Assembly: GCA_019931245.1 (NCBI GenBank)
Contig: JAINDL010000001.1
Coordinates: forward strand, 1 to 64,000
Source: Bryobacteraceae bacterium CoA2 C42
Lineage (GTDB): Bacteria > Acidobacteriota > Terriglobia > Bryobacterales > Bryobacteraceae
Reading direction: 5' to 3'
DNA: 64,000 nt
Shown here one piece after another: positions 1 through 64,000 of the stretch. The notes under the pieces were generated by a model. The model was given only the letters and a program-made list of their open reading frames with translations. It was not told where the DNA came from and made no database searches. Both the position numbers and the translations under genes were made by a program. Each line of letters starts with the position of its first letter. The first letter of the stretch is position 1.

Positions 1-1236
1 CTGGGGTGGGCGTGGGGGCAGGCTCCGCAACTGAAAGAGGCCGGGGTGTGCGCGCGATGCCACGTGGCGCAAGTGCTGGAGTGGAGCGTGGCGGCCAAGC
101 ACGGGCGGGCGGGGACGAACTGCGCGGCGTGCCACGGGGCGAGCGCGGGGCACGTGGCGAACGAGCGGAACCAGGTGAAGCCGGAGCGGCTACCGGTGGG
201 GGCGGCGGCGGTGACGGCGTTGTGCGCGAGTTGCCACGGCGCGGGATGCCCGAAGACGGGGCGGCGGGAGGGTTGCGCGAGCTGTCACCACGCGCACGCG
301 CTGACGAATCCGCAGGCGCCGGCGGCGAAGGTGGATGCGGCGGGGCGGGACGAGGCGTACCGGGCGGCGATGGCGACGGGAGAGAGGCGGGCGGCGGCGG
401 GGGACTGGGCCGGGGCGCGGGAGGCGTTTGGAGAGGCGCTGCGGGTGAGTCCGAAAGACCCGCGGGCGGCGGGGCGGCGGCGGATGGCGGAGCGGCGGGA
501 GCGGCCGGAGATGGCGGGATTGGAGGTGGTGGGGGCGGAGTTTGACGGGGAGTCGGGGTTGGCGCGGCGGGTGCGGGTGAAGGGGTTGGGGATGGAGATG
601 CGGCTGGTGGGGGGCGGGGTGGGGGAGATGGGGAGCGAGGCGGGGCGGGGGGCGGGTCCGGTGCATGAGGTGTACGTGGAGCCGTATTATCTGGGGGTGT
701 TTGAGGTGACGCAGGCGGAGTGGGAGTGGGCGGGGATGGAGAACCGGAGCACGGTGAAAGGGGGGCGGTGGCCGGTGTACGGGATCAGTTGGGAGGAGGC
801 GCGGGAGTTTGTGCGGCGGGTGAACGCGAAGACGGGGGGGAGTTTCCGGCTGCCGACGGAGGCGGAGTGGGAGCGGGCGGCGCGGCTGGGCGGGGAGGGG
901 GCGCTGGGGGAGCGGGCGTGGTACCGGGAGAATACGGGGACGGGGGCGGGGCCGTTTCGGGAGATGGGGGCGTACGCGCCGCGAGAGGTGGGGACGCGGC
1001 GGGCGAACGCGGGGGGATTTTTTGATTTGGCGGGGAACGTGGCGGAGTGGTGTTCGTCGCTGTTCCGGCCGTATCCGTACGACGGGCGGGACGGACGGGA
1101 GGGCGAGGGGGAGGGGCTGCGGGTGGTGCGGGGCGGGGCTTACGGGGACGGGGCGGAGGCGGTCGCGCCGGGGTTCCGGCATAGTGAGCGGCCGGGGCGG
1201 CGGAGCGCGTGGACGGGGCTGCGGCTGGCGCGGTAG
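1..1236 (+). CDS. Multihaem cytochrome c-type protein fused to TPR-like segment and formylglycine-generating-enzyme (FGE-sulfatase/SUMF1) domain; 5' truncated by window edge
   Basis: Frame open from base 1 (LGWAWGQAPQLKEAGVCARCH...). Four CxxCH motifs (CARCH, CAACH, CASCH, CASCH), then GDWAGAREAFGEALRVSPKDPRAA, then FGE signatures (EPYYLGVFEVTQAEW, YGISWEEAREFVRRVN, FRLPTEAEWERAAR, GNVAEWC, VVRGGAY). Confidence 0.85.
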   Translation: MGWAWGQAPQLKEAGVCARCHVAQVLEWSVAAKHGRAGTNCAACHGASAGHVANERNQVKPERLPVGAAAVTALCASCHGAGCPKTGRREGCASCHHAHALTNPQAPAAKVDAAGRDEAYRAAMATGERRAAAGDWAGAREAFGEALRVSPKDPRAAGRRRMAERRERPEMAGLEVVGAEFDGESGLARRVRVKGLGMEMRLVGGGVGEMGSEAGRGAGPVHEVYVEPYYLGVFEVTQAEWEWAGMENRSTVKGGRWPVYGISWEEAREFVRRVNAKTGGSFRLPTEAEWERAARLGGEGALGERAWYRENTGTGAGPFREMGAYAPREVGTRRANAGGFFDLAGNVAEWCSSLFRPYPYDGRDGREGEGEGLRVVRGGAYGDGAEAVAPGFRHSERPGRRSAWTGLRLAR

Positions 1237-1260
1237 GGGGAGTTGGCGGGTTGGACGACG

Positions 1261-1341
1261 ATGATCCGGGTGGTGCGGGGCGGGGCTGACGGGGATTCGG
1301 CGGAGGCGTTTGAGCCGGGGTGGCGGGTTTGGCGCGTTTAG
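1261..1341 (+). pseudogene. Partial duplicate of the 3' end of the FGE domain
   Basis: Translates IRVVRGGADGDSAEAFEPGWRVWRV*, matching LRVVRGGAYGDGAEAVAPGFR; 21-bp exact repeat cgggtggtgcggggcggggct at 1120-1140 and 1267-1287. Confidence 0.7.
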
Positions 1342-3134
1342 TCGACGACGGTGAGGGTGATGGCGGGGAGGGGGCGGCGGTAGAAGTTCCAGTCGCCCTG
1401 GTAGATGGGCCCGATCATGACGGCGGTGTGGGCGGTGACGGGCGCGGGGTGGGCGGGGGCTTGACCGGTGATGGTGAGCGGGTAGAGGCCGGGGGGGCCG
1501 GGGGCGGGGAGGGTGAACTCGATTTCGGGGATGAGCATGTCGGCGCCGTCGGCGTTGGGTTCAAAGAGCTGGTCGGGGCGGAAACGGCCAGATAGGGGCG
1601 GGCCGGCGCCTTCGACGCGGACCGAGACTTCGCCCGAGAAGCCGGCTTCGCGGACGAGGTGGAGCTTGAGGGTGGTGGTTTGGCCGCGGCGAACCGTGAG
1701 GTTTTCCGGAGTCGTGAAGAGCTGGAAGGAGGGGGCGGCGGACTCGACTTTGAGGCGGTAGGGGTAGAGGGGGCCGCCGCGGAGGAGGCGGTCGCGGAGT
1801 TCGAGGGTGAGGGTTCCGGAGGTGGTGGGGGTGTAGAAGAGAGTACTGTCGGGGTTGCCGAGGAGGCCGCCCCAGCCGGCGACGACGTCGTCATTTTCGG
1901 CGAGTTTGCGGCCCTGGGGGTCGCGGAGGGTGAGGACGGTGTCGAGGAAGGGGGCGCCGAGCTGGGCGGCGAGGGTGGAGAAGCGGAGGGGCTGGCCGGC
2001 GCGGGCGGGTATGAGAAAGCGCTGGCGTTGGCCGGGGGTGGCGAGGAGGCCATTGACGACGTAGGGGGGCGGGGCGGGGGGAAGGGGTTGGGCATCGGTG
2101 CGTTCGGGCAGGTCGCTGATTTCGAGGGGGAGGGCGTCGGTGTGGCCGGCGGGGGAGACGAGCCAGAGCTTCCAGAGGCCGGGGGAGGCGTGGGCGGGGA
2201 TGGCGACGGCGAAGTCGAGGCGGGAGGGGGAGGCGGCGAGGATCTGGGCGGGGAGGCGGGTGGGGGAGGGGGGATCGGGTTCGAAGCGGATGGGCATGGT
2301 GTAGGGGTAGGTCATGCGGGAGTATTCGGCGAGGCGGAGGGGGGTGAGGTAGGCCTGGGAGACGGCGGCGAGGGCGGAGCCGTGGAGGGAGAAGCGGGCG
2401 AGGGCGCCGCGGCGGGCGCCGAGGGGGGAGAGGGAGAGGGGGTTGGGGAGGTTGGAGATGCGCAGGAGGTAGGCGTTGTTTTTGCCGAAGGTGAAGCCGC
2501 GGGGTCCGCGGTATTGATCGAGGCGGAGGCCGTAGACGCCGGATTGGGGGAAGGTGTATTCGAGGCGGGGGTTTTCGTCGTAGTGGTCGCGGTCGTCGTT
2601 GTAGGCGATTTTTTGGCCGTTGGCGTGGAGGAGGGCCATGCGGGCTTCGACGGCGGAGCCATGGTCCATGGCGCGGAGGTCGAAGAGCCAGCGCTGGCCA
2701 GCGTGGACGGAGAACCAGTAGGTATCGATGTCGGTGGGTCCGTCGAGGCGGCCGTAGAGTTCGGCGGGGAGGGAGGGGAGGGCGCGGTGGTCGCCTTCGA
2801 GGACGGCGGGGAACTGGCCGGCGTTGAACAGGAGGGAGTTGGAGGGGCCGAGGGGAGAGCGGACGCGGAGGAGGTGGGGGCCGAGGGGGGTGTGGGGAGC
2901 GAGGGAGACGAGGCCTTTGAGGCGGCCGGGTTCGCGGAGGGTGGTTTGCTGCCAGGTGAGGAGGGGGGAGTCGAATTCGACGGAGGAGGCGGCTTGGAGG
3001 GATTCGCCGAGGATTTCGATTTCGACGAGGGAGCCGGCGCGGGCGCCGAGGGGGTGGAGGCGGGAGAGGGAGGGGGGCTGGCCGGAGGCGGCGAGGGCGA
3101 GGAGGGGGAGGAGGAGGAGGAAGCGGCGAGTCAC
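1338..3134 (-). CDS. Exported protein with pre-peptidase C-terminal (PPC)-like domains
   Basis: ORF trimmed to a GTG overlapping the upstream stop (GTGA); signal peptide VTRRFLLLLPLLALAASGQ; PPC-like segments (DIDTYWFSVHAGQRWLFDL, FLDTVLTLRDPQGRKLAENDD). Confidence 0.75.
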   Translation of the reverse strand: MTRRFLLLLPLLALAASGQPPSLSRLHPLGARAGSLVEIEILGESLQAASSVEFDSPLLTWQQTTLREPGRLKGLVSLAPHTPLGPHLLRVRSPLGPSNSLLFNAGQFPAVLEGDHRALPSLPAELYGRLDGPTDIDTYWFSVHAGQRWLFDLRAMDHGSAVEARMALLHANGQKIAYNDDRDHYDENPRLEYTFPQSGVYGLRLDQYRGPRGFTFGKNNAYLLRISNLPNPLSLSPLGARRGALARFSLHGSALAAVSQAYLTPLRLAEYSRMTYPYTMPIRFEPDPPSPTRLPAQILAASPSRLDFAVAIPAHASPGLWKLWLVSPAGHTDALPLEISDLPERTDAQPLPPAPPPYVVNGLLATPGQRQRFLIPARAGQPLRFSTLAAQLGAPFLDTVLTLRDPQGRKLAENDDVVAGWGGLLGNPDSTLFYTPTTSGTLTLELRDRLLRGGPLYPYRLKVESAAPSFQLFTTPENLTVRRGQTTTLKLHLVREAGFSGEVSVRVEGAGPPLSGRFRPDQLFEPNADGADMLIPEIEFTLPAPGPPGLYPLTITGQAPAHPAPVTAHTAVMIGPIYQGDWNFYRRPLPAITLTVVD

Positions 3135-4384
3135 CCGAAGAGTTCCTGGACGGGTTTGCCGTCTTTGTTGATGCGGACGGGGCGTCCGTTGGTGTGGTAC
3201 TCCTTTTGGGTATTGATGCCGAGGGCGTGGTAGATGGTGGCGCCGAGGTCTTCGATGGAGACGGGGCGATGGGTGGGTTCGGCGGCGTGGGCATCGGTGG
3301 CGCCGATGATCGTTCCGCCGCGGATGCCGGCGCCGGCGAGGGCGACGGAGAAGGCGCGGGGCCAATGGTCGCGGCCGCCGGAGAAGTTGAGTTTGGGGGT
3401 GCGGCCGAAGTCGCCGATGACGGCGATGAGGGTGTTTTCGAGGAGGCCGCGTTGCTGGAGGTCGGCGAGGAGGGTGGGGAAGGCCTGGTCGAACTCGGCG
3501 TTGAGTTTGCGGGCGCCTTTTTCGTGTTCGCGGTGGGTATCGTAGCCGCCGTGGAAGACGGTGGCGAGGCGGGCGCCGGCTTCGATGAGGCGGCGGGCGA
3601 GGAGGCAGCCCTGGCCAAGGCCGGTGCGGCCGTAGGCGTCGCGGAGGGAGTCTGGTTCGCGGTGGATATCGAAGGCGAGACGGGCGGCGGGGGAGGCGAT
3701 GAGGTCGAGGGCTTTGGCGGAGAAGGCGTCGATGTCGTCGAGGAGGGGGGATTGGGTGAGGCGGGCGAATTCGGCGTCCATGCGGGCGAGGATCTGGCGG
3801 CGGGCGTGGGATTCGGCGTCGGAGATGCCGGCGGGGAGGGTGAGGTCGCGGACGGTGAAGTTTTTGGCGTTGGGGTCGCCGGTGAGGAAGGGGTCGTGGG
3901 CGGGGCCGAGGAAGCCGGCTTCGGCGGAGAGGTCTTTATCGGGGATGGAGACGAAGGCGGGGAGGCCGTGGCGGCTGCCGCGTTCTTTGGAGAGGACGGC
4001 GCCGTAGGAGGGGTGGAGGAGGTCGTTGCGGGGCTTGGTGCCGGAGAAGATGTACTGGCGGGCGCGTTCGTGGATGGCTTCGTCGGAGTGCATGGAGCGG
4101 ATGACGGCGAAGCGGGGGAAGGCGCGGGCGGTGCGGGGGAGGAGGCCGGAGAAGTGGACGCCGGGGACGGGGGTGGGAACGGAGCCGAAGGAGCCGCGGA
4201 CGTCGTGGGGGGCGTCGGGTTTGGGGTCGAAGAAGTCGAGCTGGCTGGCGCCGCCGTTTTGGAAGATGACGATGCAGGCGCGTTCGCGGGAGGAGGAATG
4301 GGCGAGGAGGGAGGGCAGGGAGAGGCCGCCGAAGGCGAGAGAGCCGAGGCGGAGGAGGTCGCGGCGGTGGGGTAGGGGGGGCAT
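3131..4384 (-). CDS. DUF1501 domain-containing protein
   Basis: MPPLPHRRDLLRLGSLAFGG...IVIFQNGGASQLDFFDPKPDAP...; typical DUF1501 layout, directly downstream of a DUF1549/DUF1553 gene. Confidence 0.9.
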   Translation of the reverse strand: MPPLPHRRDLLRLGSLAFGGLSLPSLLAHSSSRERACIVIFQNGGASQLDFFDPKPDAPHDVRGSFGSVPTPVPGVHFSGLLPRTARAFPRFAVIRSMHSDEAIHERARQYIFSGTKPRNDLLHPSYGAVLSKERGSRHGLPAFVSIPDKDLSAEAGFLGPAHDPFLTGDPNAKNFTVRDLTLPAGISDAESHARRQILARMDAEFARLTQSPLLDDIDAFSAKALDLIASPAARLAFDIHREPDSLRDAYGRTGLGQGCLLARRLIEAGARLATVFHGGYDTHREHEKGARKLNAEFDQAFPTLLADLQQRGLLENTLIAVIGDFGRTPKLNFSGGRDHWPRAFSVALAGAGIRGGTIIGATDAHAAEPTHRPVSIEDLGATIYHALGINTQKEYHTNGRPVRINKDGKPVQELFG

Positions 4385-4395
4385 GGTGAGGGGGC

Positions 4396-6714
4396 TCAGT
4401 AGTTGAGTTGGAATTCCTTTGAGACGAGGGTAGCCCAGAGGAGGCCTTCGAGGGCTTTTCGGCGGTTGGCGGCGTGGTTGAGGAAGTCGACGGCGGCGGC
4501 GCGTTCGCGGTCGTTGGGAGGGCGGGCGTAGGCGCGGAGGTAGAGGGCGGAGACGATGTCGTGGTTGGGGAGGGGCTCCCATTGGGCGAGGATGTTGTCT
4601 TTGTCGTCGACTTTGGCCTGGATGGTTTTGCCGTTCATGAGATGGAGGGATTGGGCGAGGGTGGGGACGGCGGCGCGTTCACAGAGGATGTCGCGGCGGG
4701 GGAAGCCGAAGGTGACGAGGAACTGGTCGGGGCCGTCGGGTTGGTAGACGTCGACGGCGCGGGTTCCTTTGGGGTGCCAGGTGAAGGAGTGGGGGATGGC
4801 GGTGACCTGGGAGAGGCTGTCGAGGAGGACTTCGGCGGGGAGCTTGCGGGGCTGGTAGCGGGCGAACAGGAGGCGTTCGAGGGCGGGTGGGGCGCCGGGG
4901 TTGGGGGAGGGGCGGGAGGAGAGCTGGTAGGTGCGGGAGTTGAGGATGAGGCGGTGGAGTTCTTTGAGGCGGAAGCCGGAGGCGATGAAGTGTTGGGCGA
5001 GGGCGTCGAGGAGTTCGGGGTTGGTGGGCGGGTTGCTGAGGCGGAGGTCGTCGAAGGGTTCGACGATGCCGGTTTGGAAGTATTCGTGCCAGATGCGGTT
5101 GACGGTGGCGCGGGCGAAGTAGGGGTTGTCTTTGCTGGTGATCCAGGCGGCGAGGATTTGGCGGCGGTCGGTGGGGGAGTGAAGCGGGAGGGCGGGGCCG
5201 TTGAGGAGCTTGGGGGCGACGGGTTGGCGGGTGACGGGGTGGTGGACTTCGCCCTCGTCTTCGAGAAACCAGGTGCGGCGGTATTCGCCGATGCCGTGTT
5301 TGACGCGCAGGCGGGCGAAGAAGGCGGAGAGGCCGTAGAAGTCGTCCTGGGTGTAGTTTTCCAGCGGGTGGTTGTGGCATTCGGCGCATTCGAGGCGGAT
5401 GCCGAGGAAGAGGCGGGTGACGGTGGGGACGGCGCGGTTGACTTCGAACTTTTTGAGCATGAAGTCGGTGGCGGGGGCCCAGAAGGCGGTGGCGGGGTTT
5501 TGGAAGGAGTCGCCGTCGCTGGTGAGGATGTCGCGGACGAGCTGGTCGTAGGGGCGGTCGGCGGCGAGGGCGGCGTGGAGCCATTCTTTGAACATGCCCA
5601 TGGCGCGGCCCTGGGAGTTGAGCTGGTTGTTGCGGAACCAGTCTTCGAACTTGACGGTCCAGAAGCTGGCGTATTCGGGGGAGGCGAGGAGTTGGATGAT
5701 GAGGGTGGGGCGGTCGGGTTGGGCGAGGAAGCGGGCGGATTCGGCGGGGAGGGGGGGGCGGCCGAGGGTGTCGAGGTAGACGCGGCGGAGGAATTCGGAG
5801 TTGGTGGTGAGCGGGGCGGGGGTGAGGCCGAGGGCGGCGAGGCGGGGGCCGGTGAAGCGGTCGATGAGGTTATCGGGGGGGAAGGGGGAGGGGGCGGGTT
5901 GGGGGGTGTTGGTGACGCCGACGCGGAGGGCGGCGACGAGGCCCATGCCGCGGGCGAGGATGGTGGTGAGCCCGTGGGCGCCGGGGAGGAGGGTGGAGTT
6001 TTCGACGCGGGCGACGGCGGGGTCGGCGGAGGAGAAGCGGACTTCGCGGGTCATGTCGCGGGTGGTGCCATCGGAGAGGCGTCCGATGACGGCGAGGGGT
6101 TGGGGGGTGCGGTGGAGGAGGGCTTCGCGGGGGACGATTTCGAGGCTGGTGAGGCGGGCGCCGCGGGCGCTGCGGGGTGCGCCGAGGCGGAGCCAGGCGA
6201 GGAGGGTGCGGTACTCGTCGGAGTCGCGGGAGAGGAGGCGGCCGCCGCCGTGGGGGGCGTCGAAGAGGGGTTTGCGGAGGAGGAGGCTTTTTTCGGGTTC
6301 GGCGAGGTTGATGCGAGGGAGGACGGCGGCGTGGTCGGCGGCGACGTCGTAGCCGAACAGGGAGAGTTTGAAGCCGTTCTGGCCGGCGGGGGAGCCGTGG
6401 CAGCCGGAGCCGTTGCAGCCTTTGATGGTGAGGAGGGAGATGATGTCGGGCGAGAAGCGGGGTTCGAGCTGGTGGGTGGGTTGGTTGCGGACTTCGACGC
6501 GGACGGAGGCGTTGCCGCAGTGGAGGGTGGTGAGGCCGGGGGCGAGGCCGATGACGCGGTTGGTGTCGATACGGACGAGGTTGGGGTGGGCGGCGGAGAC
6601 GGTGCAGCCGGAGGCGACGAGGCGCTGTTCGGCGCCGGGTCCGGCGAGGACGATATCGCGGGGTTCGAGGGTGGCCCCGGAGGCGGCAAGCGGGAGGAAC
6701 CAAAGCCAGCGCAC
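4396..6714 (-). CDS. DUF1549/DUF1553 domain-containing protein with N-terminal Ig-like segment and CNGSGCHG haem-like motif
   Basis: FSPDIISLLTIKGCNGSGCHGSPAGQNGFKLSLFGYD, LIDRFTGPRLAALGLTPAPLTTNSEFLRRVYLDTLGRPP, ECAECHNHPLENYTQDDFYGLSAFF; GTG start. Confidence 0.9.
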   Translation of the reverse strand: MRWLWFLPLAASGATLEPRDIVLAGPGAEQRLVASGCTVSAAHPNLVRIDTNRVIGLAPGLTTLHCGNASVRVEVRNQPTHQLEPRFSPDIISLLTIKGCNGSGCHGSPAGQNGFKLSLFGYDVAADHAAVLPRINLAEPEKSLLLRKPLFDAPHGGGRLLSRDSDEYRTLLAWLRLGAPRSARGARLTSLEIVPREALLHRTPQPLAVIGRLSDGTTRDMTREVRFSSADPAVARVENSTLLPGAHGLTTILARGMGLVAALRVGVTNTPQPAPSPFPPDNLIDRFTGPRLAALGLTPAPLTTNSEFLRRVYLDTLGRPPLPAESARFLAQPDRPTLIIQLLASPEYASFWTVKFEDWFRNNQLNSQGRAMGMFKEWLHAALAADRPYDQLVRDILTSDGDSFQNPATAFWAPATDFMLKKFEVNRAVPTVTRLFLGIRLECAECHNHPLENYTQDDFYGLSAFFARLRVKHGIGEYRRTWFLEDEGEVHHPVTRQPVAPKLLNGPALPLHSPTDRRQILAAWITSKDNPYFARATVNRIWHEYFQTGIVEPFDDLRLSNPPTNPELLDALAQHFIASGFRLKELHRLILNSRTYQLSSRPSPNPGAPPALERLLFARYQPRKLPAEVLLDSLSQVTAIPHSFTWHPKGTRAVDVYQPDGPDQFLVTFGFPRRDILCERAAVPTLAQSLHLMNGKTIQAKVDDKDNILAQWEPLPNHDIVSALYLRAYARPPNDRERAAAVDFLNHAANRRKALEGLLWATLVSKEFQLNY

Positions 6715-6718
6715 CTCC

Positions 6719-6770
6719 CTATGCTATCCCTATTGGGCGGCGGCGTGGGTGGGGGCGAGGGGGGAGTGGC
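6719..6770 (-). pseudogene. Duplicated 3'-end fragment of the MFS transporter gene (copy A of a segmental duplication)
   Basis: tatgctatccctattgggcggcggcgtgggtgggggcgagggg resembles tatgctatccctgttcggcgacggcgtgggcgggggcgaggggg at 7987-8030, which encodes the C-terminus of the intact MFS gene. Confidence 0.65.
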
Positions 6771-7155
6771 TTACAGACTGGGGAGCGTTTCGCCTGCGCC
6801 GGTTCACGGCGAAGGGAATCCGGAAAAAGATGGCGCGCGATAGGAAACAAGTGGGCTTTCGCCGTGGCTAACTCCACCGGCACGGCGGCGGTCCTGGCAC
6901 GCGCAAATGTTTCCGACGCGAGATTTTGAGTCAAAGCCCAATTCCCCAATCGAGAGAGCGAGAATCGAAACTAAGTCGGGGCGATTCCACGCGGGAGGTG
7001 GGGATTCCTCGTATCGCGGGAGGCGCCTCGAAGTTACCCACCGAGCCTGCGCCGCCGCGGGCCCGGACCTTCGGGCGACCGGGTGCAAAGGTCTCGATCT
7101 AATCGAGGCGAAGCGGGTGCTTCTTGACTGGTGAATTCGTGCGAACCTATCGGGT

Positions 7156-7695
7156 ATGCCAACTATAAAGAGATTACTCGGATTTACAGTGATCGGCCTA
7201 TTTCTTGCCCAGGGCGTTCCCGCTCAGCAAGAATCTGACCGGTGCCATGTTTACATGGTTGCCGCGGGCGCTGAAGATGCAGCGGCCATCTGGAAGCTGA
7301 TCGAGGAGGGCCTGCCCCTTAAGGAAGTTGAGAAGCGGGCGGCTAAGTTAGTAGGGACTCTGGGCGAGTTTGATACCGCTACCGGCGAAGAACAATCGAC
7401 CACAAAGAGCTTTGCCATTCCAGGCACCTCTCAGTTCGTCACGGTCACTGTCTTCTATACCGATGAGTCCATGGCCGCGGCAGGCGTGGGCCCCAATTCG
7501 ATATTGCTCTCGCTGGTAATTGCCAATAAGAAACTCGATACGGCAATGGGTGCGCCAGACTCTATTCAGGCCGAGGTAAGCGTCGATCAGTTCGCCGGAA
7601 AGATCAGGGTCAAAAAGGTCACCGTCCTGAATGGCAAGAAGTACCTCATGGGAATGGAATGTGAGCGCAAGGCGCCCCGGGCAGCAGCCCGATAA
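7156..7695 (+). CDS. Hypothetical exported protein (orphan)
   Basis: MPTIKRLLGFTVIGLFLAQGVPAQQ signal peptide; visibly less GC-extreme codon use than its neighbours; no family recognised. Confidence 0.6.
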   Translation: MPTIKRLLGFTVIGLFLAQGVPAQQESDRCHVYMVAAGAEDAAAIWKLIEEGLPLKEVEKRAAKLVGTLGEFDTATGEEQSTTKSFAIPGTSQFVTVTVFYTDESMAAAGVGPNSILLSLVIANKKLDTAMGAPDSIQAEVSVDQFAGKIRVKKVTVLNGKKYLMGMECERKAPRAAAR

Positions 7696-7721
7696 CTGTT
7701 TGCAGAGTCGAGGCTTCGTTC

Positions 7722-7987
7722 CTCTTGAGCTGGTTCCGGTGGGGGAGGGTTTTGTGGGGGACGATTCCGCGGCGGGCGTCGCGGGGGTGTCGCAGACGGG
7801 TTTGCGGAAGAGGAAGCTTTTCTCTCGGGTTCGGCGGTTTTGACAGGGAGAGTTTGAACCCGTTTTGTCCGGCGGGGGAGCCGTGGCATCCAGAGCCGTT
7901 GGAGCCTTGGAGGATGATGCACATAGAGATGATGTTGGGGGAGGGGCGGGGGGCGACCGGGAGGAGCCAGAGGCCACGCCACTCGCT
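7722..7987 (-). pseudogene. Decayed copy of the DUF1549-type gene N-terminus (copy B)
   Basis: Antisense of 7646-7924 gives GSNGSGCHGSPAGQNGFKLSL, near-identical to the intact gene, followed by frameshifts. Deletions relative to 6260-6714, with start-region similarity to 6675-6714. Confidence 0.8.
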
Positions 7988-7990
7988 ATG

Positions 7991-9205
7991 CTATCCCTGT
8001 TCGGCGACGGCGTGGGCGGGGGCGAGGGGGCCGGTGGCGAGCCAGAGGGCGAGGGCGGCGAGGAGCGGGAGGGTGCCGAACAGGAGGAAGACGGGGACGT
8101 AGGAGTAGTGGTCGATGAGCCAGCCGGTGGCGAGGGAGAAGACCATGCCGCCGAAGCCGGAGCCCATGCTGCAGAGGCCCCAGGCGGAGGCGAGGGCGCG
8201 GCGGGGGAGGACATCGGCGGGGATGGAGAGGAGAACGGCGTTGGCGCCGGTGTAGCCGGCCATGGCGAGGGAGATGCAGGCCATGGAGAGCCAGACGCTG
8301 TCGACATAGACGGCGGGGAAGGCGGCGGCCATGGAGGCGGCGGCGAGGGCGATGGTGCCTTTCTTGGCGAGGTTGAGCGGGACGCCGCGGCGGAGGAGCC
8401 AGCCGCAGAACCAGCCGCCGGCGAGGTTGCCGAGGTCGGCGACGAGGAAGGGGATCCAGCCGTATTTGCCGATGTCGGCCATTTCGAGGTGGCGGCCGTT
8501 TTTGAGGTATTCGGGGAACCAGAAGATGTAGAAGTACCAGACGGGATCGAACAGGAGCTTGACGAGGAGGAAGCCGCGGATGAAGCGGAGGCGGAGCATT
8601 TGGGCGACGGGGAGGGGCGGGAGGGTTTCCGGGGGGAGGCCGGGGGGCGTGTCGTAGAGCAGCCACCAGGCGATGAGCCAGAGGAGGCCGGAGGCGCCGA
8701 CGGCGACGAAGGCGGCGCGCCAGCCGTAGTGGAGGGAGAGGAAGATGACGAGGGGGGTGGCGATGAGGGCGCCGAGGGCGGAGCCGCTGTTGAAGAGGCC
8801 GGAGGCGAGGGAGCGTTCACGGACGGGGAACCATTCGGCGACGACGCGGATGCCGGCGGGCCAGTTGCCGGCTTCGCCCATGGCGAGGAGGAAGCGGGTG
8901 AGGCCGAGGGAGAGGGCGCCGGTGGCGGTGGCCTGGAGGATGGCGGCGAGCGACCACCAGCCGACGCAGAGGGCGTAGCCGAGGCGGGTGCCGAGGCGGT
9001 CGATGAGCGGACCGGAGACGCCGTTCATGATGGTGTAGGCGACCATGAAGGCGGAGACGACGCGGGAGTAGTCGACGTTGGACATGCCGAACTCGGCGCG
9101 GAGGACGGGGGCGAGGACGGAGAGGGTTTGGCGGTCGAGGTAGTTGATGAGGGTGGCGAGGAAGACGAGGGCGACCATCAGCCAGCGGCGGGGGGAGGGG
9201 GTCAT
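7991..9205 (-). CDS. MFS transporter (ACS/hexuronate-type)
   Basis: MVALVFLATLINYLDRQTLSVLAPVLRAEFGMSNVDYSRVVSAFMVAYTI...GEAGNWPAGIRVVAEWFPVRERSLASGLFNSGS. Confidence 0.9.
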   Translation of the reverse strand: MTPSPRRWLMVALVFLATLINYLDRQTLSVLAPVLRAEFGMSNVDYSRVVSAFMVAYTIMNGVSGPLIDRLGTRLGYALCVGWWSLAAILQATATGALSLGLTRFLLAMGEAGNWPAGIRVVAEWFPVRERSLASGLFNSGSALGALIATPLVIFLSLHYGWRAAFVAVGASGLLWLIAWWLLYDTPPGLPPETLPPLPVAQMLRLRFIRGFLLVKLLFDPVWYFYIFWFPEYLKNGRHLEMADIGKYGWIPFLVADLGNLAGGWFCGWLLRRGVPLNLAKKGTIALAAASMAAAFPAVYVDSVWLSMACISLAMAGYTGANAVLLSIPADVLPRRALASAWGLCSMGSGFGGMVFSLATGWLIDHYSYVPVFLLFGTLPLLAALALWLATGPLAPAHAVAEQG

Positions 9206-10230
9206 GTGAGGGATTGGAGGCGGGCGAGTTTGGCGAGGAAGCCCGGGCGGGAGAGGACTTCGGGATTGACGACGTGGGCGGGGGGGTGGCCGGCGGCGAG
9301 GGCGAGGAGGCCGGCGCAGGATTCGCGGCCCATGTCGCGGAAGAGTTCTTCGGTCCAGCAGAGGGAGTGGGAGGTGAGGATGGTGTTGTCGAGGGTGGTG
9401 AGGGGGGAGGTGGGAGGAAGGGGTTCGGCTTCAAAGACGTCGAGGGCGGCGCAGCGGATGGCGCCATCGGCGAGGACGCGGGTGAGGGCGGCTTCGTCGA
9501 CGATGGGGCCGCGGGCGGTATTGATGAAGACGGCGTTGGGCTTCATGCGGCGGAGGAGGGGTTCGTTGATGAGGCCGCGGGTTTGGGGGGTGAGGGGGCA
9601 GTTGATGAGGACGAAGTCGGATTCGGCGAAGAGGGTTTCGAGGGGGACAAGGCGGACGCCGTCGGCGTGGGTGAGGGCGGGGTCGTAGGCGAGGAATTCG
9701 GCGAAGTCGAAGGGCTGGAGGAGGCGGAGGGCTTCGCGGGCGATGTTGCCGAGGCCGACGGTGCCGAGGACGCGGCCGCGGGGTTCGCGTCCGAGCAGGC
9801 GGGTGGATTCGGTCCAGAGGCCCTGGCGGAGGAGGCGGTCTTTGCGGACGAGGTGGTGAGCGGAGGCGAGGACGAGGAGGACGATGGAGGAGGCGACGGG
9901 GCGGACGACGGCCTGGCGGGTGATGTAGACGGCGACGTCGGCGGCGGTGCAGGCGGCGAGGTCGACGTTGTCGTAGCCGACGCCGAAGCGGCCGATGGCG
10001 CAGAGTTGGGTGACGCCGGCGAGGGATTCGGCGGTGACGCGGGGTTTGAGGGAGAGGAGGGCGTCGATGCCGGTGAGTTCGCCGGGGGTGTAGGCGGGGT
10101 GGTAGGTGGGCAGGAAGCGGGTTGGGATGGGGGGGTGGGGGGAGAGGGTATCGAGGCCGATGTCGGGGAAGACGAGTTGGCCGGAGGGGTCGAGGAAGTC
10201 GGCGGAGAGGGCGACGGAGATGGGGGGCAT
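9202..10230 (-). CDS. D-isomer-specific 2-hydroxyacid dehydrogenase (phosphoglycerate dehydrogenase-like)
   Basis: IGRFGVGYDNVDLAACTAADVAV, GRVLGTVGLGNIAREALRLLQPF, NAVFINTARGPIVDEAALTRVLADGAIRCAALDVFEAEPLP; overlaps the MFS start by 4 nt. Confidence 0.9.
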   Translation of the reverse strand: MPPISVALSADFLDPSGQLVFPDIGLDTLSPHPPIPTRFLPTYHPAYTPGELTGIDALLSLKPRVTAESLAGVTQLCAIGRFGVGYDNVDLAACTAADVAVYITRQAVVRPVASSIVLLVLASAHHLVRKDRLLRQGLWTESTRLLGREPRGRVLGTVGLGNIAREALRLLQPFDFAEFLAYDPALTHADGVRLVPLETLFAESDFVLINCPLTPQTRGLINEPLLRRMKPNAVFINTARGPIVDEAALTRVLADGAIRCAALDVFEAEPLPPTSPLTTLDNTILTSHSLCWTEELFRDMGRESCAGLLALAAGHPPAHVVNPEVLSRPGFLAKLARLQSLT

Positions 10231-10303
10231 GGGGCTTGGGTTACCAGTCTACTTGAGGTGGGGGGGGGACGGGGTAGCGGGTTCGGGGGGCTACGCTGGA
10301 GAG

Positions 10304-10822
10304 ATGGAGAATGTTCAGCTTCTGACCCATGCTCTGTTTGAGTCGATCGAGGGGGAGGCGTCGGGGTCGGCGCGGCGGCGGAAGAATTTCAATTTTCATG
10401 CCAGCGCCGCCGAGAATCCGCATCGCATGCTCAACGTGCTGTGCCGCGGCACCTATGTGCGGCCGCATCGCCATGTTACGCCGCCCAAGAGCGAGGCGTT
10501 TATTCCGCTGACGGGGGCCGTGGGCGTGGTTCTGTTCGATGATGCGGGCGCCGTCACCGCCGCGCATCGCCTCGATGCCGCCGGCCCGGTCCGGGGGATC
10601 GACCTTCCGCCGGGTGTGTGGCACACCGTCATCGCGCTGACGGAGACGAGCGTCTGTTATGAGGTGAAGCCGGGGCCGTGGGAGCCGGCCTCCGACAAAG
10701 ACTTCGCCGCGTGGGCGCCGGCGGAGGGCGCGGTGGGGTGTGCTGACCTGGTGGCCCGTTGGGAGGCGCTGTTCGCGGCGGCGGAAGCGGGTCCGGGCGG
10801 GGAGGTATACAATGTCGGCTGA
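10304..10822 (+). CDS. WbuC-like cupin-fold metalloprotein
   Basis: ARRRKNFNFHASAAENPHRMLNVLCRGTYVRPHRHVTPPKSEAFIPLTGAVGVVLFDDAG; ATG 10304. Confidence 0.8.
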   Translation: MENVQLLTHALFESIEGEASGSARRRKNFNFHASAAENPHRMLNVLCRGTYVRPHRHVTPPKSEAFIPLTGAVGVVLFDDAGAVTAAHRLDAAGPVRGIDLPPGVWHTVIALTETSVCYEVKPGPWEPASDKDFAAWAPAEGAVGCADLVARWEALFAAAEAGPGGEVYNVG

Positions 10823-11721
10823 TGAAACTTGCCGCCGTGATAATGATTGCAGGCGCGCTGTACGCGCAGCCGGTGTTGCCGATCAAGCTGGTCAGCGACT
10901 GGGTGAAGCTGCCCAAGGGGATGTACATCGGAGAGTGCTCCGGCGTGAGCGTCGATAAGGAAGACAACGTCTGGGTGTTTCACCGGGGCAAGGCGCAGGT
11001 GCTGAAGTTCGACCGGACCGGGAAGTTACTCGACGCCTGGGAGGGGTTGCCCGTGGCGGCTTCGCATGGCATCAAGGTGGACCCGGAGGGAAACATCTGG
11101 GCCGTCGATGTTTTTGGGCACAGCATCAAGAAGTTTTCGCGCGACGGGCGCATCCTGATGCATTTCGGCAACGCGGGAAACACACCGGGCGATAACACGA
11201 CGCCGTATGCTTATAACCGGCCCACGGCCGTGGCGTTTGAGCCGAACGGGGACTTTTGGGTTTCCGATGGGTATGTCAACTCGCGGGTGCTGAAGTATAA
11301 CAAGGACGGTGAGTTTGTTCTGCAGATTGGCGGGAAGAAAGGGACGGCGGACGGGGAGTTTGACACGGTGCACGACGTGGCGCTCGATGCGCGGGGGAGA
11401 GTCTATGTGGCGGACCGGGAGAACCGGCGGGTGCAGATCTTTTCGCCGGACGGGAAGTTCCTGACTAAGTGGACGAACGTAGGTTCGCCGTGGGGGCTGG
11501 CCTACAACGCCAAAGACGGAACGTTCTACGTGGCCGATGGGTACGCCAACCGGATTTTGAAAGTGAATCTGGAGGGACAGGTGCTGGGCACTTACGGGAA
11601 GTTCGGCAAGATCCCGGGACGGTTTGACTTTATCCACCATATCGCGGTGGATTCGGCGGGGAATCTCTATGCCGCCGAGATCAAGAACTGGCGGGTGCAG
11701 AAGTTCTCCTGGCAGAACTGA
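10822..11721 (+). CDS. NHL-repeat / peptidylglycine-monooxygenase-like beta-propeller, secreted
   Basis: ATGA overlap with the preceding gene; signal peptide; repeated blades (GRVYVADRENRRVQIFSPDGKFL, DGTFYVADGYANRILKVNLEGQVL). Confidence 0.85.
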   Translation: MKLAAVIMIAGALYAQPVLPIKLVSDWVKLPKGMYIGECSGVSVDKEDNVWVFHRGKAQVLKFDRTGKLLDAWEGLPVAASHGIKVDPEGNIWAVDVFGHSIKKFSRDGRILMHFGNAGNTPGDNTTPYAYNRPTAVAFEPNGDFWVSDGYVNSRVLKYNKDGEFVLQIGGKKGTADGEFDTVHDVALDARGRVYVADRENRRVQIFSPDGKFLTKWTNVGSPWGLAYNAKDGTFYVADGYANRILKVNLEGQVLGTYGKFGKIPGRFDFIHHIAVDSAGNLYAAEIKNWRVQKFSWQN

Positions 11722-11731
11722 GGAGGGTAAG

Positions 11732-13324
11732 TTGCGGGTTTCCAATCCGAGCCGGAGGGCGGTTTTGTCGGGCGTCGCGGGCGTGGCCGTGGGAGCGGCG
11801 GCGGGGCGGAAGCGCGTGGTGTTGACGTTTGACGACGCGGTGAAGTCGCACCGGACTTTTGTGGGGCCGTATCTGCGGGATCTGGGGTTTCGGGCGACTT
11901 TTTTCGTGACGCACCGGTGGATGGCGCAGACGGAGCATTTTCTGTCGTGGCAGGATGCGGCGGAGCTGCACGGGATGGGTTTCGAGATTGGGAACCATAG
12001 CTGGACGCACCTGGATGCGTCGTCGCCGCGGGGGGCGGCGCGGCTGGAGGCGGAGCTGGCGCTGGTGGAGTATGAGCTGCGGCGGGTGGGGGTGCCGAAG
12101 CCGGTGAGTTTTGCCTGGCCGGGGAATCAGTTCGGGCCGGAGGCGGTGGCGGTGTTGCGGCGGCACGGGATTGAGTGGGCGCGGCGCGGGGCGCAGCCGG
12201 AGGCCGAGTACGGGCGGATGGTGGTGGGTCCGGCGTACGACCCGGGCAAGCATCACCGGCTGCTGATTCCGACGACGGGGGATGCGTATCCGGATTGGAC
12301 GTTTGCGCATTTTGAGCGGGTGATGCGGGCGGCGGGGGAGGGCGAGACGGTGGTGTTGCAGTTTCACGGGGTGCCCGATGTCGTGCATCCGTGGGTACAC
12401 ACGCCAGCGGACAGTTTCCGGCGCTACATGGAGTACCTGCAGCGGGAGGGCTACGAGACGTTGGCGCTGCGGGATGCGGGGGGGCGGGGGGAGGTGGACG
12501 ATCCGCGGCTGCGGGAACGGTACCGGCCGCCGAAGGATGGGAGGTTGGCGCTGCCGGTGGAGGTGGAGCAGACGCGGGCGCGGTTGCCGTACTGGCGCGG
12601 GGTGATGGCGGAGCACGGGTTTAGCGCGGGGGAGACGGGGTTGGTGACGGGGCAGGAGGAGACGGGGGCGAAGGGCGGGGCGCCGGCGGGATTGGCGCTG
12701 CGGCCGTACCCCGGGGGGCGGCATCCGCGGATTGGTTTTCTCGACGGGATGGTGGCGCCGATGCGGGGGACGAAGGCGAGCGTGTTTCTGCCGTGGGCGG
12801 GGGCGGGGTATGTGATTGTGGATGTGCCGGAGGCGGTGATGGCCAATGGGAAGATCCACTTTCTGGGGCACACGCATATTCCGACGGTGTGGGATGAGCG
12901 GAATCAGGTGGTAGCGAACCGGGATTGGACGGTGGGAGAGGACGGGTCGCTGCGGAATGAGTGGGTGCTGGGGGACGGGGTGAAGATTGGGGCGACGGTG
13001 CGGCTGGAAGGCGGGGAGGTGCGGATGACGTGCCGCGTCGAGAACGGGACGGCGGAGACGCTGCGGGAGATGCGGGCGCAGGTGTGCGTGATGTTCCGGA
13101 ACGCGCCGGGGTTTACAGCGCAGACGAACGACAACAAGACGCTGGGGGAGCGGGTGGCGACGGTGCGGGCGGGGGAGCGGGCGATTCACGTGGAGTGGAC
13201 GCCGGTGCAGCGGGTGTGGGGGAATCCGCGGTGTCCGTGTATGCATTCCGATCCGCGGTTTCCGGATTGCCGGCCGGGGGAGGCGGTGGAGGCGCAGGGG
13301 CGGATGTGGTTTAGCGGGGAGTAA
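11732..13324 (+). CDS. Polysaccharide deacetylase (NodB) domain protein with long uncharacterised C-terminal domain
   Basis: TTG start with aggaggg 5 nt upstream; VVLTFDDAVKSHRTFVGPYL (TFDD) and GNHSWTHLDASS (HxxxH) NodB motifs; about 230 aa C-terminal extension. Confidence 0.8.
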   Translation: MRVSNPSRRAVLSGVAGVAVGAAAGRKRVVLTFDDAVKSHRTFVGPYLRDLGFRATFFVTHRWMAQTEHFLSWQDAAELHGMGFEIGNHSWTHLDASSPRGAARLEAELALVEYELRRVGVPKPVSFAWPGNQFGPEAVAVLRRHGIEWARRGAQPEAEYGRMVVGPAYDPGKHHRLLIPTTGDAYPDWTFAHFERVMRAAGEGETVVLQFHGVPDVVHPWVHTPADSFRRYMEYLQREGYETLALRDAGGRGEVDDPRLRERYRPPKDGRLALPVEVEQTRARLPYWRGVMAEHGFSAGETGLVTGQEETGAKGGAPAGLALRPYPGGRHPRIGFLDGMVAPMRGTKASVFLPWAGAGYVIVDVPEAVMANGKIHFLGHTHIPTVWDERNQVVANRDWTVGEDGSLRNEWVLGDGVKIGATVRLEGGEVRMTCRVENGTAETLREMRAQVCVMFRNAPGFTAQTNDNKTLGERVATVRAGERAIHVEWTPVQRVWGNPRCPCMHSDPRFPDCRPGEAVEAQGRMWFSGE

Positions 13325-13380
13325 GAAGCCGAGGGAGCGTTGCGGAAGAGGGACGAGGGCGTTGTGCGGGGGGAATGGAC

Positions 13381-13404
13381 GGGGCCGGAAGGTGATCCGG
13401 CCCC
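13381..13404. terminator. Hairpin between convergent genes
   Basis: GGGGCCGGA-aggtga-TCCGGCCCC perfect 9-bp stem between stops at 13324(+) and 13415(-). Confidence 0.6.
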
Positions 13405-13414
13405 GCGGGGTTAG

Positions 13415-16400
13415 CTAGAAGGACAGCCGGAGGCCGAAGCGGAACTGACGGCCGGGGTTGCCCTGGGTGATCGACATGAAGTTCTGGAGCGGGTTCGGCC
13501 GAGAGGTATCGAGCGAACCGTCCGGACGGAGCAGCATGGCGCCGGAAGCGCCGCTGGGGTTGTTCCAACGGACTGCTTTGGTGAGGTTTTCGGCCTCGAC
13601 ACGGAACTCCAGGTTCATGCCTTCGCGAACGGCGAAGTTCTTGAAGATACCGGGGTTCAGCTGCCAAAAGCCGGGTCCGTAGATGGGGTTGATGCCCATC
13701 GAGCCGGGGGTGTAAACCGGGTTGTTGCGGTCAAAGTAGAACAGCGGGTCGCGGAAGCTCGAAGGGTCGTAGTAGGGGTTGTTGGGCCCTTTGTTGCCGA
13801 GCTTACGGACAGGACCGATCTGGTGCGCGGTCTGGGTACAGCCGATGCACTGGAGCGAGTCGCCGCTGCCGGTGACGGTGAACGGGGTGCCGCTGTAGAG
13901 GAACAGCGTGCCCGTGGCCCGCCAGCCGCCGATGACTTTGTCGGCGACGCCGGTCAGGTTGTAGCGCTTCCCTTGACCGAACGGCAGGTCATAGGAGAAG
14001 GCGCTCGTAAACATGTGACGGCGATCATAGCCGGCCGGGGAGTAGTTGCGGGCCAACATACCTTCCCAGTTGAAGGCTTTGGGTCCCGCCCAGCCGGTAT
14101 CGTCGGCCATGTTGAGGGCCTTGCCGAAGGTGTAGCTGCTCGTGAAGAAGAACTGGCCCCAGGCGCGGCGGGCGGTTACCTGCAGCGAGTCGTAGGCGCC
14201 ATAGCCGTAACCGTCCCACATGTTGGTGCCGATGGTGCGGCCGTAGGCACGAGCGAGTGGCAGGTTGGCGGTGGAGATCCCGAGGCCTGGTCCGACAGTG
14301 TTGATATTGCGGTCGAGCAGCTGGCGGATGGTGCGGGTAGCGACGTAGCCGGCGGAGGCGATGATGCCGCCGGGCAGGCGCCGTTCGAGAGTGAGGTTCC
14401 AGCTCTGGATGTAACCGCGGTTGATGCGGCCCCACGGGCTGCGCGGCCCCATGTCGAGATTCAACGGCAGGGTCAGGGTGCCGCGGCTGACGTCGGGAGT
14501 CGGGACTTCCGGGATGCCCTGGCTCAACTCGTTGAACCAGCCGAAGCCGCTGACGGTGGGAACCCAGGAGCCGGTGAGGGTGGCGGGGTAGATGCCACGA
14601 AGGGGCCGGCTGAAGGGGATGGGGTCATAGGTGAGGCCGTAGCCGGCGCGAATGACCGTGGAATCGTTGATGCGGTAGGCGATGCCCACGCGCGGGGCGA
14701 ACAGGAGCCGGTCGACTTCGATGCCGGCGTTCTGGGGCTGGCCGCCGAGACCGCCGAGGGTGACGATGTTCGTGGCCGGATCCCAGCGCTCGAGACCGCG
14801 GCCCTCGCGGGTCATCAGCGGATAGTTCTCCGCGCGCAGCCCCACGTTGACAGTGAGGCGGCGGTTGACCTGCCAGCGGTCGCGAATGTAGAAGCCGTTC
14901 TGCCACTCACGGGTGGTCATGAGATAGAACTGGATGGACTTGCCGTATGAGGAGACGAGGCCAAGCAGCGCCGAAGCAAAGGCGTTCGGCTCCCGCGCGA
15001 CCTGCCCGGGAATGTTGGTGATGCCGCCGGCGAACGAGATCTGCCCGCGCGGGTTAGCGGTTTCCGGCTGCCAGTGGTCCATGCCCAGACGGCGGAACTC
15101 GGCGCCCCAGCGGATTTCGTGCGCGCCAGCCAGCTTGGTGAAGTTGGTCTGGAACGTGTAGGCCTGCTCCTTGCGGAACAACGGGGCCCAGGTGGCGTCG
15201 ACACCGACGTTCGAGAAGCCGAAGCCGGAGAGGTTAGGCAGACCGCCGTAGCGGGGGTCATTAGCGAACTGACGACCACCATTGGTGCCGGGGATGCGCC
15301 ACTGGTCGAGGCCGACGTTGGTTCCGAGGCCGGGGATGCCGACTTCCTGGTCCATCCGGGTGTAGCCGAACACGCCATCGACGAGCAGGGTGGGGCTAAA
15401 GGTGTAGTTGAAGCCGGCGGTTGGCAACTGGGTCTTCGTATCGCCGAAGCCATGCGTGCCGAGCGCGGGACCACCGAGGGGCCCGAACGCGTAGGTGCCG
15501 GATACGGGAGCGCCCATGCGGCTGTACTTGCCCCAGACGGCCAGTTTCTGGGTAGCGACCCAGTTGGTCTTGAAGTCGTACTGATTGCGGGTCAGGGACA
15601 GGACGCCCGTCGCGCCGTAGTTGTCCTGGAGATTATTCGGATCGGTGGGCGAGGTCTGGTTGGGCAGCGGCATCCCCCGGTAGATTTCCCGGAAGATGGG
15701 GCTGATGCGATTGGCCGGAATGCGGTTGCCCGGGAAGGGCTGGCGCTGGGCATTGTTTGCCTGGGTGGCCGTCGCCGGGTCGTAAACAAGGGCCAGGTTG
15801 GTCCAACGGCTGAAGTCGCCTTCCCGGAAATCGGCCGGGGCGACGGAGGTATTGGCGAACTGCCCGGTGCCCTGCATGGTGCGTTCGTAGGAGAAGAAGT
15901 AGAACAGCTTGTCCTTCTTGATCGGGCCGCCGATGGTGCCGCCGCCGATGTTCAGCGTGTCTTTGGGCATGCGGAACGTGGAGGGCCGGAAGTAGGAGGT
16001 AGCCATGTTCAGGCGGTTGTTGTTGTGGAACCAGTAAGCAACGCCTTTGAGCTGATTGGTGCCAGATTTGGTGGTGACCGTGATGGCGGCGCCGCCGGCC
16101 ATTCCCTGCTCAGCATCAAACGAGTTGGTGCTGATGTTAACCGTTTCGATGGACTCGACCGGCTGGACGTAGGCGACGTGGTGAGGCAGCCAGATGTTGA
16201 TGTTGACCGCGCCGTCGGTGAGGGTATTGTTGTTGTTCCGGGCCGTGCCGTTGATGTTGGTGGTAAGGGCGCGTCCGGGGGTATCGACGACGGCGTTCTG
16301 GAACCCGGCGGGGGTGGCGCCGGGGACCAGGTTCATGAGGGTCTGGTAGTTCCGGTAGCCGGGCAGCGGCATATTGGTGATGGTCTGCGAGGTGATTTCG

Positions 16401-16819
16401 GTTTTCACTTCGCTCTTGTCGGTTTGCAGCGCGGCCGCCGAGGCGGAGACGCTGATGGTTTCGGTCATCTGGCCGACTTCCAGTTTGAAGTCGGCGCGGG
16501 TGACGGAGTTGATCGAGACCTCGACCCCGTCCTGGGTGACGGACCGGAAACCGGACTTGCTGACCTTGAGCTGGTAGGAACCGGCCTGGAGGTTCGGCAG
16601 GAAGAAGCGGCCTTCGCCATCGGATTGAACCTCACGGTTGACGCCGGTGGCTTTGTTGGTAATCGTGACCTGGGCGCCCGGGACCACGGCCCCGGATGCG
16701 TCCAGCAGCGTACCGAGCACCGACCCATACAGCACCTGGGCATAATTGGGGACACTCAGCGTGAATGCCGCGAGCAGCAGCAATCCAAAATATAAGCGAG
16801 ATCCATTGACAAACCTCAC
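13415..16819 (-). CDS. TonB-dependent receptor with N-terminal carboxypeptidase-regulatory-like domain (Oar-like)
   Basis: GTLLDASGAVVPGAQVTITNKATGVNREVQSDGEGRFFLPNLQAGSYQLKVSKSGF...; GGAAITVTTKSGTNQLKGVAYWFHNNNRLN; terminal LRLSF. Confidence 0.93.
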   Translation of the reverse strand: MRFVNGSRLYFGLLLLAAFTLSVPNYAQVLYGSVLGTLLDASGAVVPGAQVTITNKATGVNREVQSDGEGRFFLPNLQAGSYQLKVSKSGFRSVTQDGVEVSINSVTRADFKLEVGQMTETISVSASAAALQTDKSEVKTEITSQTITNMPLPGYRNYQTLMNLVPGATPAGFQNAVVDTPGRALTTNINGTARNNNNTLTDGAVNINIWLPHHVAYVQPVESIETVNISTNSFDAEQGMAGGAAITVTTKSGTNQLKGVAYWFHNNNRLNMATSYFRPSTFRMPKDTLNIGGGTIGGPIKKDKLFYFFSYERTMQGTGQFANTSVAPADFREGDFSRWTNLALVYDPATATQANNAQRQPFPGNRIPANRISPIFREIYRGMPLPNQTSPTDPNNLQDNYGATGVLSLTRNQYDFKTNWVATQKLAVWGKYSRMGAPVSGTYAFGPLGGPALGTHGFGDTKTQLPTAGFNYTFSPTLLVDGVFGYTRMDQEVGIPGLGTNVGLDQWRIPGTNGGRQFANDPRYGGLPNLSGFGFSNVGVDATWAPLFRKEQAYTFQTNFTKLAGAHEIRWGAEFRRLGMDHWQPETANPRGQISFAGGITNIPGQVAREPNAFASALLGLVSSYGKSIQFYLMTTREWQNGFYIRDRWQVNRRLTVNVGLRAENYPLMTREGRGLERWDPATNIVTLGGLGGQPQNAGIEVDRLLFAPRVGIAYRINDSTVIRAGYGLTYDPIPFSRPLRGIYPATLTGSWVPTVSGFGWFNELSQGIPEVPTPDVSRGTLTLPLNLDMGPRSPWGRINRGYIQSWNLTLERRLPGGIIASAGYVATRTIRQLLDRNINTVGPGLGISTANLPLARAYGRTIGTNMWDGYGYGAYDSLQVTARRAWGQFFFTSSYTFGKALNMADDTGWAGPKAFNWEGMLARNYSPAGYDRRHMFTSAFSYDLPFGQGKRYNLTGVADKVIGGWRATGTLFLYSGTPFTVTGSGDSLQCIGCTQTAHQIGPVRKLGNKGPNNPYYDPSSFRDPLFYFDRNNPVYTPGSMGINPIYGPGFWQLNPGIFKNFAVREGMNLEFRVEAENLTKAVRWNNPSGASGAMLLRPDGSLDTSRPNPLQNFMSITQGNPGRQFRFGLRLSF

Positions 16820-16844
16820 GGACTAACCTCCTAAAGTCTGAAGA

Positions 16845-16856
16845 GTTCCGCGGAAC
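16845..16856. promoter_or_regulatory. Palindrome upstream of the TonB-dependent receptor gene
   Basis: Perfect 12-bp palindrome GTTCCGCGGAAC in the 5' region of the 13415-16819 gene. Confidence 0.3.
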
Positions 16857-17190
16857 GGAGTAATTCTCTCGCCCCGCCAGAATTCCTCCTATGATACAAC
16901 CATCAGGGGGGGGAGCGGATAGGGTCGACGGACGCGGAGCGGCCCGGATTACGGACCCAACGGGTCTCAATCCGAGAGTACTGGCCTCGACCGGCCAGGG
17001 TAGACGGGGGGGAAAGCGGCGGGGGAAAGCGGCGGGGTTGAGTCCGCGCGGGGGCGGTGCTTGCTCCGGCGATGACGCGCGGTGGGGCAGGAGGCCGTAT
17101 GCCAGGCGGCCCTTGCGCGCTTATTCCAGCCGGACTATGACCCGATCGTTCCTTGCCCTGCGCGGCTGAGTGCCGCCGCCTGGGCCCAAA

Positions 17191-17253
17191 CAAGCGGCAA
17201 CGCTATCAGAGCAAGCGGCAAGGCTATCAGAGCAAGCGGCAAGGCTATCAGAG
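17191..17253. repeat. 3 x 21-bp tandem direct repeat
   Basis: caagcggcaa[c/g]gctatcagag repeated three times without gaps. Confidence 0.9.
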
Positions 17254-17700
17254 TAGGACCGGTCACCGACAACGTCACGGTAAGCGCTGCGGCCTCGCTG
17301 TTGAATCCCGAGCGTGGGGTGAGTTCGAATGTGCTGCCCTCGGAGATACCAGTATCTGGCGCCGTCGCGCGTCAACATCCTGGTAACGGGCTCCTAGACC
17401 AGGGTGCTGAGCTGGGAGGCACAACGGGGACAGGAACCAGCCCTTCCCCAGGGCCGGCGAGTGAGGATCGCGCAACCGGCAGGCGGCCGGGCTGTACTGG
17501 ATGCGGGCGTTTGCGACCAAGAGCTGGCTCGCCGCGGAAAAGTGCAAGTCCAGATTCCGCGTCGATGGCCACAATCTGCCGCAGAAGCGGCCTCATCTGG
17601 CCGCCCCGAATACAACATATAATTTGACCTACGCCAATGCATGGGCCCGGTTCACGGGCGTGGTTGGTGACTTCTCCAATTTCGGTACGGCACAAGCGTA
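17253..17700 (+). pseudogene. Possible decayed TonB-dependent receptor fragment or other gene remnant
   Basis: VGPVTDNVTVSAAASLLNPERGVSSNVL resembles the plug-domain entry of Oar-like receptors (cf. VEEVTVTAAAPLLVTEAGSVGQVI at 47 kb); no intact frame follows. Confidence 0.4.
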
Positions 17701-17746
17701 CGGCACAAGCGAATGTCCAAATTTCGATTCGAGCGGAGTTCTAACT

Positions 17747-18901
17747 ATGAGTGAATACAACACCAGTCGCCGGGAGATTCTGGCGGGGGCGGCGGCGCTG
17801 TCGGCGGCGGCGCCCGCGGCGGCCAAGCCCATGATCCCGATCCCGCCGGGGATCAAGATCGGCGTCAGCGTCAACACCTACACGCCGGAGTACGGGCAAT
17901 ACCTGAAGCAACTCGGCGTGAAGTGGGTGAGCGTGGCGCCGCAGCAGGCCACGGCCAACGCCGAAGGCTTCACCAAACAGCGCGAAACCTGGGAGGCCGG
18001 CGGCTTCGGCGTCTACAACATCGGCAGCGGCGTAGGGCCGTCGGGCAGTCTGCACAACATGCCCGAGGTGACCCTGAACCTGCCGGGGCGCGATGTGAAG
18101 ATTGAGGACTACCTCAACTACATCCGCTACCTGGGCAAGGCGAAGATTCCCTACTCGACCTACGCGCACATGGGCAACGGCATCTGGTCGAGCGGCCGGG
18201 TGATCAATGCGCGCGGCTACAGCGCGCGGGACGGCAATTCGAAGAGCCCGGACTGGAAAGGTTTCTGGGGCGGGAAAACCTACACCGAACCGCTGTCGCA
18301 CGGCCGTGTCTACACCGAGCAGGAGATTTGGGAGAACTACGAGTACTTCATCAAGAAGGTAGTACCGGTGGCCGAGGAAGCCGGGGTCCGCATCGGGATT
18401 CACCCGGACGATCCGCCCCAGCGCATGCTGGCCGGCGTGCCGCGCTGCATCTTCTCGAACTTCGAGGGCTACAAGAAGGCGATTGAGATTGCCAACAGCC
18501 CCAACATCGGGGTCTGCTTCTGCGTCGGGTCGTGGCTTGAGGGCGGCAAGATGACCGGTGCGGACTGCGTGGATGTGATCAAGTACTTCGCGGCGAAGAA
18601 AAAGCTGTTTAAGGTCCACTTCCGCAATGTGACGGCGCCGCTGCCGCACTTCACGGAATCGTTGATCGACGATGGCTACTACGACATGACCCGGGTGATG
18701 CAGGCGCTGGTGGATGTGAAGTTCGACGGCATCGTGATCCCCGATCACGTACCGGCGGTGGGCGACATTCCCGGCACGCCGGACACGAGCCGGGGCGTGG
18801 GAGCGGATGGGAAGTTCCGTCCGAACGTGGGCCTCGCCTACCTGCTCGGCAGCATGAACGCGATGCTGAAGTCGGCGCAGCGGACGGCGGTGAAGGCGTA
18901 G
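17747..18901 (+). CDS. Mannonate dehydratase (UxuA-like), Tat/Sec-type leader
   Basis: MSEYNTSRREILAGAAALSAAAP leader; EEAGVRIGIHPDDPPQRMLAGVPRCIFSNFEGYKKAIEI, FKVHFRNVTAPLPHFTESLIDDGYYDM. Confidence 0.85.
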   Translation: MSEYNTSRREILAGAAALSAAAPAAAKPMIPIPPGIKIGVSVNTYTPEYGQYLKQLGVKWVSVAPQQATANAEGFTKQRETWEAGGFGVYNIGSGVGPSGSLHNMPEVTLNLPGRDVKIEDYLNYIRYLGKAKIPYSTYAHMGNGIWSSGRVINARGYSARDGNSKSPDWKGFWGGKTYTEPLSHGRVYTEQEIWENYEYFIKKVVPVAEEAGVRIGIHPDDPPQRMLAGVPRCIFSNFEGYKKAIEIANSPNIGVCFCVGSWLEGGKMTGADCVDVIKYFAAKKKLFKVHFRNVTAPLPHFTESLIDDGYYDMTRVMQALVDVKFDGIVIPDHVPAVGDIPGTPDTSRGVGADGKFRPNVGLAYLLGSMNAMLKSAQRTAVKA

Positions 18902-18983
18902 CGGGGAGACCCGGCTGCGCGGCCGGGCTGCGGTTCGTGCCGTGGCCCGGCCGGGAACAGAGTCTGCTCAGGAGGTGCGTGGC

Positions 18984-21950
18984 ATGTCCTTGCACATTCG
19001 CCGTTGTGTCCATCCGTTCCGCCGGGCGCTGCTGGCCGCTTTGGCCGCGGGCGCGGGATGGGCGGCGGAACCATCAACACTCGACGGCCGGTTCACCGCG
19101 GCCGTCCGCCCCTTTTTGAACAGGTATTGCGTCACGTGCCACAGCGCGCGGCAGCCGGCGGCGCAACTGGACTTGAGCGGGTTTGCCTCCCGCGCGGCGC
19201 TGGTCGAGGACGGAAGGCGGTGGCGCCAGATCCTCGAACGGATCGAAGCACGGGAGATGCCCCCCGCCGGAGCACGGCAACCCGCGGCCGGGGAGCGGGA
19301 GCAGGCGGTAAGTTGGTTCCACGCCGTGCGCGACGAAGAGCGCCGGCGCCACGCGGGCGACCCGGGCCTGGTGCTCGCGCGGCGGCTGAGCAACGCCGAG
19401 TACGACTACACGATCCGCGACCTGACGGGGGTCGATATCCGTCCGACGCGGGAGTTTCCGGTTGATCCGGCCAACACCGCCGGCTTTGACAACTCCGGCG
19501 AGACGCTGGCGATGTCGCCGACGCTCCTCAAAAAGTATCTGGGCGCGGCCCGGGAGGTGGCAAGCCATCTGTACCTGCAGGAAAAGGGTTTCAGCTTCGC
19601 GCCTCACCCGATGGTGGCCGAAACGGACCGGGATAAGTTCGCCGTTCACCAGATCATCGACTTCTATCACCGGCAGAACATCGATCTGGCCGATTACTTT
19701 GAGACGGCGTGGCGGTTCCGGCACCGGGCGGCGTTGGGGCAGCCGCGAGCAACGCTGGCGGGTCTGGCGCGGGCGCACCGGGTAAGCGCGAAGTATCTGA
19801 CGATGGTATGGGCCACGCTCGAAAGCGGCGCCGAGGTAGGCCCGCTGGGGCAGTTGCAGCAGATGTGGCGGGCGCTGCCGGCGCCGGGTCCCGGCCCGGG
19901 CGTCCGCGCCGAGTGCGAGCGGATGCGAGCCTACGTCGGCCGCGTGCGGGCCAAGGTGGAGCCGCGGTTTATCAACATCACCGCCGGGCCGATAGGAGCC
20001 GCCTGGCAGCCGCTGCTGATCTGGAAAAACAGGCAGTATGCCACGCACCGGCGGAGGTTCGACGCCCGGCAACTCCAGGTGGCCGGCGAACCATTGTTTG
20101 AACAGAAGGATGTCGTCGAGCCCGAGTGGGCGAACCCCTTCGGCCCGGGGAAGACGCTGCTCGTCGAAAACACGCCGGGGGATCCGGACCTGTTGGTTCC
20201 GGCCGGGCAGCGGGCGCGCTACGAAGCCGCCTGGGGCCGCTTCTGCAGCGTCTTTCCGGACCTGTTCTACCGGGACTCGCGCGGGCGGAACTACTTTGTC
20301 ACCGGCAAAGACGAGGGCCGCTACCTGAGCGCGGGCTTTCACAACGTGATGGGCTACTTCCGCGACGATCAGCCGCTCTATGAGCTGTTACTCGAACCGG
20401 GCGAGCAGGCCGAGTTGGACCGGATGTGGCGGGAGATGGATTTCGTCGCCTCGATCAACATACGGACCTACGTTGAGTTCGCCAAGCTGGGGACGCGCGG
20501 GACGCGGGACGATTTCAAAGACGGGGAGCCGGAGGTGCGCGAGATCGAAGTGGAGCAGATCATCGCCGAGCCGAAACTGCGGCAACTGGAGGCCGCCTAC
20601 CTCGAAATGGCCCGGAGCGGCAGCCCGGTGGCCAAGCAGGCCATCCGGGACTTCTTCCAGATCTACAACACGAGCATCCGCTGGGTGCAGGGTGCGCGGC
20701 GCGCCGCCGAGACCGCTCATCGCGACGCCCTGACGGCGTTTGCCGCCCGGGCCTACCGGCGTCCGCTCACAGCGGCCGAGCACGAGGACGTACTGTCGTT
20801 CTATGAGGACGCGCGGCAGCGCACGGGGCTCGACCACGAGTCGGCGGTGCGCGAGACCGTGGTGATGATTCTTACCTCGCCGCGGTTCTCCTACCGCGCC
20901 GAGCCGGTAGCCGGGGCCGGGGAGCAGGCGTTGGGAGCGTATGAACTGGCCAACCGGCTGAGCTACTTCCTGTGGTCGAGCATGCCGGACGACGCGCTGC
21001 GGCGGCGGGCCGCGGCGGGCGAACTGGGGCGGCCGGAGGTGCTGCTGGCCGAGGCCCGGCGCATGCTGCGCGACCCGCGGGCCCGGGCTTTGGCCGTGGA
21101 GTTCGGCGGCAACTGGCTCGATATCCGCGACTTCGCGCAGTTGTCGACCGTGGACCGGGAGCGTTTTCCGGCCTTCACCGACGAGGTCCGCGCCGCCCTG
21201 TTCGAAGAGCCAATCCGCTTCCTCGAGCATCTGTTCACCCACAACGGCTCCCTGCTCGATCTGCTCTACGGGCGCTACACCTTCGTGAATCCGGCCCTGG
21301 CGCGCTACTACGGCATGCCGCCGCCGGCGGGCGCGGACGGCTGGGGGCGCGTGGACGAGGCGGCCCGCTACGGGCGCGGCGGCTTGCTCCCCATGGCGGC
21401 CTTTCTGACCAAGAACGCTCCGGGGCTGCGGACGAGTCCGGTAAAGCGTGGCTACTGGCTGGCCCGGCGCATTCTGGGCGAGGAGATTCCGCCGCCCCCG
21501 GCGGTGGTGCCCGAACTGCCGGCCGACGAAGCCCGGATGGACCTGCCCCTGCGGCAGATGCTCGAGCGGCATCGCAACAATCCGGCCTGCGCTTCCTGTC
21601 ACGCCCGGTTCGACTCGTTTGGCTTAGCCCTCGAGGGCTTCGATCCGGTGGGCCGCGCGCGTTCGGCGGATCAGGCGGGGCGGCCGGTGGATGCCAGCGC
21701 CGTCTTTCCGGGCGGTGTCGCGGGGCGGGGGGTAGCGGGGCTGCGGCAGTACATCCGGACGCACCGGGAGCAGGACTTCCTGCGCGGGTTTACGGGCAAG
21801 CTGCTGGCGTATGCGTTGGGGCGGAGTTTAGCGTTTTCCGACGAGGTGCTGATCGAACAGATGGGCGCGGAGTTAGCGCGCCACGGCCACCGGTTTGAGA
21901 CCGTCGTGGCTTGTATTGTAACCAGCCGGCAGTTCCGGCATAAGAGGTAG
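18984..21950 (+). CDS. DUF1592/DUF1588/DUF1587/DUF1595/DUF1585 (planctomycete-type cytochrome) protein
   Basis: FLNRYCVTCHSARQPAAQLDLSG, LARRLSNAEYDYTIRDLTGVDI, AYRRPLTAAEHEDVLSFY, ANRLSYFLWSSMPDDALRRRA, NPACASCHARFDSFGLALEGFDPVGR; ATG 18984 preceded by AGGAGG. Confidence 0.93.
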   Translation: MSLHIRRCVHPFRRALLAALAAGAGWAAEPSTLDGRFTAAVRPFLNRYCVTCHSARQPAAQLDLSGFASRAALVEDGRRWRQILERIEAREMPPAGARQPAAGEREQAVSWFHAVRDEERRRHAGDPGLVLARRLSNAEYDYTIRDLTGVDIRPTREFPVDPANTAGFDNSGETLAMSPTLLKKYLGAAREVASHLYLQEKGFSFAPHPMVAETDRDKFAVHQIIDFYHRQNIDLADYFETAWRFRHRAALGQPRATLAGLARAHRVSAKYLTMVWATLESGAEVGPLGQLQQMWRALPAPGPGPGVRAECERMRAYVGRVRAKVEPRFINITAGPIGAAWQPLLIWKNRQYATHRRRFDARQLQVAGEPLFEQKDVVEPEWANPFGPGKTLLVENTPGDPDLLVPAGQRARYEAAWGRFCSVFPDLFYRDSRGRNYFVTGKDEGRYLSAGFHNVMGYFRDDQPLYELLLEPGEQAELDRMWREMDFVASINIRTYVEFAKLGTRGTRDDFKDGEPEVREIEVEQIIAEPKLRQLEAAYLEMARSGSPVAKQAIRDFFQIYNTSIRWVQGARRAAETAHRDALTAFAARAYRRPLTAAEHEDVLSFYEDARQRTGLDHESAVRETVVMILTSPRFSYRAEPVAGAGEQALGAYELANRLSYFLWSSMPDDALRRRAAAGELGRPEVLLAEARRMLRDPRARALAVEFGGNWLDIRDFAQLSTVDRERFPAFTDEVRAALFEEPIRFLEHLFTHNGSLLDLLYGRYTFVNPALARYYGMPPPAGADGWGRVDEAARYGRGGLLPMAAFLTKNAPGLRTSPVKRGYWLARRILGEEIPPPPAVVPELPADEARMDLPLRQMLERHRNNPACASCHARFDSFGLALEGFDPVGRARSADQAGRPVDASAVFPGGVAGRGVAGLRQYIRTHREQDFLRGFTGKLLAYALGRSLAFSDEVLIEQMGAELARHGHRFETVVACIVTSRQFRHKR

Positions 21951-21953
21951 CGT

Positions 21954-23252
21954 ATGAGCAGGACGAAGATCGGGCGGCGAGCGTTTCTTTACGGCAGCGG
22001 AGTCACCATGGGGCTGCCGTGGCTCGAATCGCTGCACGGCGCGGCGCCGGAGGGGCCGCAGCGGTTTGCCGTGCTGTTCATGGGCACGGGCATCAGCCCG
22101 GGGCGCTGGTGGGCGAAGGGTTCGGGCGCGGCGATGGAGTTGGGCGAGTCGCTCGCGCCGCTCGAGCCGGTCAAGTCCAGGCTGAATGTGATTGACGGGT
22201 TGTTCAACAAAGAAGGGACCGGCCAGGGGATTCATCCGGCGATGACCGGCAACCTACTCTCAGGCGTCCCGATTCGCAAGGGATCCATCATCCACGGGGG
22301 GATCACGATCGACCAGATGCTGGCCAACCGCATTGGTCAGGATACCCAGCAGCCCAGCATGGTGTTGGCTTGTGAACGAGCGATGACCGGCTTTCACGAG
22401 AGCAATTTTTCAAACGCCTACAGCTCGCACATCTCCTGGCAGAGCGCCGATTCGCCGGTGCCCAACGAGATGTATCCTTCGCTGGCCTTCGACAGCCTGT
22501 TTGAGAACGGCGGACAGCTGCGGAACACGAGCGTGCTCGACCGGGTAAAGGAGCACGCGGCTTCGCTCCGCGGCCGGATCAACGCGACCGACCGGAACAA
22601 ACTCGACGAGTATCTGGCCAGCGTCCGCGAGGTGGAGCGGAGCATGGAGCGGCTGCGGACGGAAAAGGCGCGGGCCGAGGAGCGGGCCAGCCGCGCGGGG
22701 CGGCCGTTGTCGGCGATGCCGCGTCCCGCCGACGGCCTGCCCGAGGATATCCGCGACCATATCCGGCTGATGAGCGACATCATCGCGCTCGGTTTTCAGA
22801 CGGACCGGACGCGGGTGGCATCGCTGCTGCTGGCGCGGGATCTTTCGGCGATCTACTACCCGTTCCTCGGGGTCAGCCGCCAGCACCACGGGGCGTCGCA
22901 TTACGATACCGAGGCGGACTATCAGAAGATCGTGCGCTTCCACGTCGAGCAGCTGCTCTATCTGGCGCAGCGGCTTGACGCGATGAAAGAAGGGGAGCGT
23001 TCGGTGCTGGACAACTCCTGCCTCTTGTTCCTTTCGAATATGTGGTCTGGCACCAAACACGACAACAAAAAAGTGCCGGTGTTGACCCTGGGAGGCCTCG
23101 GCGGGAAGCTGGCAACGGGCCGGGCGCTCGACTACTTCACGGCCGGGGACGACAACCGCAAATTATGCAGCCTGTACCTGGGAATCATGGACCGCATGGG
23201 CGTGGTTCTGCCGCAGTTCGGTGATGCGAAGGCCCGGTTGGCGGGCTTCTAG
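21954..23252 (+). CDS. DUF1552 domain-containing protein
   Basis: GRRAFLYGSGVTMGLPWLESL...; partner of the DUF1592 gene immediately upstream. Confidence 0.93.
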   Translation: MSRTKIGRRAFLYGSGVTMGLPWLESLHGAAPEGPQRFAVLFMGTGISPGRWWAKGSGAAMELGESLAPLEPVKSRLNVIDGLFNKEGTGQGIHPAMTGNLLSGVPIRKGSIIHGGITIDQMLANRIGQDTQQPSMVLACERAMTGFHESNFSNAYSSHISWQSADSPVPNEMYPSLAFDSLFENGGQLRNTSVLDRVKEHAASLRGRINATDRNKLDEYLASVREVERSMERLRTEKARAEERASRAGRPLSAMPRPADGLPEDIRDHIRLMSDIIALGFQTDRTRVASLLLARDLSAIYYPFLGVSRQHHGASHYDTEADYQKIVRFHVEQLLYLAQRLDAMKEGERSVLDNSCLLFLSNMWSGTKHDNKKVPVLTLGGLGGKLATGRALDYFTAGDDNRKLCSLYLGIMDRMGVVLPQFGDAKARLAGF

Positions 23253-25486
23253 CGCCGGTCAAGCCGGGCGAGCACCTGCCGGCAGTTGAGGACCTTCTCG
23301 ACGAGATCGAGCGGGCGGTAGTAGTAGTGGTTGGTGGCCTCGTAGCCGATGGTGGCCGTTCGGCGCGCTACGTCGTACTGCCGGCGGGCGAGGGCGAGTT
23401 CGGCCTCGGCCAGCGCCCGCAGGCGCCCGGCGTCGCCGCGGTGGGCGTAAAAGGCCACCTGGTTGGCCGCGCTCTGAAAGTGGTGGTAGCAGGTGCGGGC
23501 TATGTCGAGATCGGCCGTGGCCCGCGGCGCGGCGCGTTCGAACAGATCGAGTCCGCGCTTCCACCCCGCCGCGACTTTGCTCAGCTGCGCCACCACGATC
23601 TCAGGCGGATAGTTGCCGCACCAACTCTTCATGGCATCGTGGGGGAACAGGATCATACCCGGTGGGAGTCCGGTGGGCTCAAGGCGCAGCAGGTTAGCGG
23701 GCCCGTGCTGGGTGGGTAGGATGTAGATCTGCACGCCGTACGGGAACTCGGCAAAGGCTTCGCTGAACAGCCGCCAGGCCTCGACGACCGCGGCCGCGGC
23801 GGGGTGCCCGTAACGCGCGGCGGCCACGCGCTGCAGGATCTCCGCGGGCGAAGGCCGGGGAGAGTAGAAGAAATAGCTGGCCGCTTCAAGATTCGGTGAT
23901 GGGTAGCCGCCACAGGTCCACGACAGCATGAGGCCCGAGACCCCCGCCCGCTCGAGCTTTTCGCAGTGCTCGAGCACGAGGTGCGGCACGGGGATGTAGG
24001 GAACCGCCGAGATCTCCCAGGTGTTATTGAAAGCGACCTTGGCCACCGTGCGCAGGCCCGCTTGGCGCGCGATCTGCCAGTTGCGCGTCGCTCGCGGCCC
24101 CGGGCCGACAACGGACATGGAGTACTCTCCCACGCGCGACCGCACGCCACCCCGTTCCACCGGTTGCGACCATTCGCTGATGCTCGCGTACAGGACGTCC
24201 TTGTCGAGCTTCGGAATCAGCCGCGCCGCCATCTCATCGGGCCAGCCCCAGTCCCAGTGAATGATCTCGGCCGTGGCGCTCGCCGCGCGAATCCCCTGGC
24301 GCATGGCGCGGAACAGCTCGGCCAGCACCTCTTCGCTCGAGCGCTCCCGGCAACGCGGGCAGTCGCGCGCGACCGGCGCTTTGACGCCCCAGGCGCCGCC
24401 GTGCGAGAAGCAGTTGGTGTGGTTTTCCGACATCGAGATCGTGAAGATGCCGCCCAACCCCGGCGCCTGGCGGAAGACGTGTTCGAGCGAGGAGCTCATC
24501 CAGTCGCGAACCGTACCGGTGCTCGTGCACAGCGACCACCAATCTTGAAACCGCTCGCCCCGCACCGCCGGATGACGCGTAAAGAAGGCGGCCGGCATGG
24601 CGCGCGGCTCGTTCATGTAGAGATAGATCTTCACGCCGTAGCGCGCGGCGCGCGCGATCAGGGCGTTGAGGTTCTTGAGACGCGTCGGCCAGCCCTGCCC
24701 GAACTCCGGGAACGCCCGCGCCGGGGCCATCGTGTTCAGTACCGCCTGCATCCAGACGCCGTTGACGCCGGAGGCGGCCAATCGCTCGAGCAGGCCATCG
24801 GGGAAGGGATCGGCGTCGGTCTCGACCAACGGATCACCGTAGAGAGCGAAGTAGGAGTAGACGTAGCGCGGGGTCCAGACGGCCTGCCCCGGACGCGGCG
24901 CCGGGGCCTTGCCCGTAGCCTTGGCCAACTGGTCGACGAAAGCAAACGGCGGTTCGCCGGCGGCGTCGATTGCCGGACCGAAGACCTGGCGAACGATCTG
25001 GCGGATCTCCGCTGTCCGCCGGCGTTCGGCGGGCGTGGGAGCGTGCCAGGCCAGAGGCGCGAGTTCCGGCTTGGCCTGCAGCTTCACATCAAGGAAATCG
25101 TCCTCCTTCAGCGTAAAAGCAAACCGCGGCTCCTCCCACCCGAGCAGTTCCATGATCTGCGCGTTGGGCAGCACGTGCCAGTTCTGGCGGATGACGGTGA
25201 TGTAAAGCCGGCGCAGTTGGTCGTTCGTGAGGCGGATCTTGCGCGGCAGGCCGAGGGAGCGGCCGAGCGATTCCACATCGCGGGGCGTGGCGCCCAGCAC
25301 CTGCGCGATGCGGTCGAGATTAGCCAACTCCCAGTTCCGCCAGACGAACAGATGGAGGCGGCTCGGGAAGTGGGACTCCTCCAGCGGGCGCACGGCGGCA
25401 TCAATCGGGGAGAGGAGCGGGGAGAGGAGCGGAGAGAGGAGGGGCAGGCCGGCCAGCGGCAGGAGGTCGCGTCGGCGAATGGTCAT
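23249..25486 (-). CDS. Uncharacterised exported protein, putative TIM-barrel glycoside-hydrolase-like
   Basis: Intact 745-aa ORF with RR-type leader containing LSPLLSPLLSP; GVKIYLYMNEPRAMP, GGIFTISMSENHTNC, IIHWDWGWPDEMA; stop shares CTAG with the convergent DUF1552 gene. Confidence 0.7.
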   Translation of the reverse strand: MTIRRRDLLPLAGLPLLSPLLSPLLSPIDAAVRPLEESHFPSRLHLFVWRNWELANLDRIAQVLGATPRDVESLGRSLGLPRKIRLTNDQLRRLYITVIRQNWHVLPNAQIMELLGWEEPRFAFTLKEDDFLDVKLQAKPELAPLAWHAPTPAERRRTAEIRQIVRQVFGPAIDAAGEPPFAFVDQLAKATGKAPAPRPGQAVWTPRYVYSYFALYGDPLVETDADPFPDGLLERLAASGVNGVWMQAVLNTMAPARAFPEFGQGWPTRLKNLNALIARAARYGVKIYLYMNEPRAMPAAFFTRHPAVRGERFQDWWSLCTSTGTVRDWMSSSLEHVFRQAPGLGGIFTISMSENHTNCFSHGGAWGVKAPVARDCPRCRERSSEEVLAELFRAMRQGIRAASATAEIIHWDWGWPDEMAARLIPKLDKDVLYASISEWSQPVERGGVRSRVGEYSMSVVGPGPRATRNWQIARQAGLRTVAKVAFNNTWEISAVPYIPVPHLVLEHCEKLERAGVSGLMLSWTCGGYPSPNLEAASYFFYSPRPSPAEILQRVAAARYGHPAAAAVVEAWRLFSEAFAEFPYGVQIYILPTQHGPANLLRLEPTGLPPGMILFPHDAMKSWCGNYPPEIVVAQLSKVAAGWKRGLDLFERAAPRATADLDIARTCYHHFQSAANQVAFYAHRGDAGRLRALAEAELALARRQYDVARRTATIGYEATNHYYYRPLDLVEKVLNCRQVLARLDRR

Positions 25487-25579
25487 GAGGATTTCCGATG
25501 CGACAACGATAACAGAGCCGGGGCCTCCACCAGCAGCCCCGCCATTGACCTATACCAACTTCTGCGTCAGGATACCTCC

Positions 25580-27679
<2,100 letters not shown>

Positions 27680-27685
27680 CGCCGC

Positions 27686-28912
27686 CTACTCGAGATCGCG
27701 GCCGTTCGTCTCCGGCAAACCCAAAACCAGCAGCCCGCCCAGCGCGAAGAAGCCCGCCGTCATCGCCAGCGCCGCGCCGAGGCCATGCCGGTCGGCCAGA
27801 AACCCGATGCCGGCCGGCGCCAGCGCGCTCACCACCCGGCCCCCGTTGTAGCAGAAGCCCTGCGCTGTGGCGCGGATCCCGCTCGGGAACAGTTCGCTCA
27901 AGATCGCCCCGAACGCGCTGTAGTAGCCGTGCCCGAAGAACCCCACGAGCGGCCCCAGCGCCAACAGGAAACCGGGACTCTGCGCGAGGCCCCCGTAGAG
28001 GTAGGTCACCACCCCCGCCCCCAGCAGAAACCCCACAAACGCCGGCCGCCGTCCGAACCGGTCCGCCAGAAAGCCGAAGCTCAGATAGCCGGCCAGCGCC
28101 CCCAACTGCATCGGAATGATGAACCCTGTCGACCGTACCACGCTCAACCCCGCGCCCCCCTTCTCCACCGGCGAGGCCAGATACGCCGGCACCCAGGTGA
28201 ACAGCCCCCAATAGGCAAACAGAATCAGACTCGCCATGCTCACCGAAACCAGCACATAGCGCCGCAGCGGCGGCCGCCACAAGCTCCCGAGCGGCTGCCG
28301 CGGCAAGGCCGGCGACCACGCCGCCGGCTCGGGCACCGCCCGGCGGATCCACAGCGTCAGCAGCGCCGGCAGGATGCCCAGGGCAAACAGCGGCCGCCAC
28401 CCGTAGGTGGGCAGAATCGCCGCCGCCAGCAGGCTGGCCAGAATGTAGCCGATCGCCCAACCGGACTGCGTGATCGCGATCGCCTTGCCGCGGTGCCGGG
28501 CCGGCCACGATTCGGCCACCAGCACGGTGCCCGCGCTCCACTCGGCGCCGAGCCCAAAACCCACCAGAATCCGCCAAAACAGCAGCTGTTCAAAGCTGCT
28601 GGCCGTCGCAATCGCCGCCGTGAACAGGGAGTAGGTCAGAATGGAGCCCATCAACACCCGCGTCCGCCCAACGCGGTCGGCCAGATACCCGGCCAGAATC
28701 CCGCCGAGCGCGGCCGCGAACAGCATGGCGGTGGTCAACAGGCCGCTCTGGGTACCCGTCAGCGCAAACTCCTGCTGGATGGCCACCAGCGCAAACGAGT
28801 ACAGCATGACGTCCATCGCGTCCAGCATCCAGCCGAGCATGGCCGCCAGCAGGGTGCGCCACTGCACCGGGGTGATTTCGGCAAAGAGAGACAAGTTTCT
28901 AATATAGGCCAT
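27686..28912 (-). CDS. MFS transporter
   Basis: MLGWMLDAMDVMLYSFALVAIQQEFALTGTQSGLLTTAMLFAAALGGILAGYLADRVGRTRVL. Confidence 0.9.
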   Translation of the reverse strand: MAYIRNLSLFAEITPVQWRTLLAAMLGWMLDAMDVMLYSFALVAIQQEFALTGTQSGLLTTAMLFAAALGGILAGYLADRVGRTRVLMGSILTYSLFTAAIATASSFEQLLFWRILVGFGLGAEWSAGTVLVAESWPARHRGKAIAITQSGWAIGYILASLLAAAILPTYGWRPLFALGILPALLTLWIRRAVPEPAAWSPALPRQPLGSLWRPPLRRYVLVSVSMASLILFAYWGLFTWVPAYLASPVEKGGAGLSVVRSTGFIIPMQLGALAGYLSFGFLADRFGRRPAFVGFLLGAGVVTYLYGGLAQSPGFLLALGPLVGFFGHGYYSAFGAILSELFPSGIRATAQGFCYNGGRVVSALAPAGIGFLADRHGLGAALAMTAGFFALGGLLVLGLPETNGRDLE

Positions 28913-29019
28913 AAAAAGAACCGATACCGCAGAACTGCGGCGATTGCCTACAATGAGGTCTACCGCGTTGTAGTAGCAGCCCCTTGTCGTGGCGCTTCCC
29001 TTCCCCGAGGCAGAGTTCC

Positions 29020-30468
29020 ATGACACTGATGTTTTGGCCCGTAATCGTCTTCATGGCGATCTCCCTGGCCATCGGCCTGTATACGTACACCCAGGTTCGC
29101 GGTTCGAGCAAGAACTACACCGTCTGCAACAAGGCGATGCCGTTTCTGGTCATCGGCACGGCGCTGATGGCGCAGGCCGTGGATGGCAACGCCACGCTGG
29201 GCAATGTTTCGATGACGTGGGCCACCGGCTTTTGGGCCGGGGTTATGATCCCCGTCGGCCTCGCGTTGAGCCTGTTTTTCGTCGGCCGCTTCCTGGCCGC
29301 GCCGCTGAACCGCATGGACCTGCTGACCCTGCCCGAATTCTTCTACCGCCGCTATGACAAGCAGACCGAGGCGCTCACCTCCGCTCTCACGATTGTCTGT
29401 TTCACGGTGGTCATTGCCGGCAACCTGTCGGCGGTAGCCTGGATTTTTTCGGTGGTGAGCGGCCTGAGCTACGGCGCCTCGCTCGCGATTACGACGACGA
29501 TCATTGTGATCTACACCATGGCGGGCGGCCTGTTCGCCGCCATCTGGACGGACTTCTTCCAGATTCACGTTGCCCTCGTGGGATTCGCCGGCTCGGCCGG
29601 CTACGTGCTCTGGCGTTACGGTCTGGGAGACCTGCTCGCGAAAGTACCCGTCGAGCGGCTCGACGTCCGCGGCATCACCTCGCTCGAACACGGCGCCATG
29701 ATCAACTGGGCCGCGATGATTTCGCTCGCCTTCGGCAATGCCATGGCGCTCGACTTCATGGAACGGGTCTTCGCGGCCAACAGCCCGCGCACGGCGCAGC
29801 GCGCCTGCTACTACGCCGGCGTCCAAACCATGCTCATCGGCCTGTGCGCCTCCGTACTCGGTCTCGCCGCCATCTCGCTCGTGCCCACCGTGGCCGACCC
29901 GCGCATGGTGCTGCCGACGCTGGCCGCCGAACACCTGCCTTACTGGCTCGGGGTGCTCGTCTTTGTCGGTGTGCTCGGCGCCTCCATGTCGACGGCCAAC
30001 GGGGCGATGCTGGTGATCTCGGTGGTGCTGGCTCGGAACGTCTATCAGCGCTGGTCGAAAACAGCGGTGAGCGATGCCCGGATGCTGCTGCTGTCGAGGG
30101 TTCTGGCGATTCCCACCGCGGCGGCCGGCGCGTGGGTGGCCTATGTGCGACCCGAGCCGGGCATCCTGCTCGTAATCGCCTTCGACATTGTTTTTGCCGG
30201 CTGCGTGGCGCCCCTGGTGCTCGGCGTCTACTGGCGCAAGGCGACGGCCACGGCCGCGAAGGCGGCAATTCTGGCGGGCACGGCGGTCCGGGTCGTTTGC
30301 CACTTCACAATGCCTCCAGCGCTGGCGGGCCTGGACACGCTGCTGCCTCCCGTAGTCAGCCTCGCTACGCTGGTGGGCGTGACGCTGCTCACGCAGACCG
30401 CAACGGGAAACAACTTCGACCGCATGTACAACCCCGCGCCGGAAGACCGGCTGGCGGTCGAGGGCTAA
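29020..30468 (+). CDS. Sodium:solute symporter family protein
   Basis: SSKNYTVCNKAMPFLVIGTALMAQAVDGNATLGN, LLTLPEFFYRRYDKQTEAL, MAGGLFAAIWTDFFQ. Confidence 0.9.
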   Translation: MTLMFWPVIVFMAISLAIGLYTYTQVRGSSKNYTVCNKAMPFLVIGTALMAQAVDGNATLGNVSMTWATGFWAGVMIPVGLALSLFFVGRFLAAPLNRMDLLTLPEFFYRRYDKQTEALTSALTIVCFTVVIAGNLSAVAWIFSVVSGLSYGASLAITTTIIVIYTMAGGLFAAIWTDFFQIHVALVGFAGSAGYVLWRYGLGDLLAKVPVERLDVRGITSLEHGAMINWAAMISLAFGNAMALDFMERVFAANSPRTAQRACYYAGVQTMLIGLCASVLGLAAISLVPTVADPRMVLPTLAAEHLPYWLGVLVFVGVLGASMSTANGAMLVISVVLARNVYQRWSKTAVSDARMLLLSRVLAIPTAAAGAWVAYVRPEPGILLVIAFDIVFAGCVAPLVLGVYWRKATATAAKAAILAGTAVRVVCHFTMPPALAGLDTLLPPVVSLATLVGVTLLTQTATGNNFDRMYNPAPEDRLAVEG

Positions 30469-31274
30469 TGCTGCCGCTGCTCGCTTTCGCGCTGCAAGCC
30501 GGGGTGCTGCCCGCCCATTGGACGACGGGCGGCCCGGACTGCGCCCAAGTCCCGGACTGGCAGGTGCACGCCTATAACGACGACCTGCTGATTCTGCGCC
30601 AAAGCGGATGCGTCCACTATGAAAAGCCGTTTCTCTATCTTCTCTTCGGCCGGGAGCGGGCGCTGCTGCTCGATACCGGGGCGGGCCGGCCCGGGACGGC
30701 CGCCATCGTCGAAAAGTTACGCCGGGGTCTGCCGCTCCTCGTCGTGCACAGCCACGCCCACGGCGACCACGTCGCCGGCGATGCCGAACTCCGGGCGCTC
30801 CGCGGCGTGACCGTCATGGCGCCCGGTTTTGCCGAGTCGGTGGACCTTGGCGGGCGAACCGTCGAAGCGCTCGCCATCCCGGGTCACGACTCAGCCAGCG
30901 TTGCCTTCTACGATCAGCCCACCGGCCTGCTGCTCACCGGCGACTCCCTCTACCCGGGCCGGCTGTACATTCAGGATTTCCCCCGCTATCTGGCCAGCAT
31001 GCAGAATCTGCTCGCGTTCGCGGTCCGCCGGCCCGTGCGTCACATTCTCGGAACGCACATCGAGCAATCCTCGACGCCATTCGTCGACTATCCGGTGCGA
31101 ACCATGTATCAGCCCGCCGAACACCGGCTCGATTTATCGGTCGACCACCTCGAGGAGTTGGTCCGGGAGTTGGCCCGCATGGCCGGGAAGCCCGAGCGCA
31201 AGGCCCTGCGCAGCTTTACCATCTATCCTCGCCCGCCGAGGAACTTTTCGAACGGGAGTACCGGAACGCCATGA
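30468..31274 (+). CDS. MBL-fold metallo-hydrolase, exported
   Basis: LLVVHSHAHGDHVAGDAELR (HxHxDH); TAATG overlap with the symporter. Confidence 0.9.
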   Translation: MLPLLAFALQAGVLPAHWTTGGPDCAQVPDWQVHAYNDDLLILRQSGCVHYEKPFLYLLFGRERALLLDTGAGRPGTAAIVEKLRRGLPLLVVHSHAHGDHVAGDAELRALRGVTVMAPGFAESVDLGGRTVEALAIPGHDSASVAFYDQPTGLLLTGDSLYPGRLYIQDFPRYLASMQNLLAFAVRRPVRHILGTHIEQSSTPFVDYPVRTMYQPAEHRLDLSVDHLEELVRELARMAGKPERKALRSFTIYPRPPRNFSNGSTGTP

Positions 31275-32263
31275 AACTTTGGATTAGCATCGCCGTCATC
31301 ACCGCGACCGCCTGGGCCCAGCCGCCCCAGATGAAAAAAGGCAACCGCCCGCCCCGGGTTCCCCGCCCCGGCGTGAGCGACCCCGCGGTGAAGCATCCCA
31401 TGAGCGAGGTAAAGCCCGACGCCGTCTTCAACGTCCCCGGGGTACCCGATTGGCTCGTCATCACCAAGGACGCTGTCTGGGTTTCGAACAAACCCAAGGG
31501 GACGGTTTCGCGGATGGACAGCCGGACCAATCAGGTGACGGCCACCGTCGAAGTCGGCAAACAGCCCTGCAGCGGGATCACCGCGGGATTCGGTTCCATC
31601 TGGGCGCCCCTGTGCGGCGATAAGGCGCTGGCGCGCATCGACGCCAAAACCAACCGGTTGCTCACCACGCTGCCCTACGGCCCGGCCAACTCCGAGGGCG
31701 GACTCGCCGCGAGCAAAAACGCCATCTGGTACCCGACAGATAAAGGGACCCTCCTGCGGATCGACCCGAAGAGGAATACCGTGGTGGCGGAAATCCCGCT
31801 GCCGCCCGGCTCGAACGCGGCCGAGGTGGCGGCCGATGGGAGCGTCTGGGTGACGTCGACCGAAAAAAGCCTGCTCGTCCGGGTCGACCCGAAGACCAAC
31901 AAGGTGGTGGCGGAGATTCCCGTTGGCGACAAGCCGCGCTTCCTGTGCACCGGCGCCGGCTCCGTCTGGACCTACGATCAGGGCAAAGGAACCATCACCC
32001 GCGTCGATATCGCCACCAACAAGGTAGTCGCGACCATCGAAGCCGGTCTGCCGGGCGGCGGCGGCGAGATCGACTATTTCGACGGCTACGTGTGGGTGAC
32101 CTCCTTTGAGCATCCCATTACGAAGATCGACGTGAAGAACAATAAAGTAGTGGGCCAGTGGTCCGGACCGGGCGGCGATGCGATACAGGCCGGCCACGGC
32201 TATGTCTGGCTATCGAATCTGCGCGAACAGAACGTTTGGAAGATCAAGGCGGGTTCCCTCTGA
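31271..32263 (+). CDS. YncE/Vgb-like beta-propeller secreted protein
   Basis: Repeats such as SRMDSRTNQVTATVEVGKQPCSGITAGFGSIW, LRIDPKRNTVVAEIPLP; ATGA overlap. Confidence 0.85.
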   Translation: MKLWISIAVITATAWAQPPQMKKGNRPPRVPRPGVSDPAVKHPMSEVKPDAVFNVPGVPDWLVITKDAVWVSNKPKGTVSRMDSRTNQVTATVEVGKQPCSGITAGFGSIWAPLCGDKALARIDAKTNRLLTTLPYGPANSEGGLAASKNAIWYPTDKGTLLRIDPKRNTVVAEIPLPPGSNAAEVAADGSVWVTSTEKSLLVRVDPKTNKVVAEIPVGDKPRFLCTGAGSVWTYDQGKGTITRVDIATNKVVATIEAGLPGGGGEIDYFDGYVWVTSFEHPITKIDVKNNKVVGQWSGPGGDAIQAGHGYVWLSNLREQNVWKIKAGSL

Positions 32264-32282
32264 AGGTTTACGATAGAGGTGC

Positions 32283-32939
32283 GTGGCTACCGAACTCGCC
32301 CAAGCGATCCAGTTCTTCCTGGTGACGCTCTCGTCGATCTTTTTCCTGGTGGATCCGTTTGCTCTCGTGCCAACGTTTCTGGCGATGACGGCTTCATCCT
32401 CCCAAAGCCACCGGCGGGCGATGGCGCGGCGCGCCTCGTTTACCTGCTTCTTTCTGCTAACCGGCTTCGCCCTGGCGGGCTCGCTGGTCTTCGACGTTCT
32501 CGGCATCACGATGCCAGCCTTCAAGATCGCCGGCGGCATCATCCTGCTGCTGATCGGCATCGACATGGTGCAGGCGCGGCGCCCGGCCACCAACGAAACC
32601 GAAAAGGAGGCCGACGAGGGTGCCCACAAAGCCGACATCGGCATTGTTCCTCTCGGCATGCCGATGCTGGCCGGACCGGGGGCGATTTCAACGGTGATGG
32701 TCCTGATCGGGAGCGCCGAAACGCCCGTCAAATTCGGCCTGGTCATCGCCGCGCTCGCACTCACGGCCGCCGCAGCCTATCTCATTCTCTCCGCCGCCGA
32801 CCGGGTCCGCAAAATGCTCGGCGAGACCGGCATTCACATTCTGAGCCGCATTATGGGCATGCTGCTGATGGCGCTGGCCGTGCAGTTTATGGTGGACGGC
32901 CTGGCGTCGTTGGGATTCGCTACCGGGCGGAGTCGCTAG
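32283..32939 (+). CDS. MarC family membrane protein
   Basis: FFLVDPFALVPTFLAMTA, MPAFKIAGGIILLLIGIDMV, VPLGMPMLAGPGAISTVMVL; GTG start. Confidence 0.92.
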   Translation: MATELAQAIQFFLVTLSSIFFLVDPFALVPTFLAMTASSSQSHRRAMARRASFTCFFLLTGFALAGSLVFDVLGITMPAFKIAGGIILLLIGIDMVQARRPATNETEKEADEGAHKADIGIVPLGMPMLAGPGAISTVMVLIGSAETPVKFGLVIAALALTAAAAYLILSAADRVRKMLGETGIHILSRIMGMLLMALAVQFMVDGLASLGFATGRSR

Positions 32940-33585
32940 CCGGCTCTCCGGCCGCCGGCAACGGAGCCTGCGTCCGCTCCGCGGCCATACTGCGCTGCGC
33001 CAGCAGATTCACTTCGCGAGGCGTGAAGCCAAGCGCGGGGCTGACCAGGTGAGCGGGCGAAAGGCTAGGCTGCGCGATCCCGGCCACGGCGTGCGCCGGA
33101 CTGCCGGTCAGCACGTGGTAGAGTTCATGGGCAACCACGCGGCCCAGGGCCCGGCCGATCATCTCCTGCCGAGCCGCCATCGGCTCACCATTGGCGACGA
33201 CCCGCAACATGTTCCGCACCCGGGCGCAGTCCACTTCCATAAAGGGCAGCATCTCCTGCCCCGTTCGATGGGTCCAGGCGAGAGCATGGGGTCCGCCTGC
33301 CGTAACGCGTGGCGTGGGCGTGTCCATCCGGCATTCCGATTGAAACCGCACCACCACCAAATCCGGAAACGAGTCCTCAGGCCGCATCTTCGCCCGGTCG
33401 ATCCAGGTGAAACGGTAGCCGGTCTCGCCAAAAGCCTGATCAAGTTCCTGCCGGAAGGAGAAAGCTACCTCTCGCGGCATCGGGGAGGGAGCATCAATGA
33501 TCAGAGCAATCGGGGAAGCCAGCGCGCAAACCGACAGGGCGCTCAACAGCACGAATTTGATCCACACAGGGGACCTCTTGTTCAA
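32920..33585 (-). CDS. Small secreted HExxH (zincin-like) protein
   Basis: Signal peptide MNKRSPVWIKFVLLSALSVCALASP; GRVVAHELYHVLTG (HExxH). Confidence 0.65.
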   Translation of the reverse strand: MNKRSPVWIKFVLLSALSVCALASPIALIIDAPSPMPREVAFSFRQELDQAFGETGYRFTWIDRAKMRPEDSFPDLVVVRFQSECRMDTPTPRVTAGGPHALAWTHRTGQEMLPFMEVDCARVRNMLRVVANGEPMAARQEMIGRALGRVVAHELYHVLTGSPAHAVAGIAQPSLSPAHLVSPALGFTPREVNLLAQRSMAAERTQAPLPAAGEPASDSAR

Positions 33586-33655
33586 ACCTGGAAAGTAACG
33601 GGAGAAACGCGCTCCCTGTTCGCCACCAGTCTACTACAGGATTGATTTGCCGTGG

Positions 33656-34192
33656 CTAGGCCGAAACCAGCACCGCTTCGGCGTCCAACACGCTGGCCAG
33701 AGCATGCAGAACCGAAGCAATCCGTACCGCCGCCAACACATTCTCCTCGGCCAATCCCTTCTCGCGCACTACTTTTTCGTGCGAATCGACGCACTTATCG
33801 CAGGCGTTGATGGCGGAAACGGCCAGGCAGAAGAGTTCAAAATCCACGTGGGCGATCCCGTGCGTGCGCAAAACGTTCATGCGCAGGCGGGCCGGCATGG
33901 TGGAGTACTTCTGATTGGTGGTGAGATGGTGAAAGCGGTAGAAGACGTTGTTCATGCCCATGATGGCAGCCGCGGCCTTGGCGGCCTCCACGGCTTCGGG
34001 CGAGAGGTGCTTGGCGGCCTCCGCGGCGATGGCCGTCAGTAGCCGCGGGTTGCGGGCAGCCATGGCGCAAGCCAGCGCCGAGCCCCACGCCTGTTGCGGA
34101 GTCAGGTCAGGCTGCTGCATGACGCTGCTCAGGTTGAGTTTCAAGTCCTTGGCGTAGGCCGGGACGGTTTCCATGAGATGTTCGAGATTCAT
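33656..34192 (-). CDS. ahpD: Alkylhydroperoxidase AhpD-type (carboxymuconolactone decarboxylase family)
   Basis: CLAVSAINACDKCVDSHEKVVREKG (CxxC..H); downstream of ahpC. Confidence 0.88.
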   Translation of the reverse strand: MNLEHLMETVPAYAKDLKLNLSSVMQQPDLTPQQAWGSALACAMAARNPRLLTAIAAEAAKHLSPEAVEAAKAAAAIMGMNNVFYRFHHLTTNQKYSTMPARLRMNVLRTHGIAHVDFELFCLAVSAINACDKCVDSHEKVVREKGLAEENVLAAVRIASVLHALASVLDAEAVLVSA

Positions 34193-34202
34193 AAAAGGAA
34201 TT

Positions 34203-34238
34203 CCAGGCAAGAAAAGAGCGGGCCGTCCTGGCCCGCTC
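34203..34238 (-). terminator. Intrinsic terminator between ahpC and ahpD
   Basis: On the minus strand GAGCGGGCC-aggac-GGCCCGCTC followed by TTTTCTT; 9-bp perfect stem. Confidence 0.75.
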
Positions 34239-34259
34239 GCGTTCTTTTCGGGCGACTGC

Positions 34260-34793
34260 CTAGCTCAGGGTCGGCTGGCCTTTCTCCCAGTTGCAGGGGC
34301 AGAGTTCGTCGGTCTGCAGGGCGTCCAGAACGCGCAAAACCTCTTTGGGGTTCCGGCCCACCGACAGGTCGTTCACGCTGACGAAGCGGATGATGTTCTC
34401 CGGGTCGACGATAAAGGTAGCGCGCTGCGCGGCGCCGATCTTCGGGTCGCGGATGCCGAGCGCGGTGACGAGTTCCGACTTGAAGTCGGACAGCATCGGG
34501 AACGGCAGATCGCGCAGGTCGTCGTGGTGCTTGCGCCAGTTCAGGTGGGTGAACCAGGAGTCGGTCGAACCGCCGAGCACCTGTGCATCCCGGTCCGCGA
34601 ACTCCTTGTTTGCCTTGCCGAATGCCGCGATCTCGGTCGGGCAGACGAAGGTAAAGTCGAGGGGCCAGAAAAAGTAGACCTTCCACTTACCCGGGTAGGA
34701 GTCCTGATGGATCTCCGCGAACTCTTTGCCCTGTTCGAGGCTGACGGCGGCGTTCAGATGAAACGCCGGAAACTTCTCTCCAACTCCAAGCAT
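34260..34793 (-). CDS. ahpC: Peroxiredoxin, alkyl hydroperoxide reductase subunit C
   Basis: KVYFFWPLDFTFVCPTEIAAF; C-terminal LCPCNWEKGQPTL. Confidence 0.93.
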   Translation of the reverse strand: MLGVGEKFPAFHLNAAVSLEQGKEFAEIHQDSYPGKWKVYFFWPLDFTFVCPTEIAAFGKANKEFADRDAQVLGGSTDSWFTHLNWRKHHDDLRDLPFPMLSDFKSELVTALGIRDPKIGAAQRATFIVDPENIIRFVSVNDLSVGRNPKEVLRVLDALQTDELCPCNWEKGQPTLS

Positions 34794-34806
34794 GCGTGCT
34801 TATCTC

Positions 34807-35244
34807 CTAAGTAGATTGGGAAGCGCAATCCGGACAAAGTCCGTGCGCCTCCATAATGAAGCGGTTGACCCGGAATCCGGGTGGCAACGGCTGTTGTAAA
34901 TGTATTGCCTCGCTGCCTTCGGCCGGAAGGTCGAACATCATCCGGCATACGGTGCAGACAAAATGATGATGGGGCTCCGGGTTCGCCTCCAAACGCAGCG
35001 ATCCGTGGTGCAAACTCGCCTCCCCAATCAGACCTCGATCGAGAAAGGTGTGGATGTTGCGGTAAACGGTCCCCAGCGAAATGGAGGGAATCTCCCGCCG
35101 AACCCTCTCATACAGAGACTCCGGGCTGGGATGATCCGTTGCTTCAAGCAGGGCCCGAAAAAGCACCTGCCGTTGATGGGTGCAGGGCAACCCTGCCGCC
35201 ACGCAATGAGCACGAAACCAATCCATCCGCTGCTCTACGTCCAT
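34807..35244 (-). CDS. Fur-family transcriptional regulator (PerR-type by context)
   Basis: LPCTHQRQVLFRALLEATDHPSPESLYERVRREIPSISLGTVYRNIHTFLDRGLI, PHHHFVCTVCRMMFDL, LCPDC. Confidence 0.9.
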   Translation of the reverse strand: MDVEQRMDWFRAHCVAAGLPCTHQRQVLFRALLEATDHPSPESLYERVRREIPSISLGTVYRNIHTFLDRGLIGEASLHHGSLRLEANPEPHHHFVCTVCRMMFDLPAEGSEAIHLQQPLPPGFRVNRFIMEAHGLCPDCASQST

Positions 35245-35293
35245 TCTCTTCTGTGGATGCAGCAGGGGTGACGATCGATGCAGTTTTCTACCA

Positions 35294-35312
35294 GATGAGA
35301 ATAGTTCCTATC
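35294..35312. promoter_or_regulatory. Candidate Fur/PerR-type operator upstream of the regulator-ahpC-ahpD genes
   Basis: Imperfect 19-bp inverted repeat GATgaGAAtagTTCctATC about 50 nt upstream of the Fur-family start. Confidence 0.45.
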
Positions 35313-35883
35313 GGGTTGCCGCCAGGGCCTGGGTCATCTCCATGAGGGGCAAGCCGGAGGCGGCTCCGGCGCTCAACGCCGCGGCGAACTCAGCATCGGC
35401 AAGGCCGGCAAAGCGCTTCCAGCGCGCCGGTCCATATACCTCCCGCCAGAGGTCCAAATCGAGAATTCCCAGGGGATCGACGCCCTCATGATGCGCCTCA
35501 CGGCTCGACACGGGAGCCGGTAGATCTTCAATGAAGCGCATCGCTGCCCAAATTTGCGGCCGTCCGAAGGCGCACGAGAGAAACCGCCCCCGCCAGATGG
35601 GTTCGTTTCGCCGTTCCCGAATGTGCCGCCAGAGCGCATACTCCCGGTTCACCTGAGCCATGGCGCGCGACAGCGCCGGCGCCGTGACCGGCAGCACCAG
35701 CAGATGGACGGCGTCCGGAGCGAGCGCGTAGCCCAACACGGACAGATGATGCCGCGCCGCGGACCGGCCGAGCACGTAGAGGTAGGCGTGGTAGTCGTCG
35801 GCGCGCCCAAACGCCGGCGCCACCGCGGGTTGGCGGATATAGTGGGGGAAGAAAGGAAGGGTGATCCGGCGCGCTCTGGCCAT
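35308..35883 (-). CDS. REP-associated/IS200-like (Y1) transposase homologue with degenerate catalytic motif
   Basis: LPFFPHYIRQPAVAPAFGRADDYHAYLYVL...GYALAPDAVHLLVLP...VNREYALWRHIRERRNEPIWRGRFLSCAF follows the RAYT/Y1 layout, but the usual HVH is AVH. Confidence 0.7.
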   Translation of the reverse strand: MARARRITLPFFPHYIRQPAVAPAFGRADDYHAYLYVLGRSAARHHLSVLGYALAPDAVHLLVLPVTAPALSRAMAQVNREYALWRHIRERRNEPIWRGRFLSCAFGRPQIWAAMRFIEDLPAPVSSREAHHEGVDPLGILDLDLWREVYGPARWKRFAGLADAEFAAALSAGAASGLPLMEMTQALAATR

Positions 35884-35921
35884 GTACGGTGACAGTGGCG
35901 GCCCGAGCGCGCGGTTCTCAC

Positions 35922-37154
35922 TTATTTCGTTTTTTTCGGCCTGCGGTAGGCCCGGAAAAGCCGGCCAAGCACCTTCAGCGCCTGGTCGACTTCTTTCTCG
36001 GTTACGATGTAGGGCGGCAGGAAGCGCAGGACGGTGTCGTGGGTGCAGTTGAACAGGACGCCCTGTTCGATGCCCTGCATGACGTAGTCTTTGCCGGGAT
36101 GGTCGAGTTCGACGCCGATCATGAGGCCGTGGCCGCGCACCTCTTTGATGAACTTGTGGCGGGCCTGGAGGTCGCGGAGTCCGGCGCGGAAGTACTCGCC
36201 CACGCGGTTGATCTGCGGCAGGAGTTCGTCGAGGATATCGAGAAACTCGAGCGCGACCGCCGAAGAGAGCACATTGCCGCCGAACGTCGTCCCGTGCATG
36301 CCGGGCTTAATGGCCGCCGCCGCGCGTTCGTTCGTCAGAATCACCCCCATCGGCAGACCGCAGGAGAGCGGCTTGGCCGTCACCATCACGTCCGGCTTCA
36401 CTTCGGGAGCAATCAGGCTGTGCGACCAGTACTGGCCGGTCCGCCCCACGCCGCACTGAATGGCGTCGAACACGAGGAGAGCGTTGTAACGGTCGGCGAG
36501 GCGCCGGGCCGTCCGCAGGAACTCGGGCTGCATCGGATGGATGCCTCCTTCGCCCTGGATGCCTTCGATCACGATGCCGCTCGTGCGTTCACTGAAGGCC
36601 GCTTCAAGAGCGGCGATATCGTTGGCCGGAATCCACCGCGGCCCCGGCAGCAGCGGTTCAAAGTCCTTGCGGTACTTCGGCTGGCCCGTGATCGAAATTG
36701 CCCCGATGGTCCGTCCGTGGAAGGAGTTATCGAGCGCGATAATCTCCGGCCGCTCCGGCCCCGCGTGCGCCCGCAGGATCTTGATCGCCCCTTCCATCGA
36801 CTCGGCGCCCGAGTTGGTAAAGAATACGCGATCGAGCCCCGAGATCTCGCACAGCCGCTGCGCGAGCTTGCCGGTGTACTCGTGATAGTAGAGATTCGAG
36901 GTGTGCAGCAGCAGGGCGGCCTGCTTCTGAATCACCTTCGTAATGCGCGGGTGGGCGTGGCCCAGGGCGTTGACGCCGATGCCGCTGAGCAGGTCGAGAT
37001 ACTTCCGGTTATCGAGACCGTAGAGGTAGCAGCCCTTGCCGCGTCGCAGCGCCAGCGGATATCGGGCGTAAGTGGGCATCACATATTGGCGCTCCAACTC
37101 CATCCACTGCTGCGACTCTGTCAACTCGGCTACTGCATCTTTAGTTTCAACCAC
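35922..37154 (-). CDS. Class III aminotransferase (acetylornithine/ornithine aminotransferase-like)
   Basis: YLDLLSGIGVNALGHAHPRI, FFTNSGAESMEGAIKILR, FDAIQCGVGRTGQYW, PDVMVTAKPLSCGLPMGV. Confidence 0.9.
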   Translation of the reverse strand: MVETKDAVAELTESQQWMELERQYVMPTYARYPLALRRGKGCYLYGLDNRKYLDLLSGIGVNALGHAHPRITKVIQKQAALLLHTSNLYYHEYTGKLAQRLCEISGLDRVFFTNSGAESMEGAIKILRAHAGPERPEIIALDNSFHGRTIGAISITGQPKYRKDFEPLLPGPRWIPANDIAALEAAFSERTSGIVIEGIQGEGGIHPMQPEFLRTARRLADRYNALLVFDAIQCGVGRTGQYWSHSLIAPEVKPDVMVTAKPLSCGLPMGVILTNERAAAAIKPGMHGTTFGGNVLSSAVALEFLDILDELLPQINRVGEYFRAGLRDLQARHKFIKEVRGHGLMIGVELDHPGKDYVMQGIEQGVLFNCTHDTVLRFLPPYIVTEKEVDQALKVLGRLFRAYRRPKKTK

Positions 37155-37948
37155 TCGACCATTTTCTCCTTGTAGTTTTGGTAAGCCGGAACCCTCTCCC
37201 AGGGGCCAACGCCGTGGGGAGCATCCGGGACGGGGAACACTTCACACGAAGCACCCACAGCTTTCATCTTCGCGCACATCGACGTCGATTGGGCGAACGG
37301 CACGGCATCGTCCCTGGTGCCGTGGATGAACAGAATTGGCGGCATGTCCCGTTTGGCGTAGGTAATGCCCGAGGCCTCCCGCATCCTGGCCAGCTCCGGG
37401 GGCGTCAGCCCGGTAACGCCAAGCAGTTGCGTGACATTTTTGCCGGGCGAACCGAGCAGTTTCGACCGGGCTTCGAGATCGGTCGGGCAGTAGAAACACA
37501 CCACGGCCGCCACCCGCGTGGCCGGGGTATGGCGCGCGCCGGCCAGCGCAACCAGGTGGCCGCCGGCGCTCTCGCCCATCAGCGCGATGCGCGCCGGGTC
37601 TACCTTGTACGCCCCGGCGTTGCGCTTCACCCACACGATCGCCGCGTTCACATCCTCGAGCGCCGCCGGATGCTGGAACCGCGGGCTGAGCCGGTAGTTG
37701 ATGGTGAACCACGCAAAACCGCCCCGAATCAGGGGCGGAAACAGCGGCGGTACGTAGGTGTTCTTATCGCCGGCCTCCCAGCCGCCGCCGTGCACCACGA
37801 TGACGGTCGGAAACGGCCCCGGCCCCTCCGGCACCCAGGCGTCGAGCGTCAACGGAAAGCCGTCCGGACGCGCAAATTCGATATCCCGGCGAAACTCGCC
37901 GGAGGCGGAAAACAGGCTCACACTCAGGAAAGCAACGAGGAGACGCAT
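37130..37948 (-). CDS. Secreted alpha/beta hydrolase (esterase/lipase)
   Basis: TVIVVHGGGWEAGDK (HGGGW), ALMGESAGGHLVAL (GxSxG); trimmed to MRLLVAFLSVSLFSASG; overlaps the next gene by 25 nt. Confidence 0.88.
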   Translation of the reverse strand: MRLLVAFLSVSLFSASGEFRRDIEFARPDGFPLTLDAWVPEGPGPFPTVIVVHGGGWEAGDKNTYVPPLFPPLIRGGFAWFTINYRLSPRFQHPAALEDVNAAIVWVKRNAGAYKVDPARIALMGESAGGHLVALAGARHTPATRVAAVVCFYCPTDLEARSKLLGSPGKNVTQLLGVTGLTPPELARMREASGITYAKRDMPPILFIHGTRDDAVPFAQSTSMCAKMKAVGASCEVFPVPDAPHGVGPWERVPAYQNYKEKMVEWLKLKMQ

Positions 37949-37967
37949 GATGGAAACTCTCAAAGCA

Positions 37968-38142
37968 TAGCGCACAGGCTGTAGTCCGTTGTGCGCGTTT
38001 CTTACAAGCGCACAGGCGGTGCAGGCCCGGCACCTCCTGCGGGCCGAAGCAAGTCCGTTGTGCGCGTTTCTTCCAAGCGCACAGGCGGTGCAGGCCCGGC
38101 ACCTCCTGCCGGGCCGAAGCGAGTCCGTTGTGCGCGTTTCTT
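37968..38142. repeat. Tandem ~70-bp hairpin-containing repeat (partial-full-full-partial), REP/BIME-like
   Basis: agtccgttgtgcgcgtttctt..aagcgcacaggcggtgcaggcccggcacctcctg(c)cgggccgaagc starts at 37983, 38052 and 38122 (last copy partial). Internal hairpins TGTGCGC/GCGCACA and GCCCGGC-ACCTCCT-GCCGGGC. Confidence 0.9.
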
Positions 38143-38167
38143 AAAATCAAGCCGATACAATAAGGGG

Positions 38168-38824
38168 TTGCAGATTACGATCTCCAAAGAGAACTATCTC
38201 AAAGCGATCGCCGAAGCCGAGGCCGACGGCGAATTCGTCATCGCCGCCACCCTGGCGCGCTGGCTGCACGTCTCCGCCCCCGCCGTCACCATGGCCATCC
38301 GCCGCCTGAAGCGGGATGGCTGCATTCGCGTCGAAGCCGACGGCCGCCTCTGCCTCACCACCGCTGGCCGCGACATCGCCAACCGCCTCCTCCACCGCCA
38401 CTACCTCATCGAACGAATGCTCGCCGAAGTCTTCGGCATGGAGTGGTACAAGGTCCACGACGAGGCCGAACAGCTCGAACACGCCGTTTCCGCCGATTTC
38501 GAAAAGAAGCTTGCCGAGAAACTCGGGGCGCAGGCCGACTGCCCCCACGGCCACGGCCTGCTCGCCGAAACCCGCGAACAGCGGCGCGCCCGGGGCCTCG
38601 TGCCGCTCAACGAACTGCCCGCCGGCGCCCGCGCCACGGTCGTCAGCGTCTTTGAGCGCGACCGCAAGCTGCTCGAGTATCTCGACGGGCTCGGTATCCG
38701 GCCCGCGGCGGCCCTCGTACTGGCGGCGCGCAAAGACGAACAAACCCTGTCGGTGCGCGTCGGCGGAGACCGCGAAGTCGCCCTCGGCCTCGCCGACGCC
38801 GGACGCGTCTGGGTGCGCCGGTAG
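38168..38824 (+). CDS. DtxR/MntR family metal-dependent regulator
   Basis: ISKENYLKAIAEAEADGEFVIAATLARWLHVSAPAVTMAIRRLKRDGCI, CPHGHGLLAE; TTG start. Confidence 0.88.
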   Translation: MQITISKENYLKAIAEAEADGEFVIAATLARWLHVSAPAVTMAIRRLKRDGCIRVEADGRLCLTTAGRDIANRLLHRHYLIERMLAEVFGMEWYKVHDEAEQLEHAVSADFEKKLAEKLGAQADCPHGHGLLAETREQRRARGLVPLNELPAGARATVVSVFERDRKLLEYLDGLGIRPAAALVLAARKDEQTLSVRVGGDREVALGLADAGRVWVRR

Positions 38825-38909
38825 CCCCTCCGCTCCGCCGCCAGCCGAGCCCGCACAGCAATATTTCGTCCCGGTGAGAGAGCCGCCGCCTCCCGCCGAC
38901 TTCATCGGT

Positions 38910-39920
38910 ATGCGCTCTTTACTCTTTCTGCTCTCCGCCCCCATCATCCTCGCGCAAAACCTCGCGCAAAACGCACCCCCGCCCATCGCCGTCTACCTCG
39001 CCCTCACCCCCCGCCAGACCACCGAAATCGCCCGAAACCTGCTCGACTACGGCGCATATCTGAACCAGGCGGGCAAACGTTCGCTTACCGTCTGGCGGGA
39101 GATTGCCGAAGAACGCCGTCGCGAGCCCCTCGCCCCCCTGGCCCTTGGGCTCCGCTTCGCCGAGCTGGTCACCATCAAACGCGAGACCGCCGAACGGGAG
39201 CGCGCCGTCACCGCCCGCCAGTTGGCACTCCTGACCCCGGACCAAAGCACGCGCCTGCAAAACCTGATCGAGGCCGACCGGCTGAGTAATCAGCTCGCCC
39301 CGGAAGCGCACAGGCTTTTGCTGATGCCCGTGCGCTTCGGCCTCCAACCGTTCCCCGACTTGTCCTTGCTGCCGGCTAACGTCCCGCCGGCGCCCCCCCG
39401 CCAGCCCGCCGCCCGGCGCGCCGCGGAAGACCCCACCTCGCTCGAACGGTTTCTCGAACTCTCGCCCGAACAGATCACCCGCTATCGCGCCAACCAGGAC
39501 GCCTACAGCAGCGCGGTCGCTCCGGAGCACCAAACCACGGCCTGGAGCGAGAGCTGCAGCGCCCTGGCCGACTCTCCCCTCAACCCGCTCCGGATCGGTC
39601 TGGCCGTGGCCCGTGTCTACGCGGACTTGCGCGCGGTCCGCGAGCGGGGCCTCACCCTGGTGGCCGCCAACCGGGCCCTGTTGACGCCGCCGCAGCTGGA
39701 GCGGCTCGGCCTCCTCGAACAGGCCTCCGAGTTGTGGCCCGTCGTCTCCACGGCGGCGGCGCAGGGATTTCTCGAGTCGGCCGGCGGACCCGGGCCGTTC
39801 CTCTTTACCCTGGATGTCACGCCCGAAAACGGCTTTCGGCCAACGGACCTCCCCATCTTCACCGAACCCTTCTACAATCTCCTCGACAGCACCGACTGCA
39901 CGGGCGTGCCGCCCCGCTAA
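38910..39920 (+). CDS. Secreted protein with LTxxQ-like (Spy/CpxP-type) motifs
   Basis: Trimmed to ATG 38910 (MRSLLFLLSAPIILAQ); LTPRQ, LTPDQ, LSPEQ, LTPPQ motifs. Confidence 0.6.
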   Translation: MRSLLFLLSAPIILAQNLAQNAPPPIAVYLALTPRQTTEIARNLLDYGAYLNQAGKRSLTVWREIAEERRREPLAPLALGLRFAELVTIKRETAERERAVTARQLALLTPDQSTRLQNLIEADRLSNQLAPEAHRLLLMPVRFGLQPFPDLSLLPANVPPAPPRQPAARRAAEDPTSLERFLELSPEQITRYRANQDAYSSAVAPEHQTTAWSESCSALADSPLNPLRIGLAVARVYADLRAVRERGLTLVAANRALLTPPQLERLGLLEQASELWPVVSTAAAQGFLESAGGPGPFLFTLDVTPENGFRPTDLPIFTEPFYNLLDSTDCTGVPPR

Positions 39921-39988
39921 ACGGCACGGCGCGGGCGCAGAGCACCTCGCCAGCCAACCTCCCAACCCCGGTGGTGTAGCGTATTCTT

Positions 39989-41812
39989 ATGGCTCCCCTG
40001 TCCGCCGTTGAATCGGCGATGTTCCTCGTCCTGCTGGCGTTGGCCCTGTTCGGTTTTGCCCGGCGCTTCTCGACGGTCGTCAAACTCCTCAGCGCCGCCA
40101 AGCCGGACGCGGACTTCCAACTCGCCCCGGTCGGCCGCCGCGTCTGGGACTTCTTCTGGGAAGTCCTCTGCCAAGCCAAAGTGATTCAGGAACGGCCGCT
40201 CCCGGGCCTCCTCCACGCCTTCGTCTTCTGGGGCTTCTGCGCTTTCGGCCTCATCACCCTCAACCACTTTGCCATCGGCGTCGGCCTCCCACTGTTCTCC
40301 ATCCACGGCAATCCGCTCGGCTGGCTCGCCGCCGCCTTTGCCGTCGTCACGGCCGTCTCCATCGCCGGCCTCGCCATCCGCCGCCTGGTCTGGCGTCCGG
40401 AGTGGCTGGGGGAGGTCTCCTGGGAGTCGGGCTTCATCGCCCTGCTCATCTTCGTTCTGATGGTCACCTACCTCGCCGACTTCGCCTGGTCCCCCACCGG
40501 CCCGCTCTACCAGGGCCTCTGGTGGGTCCACACCCTCGCCCTGCTCATCTTCCTGCCCCTCATCCCCCACACCAAACATCTCCATCTGGTCCTCAGCCCC
40601 GCTACGGTCTTTCTCTCCCGCGGCTCCTTCTCGGCCATCCCGCCTCTGGCCGGCGACGAGGATTTCGGCCTCGTCAGCGGCAAGGACGTCACCAAACTCA
40701 CCGTCCTCCAAGCCTTCTCCTGCGTCGAATGCGGCCGCTGCACCGAACACTGCCCGGCGGCGAACACGGGCAAACTGCTCAACCCCAAGCAGATCATTCT
40801 GGGAGCGCGCGACTATTTGAACGAGTTTGGCGTGGCCAGCGAGGAGCCGCTGCTCGGCCTGCATATCTCGCAGGAAGCAGCCTTTCAGTGCACGACGTGC
40901 GGCGCCTGCGAGTACCAGTGTCCGGTGGGTATTGAACACCTGCCGGTAATAATCGGCCTCCGGCGCGGGGCAGTGAATACAGGGGCCTGGGAGGACGAAC
41001 ACGGCACCAAACTCTTCCTGAACCTGGAGCGCTACGGCAACCCGATGGGCTTCCCTGCCCTGCAGCGGGACCGTTTTGTGAAGGCCGAAGGCCTGCCGCT
41101 GTACGATGGCACGCAGGAGTACCTGTTGTGGATGGGCTGCATGGGCAGCTACGACCCGGCCGGGCGCGAGATTGTCAGTTCGCTTGTGCAGGTGCTGCGG
41201 CACCATAATATCTCCTTCGGCGTGTTGAAGAAAGAGCGCTGTTCGGGCGATTCGGCCCGGCGGCTGGGTAACGATCTGGTCTTTCAGACGTTGGCGAACC
41301 AGAACATTGAAGCCATCGAGGCCGTGGGGGCGAAGAAAATGCTGTCGATCTGTCCGCATTGCGTCCGCACGCTGGGCCAGGACTACCGGGAGTTTGGCGT
41401 GAACCTGGAGATTGAGCACCATTCGGCACTGCTGGCGCGGTACGCCACGCCGGCGCCGCCGGAGCAGACGGTGGTCTACCATGACCCGTGTTACCTGGGA
41501 CGCTACCAGGATATTTACGAGGAGCCGCGCGCGGTGGCGGCATCGGCGGGAGCGCTCGTGGAGGCGCCGCGGAGCCGGGAGCGGGGCTTCTGCTGCGGGG
41601 CGGGGGGCGGGTTGGCGTTTCTGGGTGAGGAGCCGGGGAGCCGCGTGAACCATGCTCGTGCGGAGGAGCTGGCGGGCACGGGCGCCGACATCGTCGCCGC
41701 GGCTTGCCCGTTCTGCAACACCATGTTCCGCGACGGTCTCGCCGCGGTGAGCGACCGTCCGCCGCAACTGCTCGACATTGCACAAATTGCGGCCAGAAAT
41801 TTGCCGCAATAG
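39989..41812 (+). CDS. Membrane-anchored (Fe-S)-binding heterodisulfide-reductase-like oxidoreductase
   Basis: Multiple TM helices, two 4Fe-4S motifs (CVECGRCTEHCP, CTTCGACEYQCP), two CCG-type domains (HDPCYLGRY...GFCCGAGGG). Confidence 0.92.
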   Translation: MAPLSAVESAMFLVLLALALFGFARRFSTVVKLLSAAKPDADFQLAPVGRRVWDFFWEVLCQAKVIQERPLPGLLHAFVFWGFCAFGLITLNHFAIGVGLPLFSIHGNPLGWLAAAFAVVTAVSIAGLAIRRLVWRPEWLGEVSWESGFIALLIFVLMVTYLADFAWSPTGPLYQGLWWVHTLALLIFLPLIPHTKHLHLVLSPATVFLSRGSFSAIPPLAGDEDFGLVSGKDVTKLTVLQAFSCVECGRCTEHCPAANTGKLLNPKQIILGARDYLNEFGVASEEPLLGLHISQEAAFQCTTCGACEYQCPVGIEHLPVIIGLRRGAVNTGAWEDEHGTKLFLNLERYGNPMGFPALQRDRFVKAEGLPLYDGTQEYLLWMGCMGSYDPAGREIVSSLVQVLRHHNISFGVLKKERCSGDSARRLGNDLVFQTLANQNIEAIEAVGAKKMLSICPHCVRTLGQDYREFGVNLEIEHHSALLARYATPAPPEQTVVYHDPCYLGRYQDIYEEPRAVAASAGALVEAPRSRERGFCCGAGGGLAFLGEEPGSRVNHARAEELAGTGADIVAAACPFCNTMFRDGLAAVSDRPPQLLDIAQIAARNLPQ

Positions 41813-41849
41813 CCGCTGCATGGTATTCTGACAGATGTCGTCAGCTTGG

Positions 41850-41925
<76 letters not shown>

Positions 41926-42185
41926 TTTTTTTCAACAACTTGGCGACTGTTGCAACCGGCCGGAGACCTTCCCTGTACCCGAAATTGTAGCGGGTAGCTT
42001 CACTCGGCCAGGGCGATCGCCAGTACACGTCTTCGCTCATTCGTGCCCCGAGGCCCACCGGGGGCAGCCGAGGCGATGGCCTTGCCGCCGTTACCCGCCC
42101 TCCCGACTCATCGCCAACAGGGCCAGTTGTTAACTCGCACCGCCCTGGCCGGTTGACGCTTGCCCCGCACCCCTTTCGCGCTAGC

Positions 42186-44003
42186 ATGACGGACATGAGC
42201 CCCTTCCTGCTCCTCGCCACCGGCCTCGTTACCACCATCGCCGGCACCGGCGAACGCGGCTTCTCCGGCGAGGGCGGCCCCGCAACCGCCGCCGCCCTCG
42301 GCCTCGCCTTCCTCGTCAACGAGTGCGACCCCGCCCGCTTTGAAGAGCAAAGCCACCTCACCGTCGACCCCGCTGGCAACATCTATATCGCCGACTCCTC
42401 CAACCAGCGGATCCGCCGCCTCGCCCCCGACGGCATCCTCACGACGGTCGCCGGCAGCGGCGAACGCCCCGCCATCGACTCCCGCTGCAGCCCCCAGGGC
42501 GGCGCCGCGGCGGCGGGCGACAACGGACCCGCCGCCAGCGCCCGCCTCTACGGCCCCGCCCAAGCCATACCCACCCCCGACGGCGCCCTGCTCATCGTTG
42601 ACCAGAAGAACAATCGCATCCGCCTGGTCGCCTCCGACGGCCGCATCACCACCCTCGTCGGCAGCAATCTCCACACTTTCTTCTCCCCCAACATCCCCGC
42701 CACCTCCAGCCCCCTCGACTGGCCCTCCGCCGCCGCCTACGCCCCGGACGGCTCCCTTTACTTCGCCGAACTCCACTCCCATCGCATCGCCCGCCTCGCC
42801 CCCAACGGCCGCCTCCAACTCATCGCCGGCACCGGCTCATCCGGGGATGCCCCGGAGAACGCCACCGCCGCCACGGCGCGCCTCAGCAGCCCCACCCACC
42901 TCCTCTTCGACCCCGCTGGCAACCTGCTCATCGCCGACCAGGGCAACCACAAGATCCGCCGCATCACCCCGGCCGGCCTCATCACCACGCTGGCCGGCAC
43001 CGGCGCCGCCGGCTTCTCCGGCGACGAGGGCCCCGCCGCCGCCGCCCGCCTCAACCAGCCCAACGCCCTCGCCCTCGATGCGGCCGGCAACCTCTACATC
43101 GCCGACATGGGCAACCACCGCATCCGCCGCATCGCCCCCAACGGCACTATCACCACCGTCGCCGGAACGGGCCAGCCCGGACGCGGGGCGGACAATATCC
43201 CGGCCACCGAAAGCGCCCTGCGCTTTCCCAACTCGGTGGCGATCCACCCCTCCGGCGACCTCCTCATCGCCGACTGGCAGAACTTCCGGATCCGCCGCGT
43301 CACCTTCGCCCCCCGCCCCGCGCTCGCCGCCGGCGGCATCGTCAACGGCGCCAGCTTCGCCGCCGGTCCCGTCGCGCCCGGCGCCCTCGTCTCCCTGTTC
43401 GGCGCCAACTTCGCCCCCGGCCTCACACAGGCCTCCACCGTTCCCCTGCCCAGCCAACTCGCCGGGGTCCGCGTCACCGCCGCAGGCCGCCCCTGGCCCC
43501 TCGTCTTCGTCTCCCCCAACCAGATCAACGCCCAGGTCCCGTATAACGCCCCACCCGGCCCGCTGGCCGTCACCGTCTCCACCGCCGCCGGCGATTCCAC
43601 CGCCACCGTCCAGATCGTCCCCGCCGCCCCCGGCATCTTCCTCCGCGACGGCCGCCGCGCCATCGCCCAGAATCAGGACTTCCGCCTCAACGACCCCGCC
43701 GCCCCCGCCCCCCGCCGCAGCATCCTGACCGTCTACCTCACCGGCCAGGGCCCGCTCGACGGCCCCCTCGACGCCGGCGATCCCGCCCCCACCACCTCCC
43801 TGCTCCGCGCCCTCGCCCCCCCCGCCGCCACCATCGGTGGCCGACCGGCCAACGTCCTCTTCCTCGGCCTCACCCCCGGTTTCGTCGGCCTCGCCCAGGC
43901 CAACCTCGAAATCCCCGCCGACTCCCCCGCCGGCGCCGCCGTAGAGTTAACACTCTCTCTCAACGGCCAGCCCGCCAATGCCGCTACCATCAGTATTGAG
44001 TAG
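42186..44003 (+). CDS. NHL-repeat protein with Solibacter-type C-terminal domain (TIGR03437-like)
   Basis: Repeated ITTVAGTGxxG..G..A..A.L..P..v..d..GnlyiAD..NhrIRRi blades; IVNGASFAAGPVAPGALVSLFGANFAPG...VPLPSQLAGVRVTAAGRPWPLVFVSPNQINAQVPY. Confidence 0.9.
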   Translation: MTDMSPFLLLATGLVTTIAGTGERGFSGEGGPATAAALGLAFLVNECDPARFEEQSHLTVDPAGNIYIADSSNQRIRRLAPDGILTTVAGSGERPAIDSRCSPQGGAAAAGDNGPAASARLYGPAQAIPTPDGALLIVDQKNNRIRLVASDGRITTLVGSNLHTFFSPNIPATSSPLDWPSAAAYAPDGSLYFAELHSHRIARLAPNGRLQLIAGTGSSGDAPENATAATARLSSPTHLLFDPAGNLLIADQGNHKIRRITPAGLITTLAGTGAAGFSGDEGPAAAARLNQPNALALDAAGNLYIADMGNHRIRRIAPNGTITTVAGTGQPGRGADNIPATESALRFPNSVAIHPSGDLLIADWQNFRIRRVTFAPRPALAAGGIVNGASFAAGPVAPGALVSLFGANFAPGLTQASTVPLPSQLAGVRVTAAGRPWPLVFVSPNQINAQVPYNAPPGPLAVTVSTAAGDSTATVQIVPAAPGIFLRDGRRAIAQNQDFRLNDPAAPAPRRSILTVYLTGQGPLDGPLDAGDPAPTTSLLRALAPPAATIGGRPANVLFLGLTPGFVGLAQANLEIPADSPAGAAVELTLSLNGQPANAATISIE

Positions 44004-45047
44004 ATGTCCTGCTTTCTCCTCCTCCTGGCCACGGTAGCCCAGTCGGGTCCCTACGAGGTCACCCTCCGGCTCCCCGCCGGCGGCCTTTTTGCCCAGGAAG
44101 AGATGCAGATCGAATACCGCGTCGTCGATACCACCCGCGTCGACCCCCTCCTCGGCCCCGCCCCGGTCATCCGCGCCCAGACCGCCAGCCGCATCACCAT
44201 GCCCTCCATGGCCGGCATGCCCGCGCTCTCGGAAACCGCCCACCCCGAAGGCGTCCCCGGCGAATACGGTATCCATCCCTTCTTTCCCCACGGCGGCGAC
44301 TACCAGCTCACGCTCCACATCACCCCGCCCGGCGCCACGGCATTCACCGTCACCTTCCCCCTCGCCGTGGCCGACGCCAACCCCTCGCGCCGCCGCCCGC
44401 CGCCGCCCTTCACCCTCGAACTGAAAGCCACCTCCTCCCCCACCGCCGGTCGCCCCGTCGACCTCCACCTCACCGTCCGCCGCCGCCAAACCCGCCAAAC
44501 CGTCACCACCTTCGAACTCCAGCACGAACGCCTCTGCCATCTCATCCTCGTCCGCCGCGACCTCACCCACTTCGCCCACGAACACCCCGCCCCGCAGCCC
44601 GACGGCTCCTTCCGCCTCACCTACGCCTTCCCCGCCCCCGGCGAATACCACCTGTTTGCCGACGTCGCCCCCGCGGGCGCCGGCGGCCACGTTCTCCTCG
44701 CCAAACTCAAGGTCGGCGGCCGCCCCTCCGCCGTTGCCCCGCCCGCCCCCTCCACCGTCGCCGCCTTCTCCGCCGATCCCGTCCCCGCCGGCCGCACCCT
44801 CCGCCTCACCGCCACCCTCACCGACCCCGCGATTGAACCCTACCTCGGCGCTCGCGGCCATCTCATCCTCCTCCACGAAGACGCGGAAACCTTCGTCCAC
44901 TCCCACCCCGACGACTCCACGCCCTCCCCCGCCCGCGAGGTCGCCTTCCTCGCCCGCTTCCCCAAGCCCGGCCGCTACCAGGGCTGGGCCCAGTTCCAGC
45001 GCCGCGGCCAGGTGGAAACCGTCCCCGTGCGGTTCCTCGCGCAATGA
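44004..45047 (+). CDS. Secreted His/Met-containing protein, possibly metal (copper)-handling, YtkA/FixH-like segments
   Basis: TAG-ATG junction with the preceding gene; ITMPSMAGMPALSETAHPEGVPGEYGIHPFFPHGGDYQLTLHI; duplicated HLILVRRDLTHFAHEHP and HLILLHEDAETFVHSHP. Confidence 0.7.
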   Translation: MSCFLLLLATVAQSGPYEVTLRLPAGGLFAQEEMQIEYRVVDTTRVDPLLGPAPVIRAQTASRITMPSMAGMPALSETAHPEGVPGEYGIHPFFPHGGDYQLTLHITPPGATAFTVTFPLAVADANPSRRRPPPPFTLELKATSSPTAGRPVDLHLTVRRRQTRQTVTTFELQHERLCHLILVRRDLTHFAHEHPAPQPDGSFRLTYAFPAPGEYHLFADVAPAGAGGHVLLAKLKVGGRPSAVAPPAPSTVAAFSADPVPAGRTLRLTATLTDPAIEPYLGARGHLILLHEDAETFVHSHPDDSTPSPAREVAFLARFPKPGRYQGWAQFQRRGQVETVPVRFLAQ

Positions 45048-46936
45048 ACCGCCCGGTCGCGCTCCTCCTCATCGCCCTCCCGCTCTTCGCACACGAAGGC
45101 AGCCGCCGCAACGCCAAGCCCACCGCGGCCGCCCCGCAGTTGAGGCAGGTGCGCCGCGATCTGAACAAGGTGAAGAAAGCGGCCCCGGGCGCCTGTTGCG
45201 TCAAGCCCGGCTGCGACCTCTGCCTGCTGCGGAAGGGAAGCTGCTCCTGCGCCGCCGACGTGAAGGCCGGCCGCGGCAGTTGCGGCGAATGCCAGGGCGG
45301 TTGGGCCGCCGGGCGCGGCGCCCTCTCGGGCGTCAAGGCCAACCAGATCCCGCTCCTCCCCGCCGGCCCCGGCGAACTTTCGCCGGAACTGCGCGCCATC
45401 GCCGCCCGGCTGCTGACCGCCAAACGGACGCTTGTGCAGGAAAAGCGCTTCCGGTGCTGCATCCGCGGCGGCTGCGGCCAGTGCGCCTTTGAAGGCGAGT
45501 GCACCTGCGGTGCCGACCTCGCCCAGGCTAAACCCCAGGGCGTCTGCGGCGACTGTCTCCACGCCTGGCGGGCCGGCGAAGGACTCTTCGCCGGCATCGC
45601 ACCCGCCAGCGTCACGCTGTCAACGATGAACGACGCCATGGCCGGCATGACGCCCGGCCCCCCCGAGTCCGGCGTCTACCTCGCCTCCGGCACCGCCCAA
45701 CTGCCCGCGGCGCAGCCCTTTGGCATGTTGACGAAACGAACCCATGGCTGGAATCTCATGTTCTCCGGCGTCCTGTTCGGCGTCCATACCAACAACTCGG
45801 GTCCCCGCGGCCGCGACAAGCTCTTCGGCGCCGGCTGGGTGATGCCCATGGCCGCCCGCCGCCTCGGCCGCGGCGTCTTCTCCGTCCGCACCATGTTCAG
45901 TCCGGAAGCGCTCACAGTCACCAACGGCCGCTACCCGCTGCTGTTTCAGGAAGGCGAGACGTGGAAGCGCGTCCCCATCCTCAATGGCCAGCACCCGCAC
46001 GACTTCCTCAAGGAAATCGCCGTGGGCTATCAATACCGCCTCGGCGAAAGCACCTCGCTCAACCTCTACTACGGCCTCCGCGGCGACCCCGCCATTGGCC
46101 CCGTGGCCTATCCCCACCGCGCCTCCCAATCGGAGAACCCGCTCGCCGTCCTCGCCCATCACTACCAGGACTCGACGCACATCGCCGCCAATGTCGCGAC
46201 GCTTGGCGTCTCCCACCGCTGGCTCACCCTCGAAGCCAGCGGCTTCCACGGCCGCGAGCCGGACGAAAAGCGCTGGGGCCTCGAACTCGGCCCCATCAAC
46301 TCCTTTGCCAGCCGCGTCACGGTGACCCCCACGGCCCGCTGGGCCGGGCAGTTTTCGGTCGCCCGCATCAACAACCGCGAAGCAACGCATCCGGACCGCG
46401 ACTCCTGGCGCCAGACCGCCTCCCTGCAGTACATCCGCCCGCTCGCCACGGGCCACTGGGCCTGGTCCGCCATCTGGGGACGCAATCACGACCTCTCGTT
46501 TACCCAGCGCCCCGGCGCCTATCTGCTGCCGGCCGCCGCGAAACCCCGGCCCGAGCGGCAGCACCTCGTCCTCGTCCCTACCCGCGTCCCCGGGTATCGC
46601 TACAACGCATACACCCTCGAGACTACGCTGCTCACGCGCCGCCGCCACTGGTTCTGGGGCCGCGCCGAACTGGCCGACCGCACTTCGCTGCTGCTATTTG
46701 AAGAAGCCCCCTTTGTCGCCCTGATCGAGGAGCAGCGTTTCACCCGCCTAAAGGCCTACACCATGGGCTATAGCTACGACCTGCCCTCGCGCGTCGCCTT
46801 CCTCCGGCACTCCCTCGGCGCCCAGTTCCAACTCTTCCAAACCCCGGCCAACCTCCGGCCGGTCTACGGCAGCTTCCCCACCGGCATCCAGATTCTACTC
46901 CGCCTCCGCTTTCAATCCGCCGCCGCGGACCGGTAA
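45044..46936 (+). CDS. Predicted outer-membrane beta-barrel-like protein with two N-terminal 8-Cys modules
   Basis: ATGA overlap; modules ACCVKPGCDLCLLRKGSCSCAADVKAGRGSCGECQGGW and RCCIRGGCGQCAFEGECTCGADLAQAKPQGVCGDCLHAW; GETWKRVPILNGQHPHDFLKEIAVGYQYRL and alternating C-terminal strands. Confidence 0.75.
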   Translation: MNRPVALLLIALPLFAHEGSRRNAKPTAAAPQLRQVRRDLNKVKKAAPGACCVKPGCDLCLLRKGSCSCAADVKAGRGSCGECQGGWAAGRGALSGVKANQIPLLPAGPGELSPELRAIAARLLTAKRTLVQEKRFRCCIRGGCGQCAFEGECTCGADLAQAKPQGVCGDCLHAWRAGEGLFAGIAPASVTLSTMNDAMAGMTPGPPESGVYLASGTAQLPAAQPFGMLTKRTHGWNLMFSGVLFGVHTNNSGPRGRDKLFGAGWVMPMAARRLGRGVFSVRTMFSPEALTVTNGRYPLLFQEGETWKRVPILNGQHPHDFLKEIAVGYQYRLGESTSLNLYYGLRGDPAIGPVAYPHRASQSENPLAVLAHHYQDSTHIAANVATLGVSHRWLTLEASGFHGREPDEKRWGLELGPINSFASRVTVTPTARWAGQFSVARINNREATHPDRDSWRQTASLQYIRPLATGHWAWSAIWGRNHDLSFTQRPGAYLLPAAAKPRPERQHLVLVPTRVPGYRYNAYTLETTLLTRRRHWFWGRAELADRTSLLLFEEAPFVALIEEQRFTRLKAYTMGYSYDLPSRVAFLRHSLGAQFQLFQTPANLRPVYGSFPTGIQILLRLRFQSAAADR

Positions 46937-47005
46937 GCAAACCGGTTTCCGCTGCCGCCTAGCCGTTCTCTACCCCCCTCCGGGGCAAGGGACTATCCTG
47001 TGAGT

Positions 47006-50000
47006 ATGCGTAATTTGCATCTTACTTTGTTTCTTGCGTCCTCCCTACTTTCCGCCCAAACCTCAGACGCCCGCCTCGTTGGCCTCATCCGGGACCCCTC
47101 CGGCGCCGTGCTCCTGAATGTCGCCGTCACTGCCAGCAACATCGCCACCGGCTTCACCCGCTCGGCGCGGACCAACAATGCCGGATCGTTCGAACTTCCT
47201 GCGCTCCCGCCGGGCACTTACACGGTGACCGCCGAACTGAGCGGTTTTCGCAAGAGTACGATCAAGGAGCTTACTCTCCAGGTGAATCAGCAGGTGCGCG
47301 CGGACCTGACGCTTGAAGTCGGCAGCGTCGTCGAAGAGGTTACGGTCACCGCCGCCGCTCCGCTGCTGGTTACCGAGGCGGGATCGGTTGGTCAGGTGAT
47401 CGATAACAAGAAGATCGTCGAACTCCCCCTCAACGGACGCAACTTTACGCAGTTGGCCACGCTCACGCCCGGCGTCATCGCCTCGGCCGCGCTCGGCACC
47501 GGCCGGGCCTCCTCGCTGGTCGTTAACGGCACGCGCCCGACCAAAACCGAATTCCTGCTCGACGGCGTCTCCACCACCGGCCCCATCAATGGCGGCACGG
47601 GCGTCCTCCCCTCCATCGAAGCGCTCCAGGAGTTTAAGGTCCAGACCAGCGCCTTTTCGGCCGAGTTCGGCCGCAGCTCCGCCATTGTCAACGTGACGGT
47701 CAAGTCCGGCACGAATGACCTGCACGGCACCCTGTTTCATTTCCTCCGCCATAACGCCGTGGCGGCCCGGAACTTCTTCGCCCCCACCAACCCGCCGCTC
47801 AAGCGGAACCAGTTTGGCGCCACCGTCGAAGGCCCCCTCAAGAAGAACGACGCCTTCTTCCTGTTCAACTTTGAAGGTCAGCTCCAACGCGCCGGCCAGA
47901 CGCTGAACTCCATCGTCCCGAGCAACGCGCTCCGCGCGGGAGATTTCTCCGGCGGCGCCCCAATTTTCGACCCCGCCACCACCCGCGCCAACCCCGCCGG
48001 CGCCGGCTTCCTGCGCGACCCCTTCCCCGGCAACGCCATTCCAGCCGAACGGTTCACGGCGCCCTCTCGCTTCTTCCTGCCCTTCTTCCCGCAGCCCAAC
48101 GCCGGACGCGACGCCTTCGTCTACACCCCCAGCGCGAAGGAGGATTTCAACCAGGGCACCGCCCGCCTCGATAAGAAAATCGGCGCCGCCGGAAACCTCT
48201 TTGGCCGCTATACCATCTTCGACCGCACTAACTTCCTCCCCAACGTCCTGCCCGCCCTCGCCGGCACGAGCGTCGGGGCCCGGTTCCAGAACGCCGCGCT
48301 TAGCTACACCCACGTTCTGAGCCCCAAGTTCCTGCTGGAAACCCGCCTCGGTTATAACCGGGAACTTACCCTGCAGATTCCGCCCGGATTCGGCACCAAC
48401 TACACCACGCAATCCGGCATCCGCGGCTTCGAACTTACCACCCTCGACATGCCCCGCTTCCCCTCGATCGCCGTCACCGGCTTTGCCAGCCTCGGCGGGG
48501 GCCTGCTGTTCAATCGCAACAACATATATCAGATTCAGCAGAGCGGCAGCCTGTTTCTCGGACAGCACTCCTTACGCTTCGGCGTCGACTTCCGCGAGCA
48601 ACGCAACGAGAACTATAACTCGGCCAACAACTCCGGGAACTTCAATTTCCGCGGTACTTACACCAACAACCCCCAACAGCCCGGCGGCACGGGGAACCCC
48701 TGGGCGGACTACCTCGTCGGCCTTCCCGCCGATGCCAACCGGTCCTTTCCCCGCAATCTGTTCGGCAACCGCTTCTATAACTGGCACTACTATGTCCAGG
48801 ACGATTGGAAGGTCAACTCGCGGCTGACCCTGAACCTCGGCCTACGTTACGAGTACAACCCGTGGCCCACCGGCCTGCGAAACCAGATGACGCTCTTTGA
48901 CCGCGCCACCGGGCAGATCATCCTCTCCTCGCCGGTCGACCTCGACGCGCAGCAGGTCGCCCGGCCGGCCTTTGCGGTATTCCAGGACATCCTGACCACC
49001 ACCGAAGCCCGCGGTCTCCCGCGCCAGATCCAGTACAACGACCGGAATAACTTCGCGCCACGCGTCGGCCTGGCTTGGCGCCCCTTTGACAACAAGACCG
49101 TCATCCGCGCCGGCGCCGGGTTCTTTTATAACCTCGTCAACGGAAACGGCCGCACGGGCGGCATTATCAACCCGCCCTTCCTCGTCGACGAACAGGTGTT
49201 CAATACCACCCCGGTTCCCACCCTCACCTTCGCCAACTTCTTTGTCGCGCCGCCTCCCTCGGCCGCGGTTCCGCCCACCATCGACAGCCGGTCGCTCAAC
49301 CAGCGCACGCCATACGACATCACCTGGAATCTCATCATCCAGCGCGAACTGCTCAAGAATCTCGCTCTCGAAGTCGGCTACCTGGGCAAGTCGAGCTCCC
49401 GCGTCGAGCGCGATATCCAGTTCAATCAACCGCTCCCTGGCCCGGGTGCCATCCAGCCCCGCCGGCCGTTTCCCCGCTTCGGCAACGGAACGCTTCGCGA
49501 CGATGGATCAAAAGCCAGCTACCACGCGCTGCAGACCAAACTCGAAAAGCGCTACTCGAACGGCATGAGTTTCCTCGTCTCCTACACCTGGTCCAAGTCC
49601 ATCGACGAGGTCTCCACCGACGTGGGTCCCATCGCCGCCAATCCCCGCGACTACCGGGCCGAACGGGCCGTCTCCGACTATGACATTCCTCACCTGTTCG
49701 TCGCCAGCTACCTCTATGACCTGCCGCTGTTCCGCTCCCACAAGCGCCTCGGCGGCTGGCAGGTCGGCGGCATCTCCACGCTTCGCAGCGGCCTGTCCTT
49801 TACCCCCCGCATCAACCTCGACGTGGCCAACATCGGCACCACGAACCAGCGGCCCAACCGGCTCGGTTCGGGCAAGCCGTCCAACCAATCGCTCGACTCC
49901 TGGTTTGACCGCGGGGCCTTCGTCGTCCCCGCAGCCTTCACTTTTGGCAACTCCGGCCGCAATATCCTGCGCGGCGATGGCGTCATCAACCTCGATCTGA

Positions 50001-50185
50001 TCCTGATCAAGAACACCGCTCTCAGCGAGCGGGTGAACTTTCAGTTCCGGGTCGAAGCCTTCAACTCCGCCAACCACGCCAATTTCGGCCTACCCAACAA
50101 CATTGTCAACGTCCCCGCCGGTGGCCGTGTGCTTTCGGCCGCCGACGCCCGGATCATCCAGTTCGGCGCCAAATTGATGTTCTGA
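47006..50185 (+). CDS. TonB-dependent receptor with carboxypeptidase-regulatory-like domain (Oar-like)
   Basis: LVGLIRDPSGAVLLNVAVTASNIATGFTRSARTNNAGSFELPALPPGTYTVTAELSGF; terminal FGAKLMF. Confidence 0.93.
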   Translation: MRNLHLTLFLASSLLSAQTSDARLVGLIRDPSGAVLLNVAVTASNIATGFTRSARTNNAGSFELPALPPGTYTVTAELSGFRKSTIKELTLQVNQQVRADLTLEVGSVVEEVTVTAAAPLLVTEAGSVGQVIDNKKIVELPLNGRNFTQLATLTPGVIASAALGTGRASSLVVNGTRPTKTEFLLDGVSTTGPINGGTGVLPSIEALQEFKVQTSAFSAEFGRSSAIVNVTVKSGTNDLHGTLFHFLRHNAVAARNFFAPTNPPLKRNQFGATVEGPLKKNDAFFLFNFEGQLQRAGQTLNSIVPSNALRAGDFSGGAPIFDPATTRANPAGAGFLRDPFPGNAIPAERFTAPSRFFLPFFPQPNAGRDAFVYTPSAKEDFNQGTARLDKKIGAAGNLFGRYTIFDRTNFLPNVLPALAGTSVGARFQNAALSYTHVLSPKFLLETRLGYNRELTLQIPPGFGTNYTTQSGIRGFELTTLDMPRFPSIAVTGFASLGGGLLFNRNNIYQIQQSGSLFLGQHSLRFGVDFREQRNENYNSANNSGNFNFRGTYTNNPQQPGGTGNPWADYLVGLPADANRSFPRNLFGNRFYNWHYYVQDDWKVNSRLTLNLGLRYEYNPWPTGLRNQMTLFDRATGQIILSSPVDLDAQQVARPAFAVFQDILTTTEARGLPRQIQYNDRNNFAPRVGLAWRPFDNKTVIRAGAGFFYNLVNGNGRTGGIINPPFLVDEQVFNTTPVPTLTFANFFVAPPPSAAVPPTIDSRSLNQRTPYDITWNLIIQRELLKNLALEVGYLGKSSSRVERDIQFNQPLPGPGAIQPRRPFPRFGNGTLRDDGSKASYHALQTKLEKRYSNGMSFLVSYTWSKSIDEVSTDVGPIAANPRDYRAERAVSDYDIPHLFVASYLYDLPLFRSHKRLGGWQVGGISTLRSGLSFTPRINLDVANIGTTNQRPNRLGSGKPSNQSLDSWFDRGAFVVPAAFTFGNSGRNILRGDGVINLDLILIKNTALSERVNFQFRVEAFNSANHANFGLPNNIVNVPAGGRVLSAADARIIQFGAKLMF

Positions 50186-50232
50186 CGGGCGCCGGGGATC
50201 GGGATCGCCGGCAATCAGGCACAATCGAAGCC

Positions 50233-51135
50233 ATGATCCTCGTCACCGGTGGCGCCGGCTTTATCGGCTCCCACGTCGTCGCGGCCCTGCGCGCCCAGGG
50301 CCGTCCCGTTCCCATCGCCGACCTGCAAGCCCGCTAGCCCTTTGACCTCCGCACCGGCGACCTGCCCGGCCTGCTCCGCCAGGTGGCGCCTACCGCCATC
50401 GTCCACCTGGCCGGCCACGCCGTGGTCGCCGACTCCATTGCCGACCCGCGCCGCGATCTGGAAACCAACCTCGTGCCTACCATCGCTCTTCTCGAAGCGA
50501 TCCGCGCCGTCTGCCCCCAGACGCCGCTCTTGTTCGCCTCCACGGGCGCCGTTTACGGCAGCCACGCCACGCAGCCGTTCACCGAACTCGACCCGGTCTT
50601 CCCTGTCCCGCCCTACGCCGTCTCGAAACTGGCGAGCGAACGCTACTGCGCCTCCTACGCCGCCGTGTACGGTCTCCGCACGGCCTCGCTACGCCTGTTC
50701 TCCGTCTTTGGCCCCGGCCAGCGGAAACAGGTGGTCTACGATCTGATCCGGAAGCTGCTGGCCGACCCGGACCGCCTCGAAATGTTCGGCGACGGTTCGC
50801 AGGTTCGCGACTTCAACCCGGTCGCTAATGTCGCCCCGGCCTTTCTCGTCGCGCTCGACCGCGCGGCGTTCACCGGCGAGGTCTACAACGTCGGCGGGCC
50901 CGAGGCGCTTTCGATCCGGGCCCTGGTCACCCGCCTGGCCGCACTCCTCGGGATCGACCCGGTGCTGGCCTTCACCGGCACGCACCGGATCGGCGACGCC
51001 GAATGCTGGCTGGCCGATTCCTCCAAACTCCAGTCCCTGGGCTACCACCCCGCGATGTCGGTAGAGGATGGCCTGCGGGAAACCATCGGCTGGGTGCGCA
51101 GCGAAGAAGAACCGACCGGCAGCCCTAAAGCTTAA
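50233..51135 (+). pseudogene. NAD-dependent epimerase/dehydratase interrupted by in-frame TAG (50335-50337)
   Basis: MILVTGGAGFIGSHVVAALRAQGRPVPIADLQAR*PFDLRTGDLPGLLRQVAPTAIVHLAGHAVVADSIADPRRDLETNLVPTIALLEAIR...STGAVYG...YAVSK; otherwise intact in one frame. Confidence 0.85.
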
Positions 51136-51160
51136 CCCACCCTCGGCCGGTTGACTCCTT

Positions 51161-52153
51161 ATGAGGGAGCGCCGCCCGTTATCGGAGGAGCTACTGGATA
51201 TCTTCCGGGGTATTCCTCGTGTCTTCCGGCGCGGATACGTTCCCCTGGTAGCGGTACTCACCCTGATCCACTACCCGAACGACATCGATTCCCCGCTGTA
51301 TCCCCCGCAGGCGGCCGCCGTCACCCATTCCGCTGCGGTAACCGTTCCGGAAACCAGCACGGCCAACTTCTCCGACGCCACCTACCTCGGTCCCGACAGC
51401 AACGGCGTCGTGCCCCGGGGTAAAGGACTCGACTACGAATCCACCGCCGCCGAGGCCGCCAAGAAGTATCAGATTGCGCCGCGCGTCGTGGATTTCGTCA
51501 ACGCCCACCAGTTGAAGGATTAGAAGGTTCTCGAAGTGGGTTCCGGACGCGGCTACCTGCAGGATCTTGTCGAGGACGACACGGGCCTCGACCTATCGCC
51601 GTCGGTCGCCCGCCGCTATTACAAAAAGTTCGTGGCCGGCTCCGCCACAGCTCTTCCCTTCCCGGACAATACGTTCGACGCCATCTGGACGGTTTGGGGG
51701 CTCGAACATATCCCCGAGCCGGAAAAGACGATGCGCGAGATGCGGCGGGTGCTCAAGCCCGGAGGCAAGCTGTTTCTGATGGCCGCCTGGAACTGTAAGC
51801 CATGGCTGGCCGATGGTTTCACCGTCCGTCCGTACAGCGACTTCAACTGGAAGGGCAAGCTCGTCAAGGCCAGCCTGCTGTTGCGCGATACGGCCTACCT
51901 GCAGACCACCTATCTGCGACCCACGCGCTTTCTCCGCCACCTGCACTACCGGTCGACCCCTCTCCATTGCAACAAGCTGAAGCCCAACTATGCGGTCTAC
52001 TGGCAGCCGGACAGCGATGCCGCTATTGACATTGATGGATATGAGGCCTACCTCTGGCACAGAGCCCAAGGCGATCAGTGCCTGAACTGCGGGGGAGCGT
52101 GGGAGGAGATGACCAACGCCACGGGCGCGTTAATCCTGCAGGTCAACCAGTAG
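51161..52153 (+). pseudogene. SAM-dependent methyltransferase interrupted by in-frame TAG (51521-51523)
   Basis: ...PRVVDFVNAHQLKD*KVLEVGSGRGYLQDLVEDDTGLDLS...GSATALPFPDNTFDAIWTVWGLEHIPEPEKTMREMRRVLKPGGKLFLMA in one frame. Confidence 0.85.
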
Positions 52154-52229
52154 CCTTCGCCTTGGCCGCGATCGGCCCCACCAGAGCATTGACCCGTTTC
52201 CCGGGCCTGGAGCGGTTACACTGAAAGCG

Positions 52230-52469
52230 ATGATGGTGCGCTGGACATTACTCCTGCTCAGCGCCTGGATCCTGTTCGCGGCTCCGGCCACGCCGTCCCC
52301 TGCGGCATGGCCGGTAATCGCCTGCAGCCAGACGCAACAGGTCGAGTACGCCCCGCCCGTCGCGCCCCCCCGCCTACGGAGTCTGCTCCTTTCATTGGTC
52401 GCCCCGGCCCGGGCGCTGCCCCCTTATCAGCCCGCCCCGCAGAACCGCCCCCCGCCCGCGAACCGCTAA
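52230..52469 (+). CDS. Small Pro-rich secreted peptide
   Basis: MMVRWTLLLLSAWILFAAPA leader; short ORF directly upstream of the SecA-like gene. Confidence 0.4.
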   Translation: MMVRWTLLLLSAWILFAAPATPSPAAWPVIACSQTQQVEYAPPVAPPRLRSLLLSLVAPARALPPYQPAPQNRPPPANR

Positions 52470-52511
52470 CGCGTCCTTCGCCCCGCCCCCCTGCAACCCA
52501 ATAAGGAACCC

Positions 52512-54425
52512 ATGTCCCGCGAAATCCTCGCCGCGGCGCGCCAAGCGATTGCGCGCACGCTCGGCCTTTCTCTCTATCCCTCCCAGGTCCGCGCCGCCGA
52601 AGCCCTGCTGGCCGGCAAAATCGTCGAGATGCCCACCGGCGAAGGCAAAACCGTCGCCGCCGTACCCGCGATTGCGGCCCTCGCCCGCGAGGGCCGCGGC
52701 GTCCACGTCTGGACCGCCAATGACTACCTGGCCGCCCGCGACCAGCAATGGATGGCCCCCGCGTTCGCCGCCCTCGGGCTCACCGTCGCTTCCATCTCCC
52801 AACATTCGACGCCCGAACAGCGCCGCCTCGCTTACCAGGCCGATATCACCTACCTCACGCCCCACGAATGCGGCTACGATTACCTCCGCGACAGCATCGC
52901 GCTCGACCCCGGCGACACCGTGCAGCGCCCCTTCCACGCCGTCGTGATCGACGAAGCCGACTCCATCCTCATCGATGAAGCCCGCATCCCGCTCGTCATC
53001 GCCACCGAGTCCAACGACCTCTCGGCCCATCTGACAAACACCGCCCGGGCCGCCCGCGCACTGCAGCGCGGCATCCACTTCCACGTCGAATCCGACGGGC
53101 AGATTCTCCACCTCACCGACCACGGCATCGACCTCGCCGAGACGCTCCTGGACTGCCCCAATCTCTACGCCGACCCCGAACTCCTTGACGCGCTCCAAAA
53201 CGCCCTCCACGCCGAACACCTGCTCCGCCGCGACGTCGACTATCTCGTAACCGCCTCCGGCATTCTCCCCATCGACGACTACAAGGGCCGCACCATGCGC
53301 GACCGCCGCTGGCCCGCCGGTCTCCACGCCGCTCTCGAAACCAAAGAAGGTCTCCCGCCCCGCCGCGAGGGCCGCATCCTGACGGCCGTCTCGCTCCAAA
53401 ACCTCACCGCGCTCTACCCCTTCGTCTGCGGCATGACCGGCACCGCCGCCACGCAGGCCGAAGAGTTCCGACGTGTCTACGGCCTCGAAGTCGAAGTCAT
53501 CCCGCGCCATCGCCCCTCGATCCGCGTCGATCATCCGGATCGCCTCTTCCGCTCGAAGGCCGGGCAGTATGCCGCGCTGCTCACCGAAATCGCCGCCGTT
53601 CATGCGACGGGGCAACCCCTGCTCGTCGCCACGCGGACGGTGGAAGAGGCCCAGCAGCTCTCGGCGCAACTCTCGCTCCCGCATCACCTTCTGACGGCCA
53701 GAAACGAAGCCGAAGAAGCGGCCGTCATGGCGCGCGCCGGCGAGGTGGGCCGCATTACGGTCTCCACCAACATGGCCGGCCGCGGGGTCGATATCGTCCT
53801 TGGCCCCGGCGCGGCCGAAAAAGGTGGGCTTTGCGTCCTGGGCGTCGGCCGGAACGAATCCCGGCGGATCGACAATCAGTTGCGCGGCCGCGCTGGGCGC
53901 CAGGGCGACCCCGGCGCCTCCCGCTTCTTCGTCTCCTATGAGGACGATCTGATCACGAACTACTTCGGCGCCGCCGAAGCCAACCCGGACGACGTCCAGC
54001 GTCTGCTCGAAGGCCGCCATCTCGATCTCCGTCTCCGGCTTCGGAAGTACGAACAGATCCTCGAGGCCCAGCGCCTTCTCCACGCCGAGCGCCGCCTCCT
54101 ACTGACTCCCCCCGAACAGAAACTCCATCACGACGAACTCTGGAGCCAGCACCTCGAACGCGTCACCCAGTATCGGGCCGGCCTCCACTTTCTCTCTTAC
54201 TCCGGCGCCGACCCCCTGCACGAATACCTTCGCGTGGTTCACCACTGGTTCGAAGAGCTATCCTCACAGCAGCCCGAAGCCAACCGCGGCGCCCGCGGCC
54301 GCGGAGCCACCTGGACCTACCTGTCCACCGACCAGCCCTTCGGAACGCCCTTCTCCCGGCTCCTGAAGAACCTGCTCGCCCACCTTGGCGCCGGAAACAA
54401 GCAGCCCGCCGAGCCCGCGCGGTAG
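52512..54425 (+). CDS. Short SecA-like translocase ATPase (accessory SecA)
   Basis: IVEMPTGEGKTVAAVPA, VHVWTANDYLAARD, VIDEADSILIDEARIPL, GMTGTA, STNMAGRGVDIVLG, RIDNQLRGRAGRQGDPGASRFFVSYEDDL; 637 aa, no C-terminal CxC..CH/CC zinc motif. Confidence 0.88.
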   Translation: MSREILAAARQAIARTLGLSLYPSQVRAAEALLAGKIVEMPTGEGKTVAAVPAIAALAREGRGVHVWTANDYLAARDQQWMAPAFAALGLTVASISQHSTPEQRRLAYQADITYLTPHECGYDYLRDSIALDPGDTVQRPFHAVVIDEADSILIDEARIPLVIATESNDLSAHLTNTARAARALQRGIHFHVESDGQILHLTDHGIDLAETLLDCPNLYADPELLDALQNALHAEHLLRRDVDYLVTASGILPIDDYKGRTMRDRRWPAGLHAALETKEGLPPRREGRILTAVSLQNLTALYPFVCGMTGTAATQAEEFRRVYGLEVEVIPRHRPSIRVDHPDRLFRSKAGQYAALLTEIAAVHATGQPLLVATRTVEEAQQLSAQLSLPHHLLTARNEAEEAAVMARAGEVGRITVSTNMAGRGVDIVLGPGAAEKGGLCVLGVGRNESRRIDNQLRGRAGRQGDPGASRFFVSYEDDLITNYFGAAEANPDDVQRLLEGRHLDLRLRLRKYEQILEAQRLLHAERRLLLTPPEQKLHHDELWSQHLERVTQYRAGLHFLSYSGADPLHEYLRVVHHWFEELSSQQPEANRGARGRGATWTYLSTDQPFGTPFSRLLKNLLAHLGAGNKQPAEPAR

Positions 54426-54503
54426 CATCCGCGGGGCCGCGAAAACATCCCCGCCAACCACCGCGTTACAATAGAGGAGATTCCTCCCCCAAAAGCCGTA
54501 AGC

Positions 54504-55289
54504 TTGTCAGACTACCCCTACGTCACTCTCACTGTCCTCGGTTCCGGCACCAGCGTCGGGGTTCCTTCCATTGGTTGCGATTGCGACGTCTGCACCTCTC
54601 TCGACCCCCGCGATAACCGCATGCGGGCCTCCGTCTGGCTGAATTTCGCCGGCAAAAACGTTGTCATCGACACCTCCCCGGATTTCCGCACCCAATCCCT
54701 CCGCGCCGGAATACCCTATCTCGACGCCGTCCTCTACACCCACTCCCACGCCGACCACATCCTCGGCCTAGATGACCTCCGCCCCTTCAACTACCGCCAG
54801 GGCGGCACCATCCCCATCTACGCCTCCGAACCGACCCTGGTCGTAATCCGCCGCGTCTTCGAGTACGTCTTCTCGGAGGGCCGCAAGGAGAACTCCGTTC
54901 CCCGCCTCACCGTCAACGTCCTCGACGGCGAACCGTTTGAACTCTTCGGCCAGCAGATCACGCCCATCCCGCTCTATCACGGCTCCCTGATCGTCTTCGG
55001 CTATCGCGTCGGGCAGATCGCCTATCTCACCGACCACAATCAGATCCCGGAAGAGTCCATGGATAAACTCCGCGATCTCGACATCCTTTTCCTCGACGCC
55101 CTCCGCTACAAACCCCACCCCACCCACTCCTCCGTCGAACAATCGCTCGCCATCGTCGAGCGTCTCAAGCCCAAAACCGCTTACTTCACCCACATCTGCC
55201 ACGATCTCGGCCACGAGCGCGCCGAAAGCAAACTGCCCCCCAACGTCTTCCTCGCCTACGATGGCCTTCGCGTTGAGGCGCTCCTGTGA
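54504..55289 (+). CDS. MBL-fold metallohydrolase (PhnP-like)
   Basis: LGSGTSVGVPSIGCDCDVCTS, VLYTHSHADHILGLDDLRPF; TTG start. Confidence 0.9.
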   Translation: MSDYPYVTLTVLGSGTSVGVPSIGCDCDVCTSLDPRDNRMRASVWLNFAGKNVVIDTSPDFRTQSLRAGIPYLDAVLYTHSHADHILGLDDLRPFNYRQGGTIPIYASEPTLVVIRRVFEYVFSEGRKENSVPRLTVNVLDGEPFELFGQQITPIPLYHGSLIVFGYRVGQIAYLTDHNQIPEESMDKLRDLDILFLDALRYKPHPTHSSVEQSLAIVERLKPKTAYFTHICHDLGHERAESKLPPNVFLAYDGLRVEALL

Positions 55290-56191
55290 GAGCCGTCACC
55301 ATCGGCGCGTTTGACGGCATCCACCTCGGTCACCGCCTGCTGTTCGAATCGGTCCAATCCATCGCCGCCGTCCGCGGACTGCAGCCCGCCGTTCTCACCT
55401 TCGACCCCCACCCCGCTACCATCGTCGCGCCCTCCCGCGCGCCGAAACTCATTACGACCCTCGACGAACGCCGCCGCCTCATCGCCGCCCTCGGCATCCG
55501 CGAAGTCCACGTCCTCCCCTTCACCCCCGCCCTCAGCCTACTCACCCCCGAACAGTTCGTCCGCCAGGTCCTCCTCGATCAGTTGCAGACCAAAGCCGTC
55601 ATCGTCGGCGCCAACTTCCGCTTCGGCCACCAGCAGGCCGGCCATATCGACGATCTCGAGCGCCTCGGCGAGCAGTTCGATTTCACCGTCCACGCCGCGC
55701 CCGTCCTGGCTTGGCGTGGCCGCAAGGTCTCCTCCACCGTCATCCGCCAGGCCATCGCCGCCGGCCACATCTCCCTCGCCAACCGGATGCTCGGCCGCCC
55801 CTACCCCCTCCGCGGCGCCGTCGTCTCCGGCCACGGCATCGGCTCGAAGCAAACCGTCCCCACCCTGAACCTGGACACCCCTGCCGAACTGCTCCCCGCC
55901 CACGGCGTCTACATCACCCGCACCCGGGACCTCGACGCCGCGCGCACCTGGAACTCGATCACCAACGTCGGCCTCCGCCCCACCTTCTCGGGCGACAGCC
56001 TGAGTATCGAGACCTTCCTGCTCGACCCGTTCGACGGCCATACCCCGGCCTCGATCGAGGTCCAGTTTCTTCGCCGCGTCCGCGAAGAACGTAAATTCCC
56101 CTCGCCGGAAGCCCTGAAAGCGCAAATTCTGTCTGATGTCTCCCGGGCGCAGACCTACTTCCGGCGCACTCGGCCTTGCAATCCCCGATAA
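55286..56191 (+). CDS. ribF: Bifunctional riboflavin kinase/FAD synthetase
   Basis: VTIGAFDGIHLGHRLLF, LTFDPHP, VGANFRFGH, VSSTVIRQAI, GRPYPLRGAVVSGHGIGSKQTVPTLNL; GTGA overlap. Confidence 0.93.
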   Translation: MRAVTIGAFDGIHLGHRLLFESVQSIAAVRGLQPAVLTFDPHPATIVAPSRAPKLITTLDERRRLIAALGIREVHVLPFTPALSLLTPEQFVRQVLLDQLQTKAVIVGANFRFGHQQAGHIDDLERLGEQFDFTVHAAPVLAWRGRKVSSTVIRQAIAAGHISLANRMLGRPYPLRGAVVSGHGIGSKQTVPTLNLDTPAELLPAHGVYITRTRDLDAARTWNSITNVGLRPTFSGDSLSIETFLLDPFDGHTPASIEVQFLRRVREERKFPSPEALKAQILSDVSRAQTYFRRTRPCNPR

Positions 56192-56207
56192 TGAAAAAGG
56201 AGTTCTT

Positions 56208-57209
56208 ATGCCTGTATCTGCTGGAAAACTGAAACACCTCAAAGCCCTTGCGGACACCCGCGGCGTCATCGCCGCCGCCGCGATGGATCAACGCGGCAGC
56301 CTGCAAAAGTCCATCGCCGCCGCCAAGGGCGTCGCCCAGGACGCGGTCTCCCGCGAGGAGATGGAAGAGTTCAAGGTCATCGTCTCGAAGATCCTGACGC
56401 CCCACGCCAGCGCCATTCTGCTCGACCCCGAGTTCGGCCTGCCCGCCGCCGCCGCCCGCGATAAGAATTGCGGCCTGCTGCTGGCCTACGAAAAGACCGG
56501 CTACGACGCCAGCACCCCGGGCCGTCTGCCGGACCTTCTCTCCGATGTCTCGGTAAAGCGCATCAAGGACATGGGCGGCGACGCGGTCAAGATCCTCCTC
56601 TACTACAACCCCTTCGACGATCCGAAGATCAACGACATCAAGCACGCCTTCTGCGAACGCATCGGCGCCGAGTGCGAATACTACGAAATCCCGTACTTCC
56701 TCGAGTTCATCGGCTACGATCCGCAGGGCGGCAGCGAGAAGGGCATCGAGTTCGCCAAGGCCAAGCCCGAGATCGTGCTCCAGAGCATGGTCGAGTTCTC
56801 CAAGCCCCAGTACAACGTCGACGTCCTGAAGGTGGAAGTCCCTGTCAACGCGGAGTTCGTCGAAGGCAGCAGCGTCTTCAAGGGCCAGGCCGCTTACACC
56901 CGCGCCCAGGCGCTTGAGTACTACCGCAAGGCCGCCGAAGTCGCCACTAAGCCGTTCATCTATCTCTCGGCCGGCGTTTCCAACGACCAGTTCACCGAGT
57001 CCCTCGCCATGGCCGCCGAAGCCGGCACCGCCTACAGCGGCGTGCTCTGCGGACGCGCCACCTGGAAAGAGGGCATCCCGGTGTACGGCAAGCACGGCGC
57101 CAAGGCCCTTGAAGACTGGATGAGCACCGAAGGCGTCAAGAACATCAACGCCGTCAACGAGGCCATCAAGCCCGCCACGAGCGTCTTCAAAGTCCTCGGT
57201 ATCGAATAA
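56208..57209 (+). CDS. Tagatose 1,6-diphosphate aldolase family protein (LacD-like)
   Basis: MDQRGSLQKSI, ILLDPEFGLPAAA, GGDAVKILLYYNPFDD; aaggag SD upstream. Confidence 0.88.
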   Translation: MPVSAGKLKHLKALADTRGVIAAAAMDQRGSLQKSIAAAKGVAQDAVSREEMEEFKVIVSKILTPHASAILLDPEFGLPAAAARDKNCGLLLAYEKTGYDASTPGRLPDLLSDVSVKRIKDMGGDAVKILLYYNPFDDPKINDIKHAFCERIGAECEYYEIPYFLEFIGYDPQGGSEKGIEFAKAKPEIVLQSMVEFSKPQYNVDVLKVEVPVNAEFVEGSSVFKGQAAYTRAQALEYYRKAAEVATKPFIYLSAGVSNDQFTESLAMAAEAGTAYSGVLCGRATWKEGIPVYGKHGAKALEDWMSTEGVKNINAVNEAIKPATSVFKVLGIE

Positions 57210-57221
57210 ACCACCACCCCT

Positions 57222-57252
57222 GCCGGGAGGCCCTTTACCAGGCCTCCCGGTT
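57222..57252. terminator. Intrinsic terminator after the aldolase; overlaps the 3' end of the convergent gene
   Basis: CCGGGAGGCC-ctttacca-GGCCTCCCGG then tttccaatttt; 10-bp perfect stem. Confidence 0.85.
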
Positions 57253-59079
57253 TCCAATTTTCACCCGGAACAGCGGCTTTGCCCGCTCCCCCTCCTCCAT
57301 CTCGTACCGCTCCTCCGTCTTCCCCGCCTCCCACCCGCGCCAGAGCCACGCCAGCGACTCCGGCAGGTCCAACGCCCCCTGCGCAATGGCATGGCTCCCC
57401 TCGCCAAAGCGAAAGTGGAAGTCGTATCCCTTCATCTTCAGCGCATTGGCCATTTGGATGTTGTTCAGCGGCCAACTCCCCGTCTCGTTCTCGATATCGT
57501 CGCTGCCGTCCGACAGCCAGACCCGGAGGTTCTTACGTGCCTCCCGCCGCACCCGGTGCGAAACGATATAGCCGCCATCCTGCTGCTGCTCCGGACGCCA
57601 CTGAATGCCCGTGTAACTGCCGATATGGGAGAGCACCCGGCTGAACTGCCCTGGAAAATACCACGCCACGTTCCAGGCGCAGATCGCCCCCGAAGAGGCC
57701 CCCGCGATCGCCCGCGAATAGGCGTCGCGCCGCAACTTGTAGCTCTTCTCCACCTCCGGCAGCACCTCGTCGAGCAGATAGCGGCCATAACGATCCGAAA
57801 CCGTATCGTATTGAATACTCCGTATCCGCGGCCCCGGCGAAATCAGCACGTGCACCATCGGCGGAATCAGCCGCCGGTGCACCAGGTTATCGGTGACTAT
57901 CTGCATCCGCAGCCGCAGCAGATCCGCGTTGCCCACCAGCGTCTCGCCGTCCTGCCAGACCATCAACGGCGCCCCGGCCCGCAGGTCCGCGCCCGCGTTC
58001 ACGTACACCCAGTAGTTGGCCCGCATCCCTGGATAGACTCGGCTTTCGATCGTGCGCATCGGCGACATCGCGCCCCGCGCCGCGCCCGGCAGCGGATAGG
58101 AGTCCGGGTTGTAGCCCGCCACGTCATAGGTGCCTAGCGTCCGCCCCGCCGTCAGGTAGGTATAGGTGTGCGTGGTTCCCAGCCGCAGCCGCATCAGCCG
58201 GTACCAGAGATTCGTCCCCGGCACCGCGCGCATCGCCACGGGCGGCTGTTTGTCTACCGACACCACCGCCGGCGTCTCACTCTCCACCGCGAACAAAAAC
58301 TCCTGGCCCCACACCGCCGCCCCGTCGCGCGCCTTCAACCCCGGCAGCCCGCTCCGCAGCAACTCCCCGAGCCGCGGCGAATCCGTCCGCGCCGCCTCGA
58401 TCAACTCCTCGAGCGGATGCACCGCCGCGGCCGGCCGCGGCGCCACCCGCGTCACCAGATCCGGGTGGTCGGTTTCAATCAACTGCGCGCCCAGCCCGAT
58501 CACGCGCCGCATCTCCTCCTCCCGGTCCCGCTCCCCGAGCAGCGTTACCGCGATGCGCGCGCCGCAGCGGCGCACGGCCTCCCGGTATCCCGCCTCGGCC
58601 AGCTGCTCGATCGACAGGCGGATCACCGTGGTCCGCAGCGCGGCGCACACCTCCGCCACCTCGGCCACGCTCCGCACCTTCGGCATCGTATCCACCCCCG
58701 GCAGCAGCGCGGCGAAGCGCGCCAACCGTTCGCGGCTCCCTTCGATCACCACGCGGCCCGTCATCCCCGTCTCCCGGATCTCGGCGGCAACCGCGTCCAC
58801 GTCGCCGGCCTTATGGTCGACATCGACCCGCATTCCAGCCTGCCGCGCCCACGCAAGCGCCTCCCGGAAGCGCACCACTCCCCACTCGCGCAGCGTTGCG
58901 TAGGGCATCTCCGCCACGGCCCCGCGGCCGGCCGTCGTCCGGTCCACCGTCGCATCGTGCATGAGCACCAGCACGCCGTCGCGCGTAGCCCGGACGTCCA
59001 CCTCCACGTAGGCCGCTCCCGCCGCCTGCCCCGCCCCGGCGCAAAGCACCCAACCCAACGCCCATCGAACTACTCTCAT
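57235..59079 (-). CDS. N-terminally incomplete GDPD-like domain fused to enterochelin-esterase-like (alpha/beta hydrolase) domain
   Basis: AAYVEVDVRATRDGVLVLMHDATVDRTTAGRGAVAEM (GDPD core without HRG/PENT); IAGASSGAICAWNVAWYFPGQFSRVLSHIGSY (GxSxG). Confidence 0.82.
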   Translation of the reverse strand: MRVVRWALGWVLCAGAGQAAGAAYVEVDVRATRDGVLVLMHDATVDRTTAGRGAVAEMPYATLREWGVVRFREALAWARQAGMRVDVDHKAGDVDAVAAEIRETGMTGRVVIEGSRERLARFAALLPGVDTMPKVRSVAEVAEVCAALRTTVIRLSIEQLAEAGYREAVRRCGARIAVTLLGERDREEEMRRVIGLGAQLIETDHPDLVTRVAPRPAAAVHPLEELIEAARTDSPRLGELLRSGLPGLKARDGAAVWGQEFLFAVESETPAVVSVDKQPPVAMRAVPGTNLWYRLMRLRLGTTHTYTYLTAGRTLGTYDVAGYNPDSYPLPGAARGAMSPMRTIESRVYPGMRANYWVYVNAGADLRAGAPLMVWQDGETLVGNADLLRLRMQIVTDNLVHRRLIPPMVHVLISPGPRIRSIQYDTVSDRYGRYLLDEVLPEVEKSYKLRRDAYSRAIAGASSGAICAWNVAWYFPGQFSRVLSHIGSYTGIQWRPEQQQDGGYIVSHRVRREARKNLRVWLSDGSDDIENETGSWPLNNIQMANALKMKGYDFHFRFGEGSHAIAQGALDLPESLAWLWRGWEAGKTEERYEMEEGERAKPLFRVKIGNREAW

Positions 59080-59114
59080 CCTTCGCTCTCCCTGGCCGGA
59101 CCATCCGCCCCGCC

Positions 59115-59150
59115 AAAAGCAGCGGCGCCCCCCGCAGAGGGCACCGCTGC
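59115..59150 (-). terminator. Probable terminator of the downstream-ending TonB-dependent receptor gene
   Basis: Minus strand GCAGCGGtGCCC...GGGCgCCGCTGC followed by TTTT; one mismatch in the stem. Confidence 0.6.
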
Positions 59151-59170
59151 CTTTGTTCCTTGGAGATCCG

Positions 59171-62100
59171 TTAGAAAATAAACTTCAAACTATACTGGAA
59201 CTCCCTACCCCGCGTCTCCGGGTTTTGCACAAACGAGCGGCCAAACTGCGGGGTACCCACCGCCGCCGCCGTCATCGTCGGATTGCCCCACCAGAAGCTG
59301 TTCGTCAGGTTGTAAGCCTCCATCTTCAGCTCAATCTTCTTCGTCTCCGCGATCCGGAACTCCTTGGCCAGCGTCGAATCGAGATTCCAGTAACCCGGCC
59401 CGGTAATTCCCTCATACTGCCAGGGGTTGTTCCGCACCGTGAACGCGGGCAACTGTTTGAACGCCGCCTGATTAAGCCACGCCCCCGGACCTGGGTTGCT
59501 GATCTTCGCCTCGCCATCGACCACCGCCCCGGGGAAGCGCAGGAACTCGCCGGAACGGATGTAGAGGAAGTTACTCGTCGACCACCCGCCGAACACCGCA
59601 TTCACCACCGGATGCACCCCGGCCAGGAACCGCCGGCCCTTGCCAAACGGCAGATCATACGTGCCGGCCAGCGTCGTCCGGTGTCGCGGGTTATTCGACG
59701 TGAGCCAGGTGAACTTATCGTTATACTGGTCTACTTCGTTAAAGAAGAACGTGTTGCGCTCCCGGTTGTAGTTATAGGCAAACAGGATGCTCAGGCCGTT
59801 GGCGTAGGCCCGCTGCATGCGGATTTGCAGCGCCTGATAGCGGTTATCGATACCCGGCGTGAACTGCTGCTGGATGCCGGCGTACTGCGGATACGGCCGC
59901 AGTAACTGCAGCCGGGTGACCGTCCGCTGGCTGCGCAGCTGGCCCGGGAACTTATCCGGCGTCGAGTAGCCAAAGAACGGATTGGTCGTGGCCTGATTGT
60001 AGAAGGCCGCCTGCGGTCCGAAGCGGAACTGCGGGTCGATCTGGTTCAGGTCCCGCGTGTACTCCATGCTCCGGCCCAGGTTGATGAAGTAGGTGAAGTC
60101 GCCCTTGAACTTGCCCGGAAGCTCCCGCTGCAGGCTGAAGTTCAGCCGGTCGTTGATGCCGGGCTGGAAGTTCTGCGCGGCAAAGGTCGCCGTGCCCCCC
60201 AGGTTCGTATTTACCCCGAAGCCGCGGCCCACCACCGGAACCAGCGGGTTCCGCCCGGCCGGAAACGGATTCGAAAACTGGCTCTGCGGAATGCCGTCGA
60301 CAAGCGGCAGCCCGGAGGTCGACCCGCTGAAGCCATCGTAGTTGGCGATGCGGCTGATCGTGCCGATTACCGTCTGCGGCGGCACCATATAGCGGCCCCA
60401 GCCGACCTGCACCGCCGTCCGGTCGTTGACGCGCATCGCCATGCCGAGCCGGGGCAGCAGAATGTTCTTCGGCATCGGGAACCAGCGCCGGTTCTGGCTG
60501 TCGCTGTAGATCCACTGCCCGTTGAAGTTGGGCTTGGCGACGCCAGCCAACTCCGTCGGCATCACCGGCGGGGCGCTCTGCAGCACGGGGTTGGCGCTTT
60601 TCAGATCAAGATAACGCGACAGGCGGTCGGTCTCGTCCCAGGGCGCGGTTTCGTACTCCCAGCGCAGGCCCGCGTTGATCGTGATGTTGCGGGTCAGTTT
60701 GATGTCGTCGTGGAAGAACAGCGAGTAGAAGTTCAACCGCAGATGCTGCAGCGGCTGACTGTTCACGACCGAGTTGTCAGCCAGCACGCCGAGCAGGAAC
60801 GTCGCGTGGCCATCGCCGCTCAGCGGGTCGCTGAGCAGGTGCGTGCTCGACGTCGGCCCGGGCAGGAAGTTGAAGTTCATGAAGTTGAAGGATTGGCCGT
60901 GCGCCTGGTGCATCCGGATGTCCGAGCCGGCCTTCAGGTAGTGTTTGCCCTGGAAGCGCGACATCTTGCCGCTGAAGTTCAAGCTCGACGGCTCCTGAAA
61001 CCAGTAGCCGGAGCGTCCATAGGAAGACGTGCCGCCCACCGTGCTGATATTGATGCCGGGATAGTAGACGGCCGGCTGCTCGCCAATATAGTTCTGATAC
61101 CACTTATTCCCCGGCCAGAACTTATCGAGCCCGCTCACGCCCACGGCCTGCTCCGGGGCGTTATAGTTATCCTGGAACTCGGCGAAGCTGCCGCGGAAGT
61201 TGATCACCGTCTGCGCGTTCATCGTGTAGACCATCTCACCGGCAATGTTGCGCGCGTTCATCAGGCCGCCGTTGTCGTTCGGCATCGCCGCCGAGTTATT
61301 CGGCGTATAGTTGGCCTGGTCGAGCGTCGTGGCGAACTGCGAGTAGCGCCCGAAGAACTTGAGTTTGTCGCTGAAGTTATAGTCCGTGCGGTTGGCGAAA
61401 TTCCAGTTCTTCACCGTCCAGAAGTACCCGAGCCGGAAGTTGTTCAGCCCGGTGATGTCGTCGCCCGCGCCGTTCGGCCCCCAGATGTCTTTCATGATCG
61501 TGGCCGAGGTGGGGTCGATGCGGCTGGCCGGAATGATGTTGCCCGGGAAAGGCGTCCGCTGCGCCGACGCGCCTCCACTGATCAACTGCGTCGTGTATGG
61601 GTCGTAGATGGTCCGCAACCCGCCCCGCGCGTTGAACGAACGCGAGAAATTACCGTTCCGCTCGAGGTCCGTTGGCATGGTGCGCTGCGCGTTCAGCGGC
61701 TCCTTCGTGCTCCACCCCTCATACGTGCCGAACGTGAATAGCTTGTTCTTGACAATCGGACCGCCCACCGTTCCGCCGTAGATGTGGTTCCGGATCTGGT
61801 TCGGCCGCCGGTTCAGCGGATTGGACACCGCGTTGAACATCGGGTTCCGGCCAAAGTAGGAGGCCGTACCATGGATCTGGTTCGTGCCCGACTTCATCGA
61901 GAGGCTGAGGATACCACCGGCGGAATGGCCGAACTCCGCGTCCACCGAGTTCTGCTGCACGGTGAACTCCTGCGTGGCGTCCATGGGCGGGGCGTAGGAA
62001 CCCTTGGGGCCGATCTGCAAGGGCGCCCCGTCAAGCAGCAGGTCGTTGCGCCGCGAGGTGTTCCCGCCCACGTCGATCGACGACGAGGACCACATGAAGT

Positions 62101-62617
62101 ACGGGTTGCGGTCGAAGCCGATGTAGCGGTTCACCACCGCCGGATCGAGCAGCGCCAGCGTAAACGGGTTCCGCGCTTTCACCGGCAAGTCCGTCAACTG
62201 CTTGCGGTCAATCGTCAGGTCGCGCGTCGAACTGTTGAACTGCAGTTGCACCGCCGTCCCCGCCACGTCGACGGACTCGACCACCGTGCCCGGGTTCAGC
62301 GTGAAATCCGCCGTCACGTCGGCGCGGGTCTGCACGAGAAGATTGTCTTTGGATGCCTTCGCGAAGCCGGGCATTTCGGCGGTGATCGTGTAAGTCCCGG
62401 GCTCGACAAAGTCGAAAATGTACCGCCCCGTCGCATCGGTCTGCCGCGTCGTCTCGACGCCCGTGTTGATGTTGCGCAGCGATACCTTGGTACCCGCCAC
62501 GGAAGCCTGCGTCGCGTCGGTCACCAACCCTTGGACCCGCGCTCGATAGTCCTGTCCGAGACAGGCGCCTAGGACGCACAACATTCCCGCCAATGTGCGG
62601 AGTTGCAGCATAACCAA
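59171..62617 (-). CDS. TonB-dependent receptor with carboxypeptidase-regulatory-like domain (Oar-like)
   Basis: RVQGLVTDATQASVAGTKVSLRNINTGVETTRQTDATGRYIFDFVEPGTYTITAEMPGF; GGILSLSMKSGTNQIHGTASYFGRNPMFN; terminal YSLKFIF. Confidence 0.93.
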   Translation of the reverse strand: MVMLQLRTLAGMLCVLGACLGQDYRARVQGLVTDATQASVAGTKVSLRNINTGVETTRQTDATGRYIFDFVEPGTYTITAEMPGFAKASKDNLLVQTRADVTADFTLNPGTVVESVDVAGTAVQLQFNSSTRDLTIDRKQLTDLPVKARNPFTLALLDPAVVNRYIGFDRNPYFMWSSSSIDVGGNTSRRNDLLLDGAPLQIGPKGSYAPPMDATQEFTVQQNSVDAEFGHSAGGILSLSMKSGTNQIHGTASYFGRNPMFNAVSNPLNRRPNQIRNHIYGGTVGGPIVKNKLFTFGTYEGWSTKEPLNAQRTMPTDLERNGNFSRSFNARGGLRTIYDPYTTQLISGGASAQRTPFPGNIIPASRIDPTSATIMKDIWGPNGAGDDITGLNNFRLGYFWTVKNWNFANRTDYNFSDKLKFFGRYSQFATTLDQANYTPNNSAAMPNDNGGLMNARNIAGEMVYTMNAQTVINFRGSFAEFQDNYNAPEQAVGVSGLDKFWPGNKWYQNYIGEQPAVYYPGINISTVGGTSSYGRSGYWFQEPSSLNFSGKMSRFQGKHYLKAGSDIRMHQAHGQSFNFMNFNFLPGPTSSTHLLSDPLSGDGHATFLLGVLADNSVVNSQPLQHLRLNFYSLFFHDDIKLTRNITINAGLRWEYETAPWDETDRLSRYLDLKSANPVLQSAPPVMPTELAGVAKPNFNGQWIYSDSQNRRWFPMPKNILLPRLGMAMRVNDRTAVQVGWGRYMVPPQTVIGTISRIANYDGFSGSTSGLPLVDGIPQSQFSNPFPAGRNPLVPVVGRGFGVNTNLGGTATFAAQNFQPGINDRLNFSLQRELPGKFKGDFTYFINLGRSMEYTRDLNQIDPQFRFGPQAAFYNQATTNPFFGYSTPDKFPGQLRSQRTVTRLQLLRPYPQYAGIQQQFTPGIDNRYQALQIRMQRAYANGLSILFAYNYNRERNTFFFNEVDQYNDKFTWLTSNNPRHRTTLAGTYDLPFGKGRRFLAGVHPVVNAVFGGWSTSNFLYIRSGEFLRFPGAVVDGEAKISNPGPGAWLNQAAFKQLPAFTVRNNPWQYEGITGPGYWNLDSTLAKEFRIAETKKIELKMEAYNLTNSFWWGNPTMTAAAVGTPQFGRSFVQNPETRGREFQYSLKFIF

Positions 62618-62647
62618 ACCTCCCTAAGGTTCTCGATCCATCTGGCA

Positions 62648-62678
62648 GATATTCCCACGGGGACGAAGAGGGAATATA
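62648..62678. promoter_or_regulatory. Inverted repeat in the divergent promoter region
   Basis: ATATTCCC-acggggacgaaga-GGGAATAT, 8-bp perfect arms between divergent genes at 62617(-) and 62750(+). Confidence 0.4.
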
Positions 62679-62749
62679 CTGGGGCGAGATTTTTTCACAG
62701 CTATCCCCCAGTGTCAAAGGGGGTATGGTCTCTTCGGGAGTTCTGGCCT

Positions 62750-64000
62750 ATGCGCACCGCCCTTCTCTACGCCATCACCCTCAGCCTCAATGCCGCCGAC
62801 TGGCCCCAACTCCGCGGCCCCGATGGCGCCGGCCTCTGCCCGGGTTGCCCGCCCCTCCCCACTCACTTCAGCCCTACCCAGAACGTGCTCTGGAAAACAT
62901 CCCTCCCCCCCGGCAAGTCCTCGCCCATCCTCGTCCGCGGCCGCATCCTCCTCACCGCCGCCCAGGGCGACGACCTGCTCACCATCTGCCTCGAACAGTC
63001 CACCGGCCGCGAACTCTGGCGCCGCGCCCTCCGCGTCCCCAAACGCGAAGCCCAGCACTCCCTCAACCATCGCGCCGCCCCCACCCCCACCACCGACGGC
63101 AAGAACGTCTACGTCTTCTTCGCCGACTTCGGCCTCCTCGCCTACACCCTCGACGGCCAGCCCCTCTGGCAACTCCCCCTCGGCCCCTTCAACAGCCAGC
63201 ACGGCATCGTCGCCTCCCCCCTCTACGCCGACGGCAAACTCATCCTGGTCGCCGACCAGGACACCGACGCCTATATCCTCGCCGTCCACGCCCACTCCGG
63301 CAAAACCGCCTGGAAAGTGCCGCGCGAGGTCATCAACGGCTACGCCACCCCGCTCATCTACCGCCCCGCCCGCGGTCCCGTCCAAGTCATCGCCCCCGGT
63401 TCCTATCAACTCACCGCCTATTCGCTCCACAACGGCGAAACCCTCTGGTTCGCCCGCGGCCTCACCTGTCAGCCCAAGTCCGCCCCCGTCATCGCCGGCG
63501 ACACGCTTTACTTCAACGGCTGGACCGTCGGCAACGACCCCGGCCAGCAGGTCGACCTGCCTCCCTTCTCTACCGTCATCGCCGCCGCCGACGCCAATAA
63601 AGACGGTAAACTCGCCCAGCCCGAACTCCCCGCCCCCTGGCAACCCACCGGCTCCTGGCGCGCCATCGACCTCGACCGCGATGGCTTCCTCAACGAACGC
63701 GAATGGACCTTCTTCCGCACCCGCCGCGCCGCCCGCAACGGCGCCCTCGCCATCCGCCTCGGCGGCTCCGGCGACGTCACCGCCACCCACCTCCGCTGGC
63801 GCTACGAAAAATCGCTCCCCGACGTCCCCGCCCCGCTCGTTCTCAACGACGTCGTCTTCCTCATCCGCAGCGGCGGCATCGCCACCACCCTCGACGCCCA
63901 ATCCGGCCGCGTCCTCAAGCAGGGCCGCCTCACCGGCGCCCTCGAAGACTACTACTCCTCCCCCGTCGCCGCCGGCGGCAAGCTTTACATCGCCAGCGAA
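62750..64000 (+). CDS. PQQ-like beta-propeller protein with embedded EF-hand-like motifs; 3' truncated by window edge
   Basis: Open frame to the window end (absent from the ORF track because it has no stop here): MRTALLYAITLSLNAADWPQLRGPDGAG...NVLWKTSLPPGKSSPILVRGRILLTA; DANKDGKLAQPEL and DLDRDGFLNEREW. Confidence 0.88.
   Translation, partial: MRTALLYAITLSLNAADWPQLRGPDGAGLCPGCPPLPTHFSPTQNVLWKTSLPPGKSSPILVRGRILLTAAQGDDLLTICLEQSTGRELWRRALRVPKREAQHSLNHRAAPTPTTDGKNVYVFFADFGLLAYTLDGQPLWQLPLGPFNSQHGIVASPLYADGKLILVADQDTDAYILAVHAHSGKTAWKVPREVINGYATPLIYRPARGPVQVIAPGSYQLTAYSLHNGETLWFARGLTCQPKSAPVIAGDTLYFNGWTVGNDPGQQVDLPPFSTVIAAADANKDGKLAQPELPAPWQPTGSWRAIDLDRDGFLNEREWTFFRTRRAARNGALAIRLGGSGDVTATHLRWRYEKSLPDVPAPLVLNDVVFLIRSGGIATTLDAQSGRVLKQGRLTGALEDYYSSPVAAGGKLYIASE

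Follow-up and report, generated by a model that had tools for sequence, protein, structure and literature searches.

Single in-frame TAG codons in two adjacent genes of an acidobacterial genome are best explained by recent, parallel gene decay

Why should an epimerase gene and the methyltransferase gene next to it be interrupted by exactly one in-frame TAG codon apiece, while the coding sequence on either side stays intact? The question arises from a stretch of DNA of 64,000 nucleotides (hereafter the window), corresponding to contig 40 of a 6.07-Mb draft MAG (237 contigs, completeness 97.7%) of an uncultured acidobacterium. Both TAG codons, first described by a sequence-only reading, were verified with respect to coordinates, frame and Pfam context; the coding-frame signal is positive 5' and 3' of each, and one TAG is the sole frame break per gene, as had been claimed. 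That reading had also called two neighbouring TAGs unusual, and a whole-genome family search bears this out: in-frame stops occur in one of 45 matches to PF01370 (the window epimerase itself), in one of 48 matches to PF08241 (a weak match elsewhere, interrupted by TAA) and in none of 63 matches to the ABC-transporter family PF00005. As in-frame stops are this rare in large families of the genome, two adjacent single stops do not reflect a background error rate, and the pair needs explaining. The weak PF08241 match (C166:104451-104669 of the window genome, G000) is possibly another pseudogene. Our preferred explanation, to which we assign a probability of roughly 85%, is a dispensable gene pair in recent, parallel decay, with no rewriting of the genetic code.

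Table 1. Positions of the interrupted genes and associated features within the window.
Feature	Position	Strand	Evidence or remark
Epimerase/dehydratase gene, putative pseudogene (SDR-type, PF01370)	50233..51135	+	Pfam match; intact orthologues in five genomes
In-frame TAG, epimerase codon 35	50335..50337	+	Glu or Asp in orthologues
Class-I SAM methyltransferase gene (PF08241), interrupted	51161..52153	+	Pfam E 2e-19; orthologues in G010 and G016
Low-divergence tract around TAG, codons 90-135	51428..51567	+	Versus G010: 0 synonymous, 2 nonsynonymous differences
In-frame TAG, methyltransferase codon 121	51521..51523	+	Common to G010; Lys codon in G016
GTG, potential restart codon after TAG	51536..51538	+	AGAAGG at 51522-51527; predicted

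One explanation is amber suppression, genome-wide or locus-specific, inserting a residue at both positions, as both stops are TAG and each gene is otherwise intact. The decoding machinery of the genome argues against it, however. The suppressor tRNA with CTA anticodon that the sequence-only reading had proposed to look for was not found among the tRNAs typed at 46 places, release factor 1 is present (prfA, 526.7 bits), and the best match to PylS reaches 20.4 bits, below the cut-off of 178. The typed set includes a tRNA-Sec (TCA) gene at L095 2183-2277, and in-frame TGA may be read as selenocysteine in some genes; Arg-TCT and Val-GAC tRNAs are missing from the set of the window genome and probably lie in unassembled parts. 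Stop-codon usage, counted in a 1.07-Mb sample of the genome, is congruent with an ordinary code: the 569 coding ORFs end in TAG (201), TGA (192) or TAA (176), TAG thus terminating about 35% of them, and the three places in the window where TAG had been cited as the normal terminator (18899-18901, 21948-21950, 44001-44003) were all checked and do read TAG. Further in-frame TAGs, likewise suggested as a search target, are not over-represented within this sample, the candidate in-frame stops (TAG 39, TAA 33, TGA 28) being proportional to terminal use; we infer that most of these are ordinary gene ends. None of the ten best other TAG candidates showed a domain spanning the stop. On the tRNA set, release factor 1, the PylS score, stop usage and the other TAG candidates together, we reject genome-wide recoding and the use of pyrrolysine.

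Comparison with genomes of the same genus points to recent, parallel decay of the locus itself. The epimerase is an NAD-dependent enzyme of 300 residues, and the full Pfam Epimerase profile (PF01370) aligns across the TAG (E 5e-48). Intact orthologues with 80-84% identity are encoded in G001, G006, G009, G012 and G017, all of the same genus; conclusions from this alignment were drawn from correctly oriented rows. In two sister genomes the gene has fared differently. In G010 it is absent, window positions 50187-51119 being replaced by about 58 bp (alignment jump 50186 to 51120). The deletion scar (L115 7307) holds a perfect GC-rich palindrome with the core GCGGTGCGGCGCGCCGCACCGC at the former epimerase site; this exact core is absent from the window and from the loci of the other genomes. 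In G016, the 5' part of the gene is replaced by about 300 bp and a further internal deletion of about 90 bp is present. The replacing segment recurs in G016 and in the window genome, and a related copy of it (79% identical) encodes a complete IS1634 transposase; the G016 epimerase is truncated beside an IS1634-type mobile element. Along its own branch the window epimerase has gathered 14 unique nonsynonymous versus 34 synonymous changes, compared with 1-3 versus 11-21 in its intact relatives, counts which hint at relaxed selection and are explained in part by the longer branch.

The gene neighbourhood is variable as well. In G001 (L118), G009 (L117) and G017 (L116) the epimerase is followed by a glycosyltransferase of family-2 type, about 440 aa long, which is missing from the window genome, G010, G016, G006 and G012. 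We asked whether losing this partner could have set off the decay of the epimerase, but the idea is not borne out, G006 and G012 having an intact epimerase in its absence. In other genomes of the genus the epimerase either precedes the glycosyltransferase or is on its own, in both cases without the methyltransferase; the two are therefore not a conserved functional pair, contrary to the idea that the two genes are probably co-functional. Upstream, an Oar/TonB-type outer-membrane protein gene (window 47000-50185) is almost unchanged at the protein level (dN/dS 0.023 versus G010), quite unlike the pair of broken genes adjoining it.

For the methyltransferase (330 residues), the Methyltransf_11 match begins just 3' of the TAG. 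Among 237 genomes of the family, close orthologues (about 86% identity) were found in G010 and G016 only, the remaining homologues reaching at most about 52% identity. The homologues are open across the TAG site, and the distant ones carry mostly Lys, otherwise Arg, Ala or Gly in this column. G010, a separate MAG, shows TAG at the identical codon, while G016 has its own TAA at codon 251, so that all three known close copies contain one stop each, at two different sites. Codons 241-258 of the G016 copy (L010), with the TAA inside, differ densely from both relatives at synonymous and nonsynonymous positions and perhaps represent an imported allele.

These findings bear on two of the alternatives. 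Sequencing or assembly error would find room in a draft MAG of 237 contigs, and for the epimerase TAG, observed in one MAG only, it keeps a small probability. For the methyltransferase it is unlikely because the independently assembled G010 has the same TAG, and the rarity of in-frame stops in large families also speaks against it; as an account of the locus we rate error as very unlikely. In the orthologues, the epimerase site is occupied by Glu or Asp, the methyltransferase site by Lys in G016 and by TAG in G010. These residues weigh against suppression. With Glu/Asp in one column and mostly Lys in the other, no single suppressor residue suits both, in disagreement with the proposal that Gln or Lys would fit either context, and the sister species carry deletions and a TAA. 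Programmed amber suppression can consequently be regarded as largely refuted, and we consider it extremely improbable.

Decay of both genes has to be reconciled with the selection acting on the methyltransferase. Pairwise dN/dS over the whole gene amounts to 0.2-0.27; between the two TAG-bearing alleles (window and G010) it is 0.27, or 0.26 downstream of the TAG, which as a counterpoint to decay suggests purifying selection. Neither allele contains a stop beyond the TAG, whereas simulated neutral evolution over the observed distance predicts about 6 further stops for a gene dead since the split (probability of zero further stops, P 0.003 to 0.0007). Death of the methyltransferase at the species split is contradicted by this result. 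Low dN/dS combined with the lack of further stops rather indicates that the gene was constrained for most of the divergence between window and G010, and any account by decay therefore needs a recent TAG plus its transfer.

Such constraint might also mean that the methyltransferase still works in spite of its TAG, either through low-level readthrough or because translation restarts at the GTG behind AGAAGG. That two species have the TAG in common, the dN/dS of 0.26 after it and the lack of further lesions fit this idea, which we nevertheless judge unlikely. No amber-decoding tRNA was found at the 46 tRNA places and release factor 1 is present; G016 has Lys at the site and a TAA elsewhere; a product started at the GTG is predicted to lack the first strand of SAM motif I (VLE of VLEVGSGRG); and the Shine-Dalgarno-like AGAAGG occurs in G016 too, where it merely codes for part of KKVLEV. 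Also unlikely is a translational switch in which readthrough or stop-restart would yield a small N-terminal product together with the full or core enzyme. A search of the literature on readthrough returned nothing useful. A functional methyltransferase is the only unusual reading remaining, and an unlikely one.

Transfer, as demanded by recent decay, is compatible with the pattern of divergence around the TAG. Window and G010 share a run of 46 codons without synonymous difference, for which we obtained P 0.013 at codon 121 and P 0.065 anywhere. This recombination test is only suggestive; the methyltransferase TAG is probably a recent allele that became common to two species via recombination.

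Taken as recent parallel decay, the locus would have the following history. One nonsense mutation per gene would truncate each product in the window species, the epimerase ending after 34 residues and the methyltransferase ahead of its SAM-binding motif. Sister species would have lost the same genes independently, by deletion in G010 and by a mobile element, an internal deletion and a different nonsense codon (TAA) in G016, while the methyltransferase TAG allele would be recent and was probably moved between two species when a short tract underwent homologous recombination. It is the loss or damage of the same two genes by other means in relatives that points to ordinary recent gene decay. Of the co-pseudogenisation considered at the outset, the decay is thus supported, in the form of separate lesions in several species and not as one joint event. 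In general terms, adjacent genes with a single amber codon each need not imply recoding, as sister species may reveal parallel loss by different lesions. The shared TAG in its low-divergence tract further provides a modest example, amenable to testing, of how a dead allele may have spread between species by recombination.

What the locus shares with natural amber recoding, by pyrrolysine or a suppressor tRNA, is an in-frame TAG flanked by intact coding sequence; it differs in that neither decoding tRNA nor synthetase was found, release factor 1 is present and TAG is unenriched. Closer counterparts are known from gene decay. In Chlamydia trachomatis, aaxB and aaxC underwent parallel recent inactivation, and dN/dS shows no relaxation because the inactivation is recent (PMC2720952). 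There, expression experiments tested whether activity had been lost (PMC2720952), whereas our case is argued from sequence, but the arrangement is alike: independent nonsense mutations and other lesions hit the same genes in sister lineages. In Salmonella, young pseudogenes are removed quickly by deletion (PMC2916853). Those genomes belong to strains of a pathogen and ours are acidobacterial MAGs of separate species; in both, what appear to be young pseudogenes with a single lesion stand beside the complete deletion of the same gene, here in a sister species.
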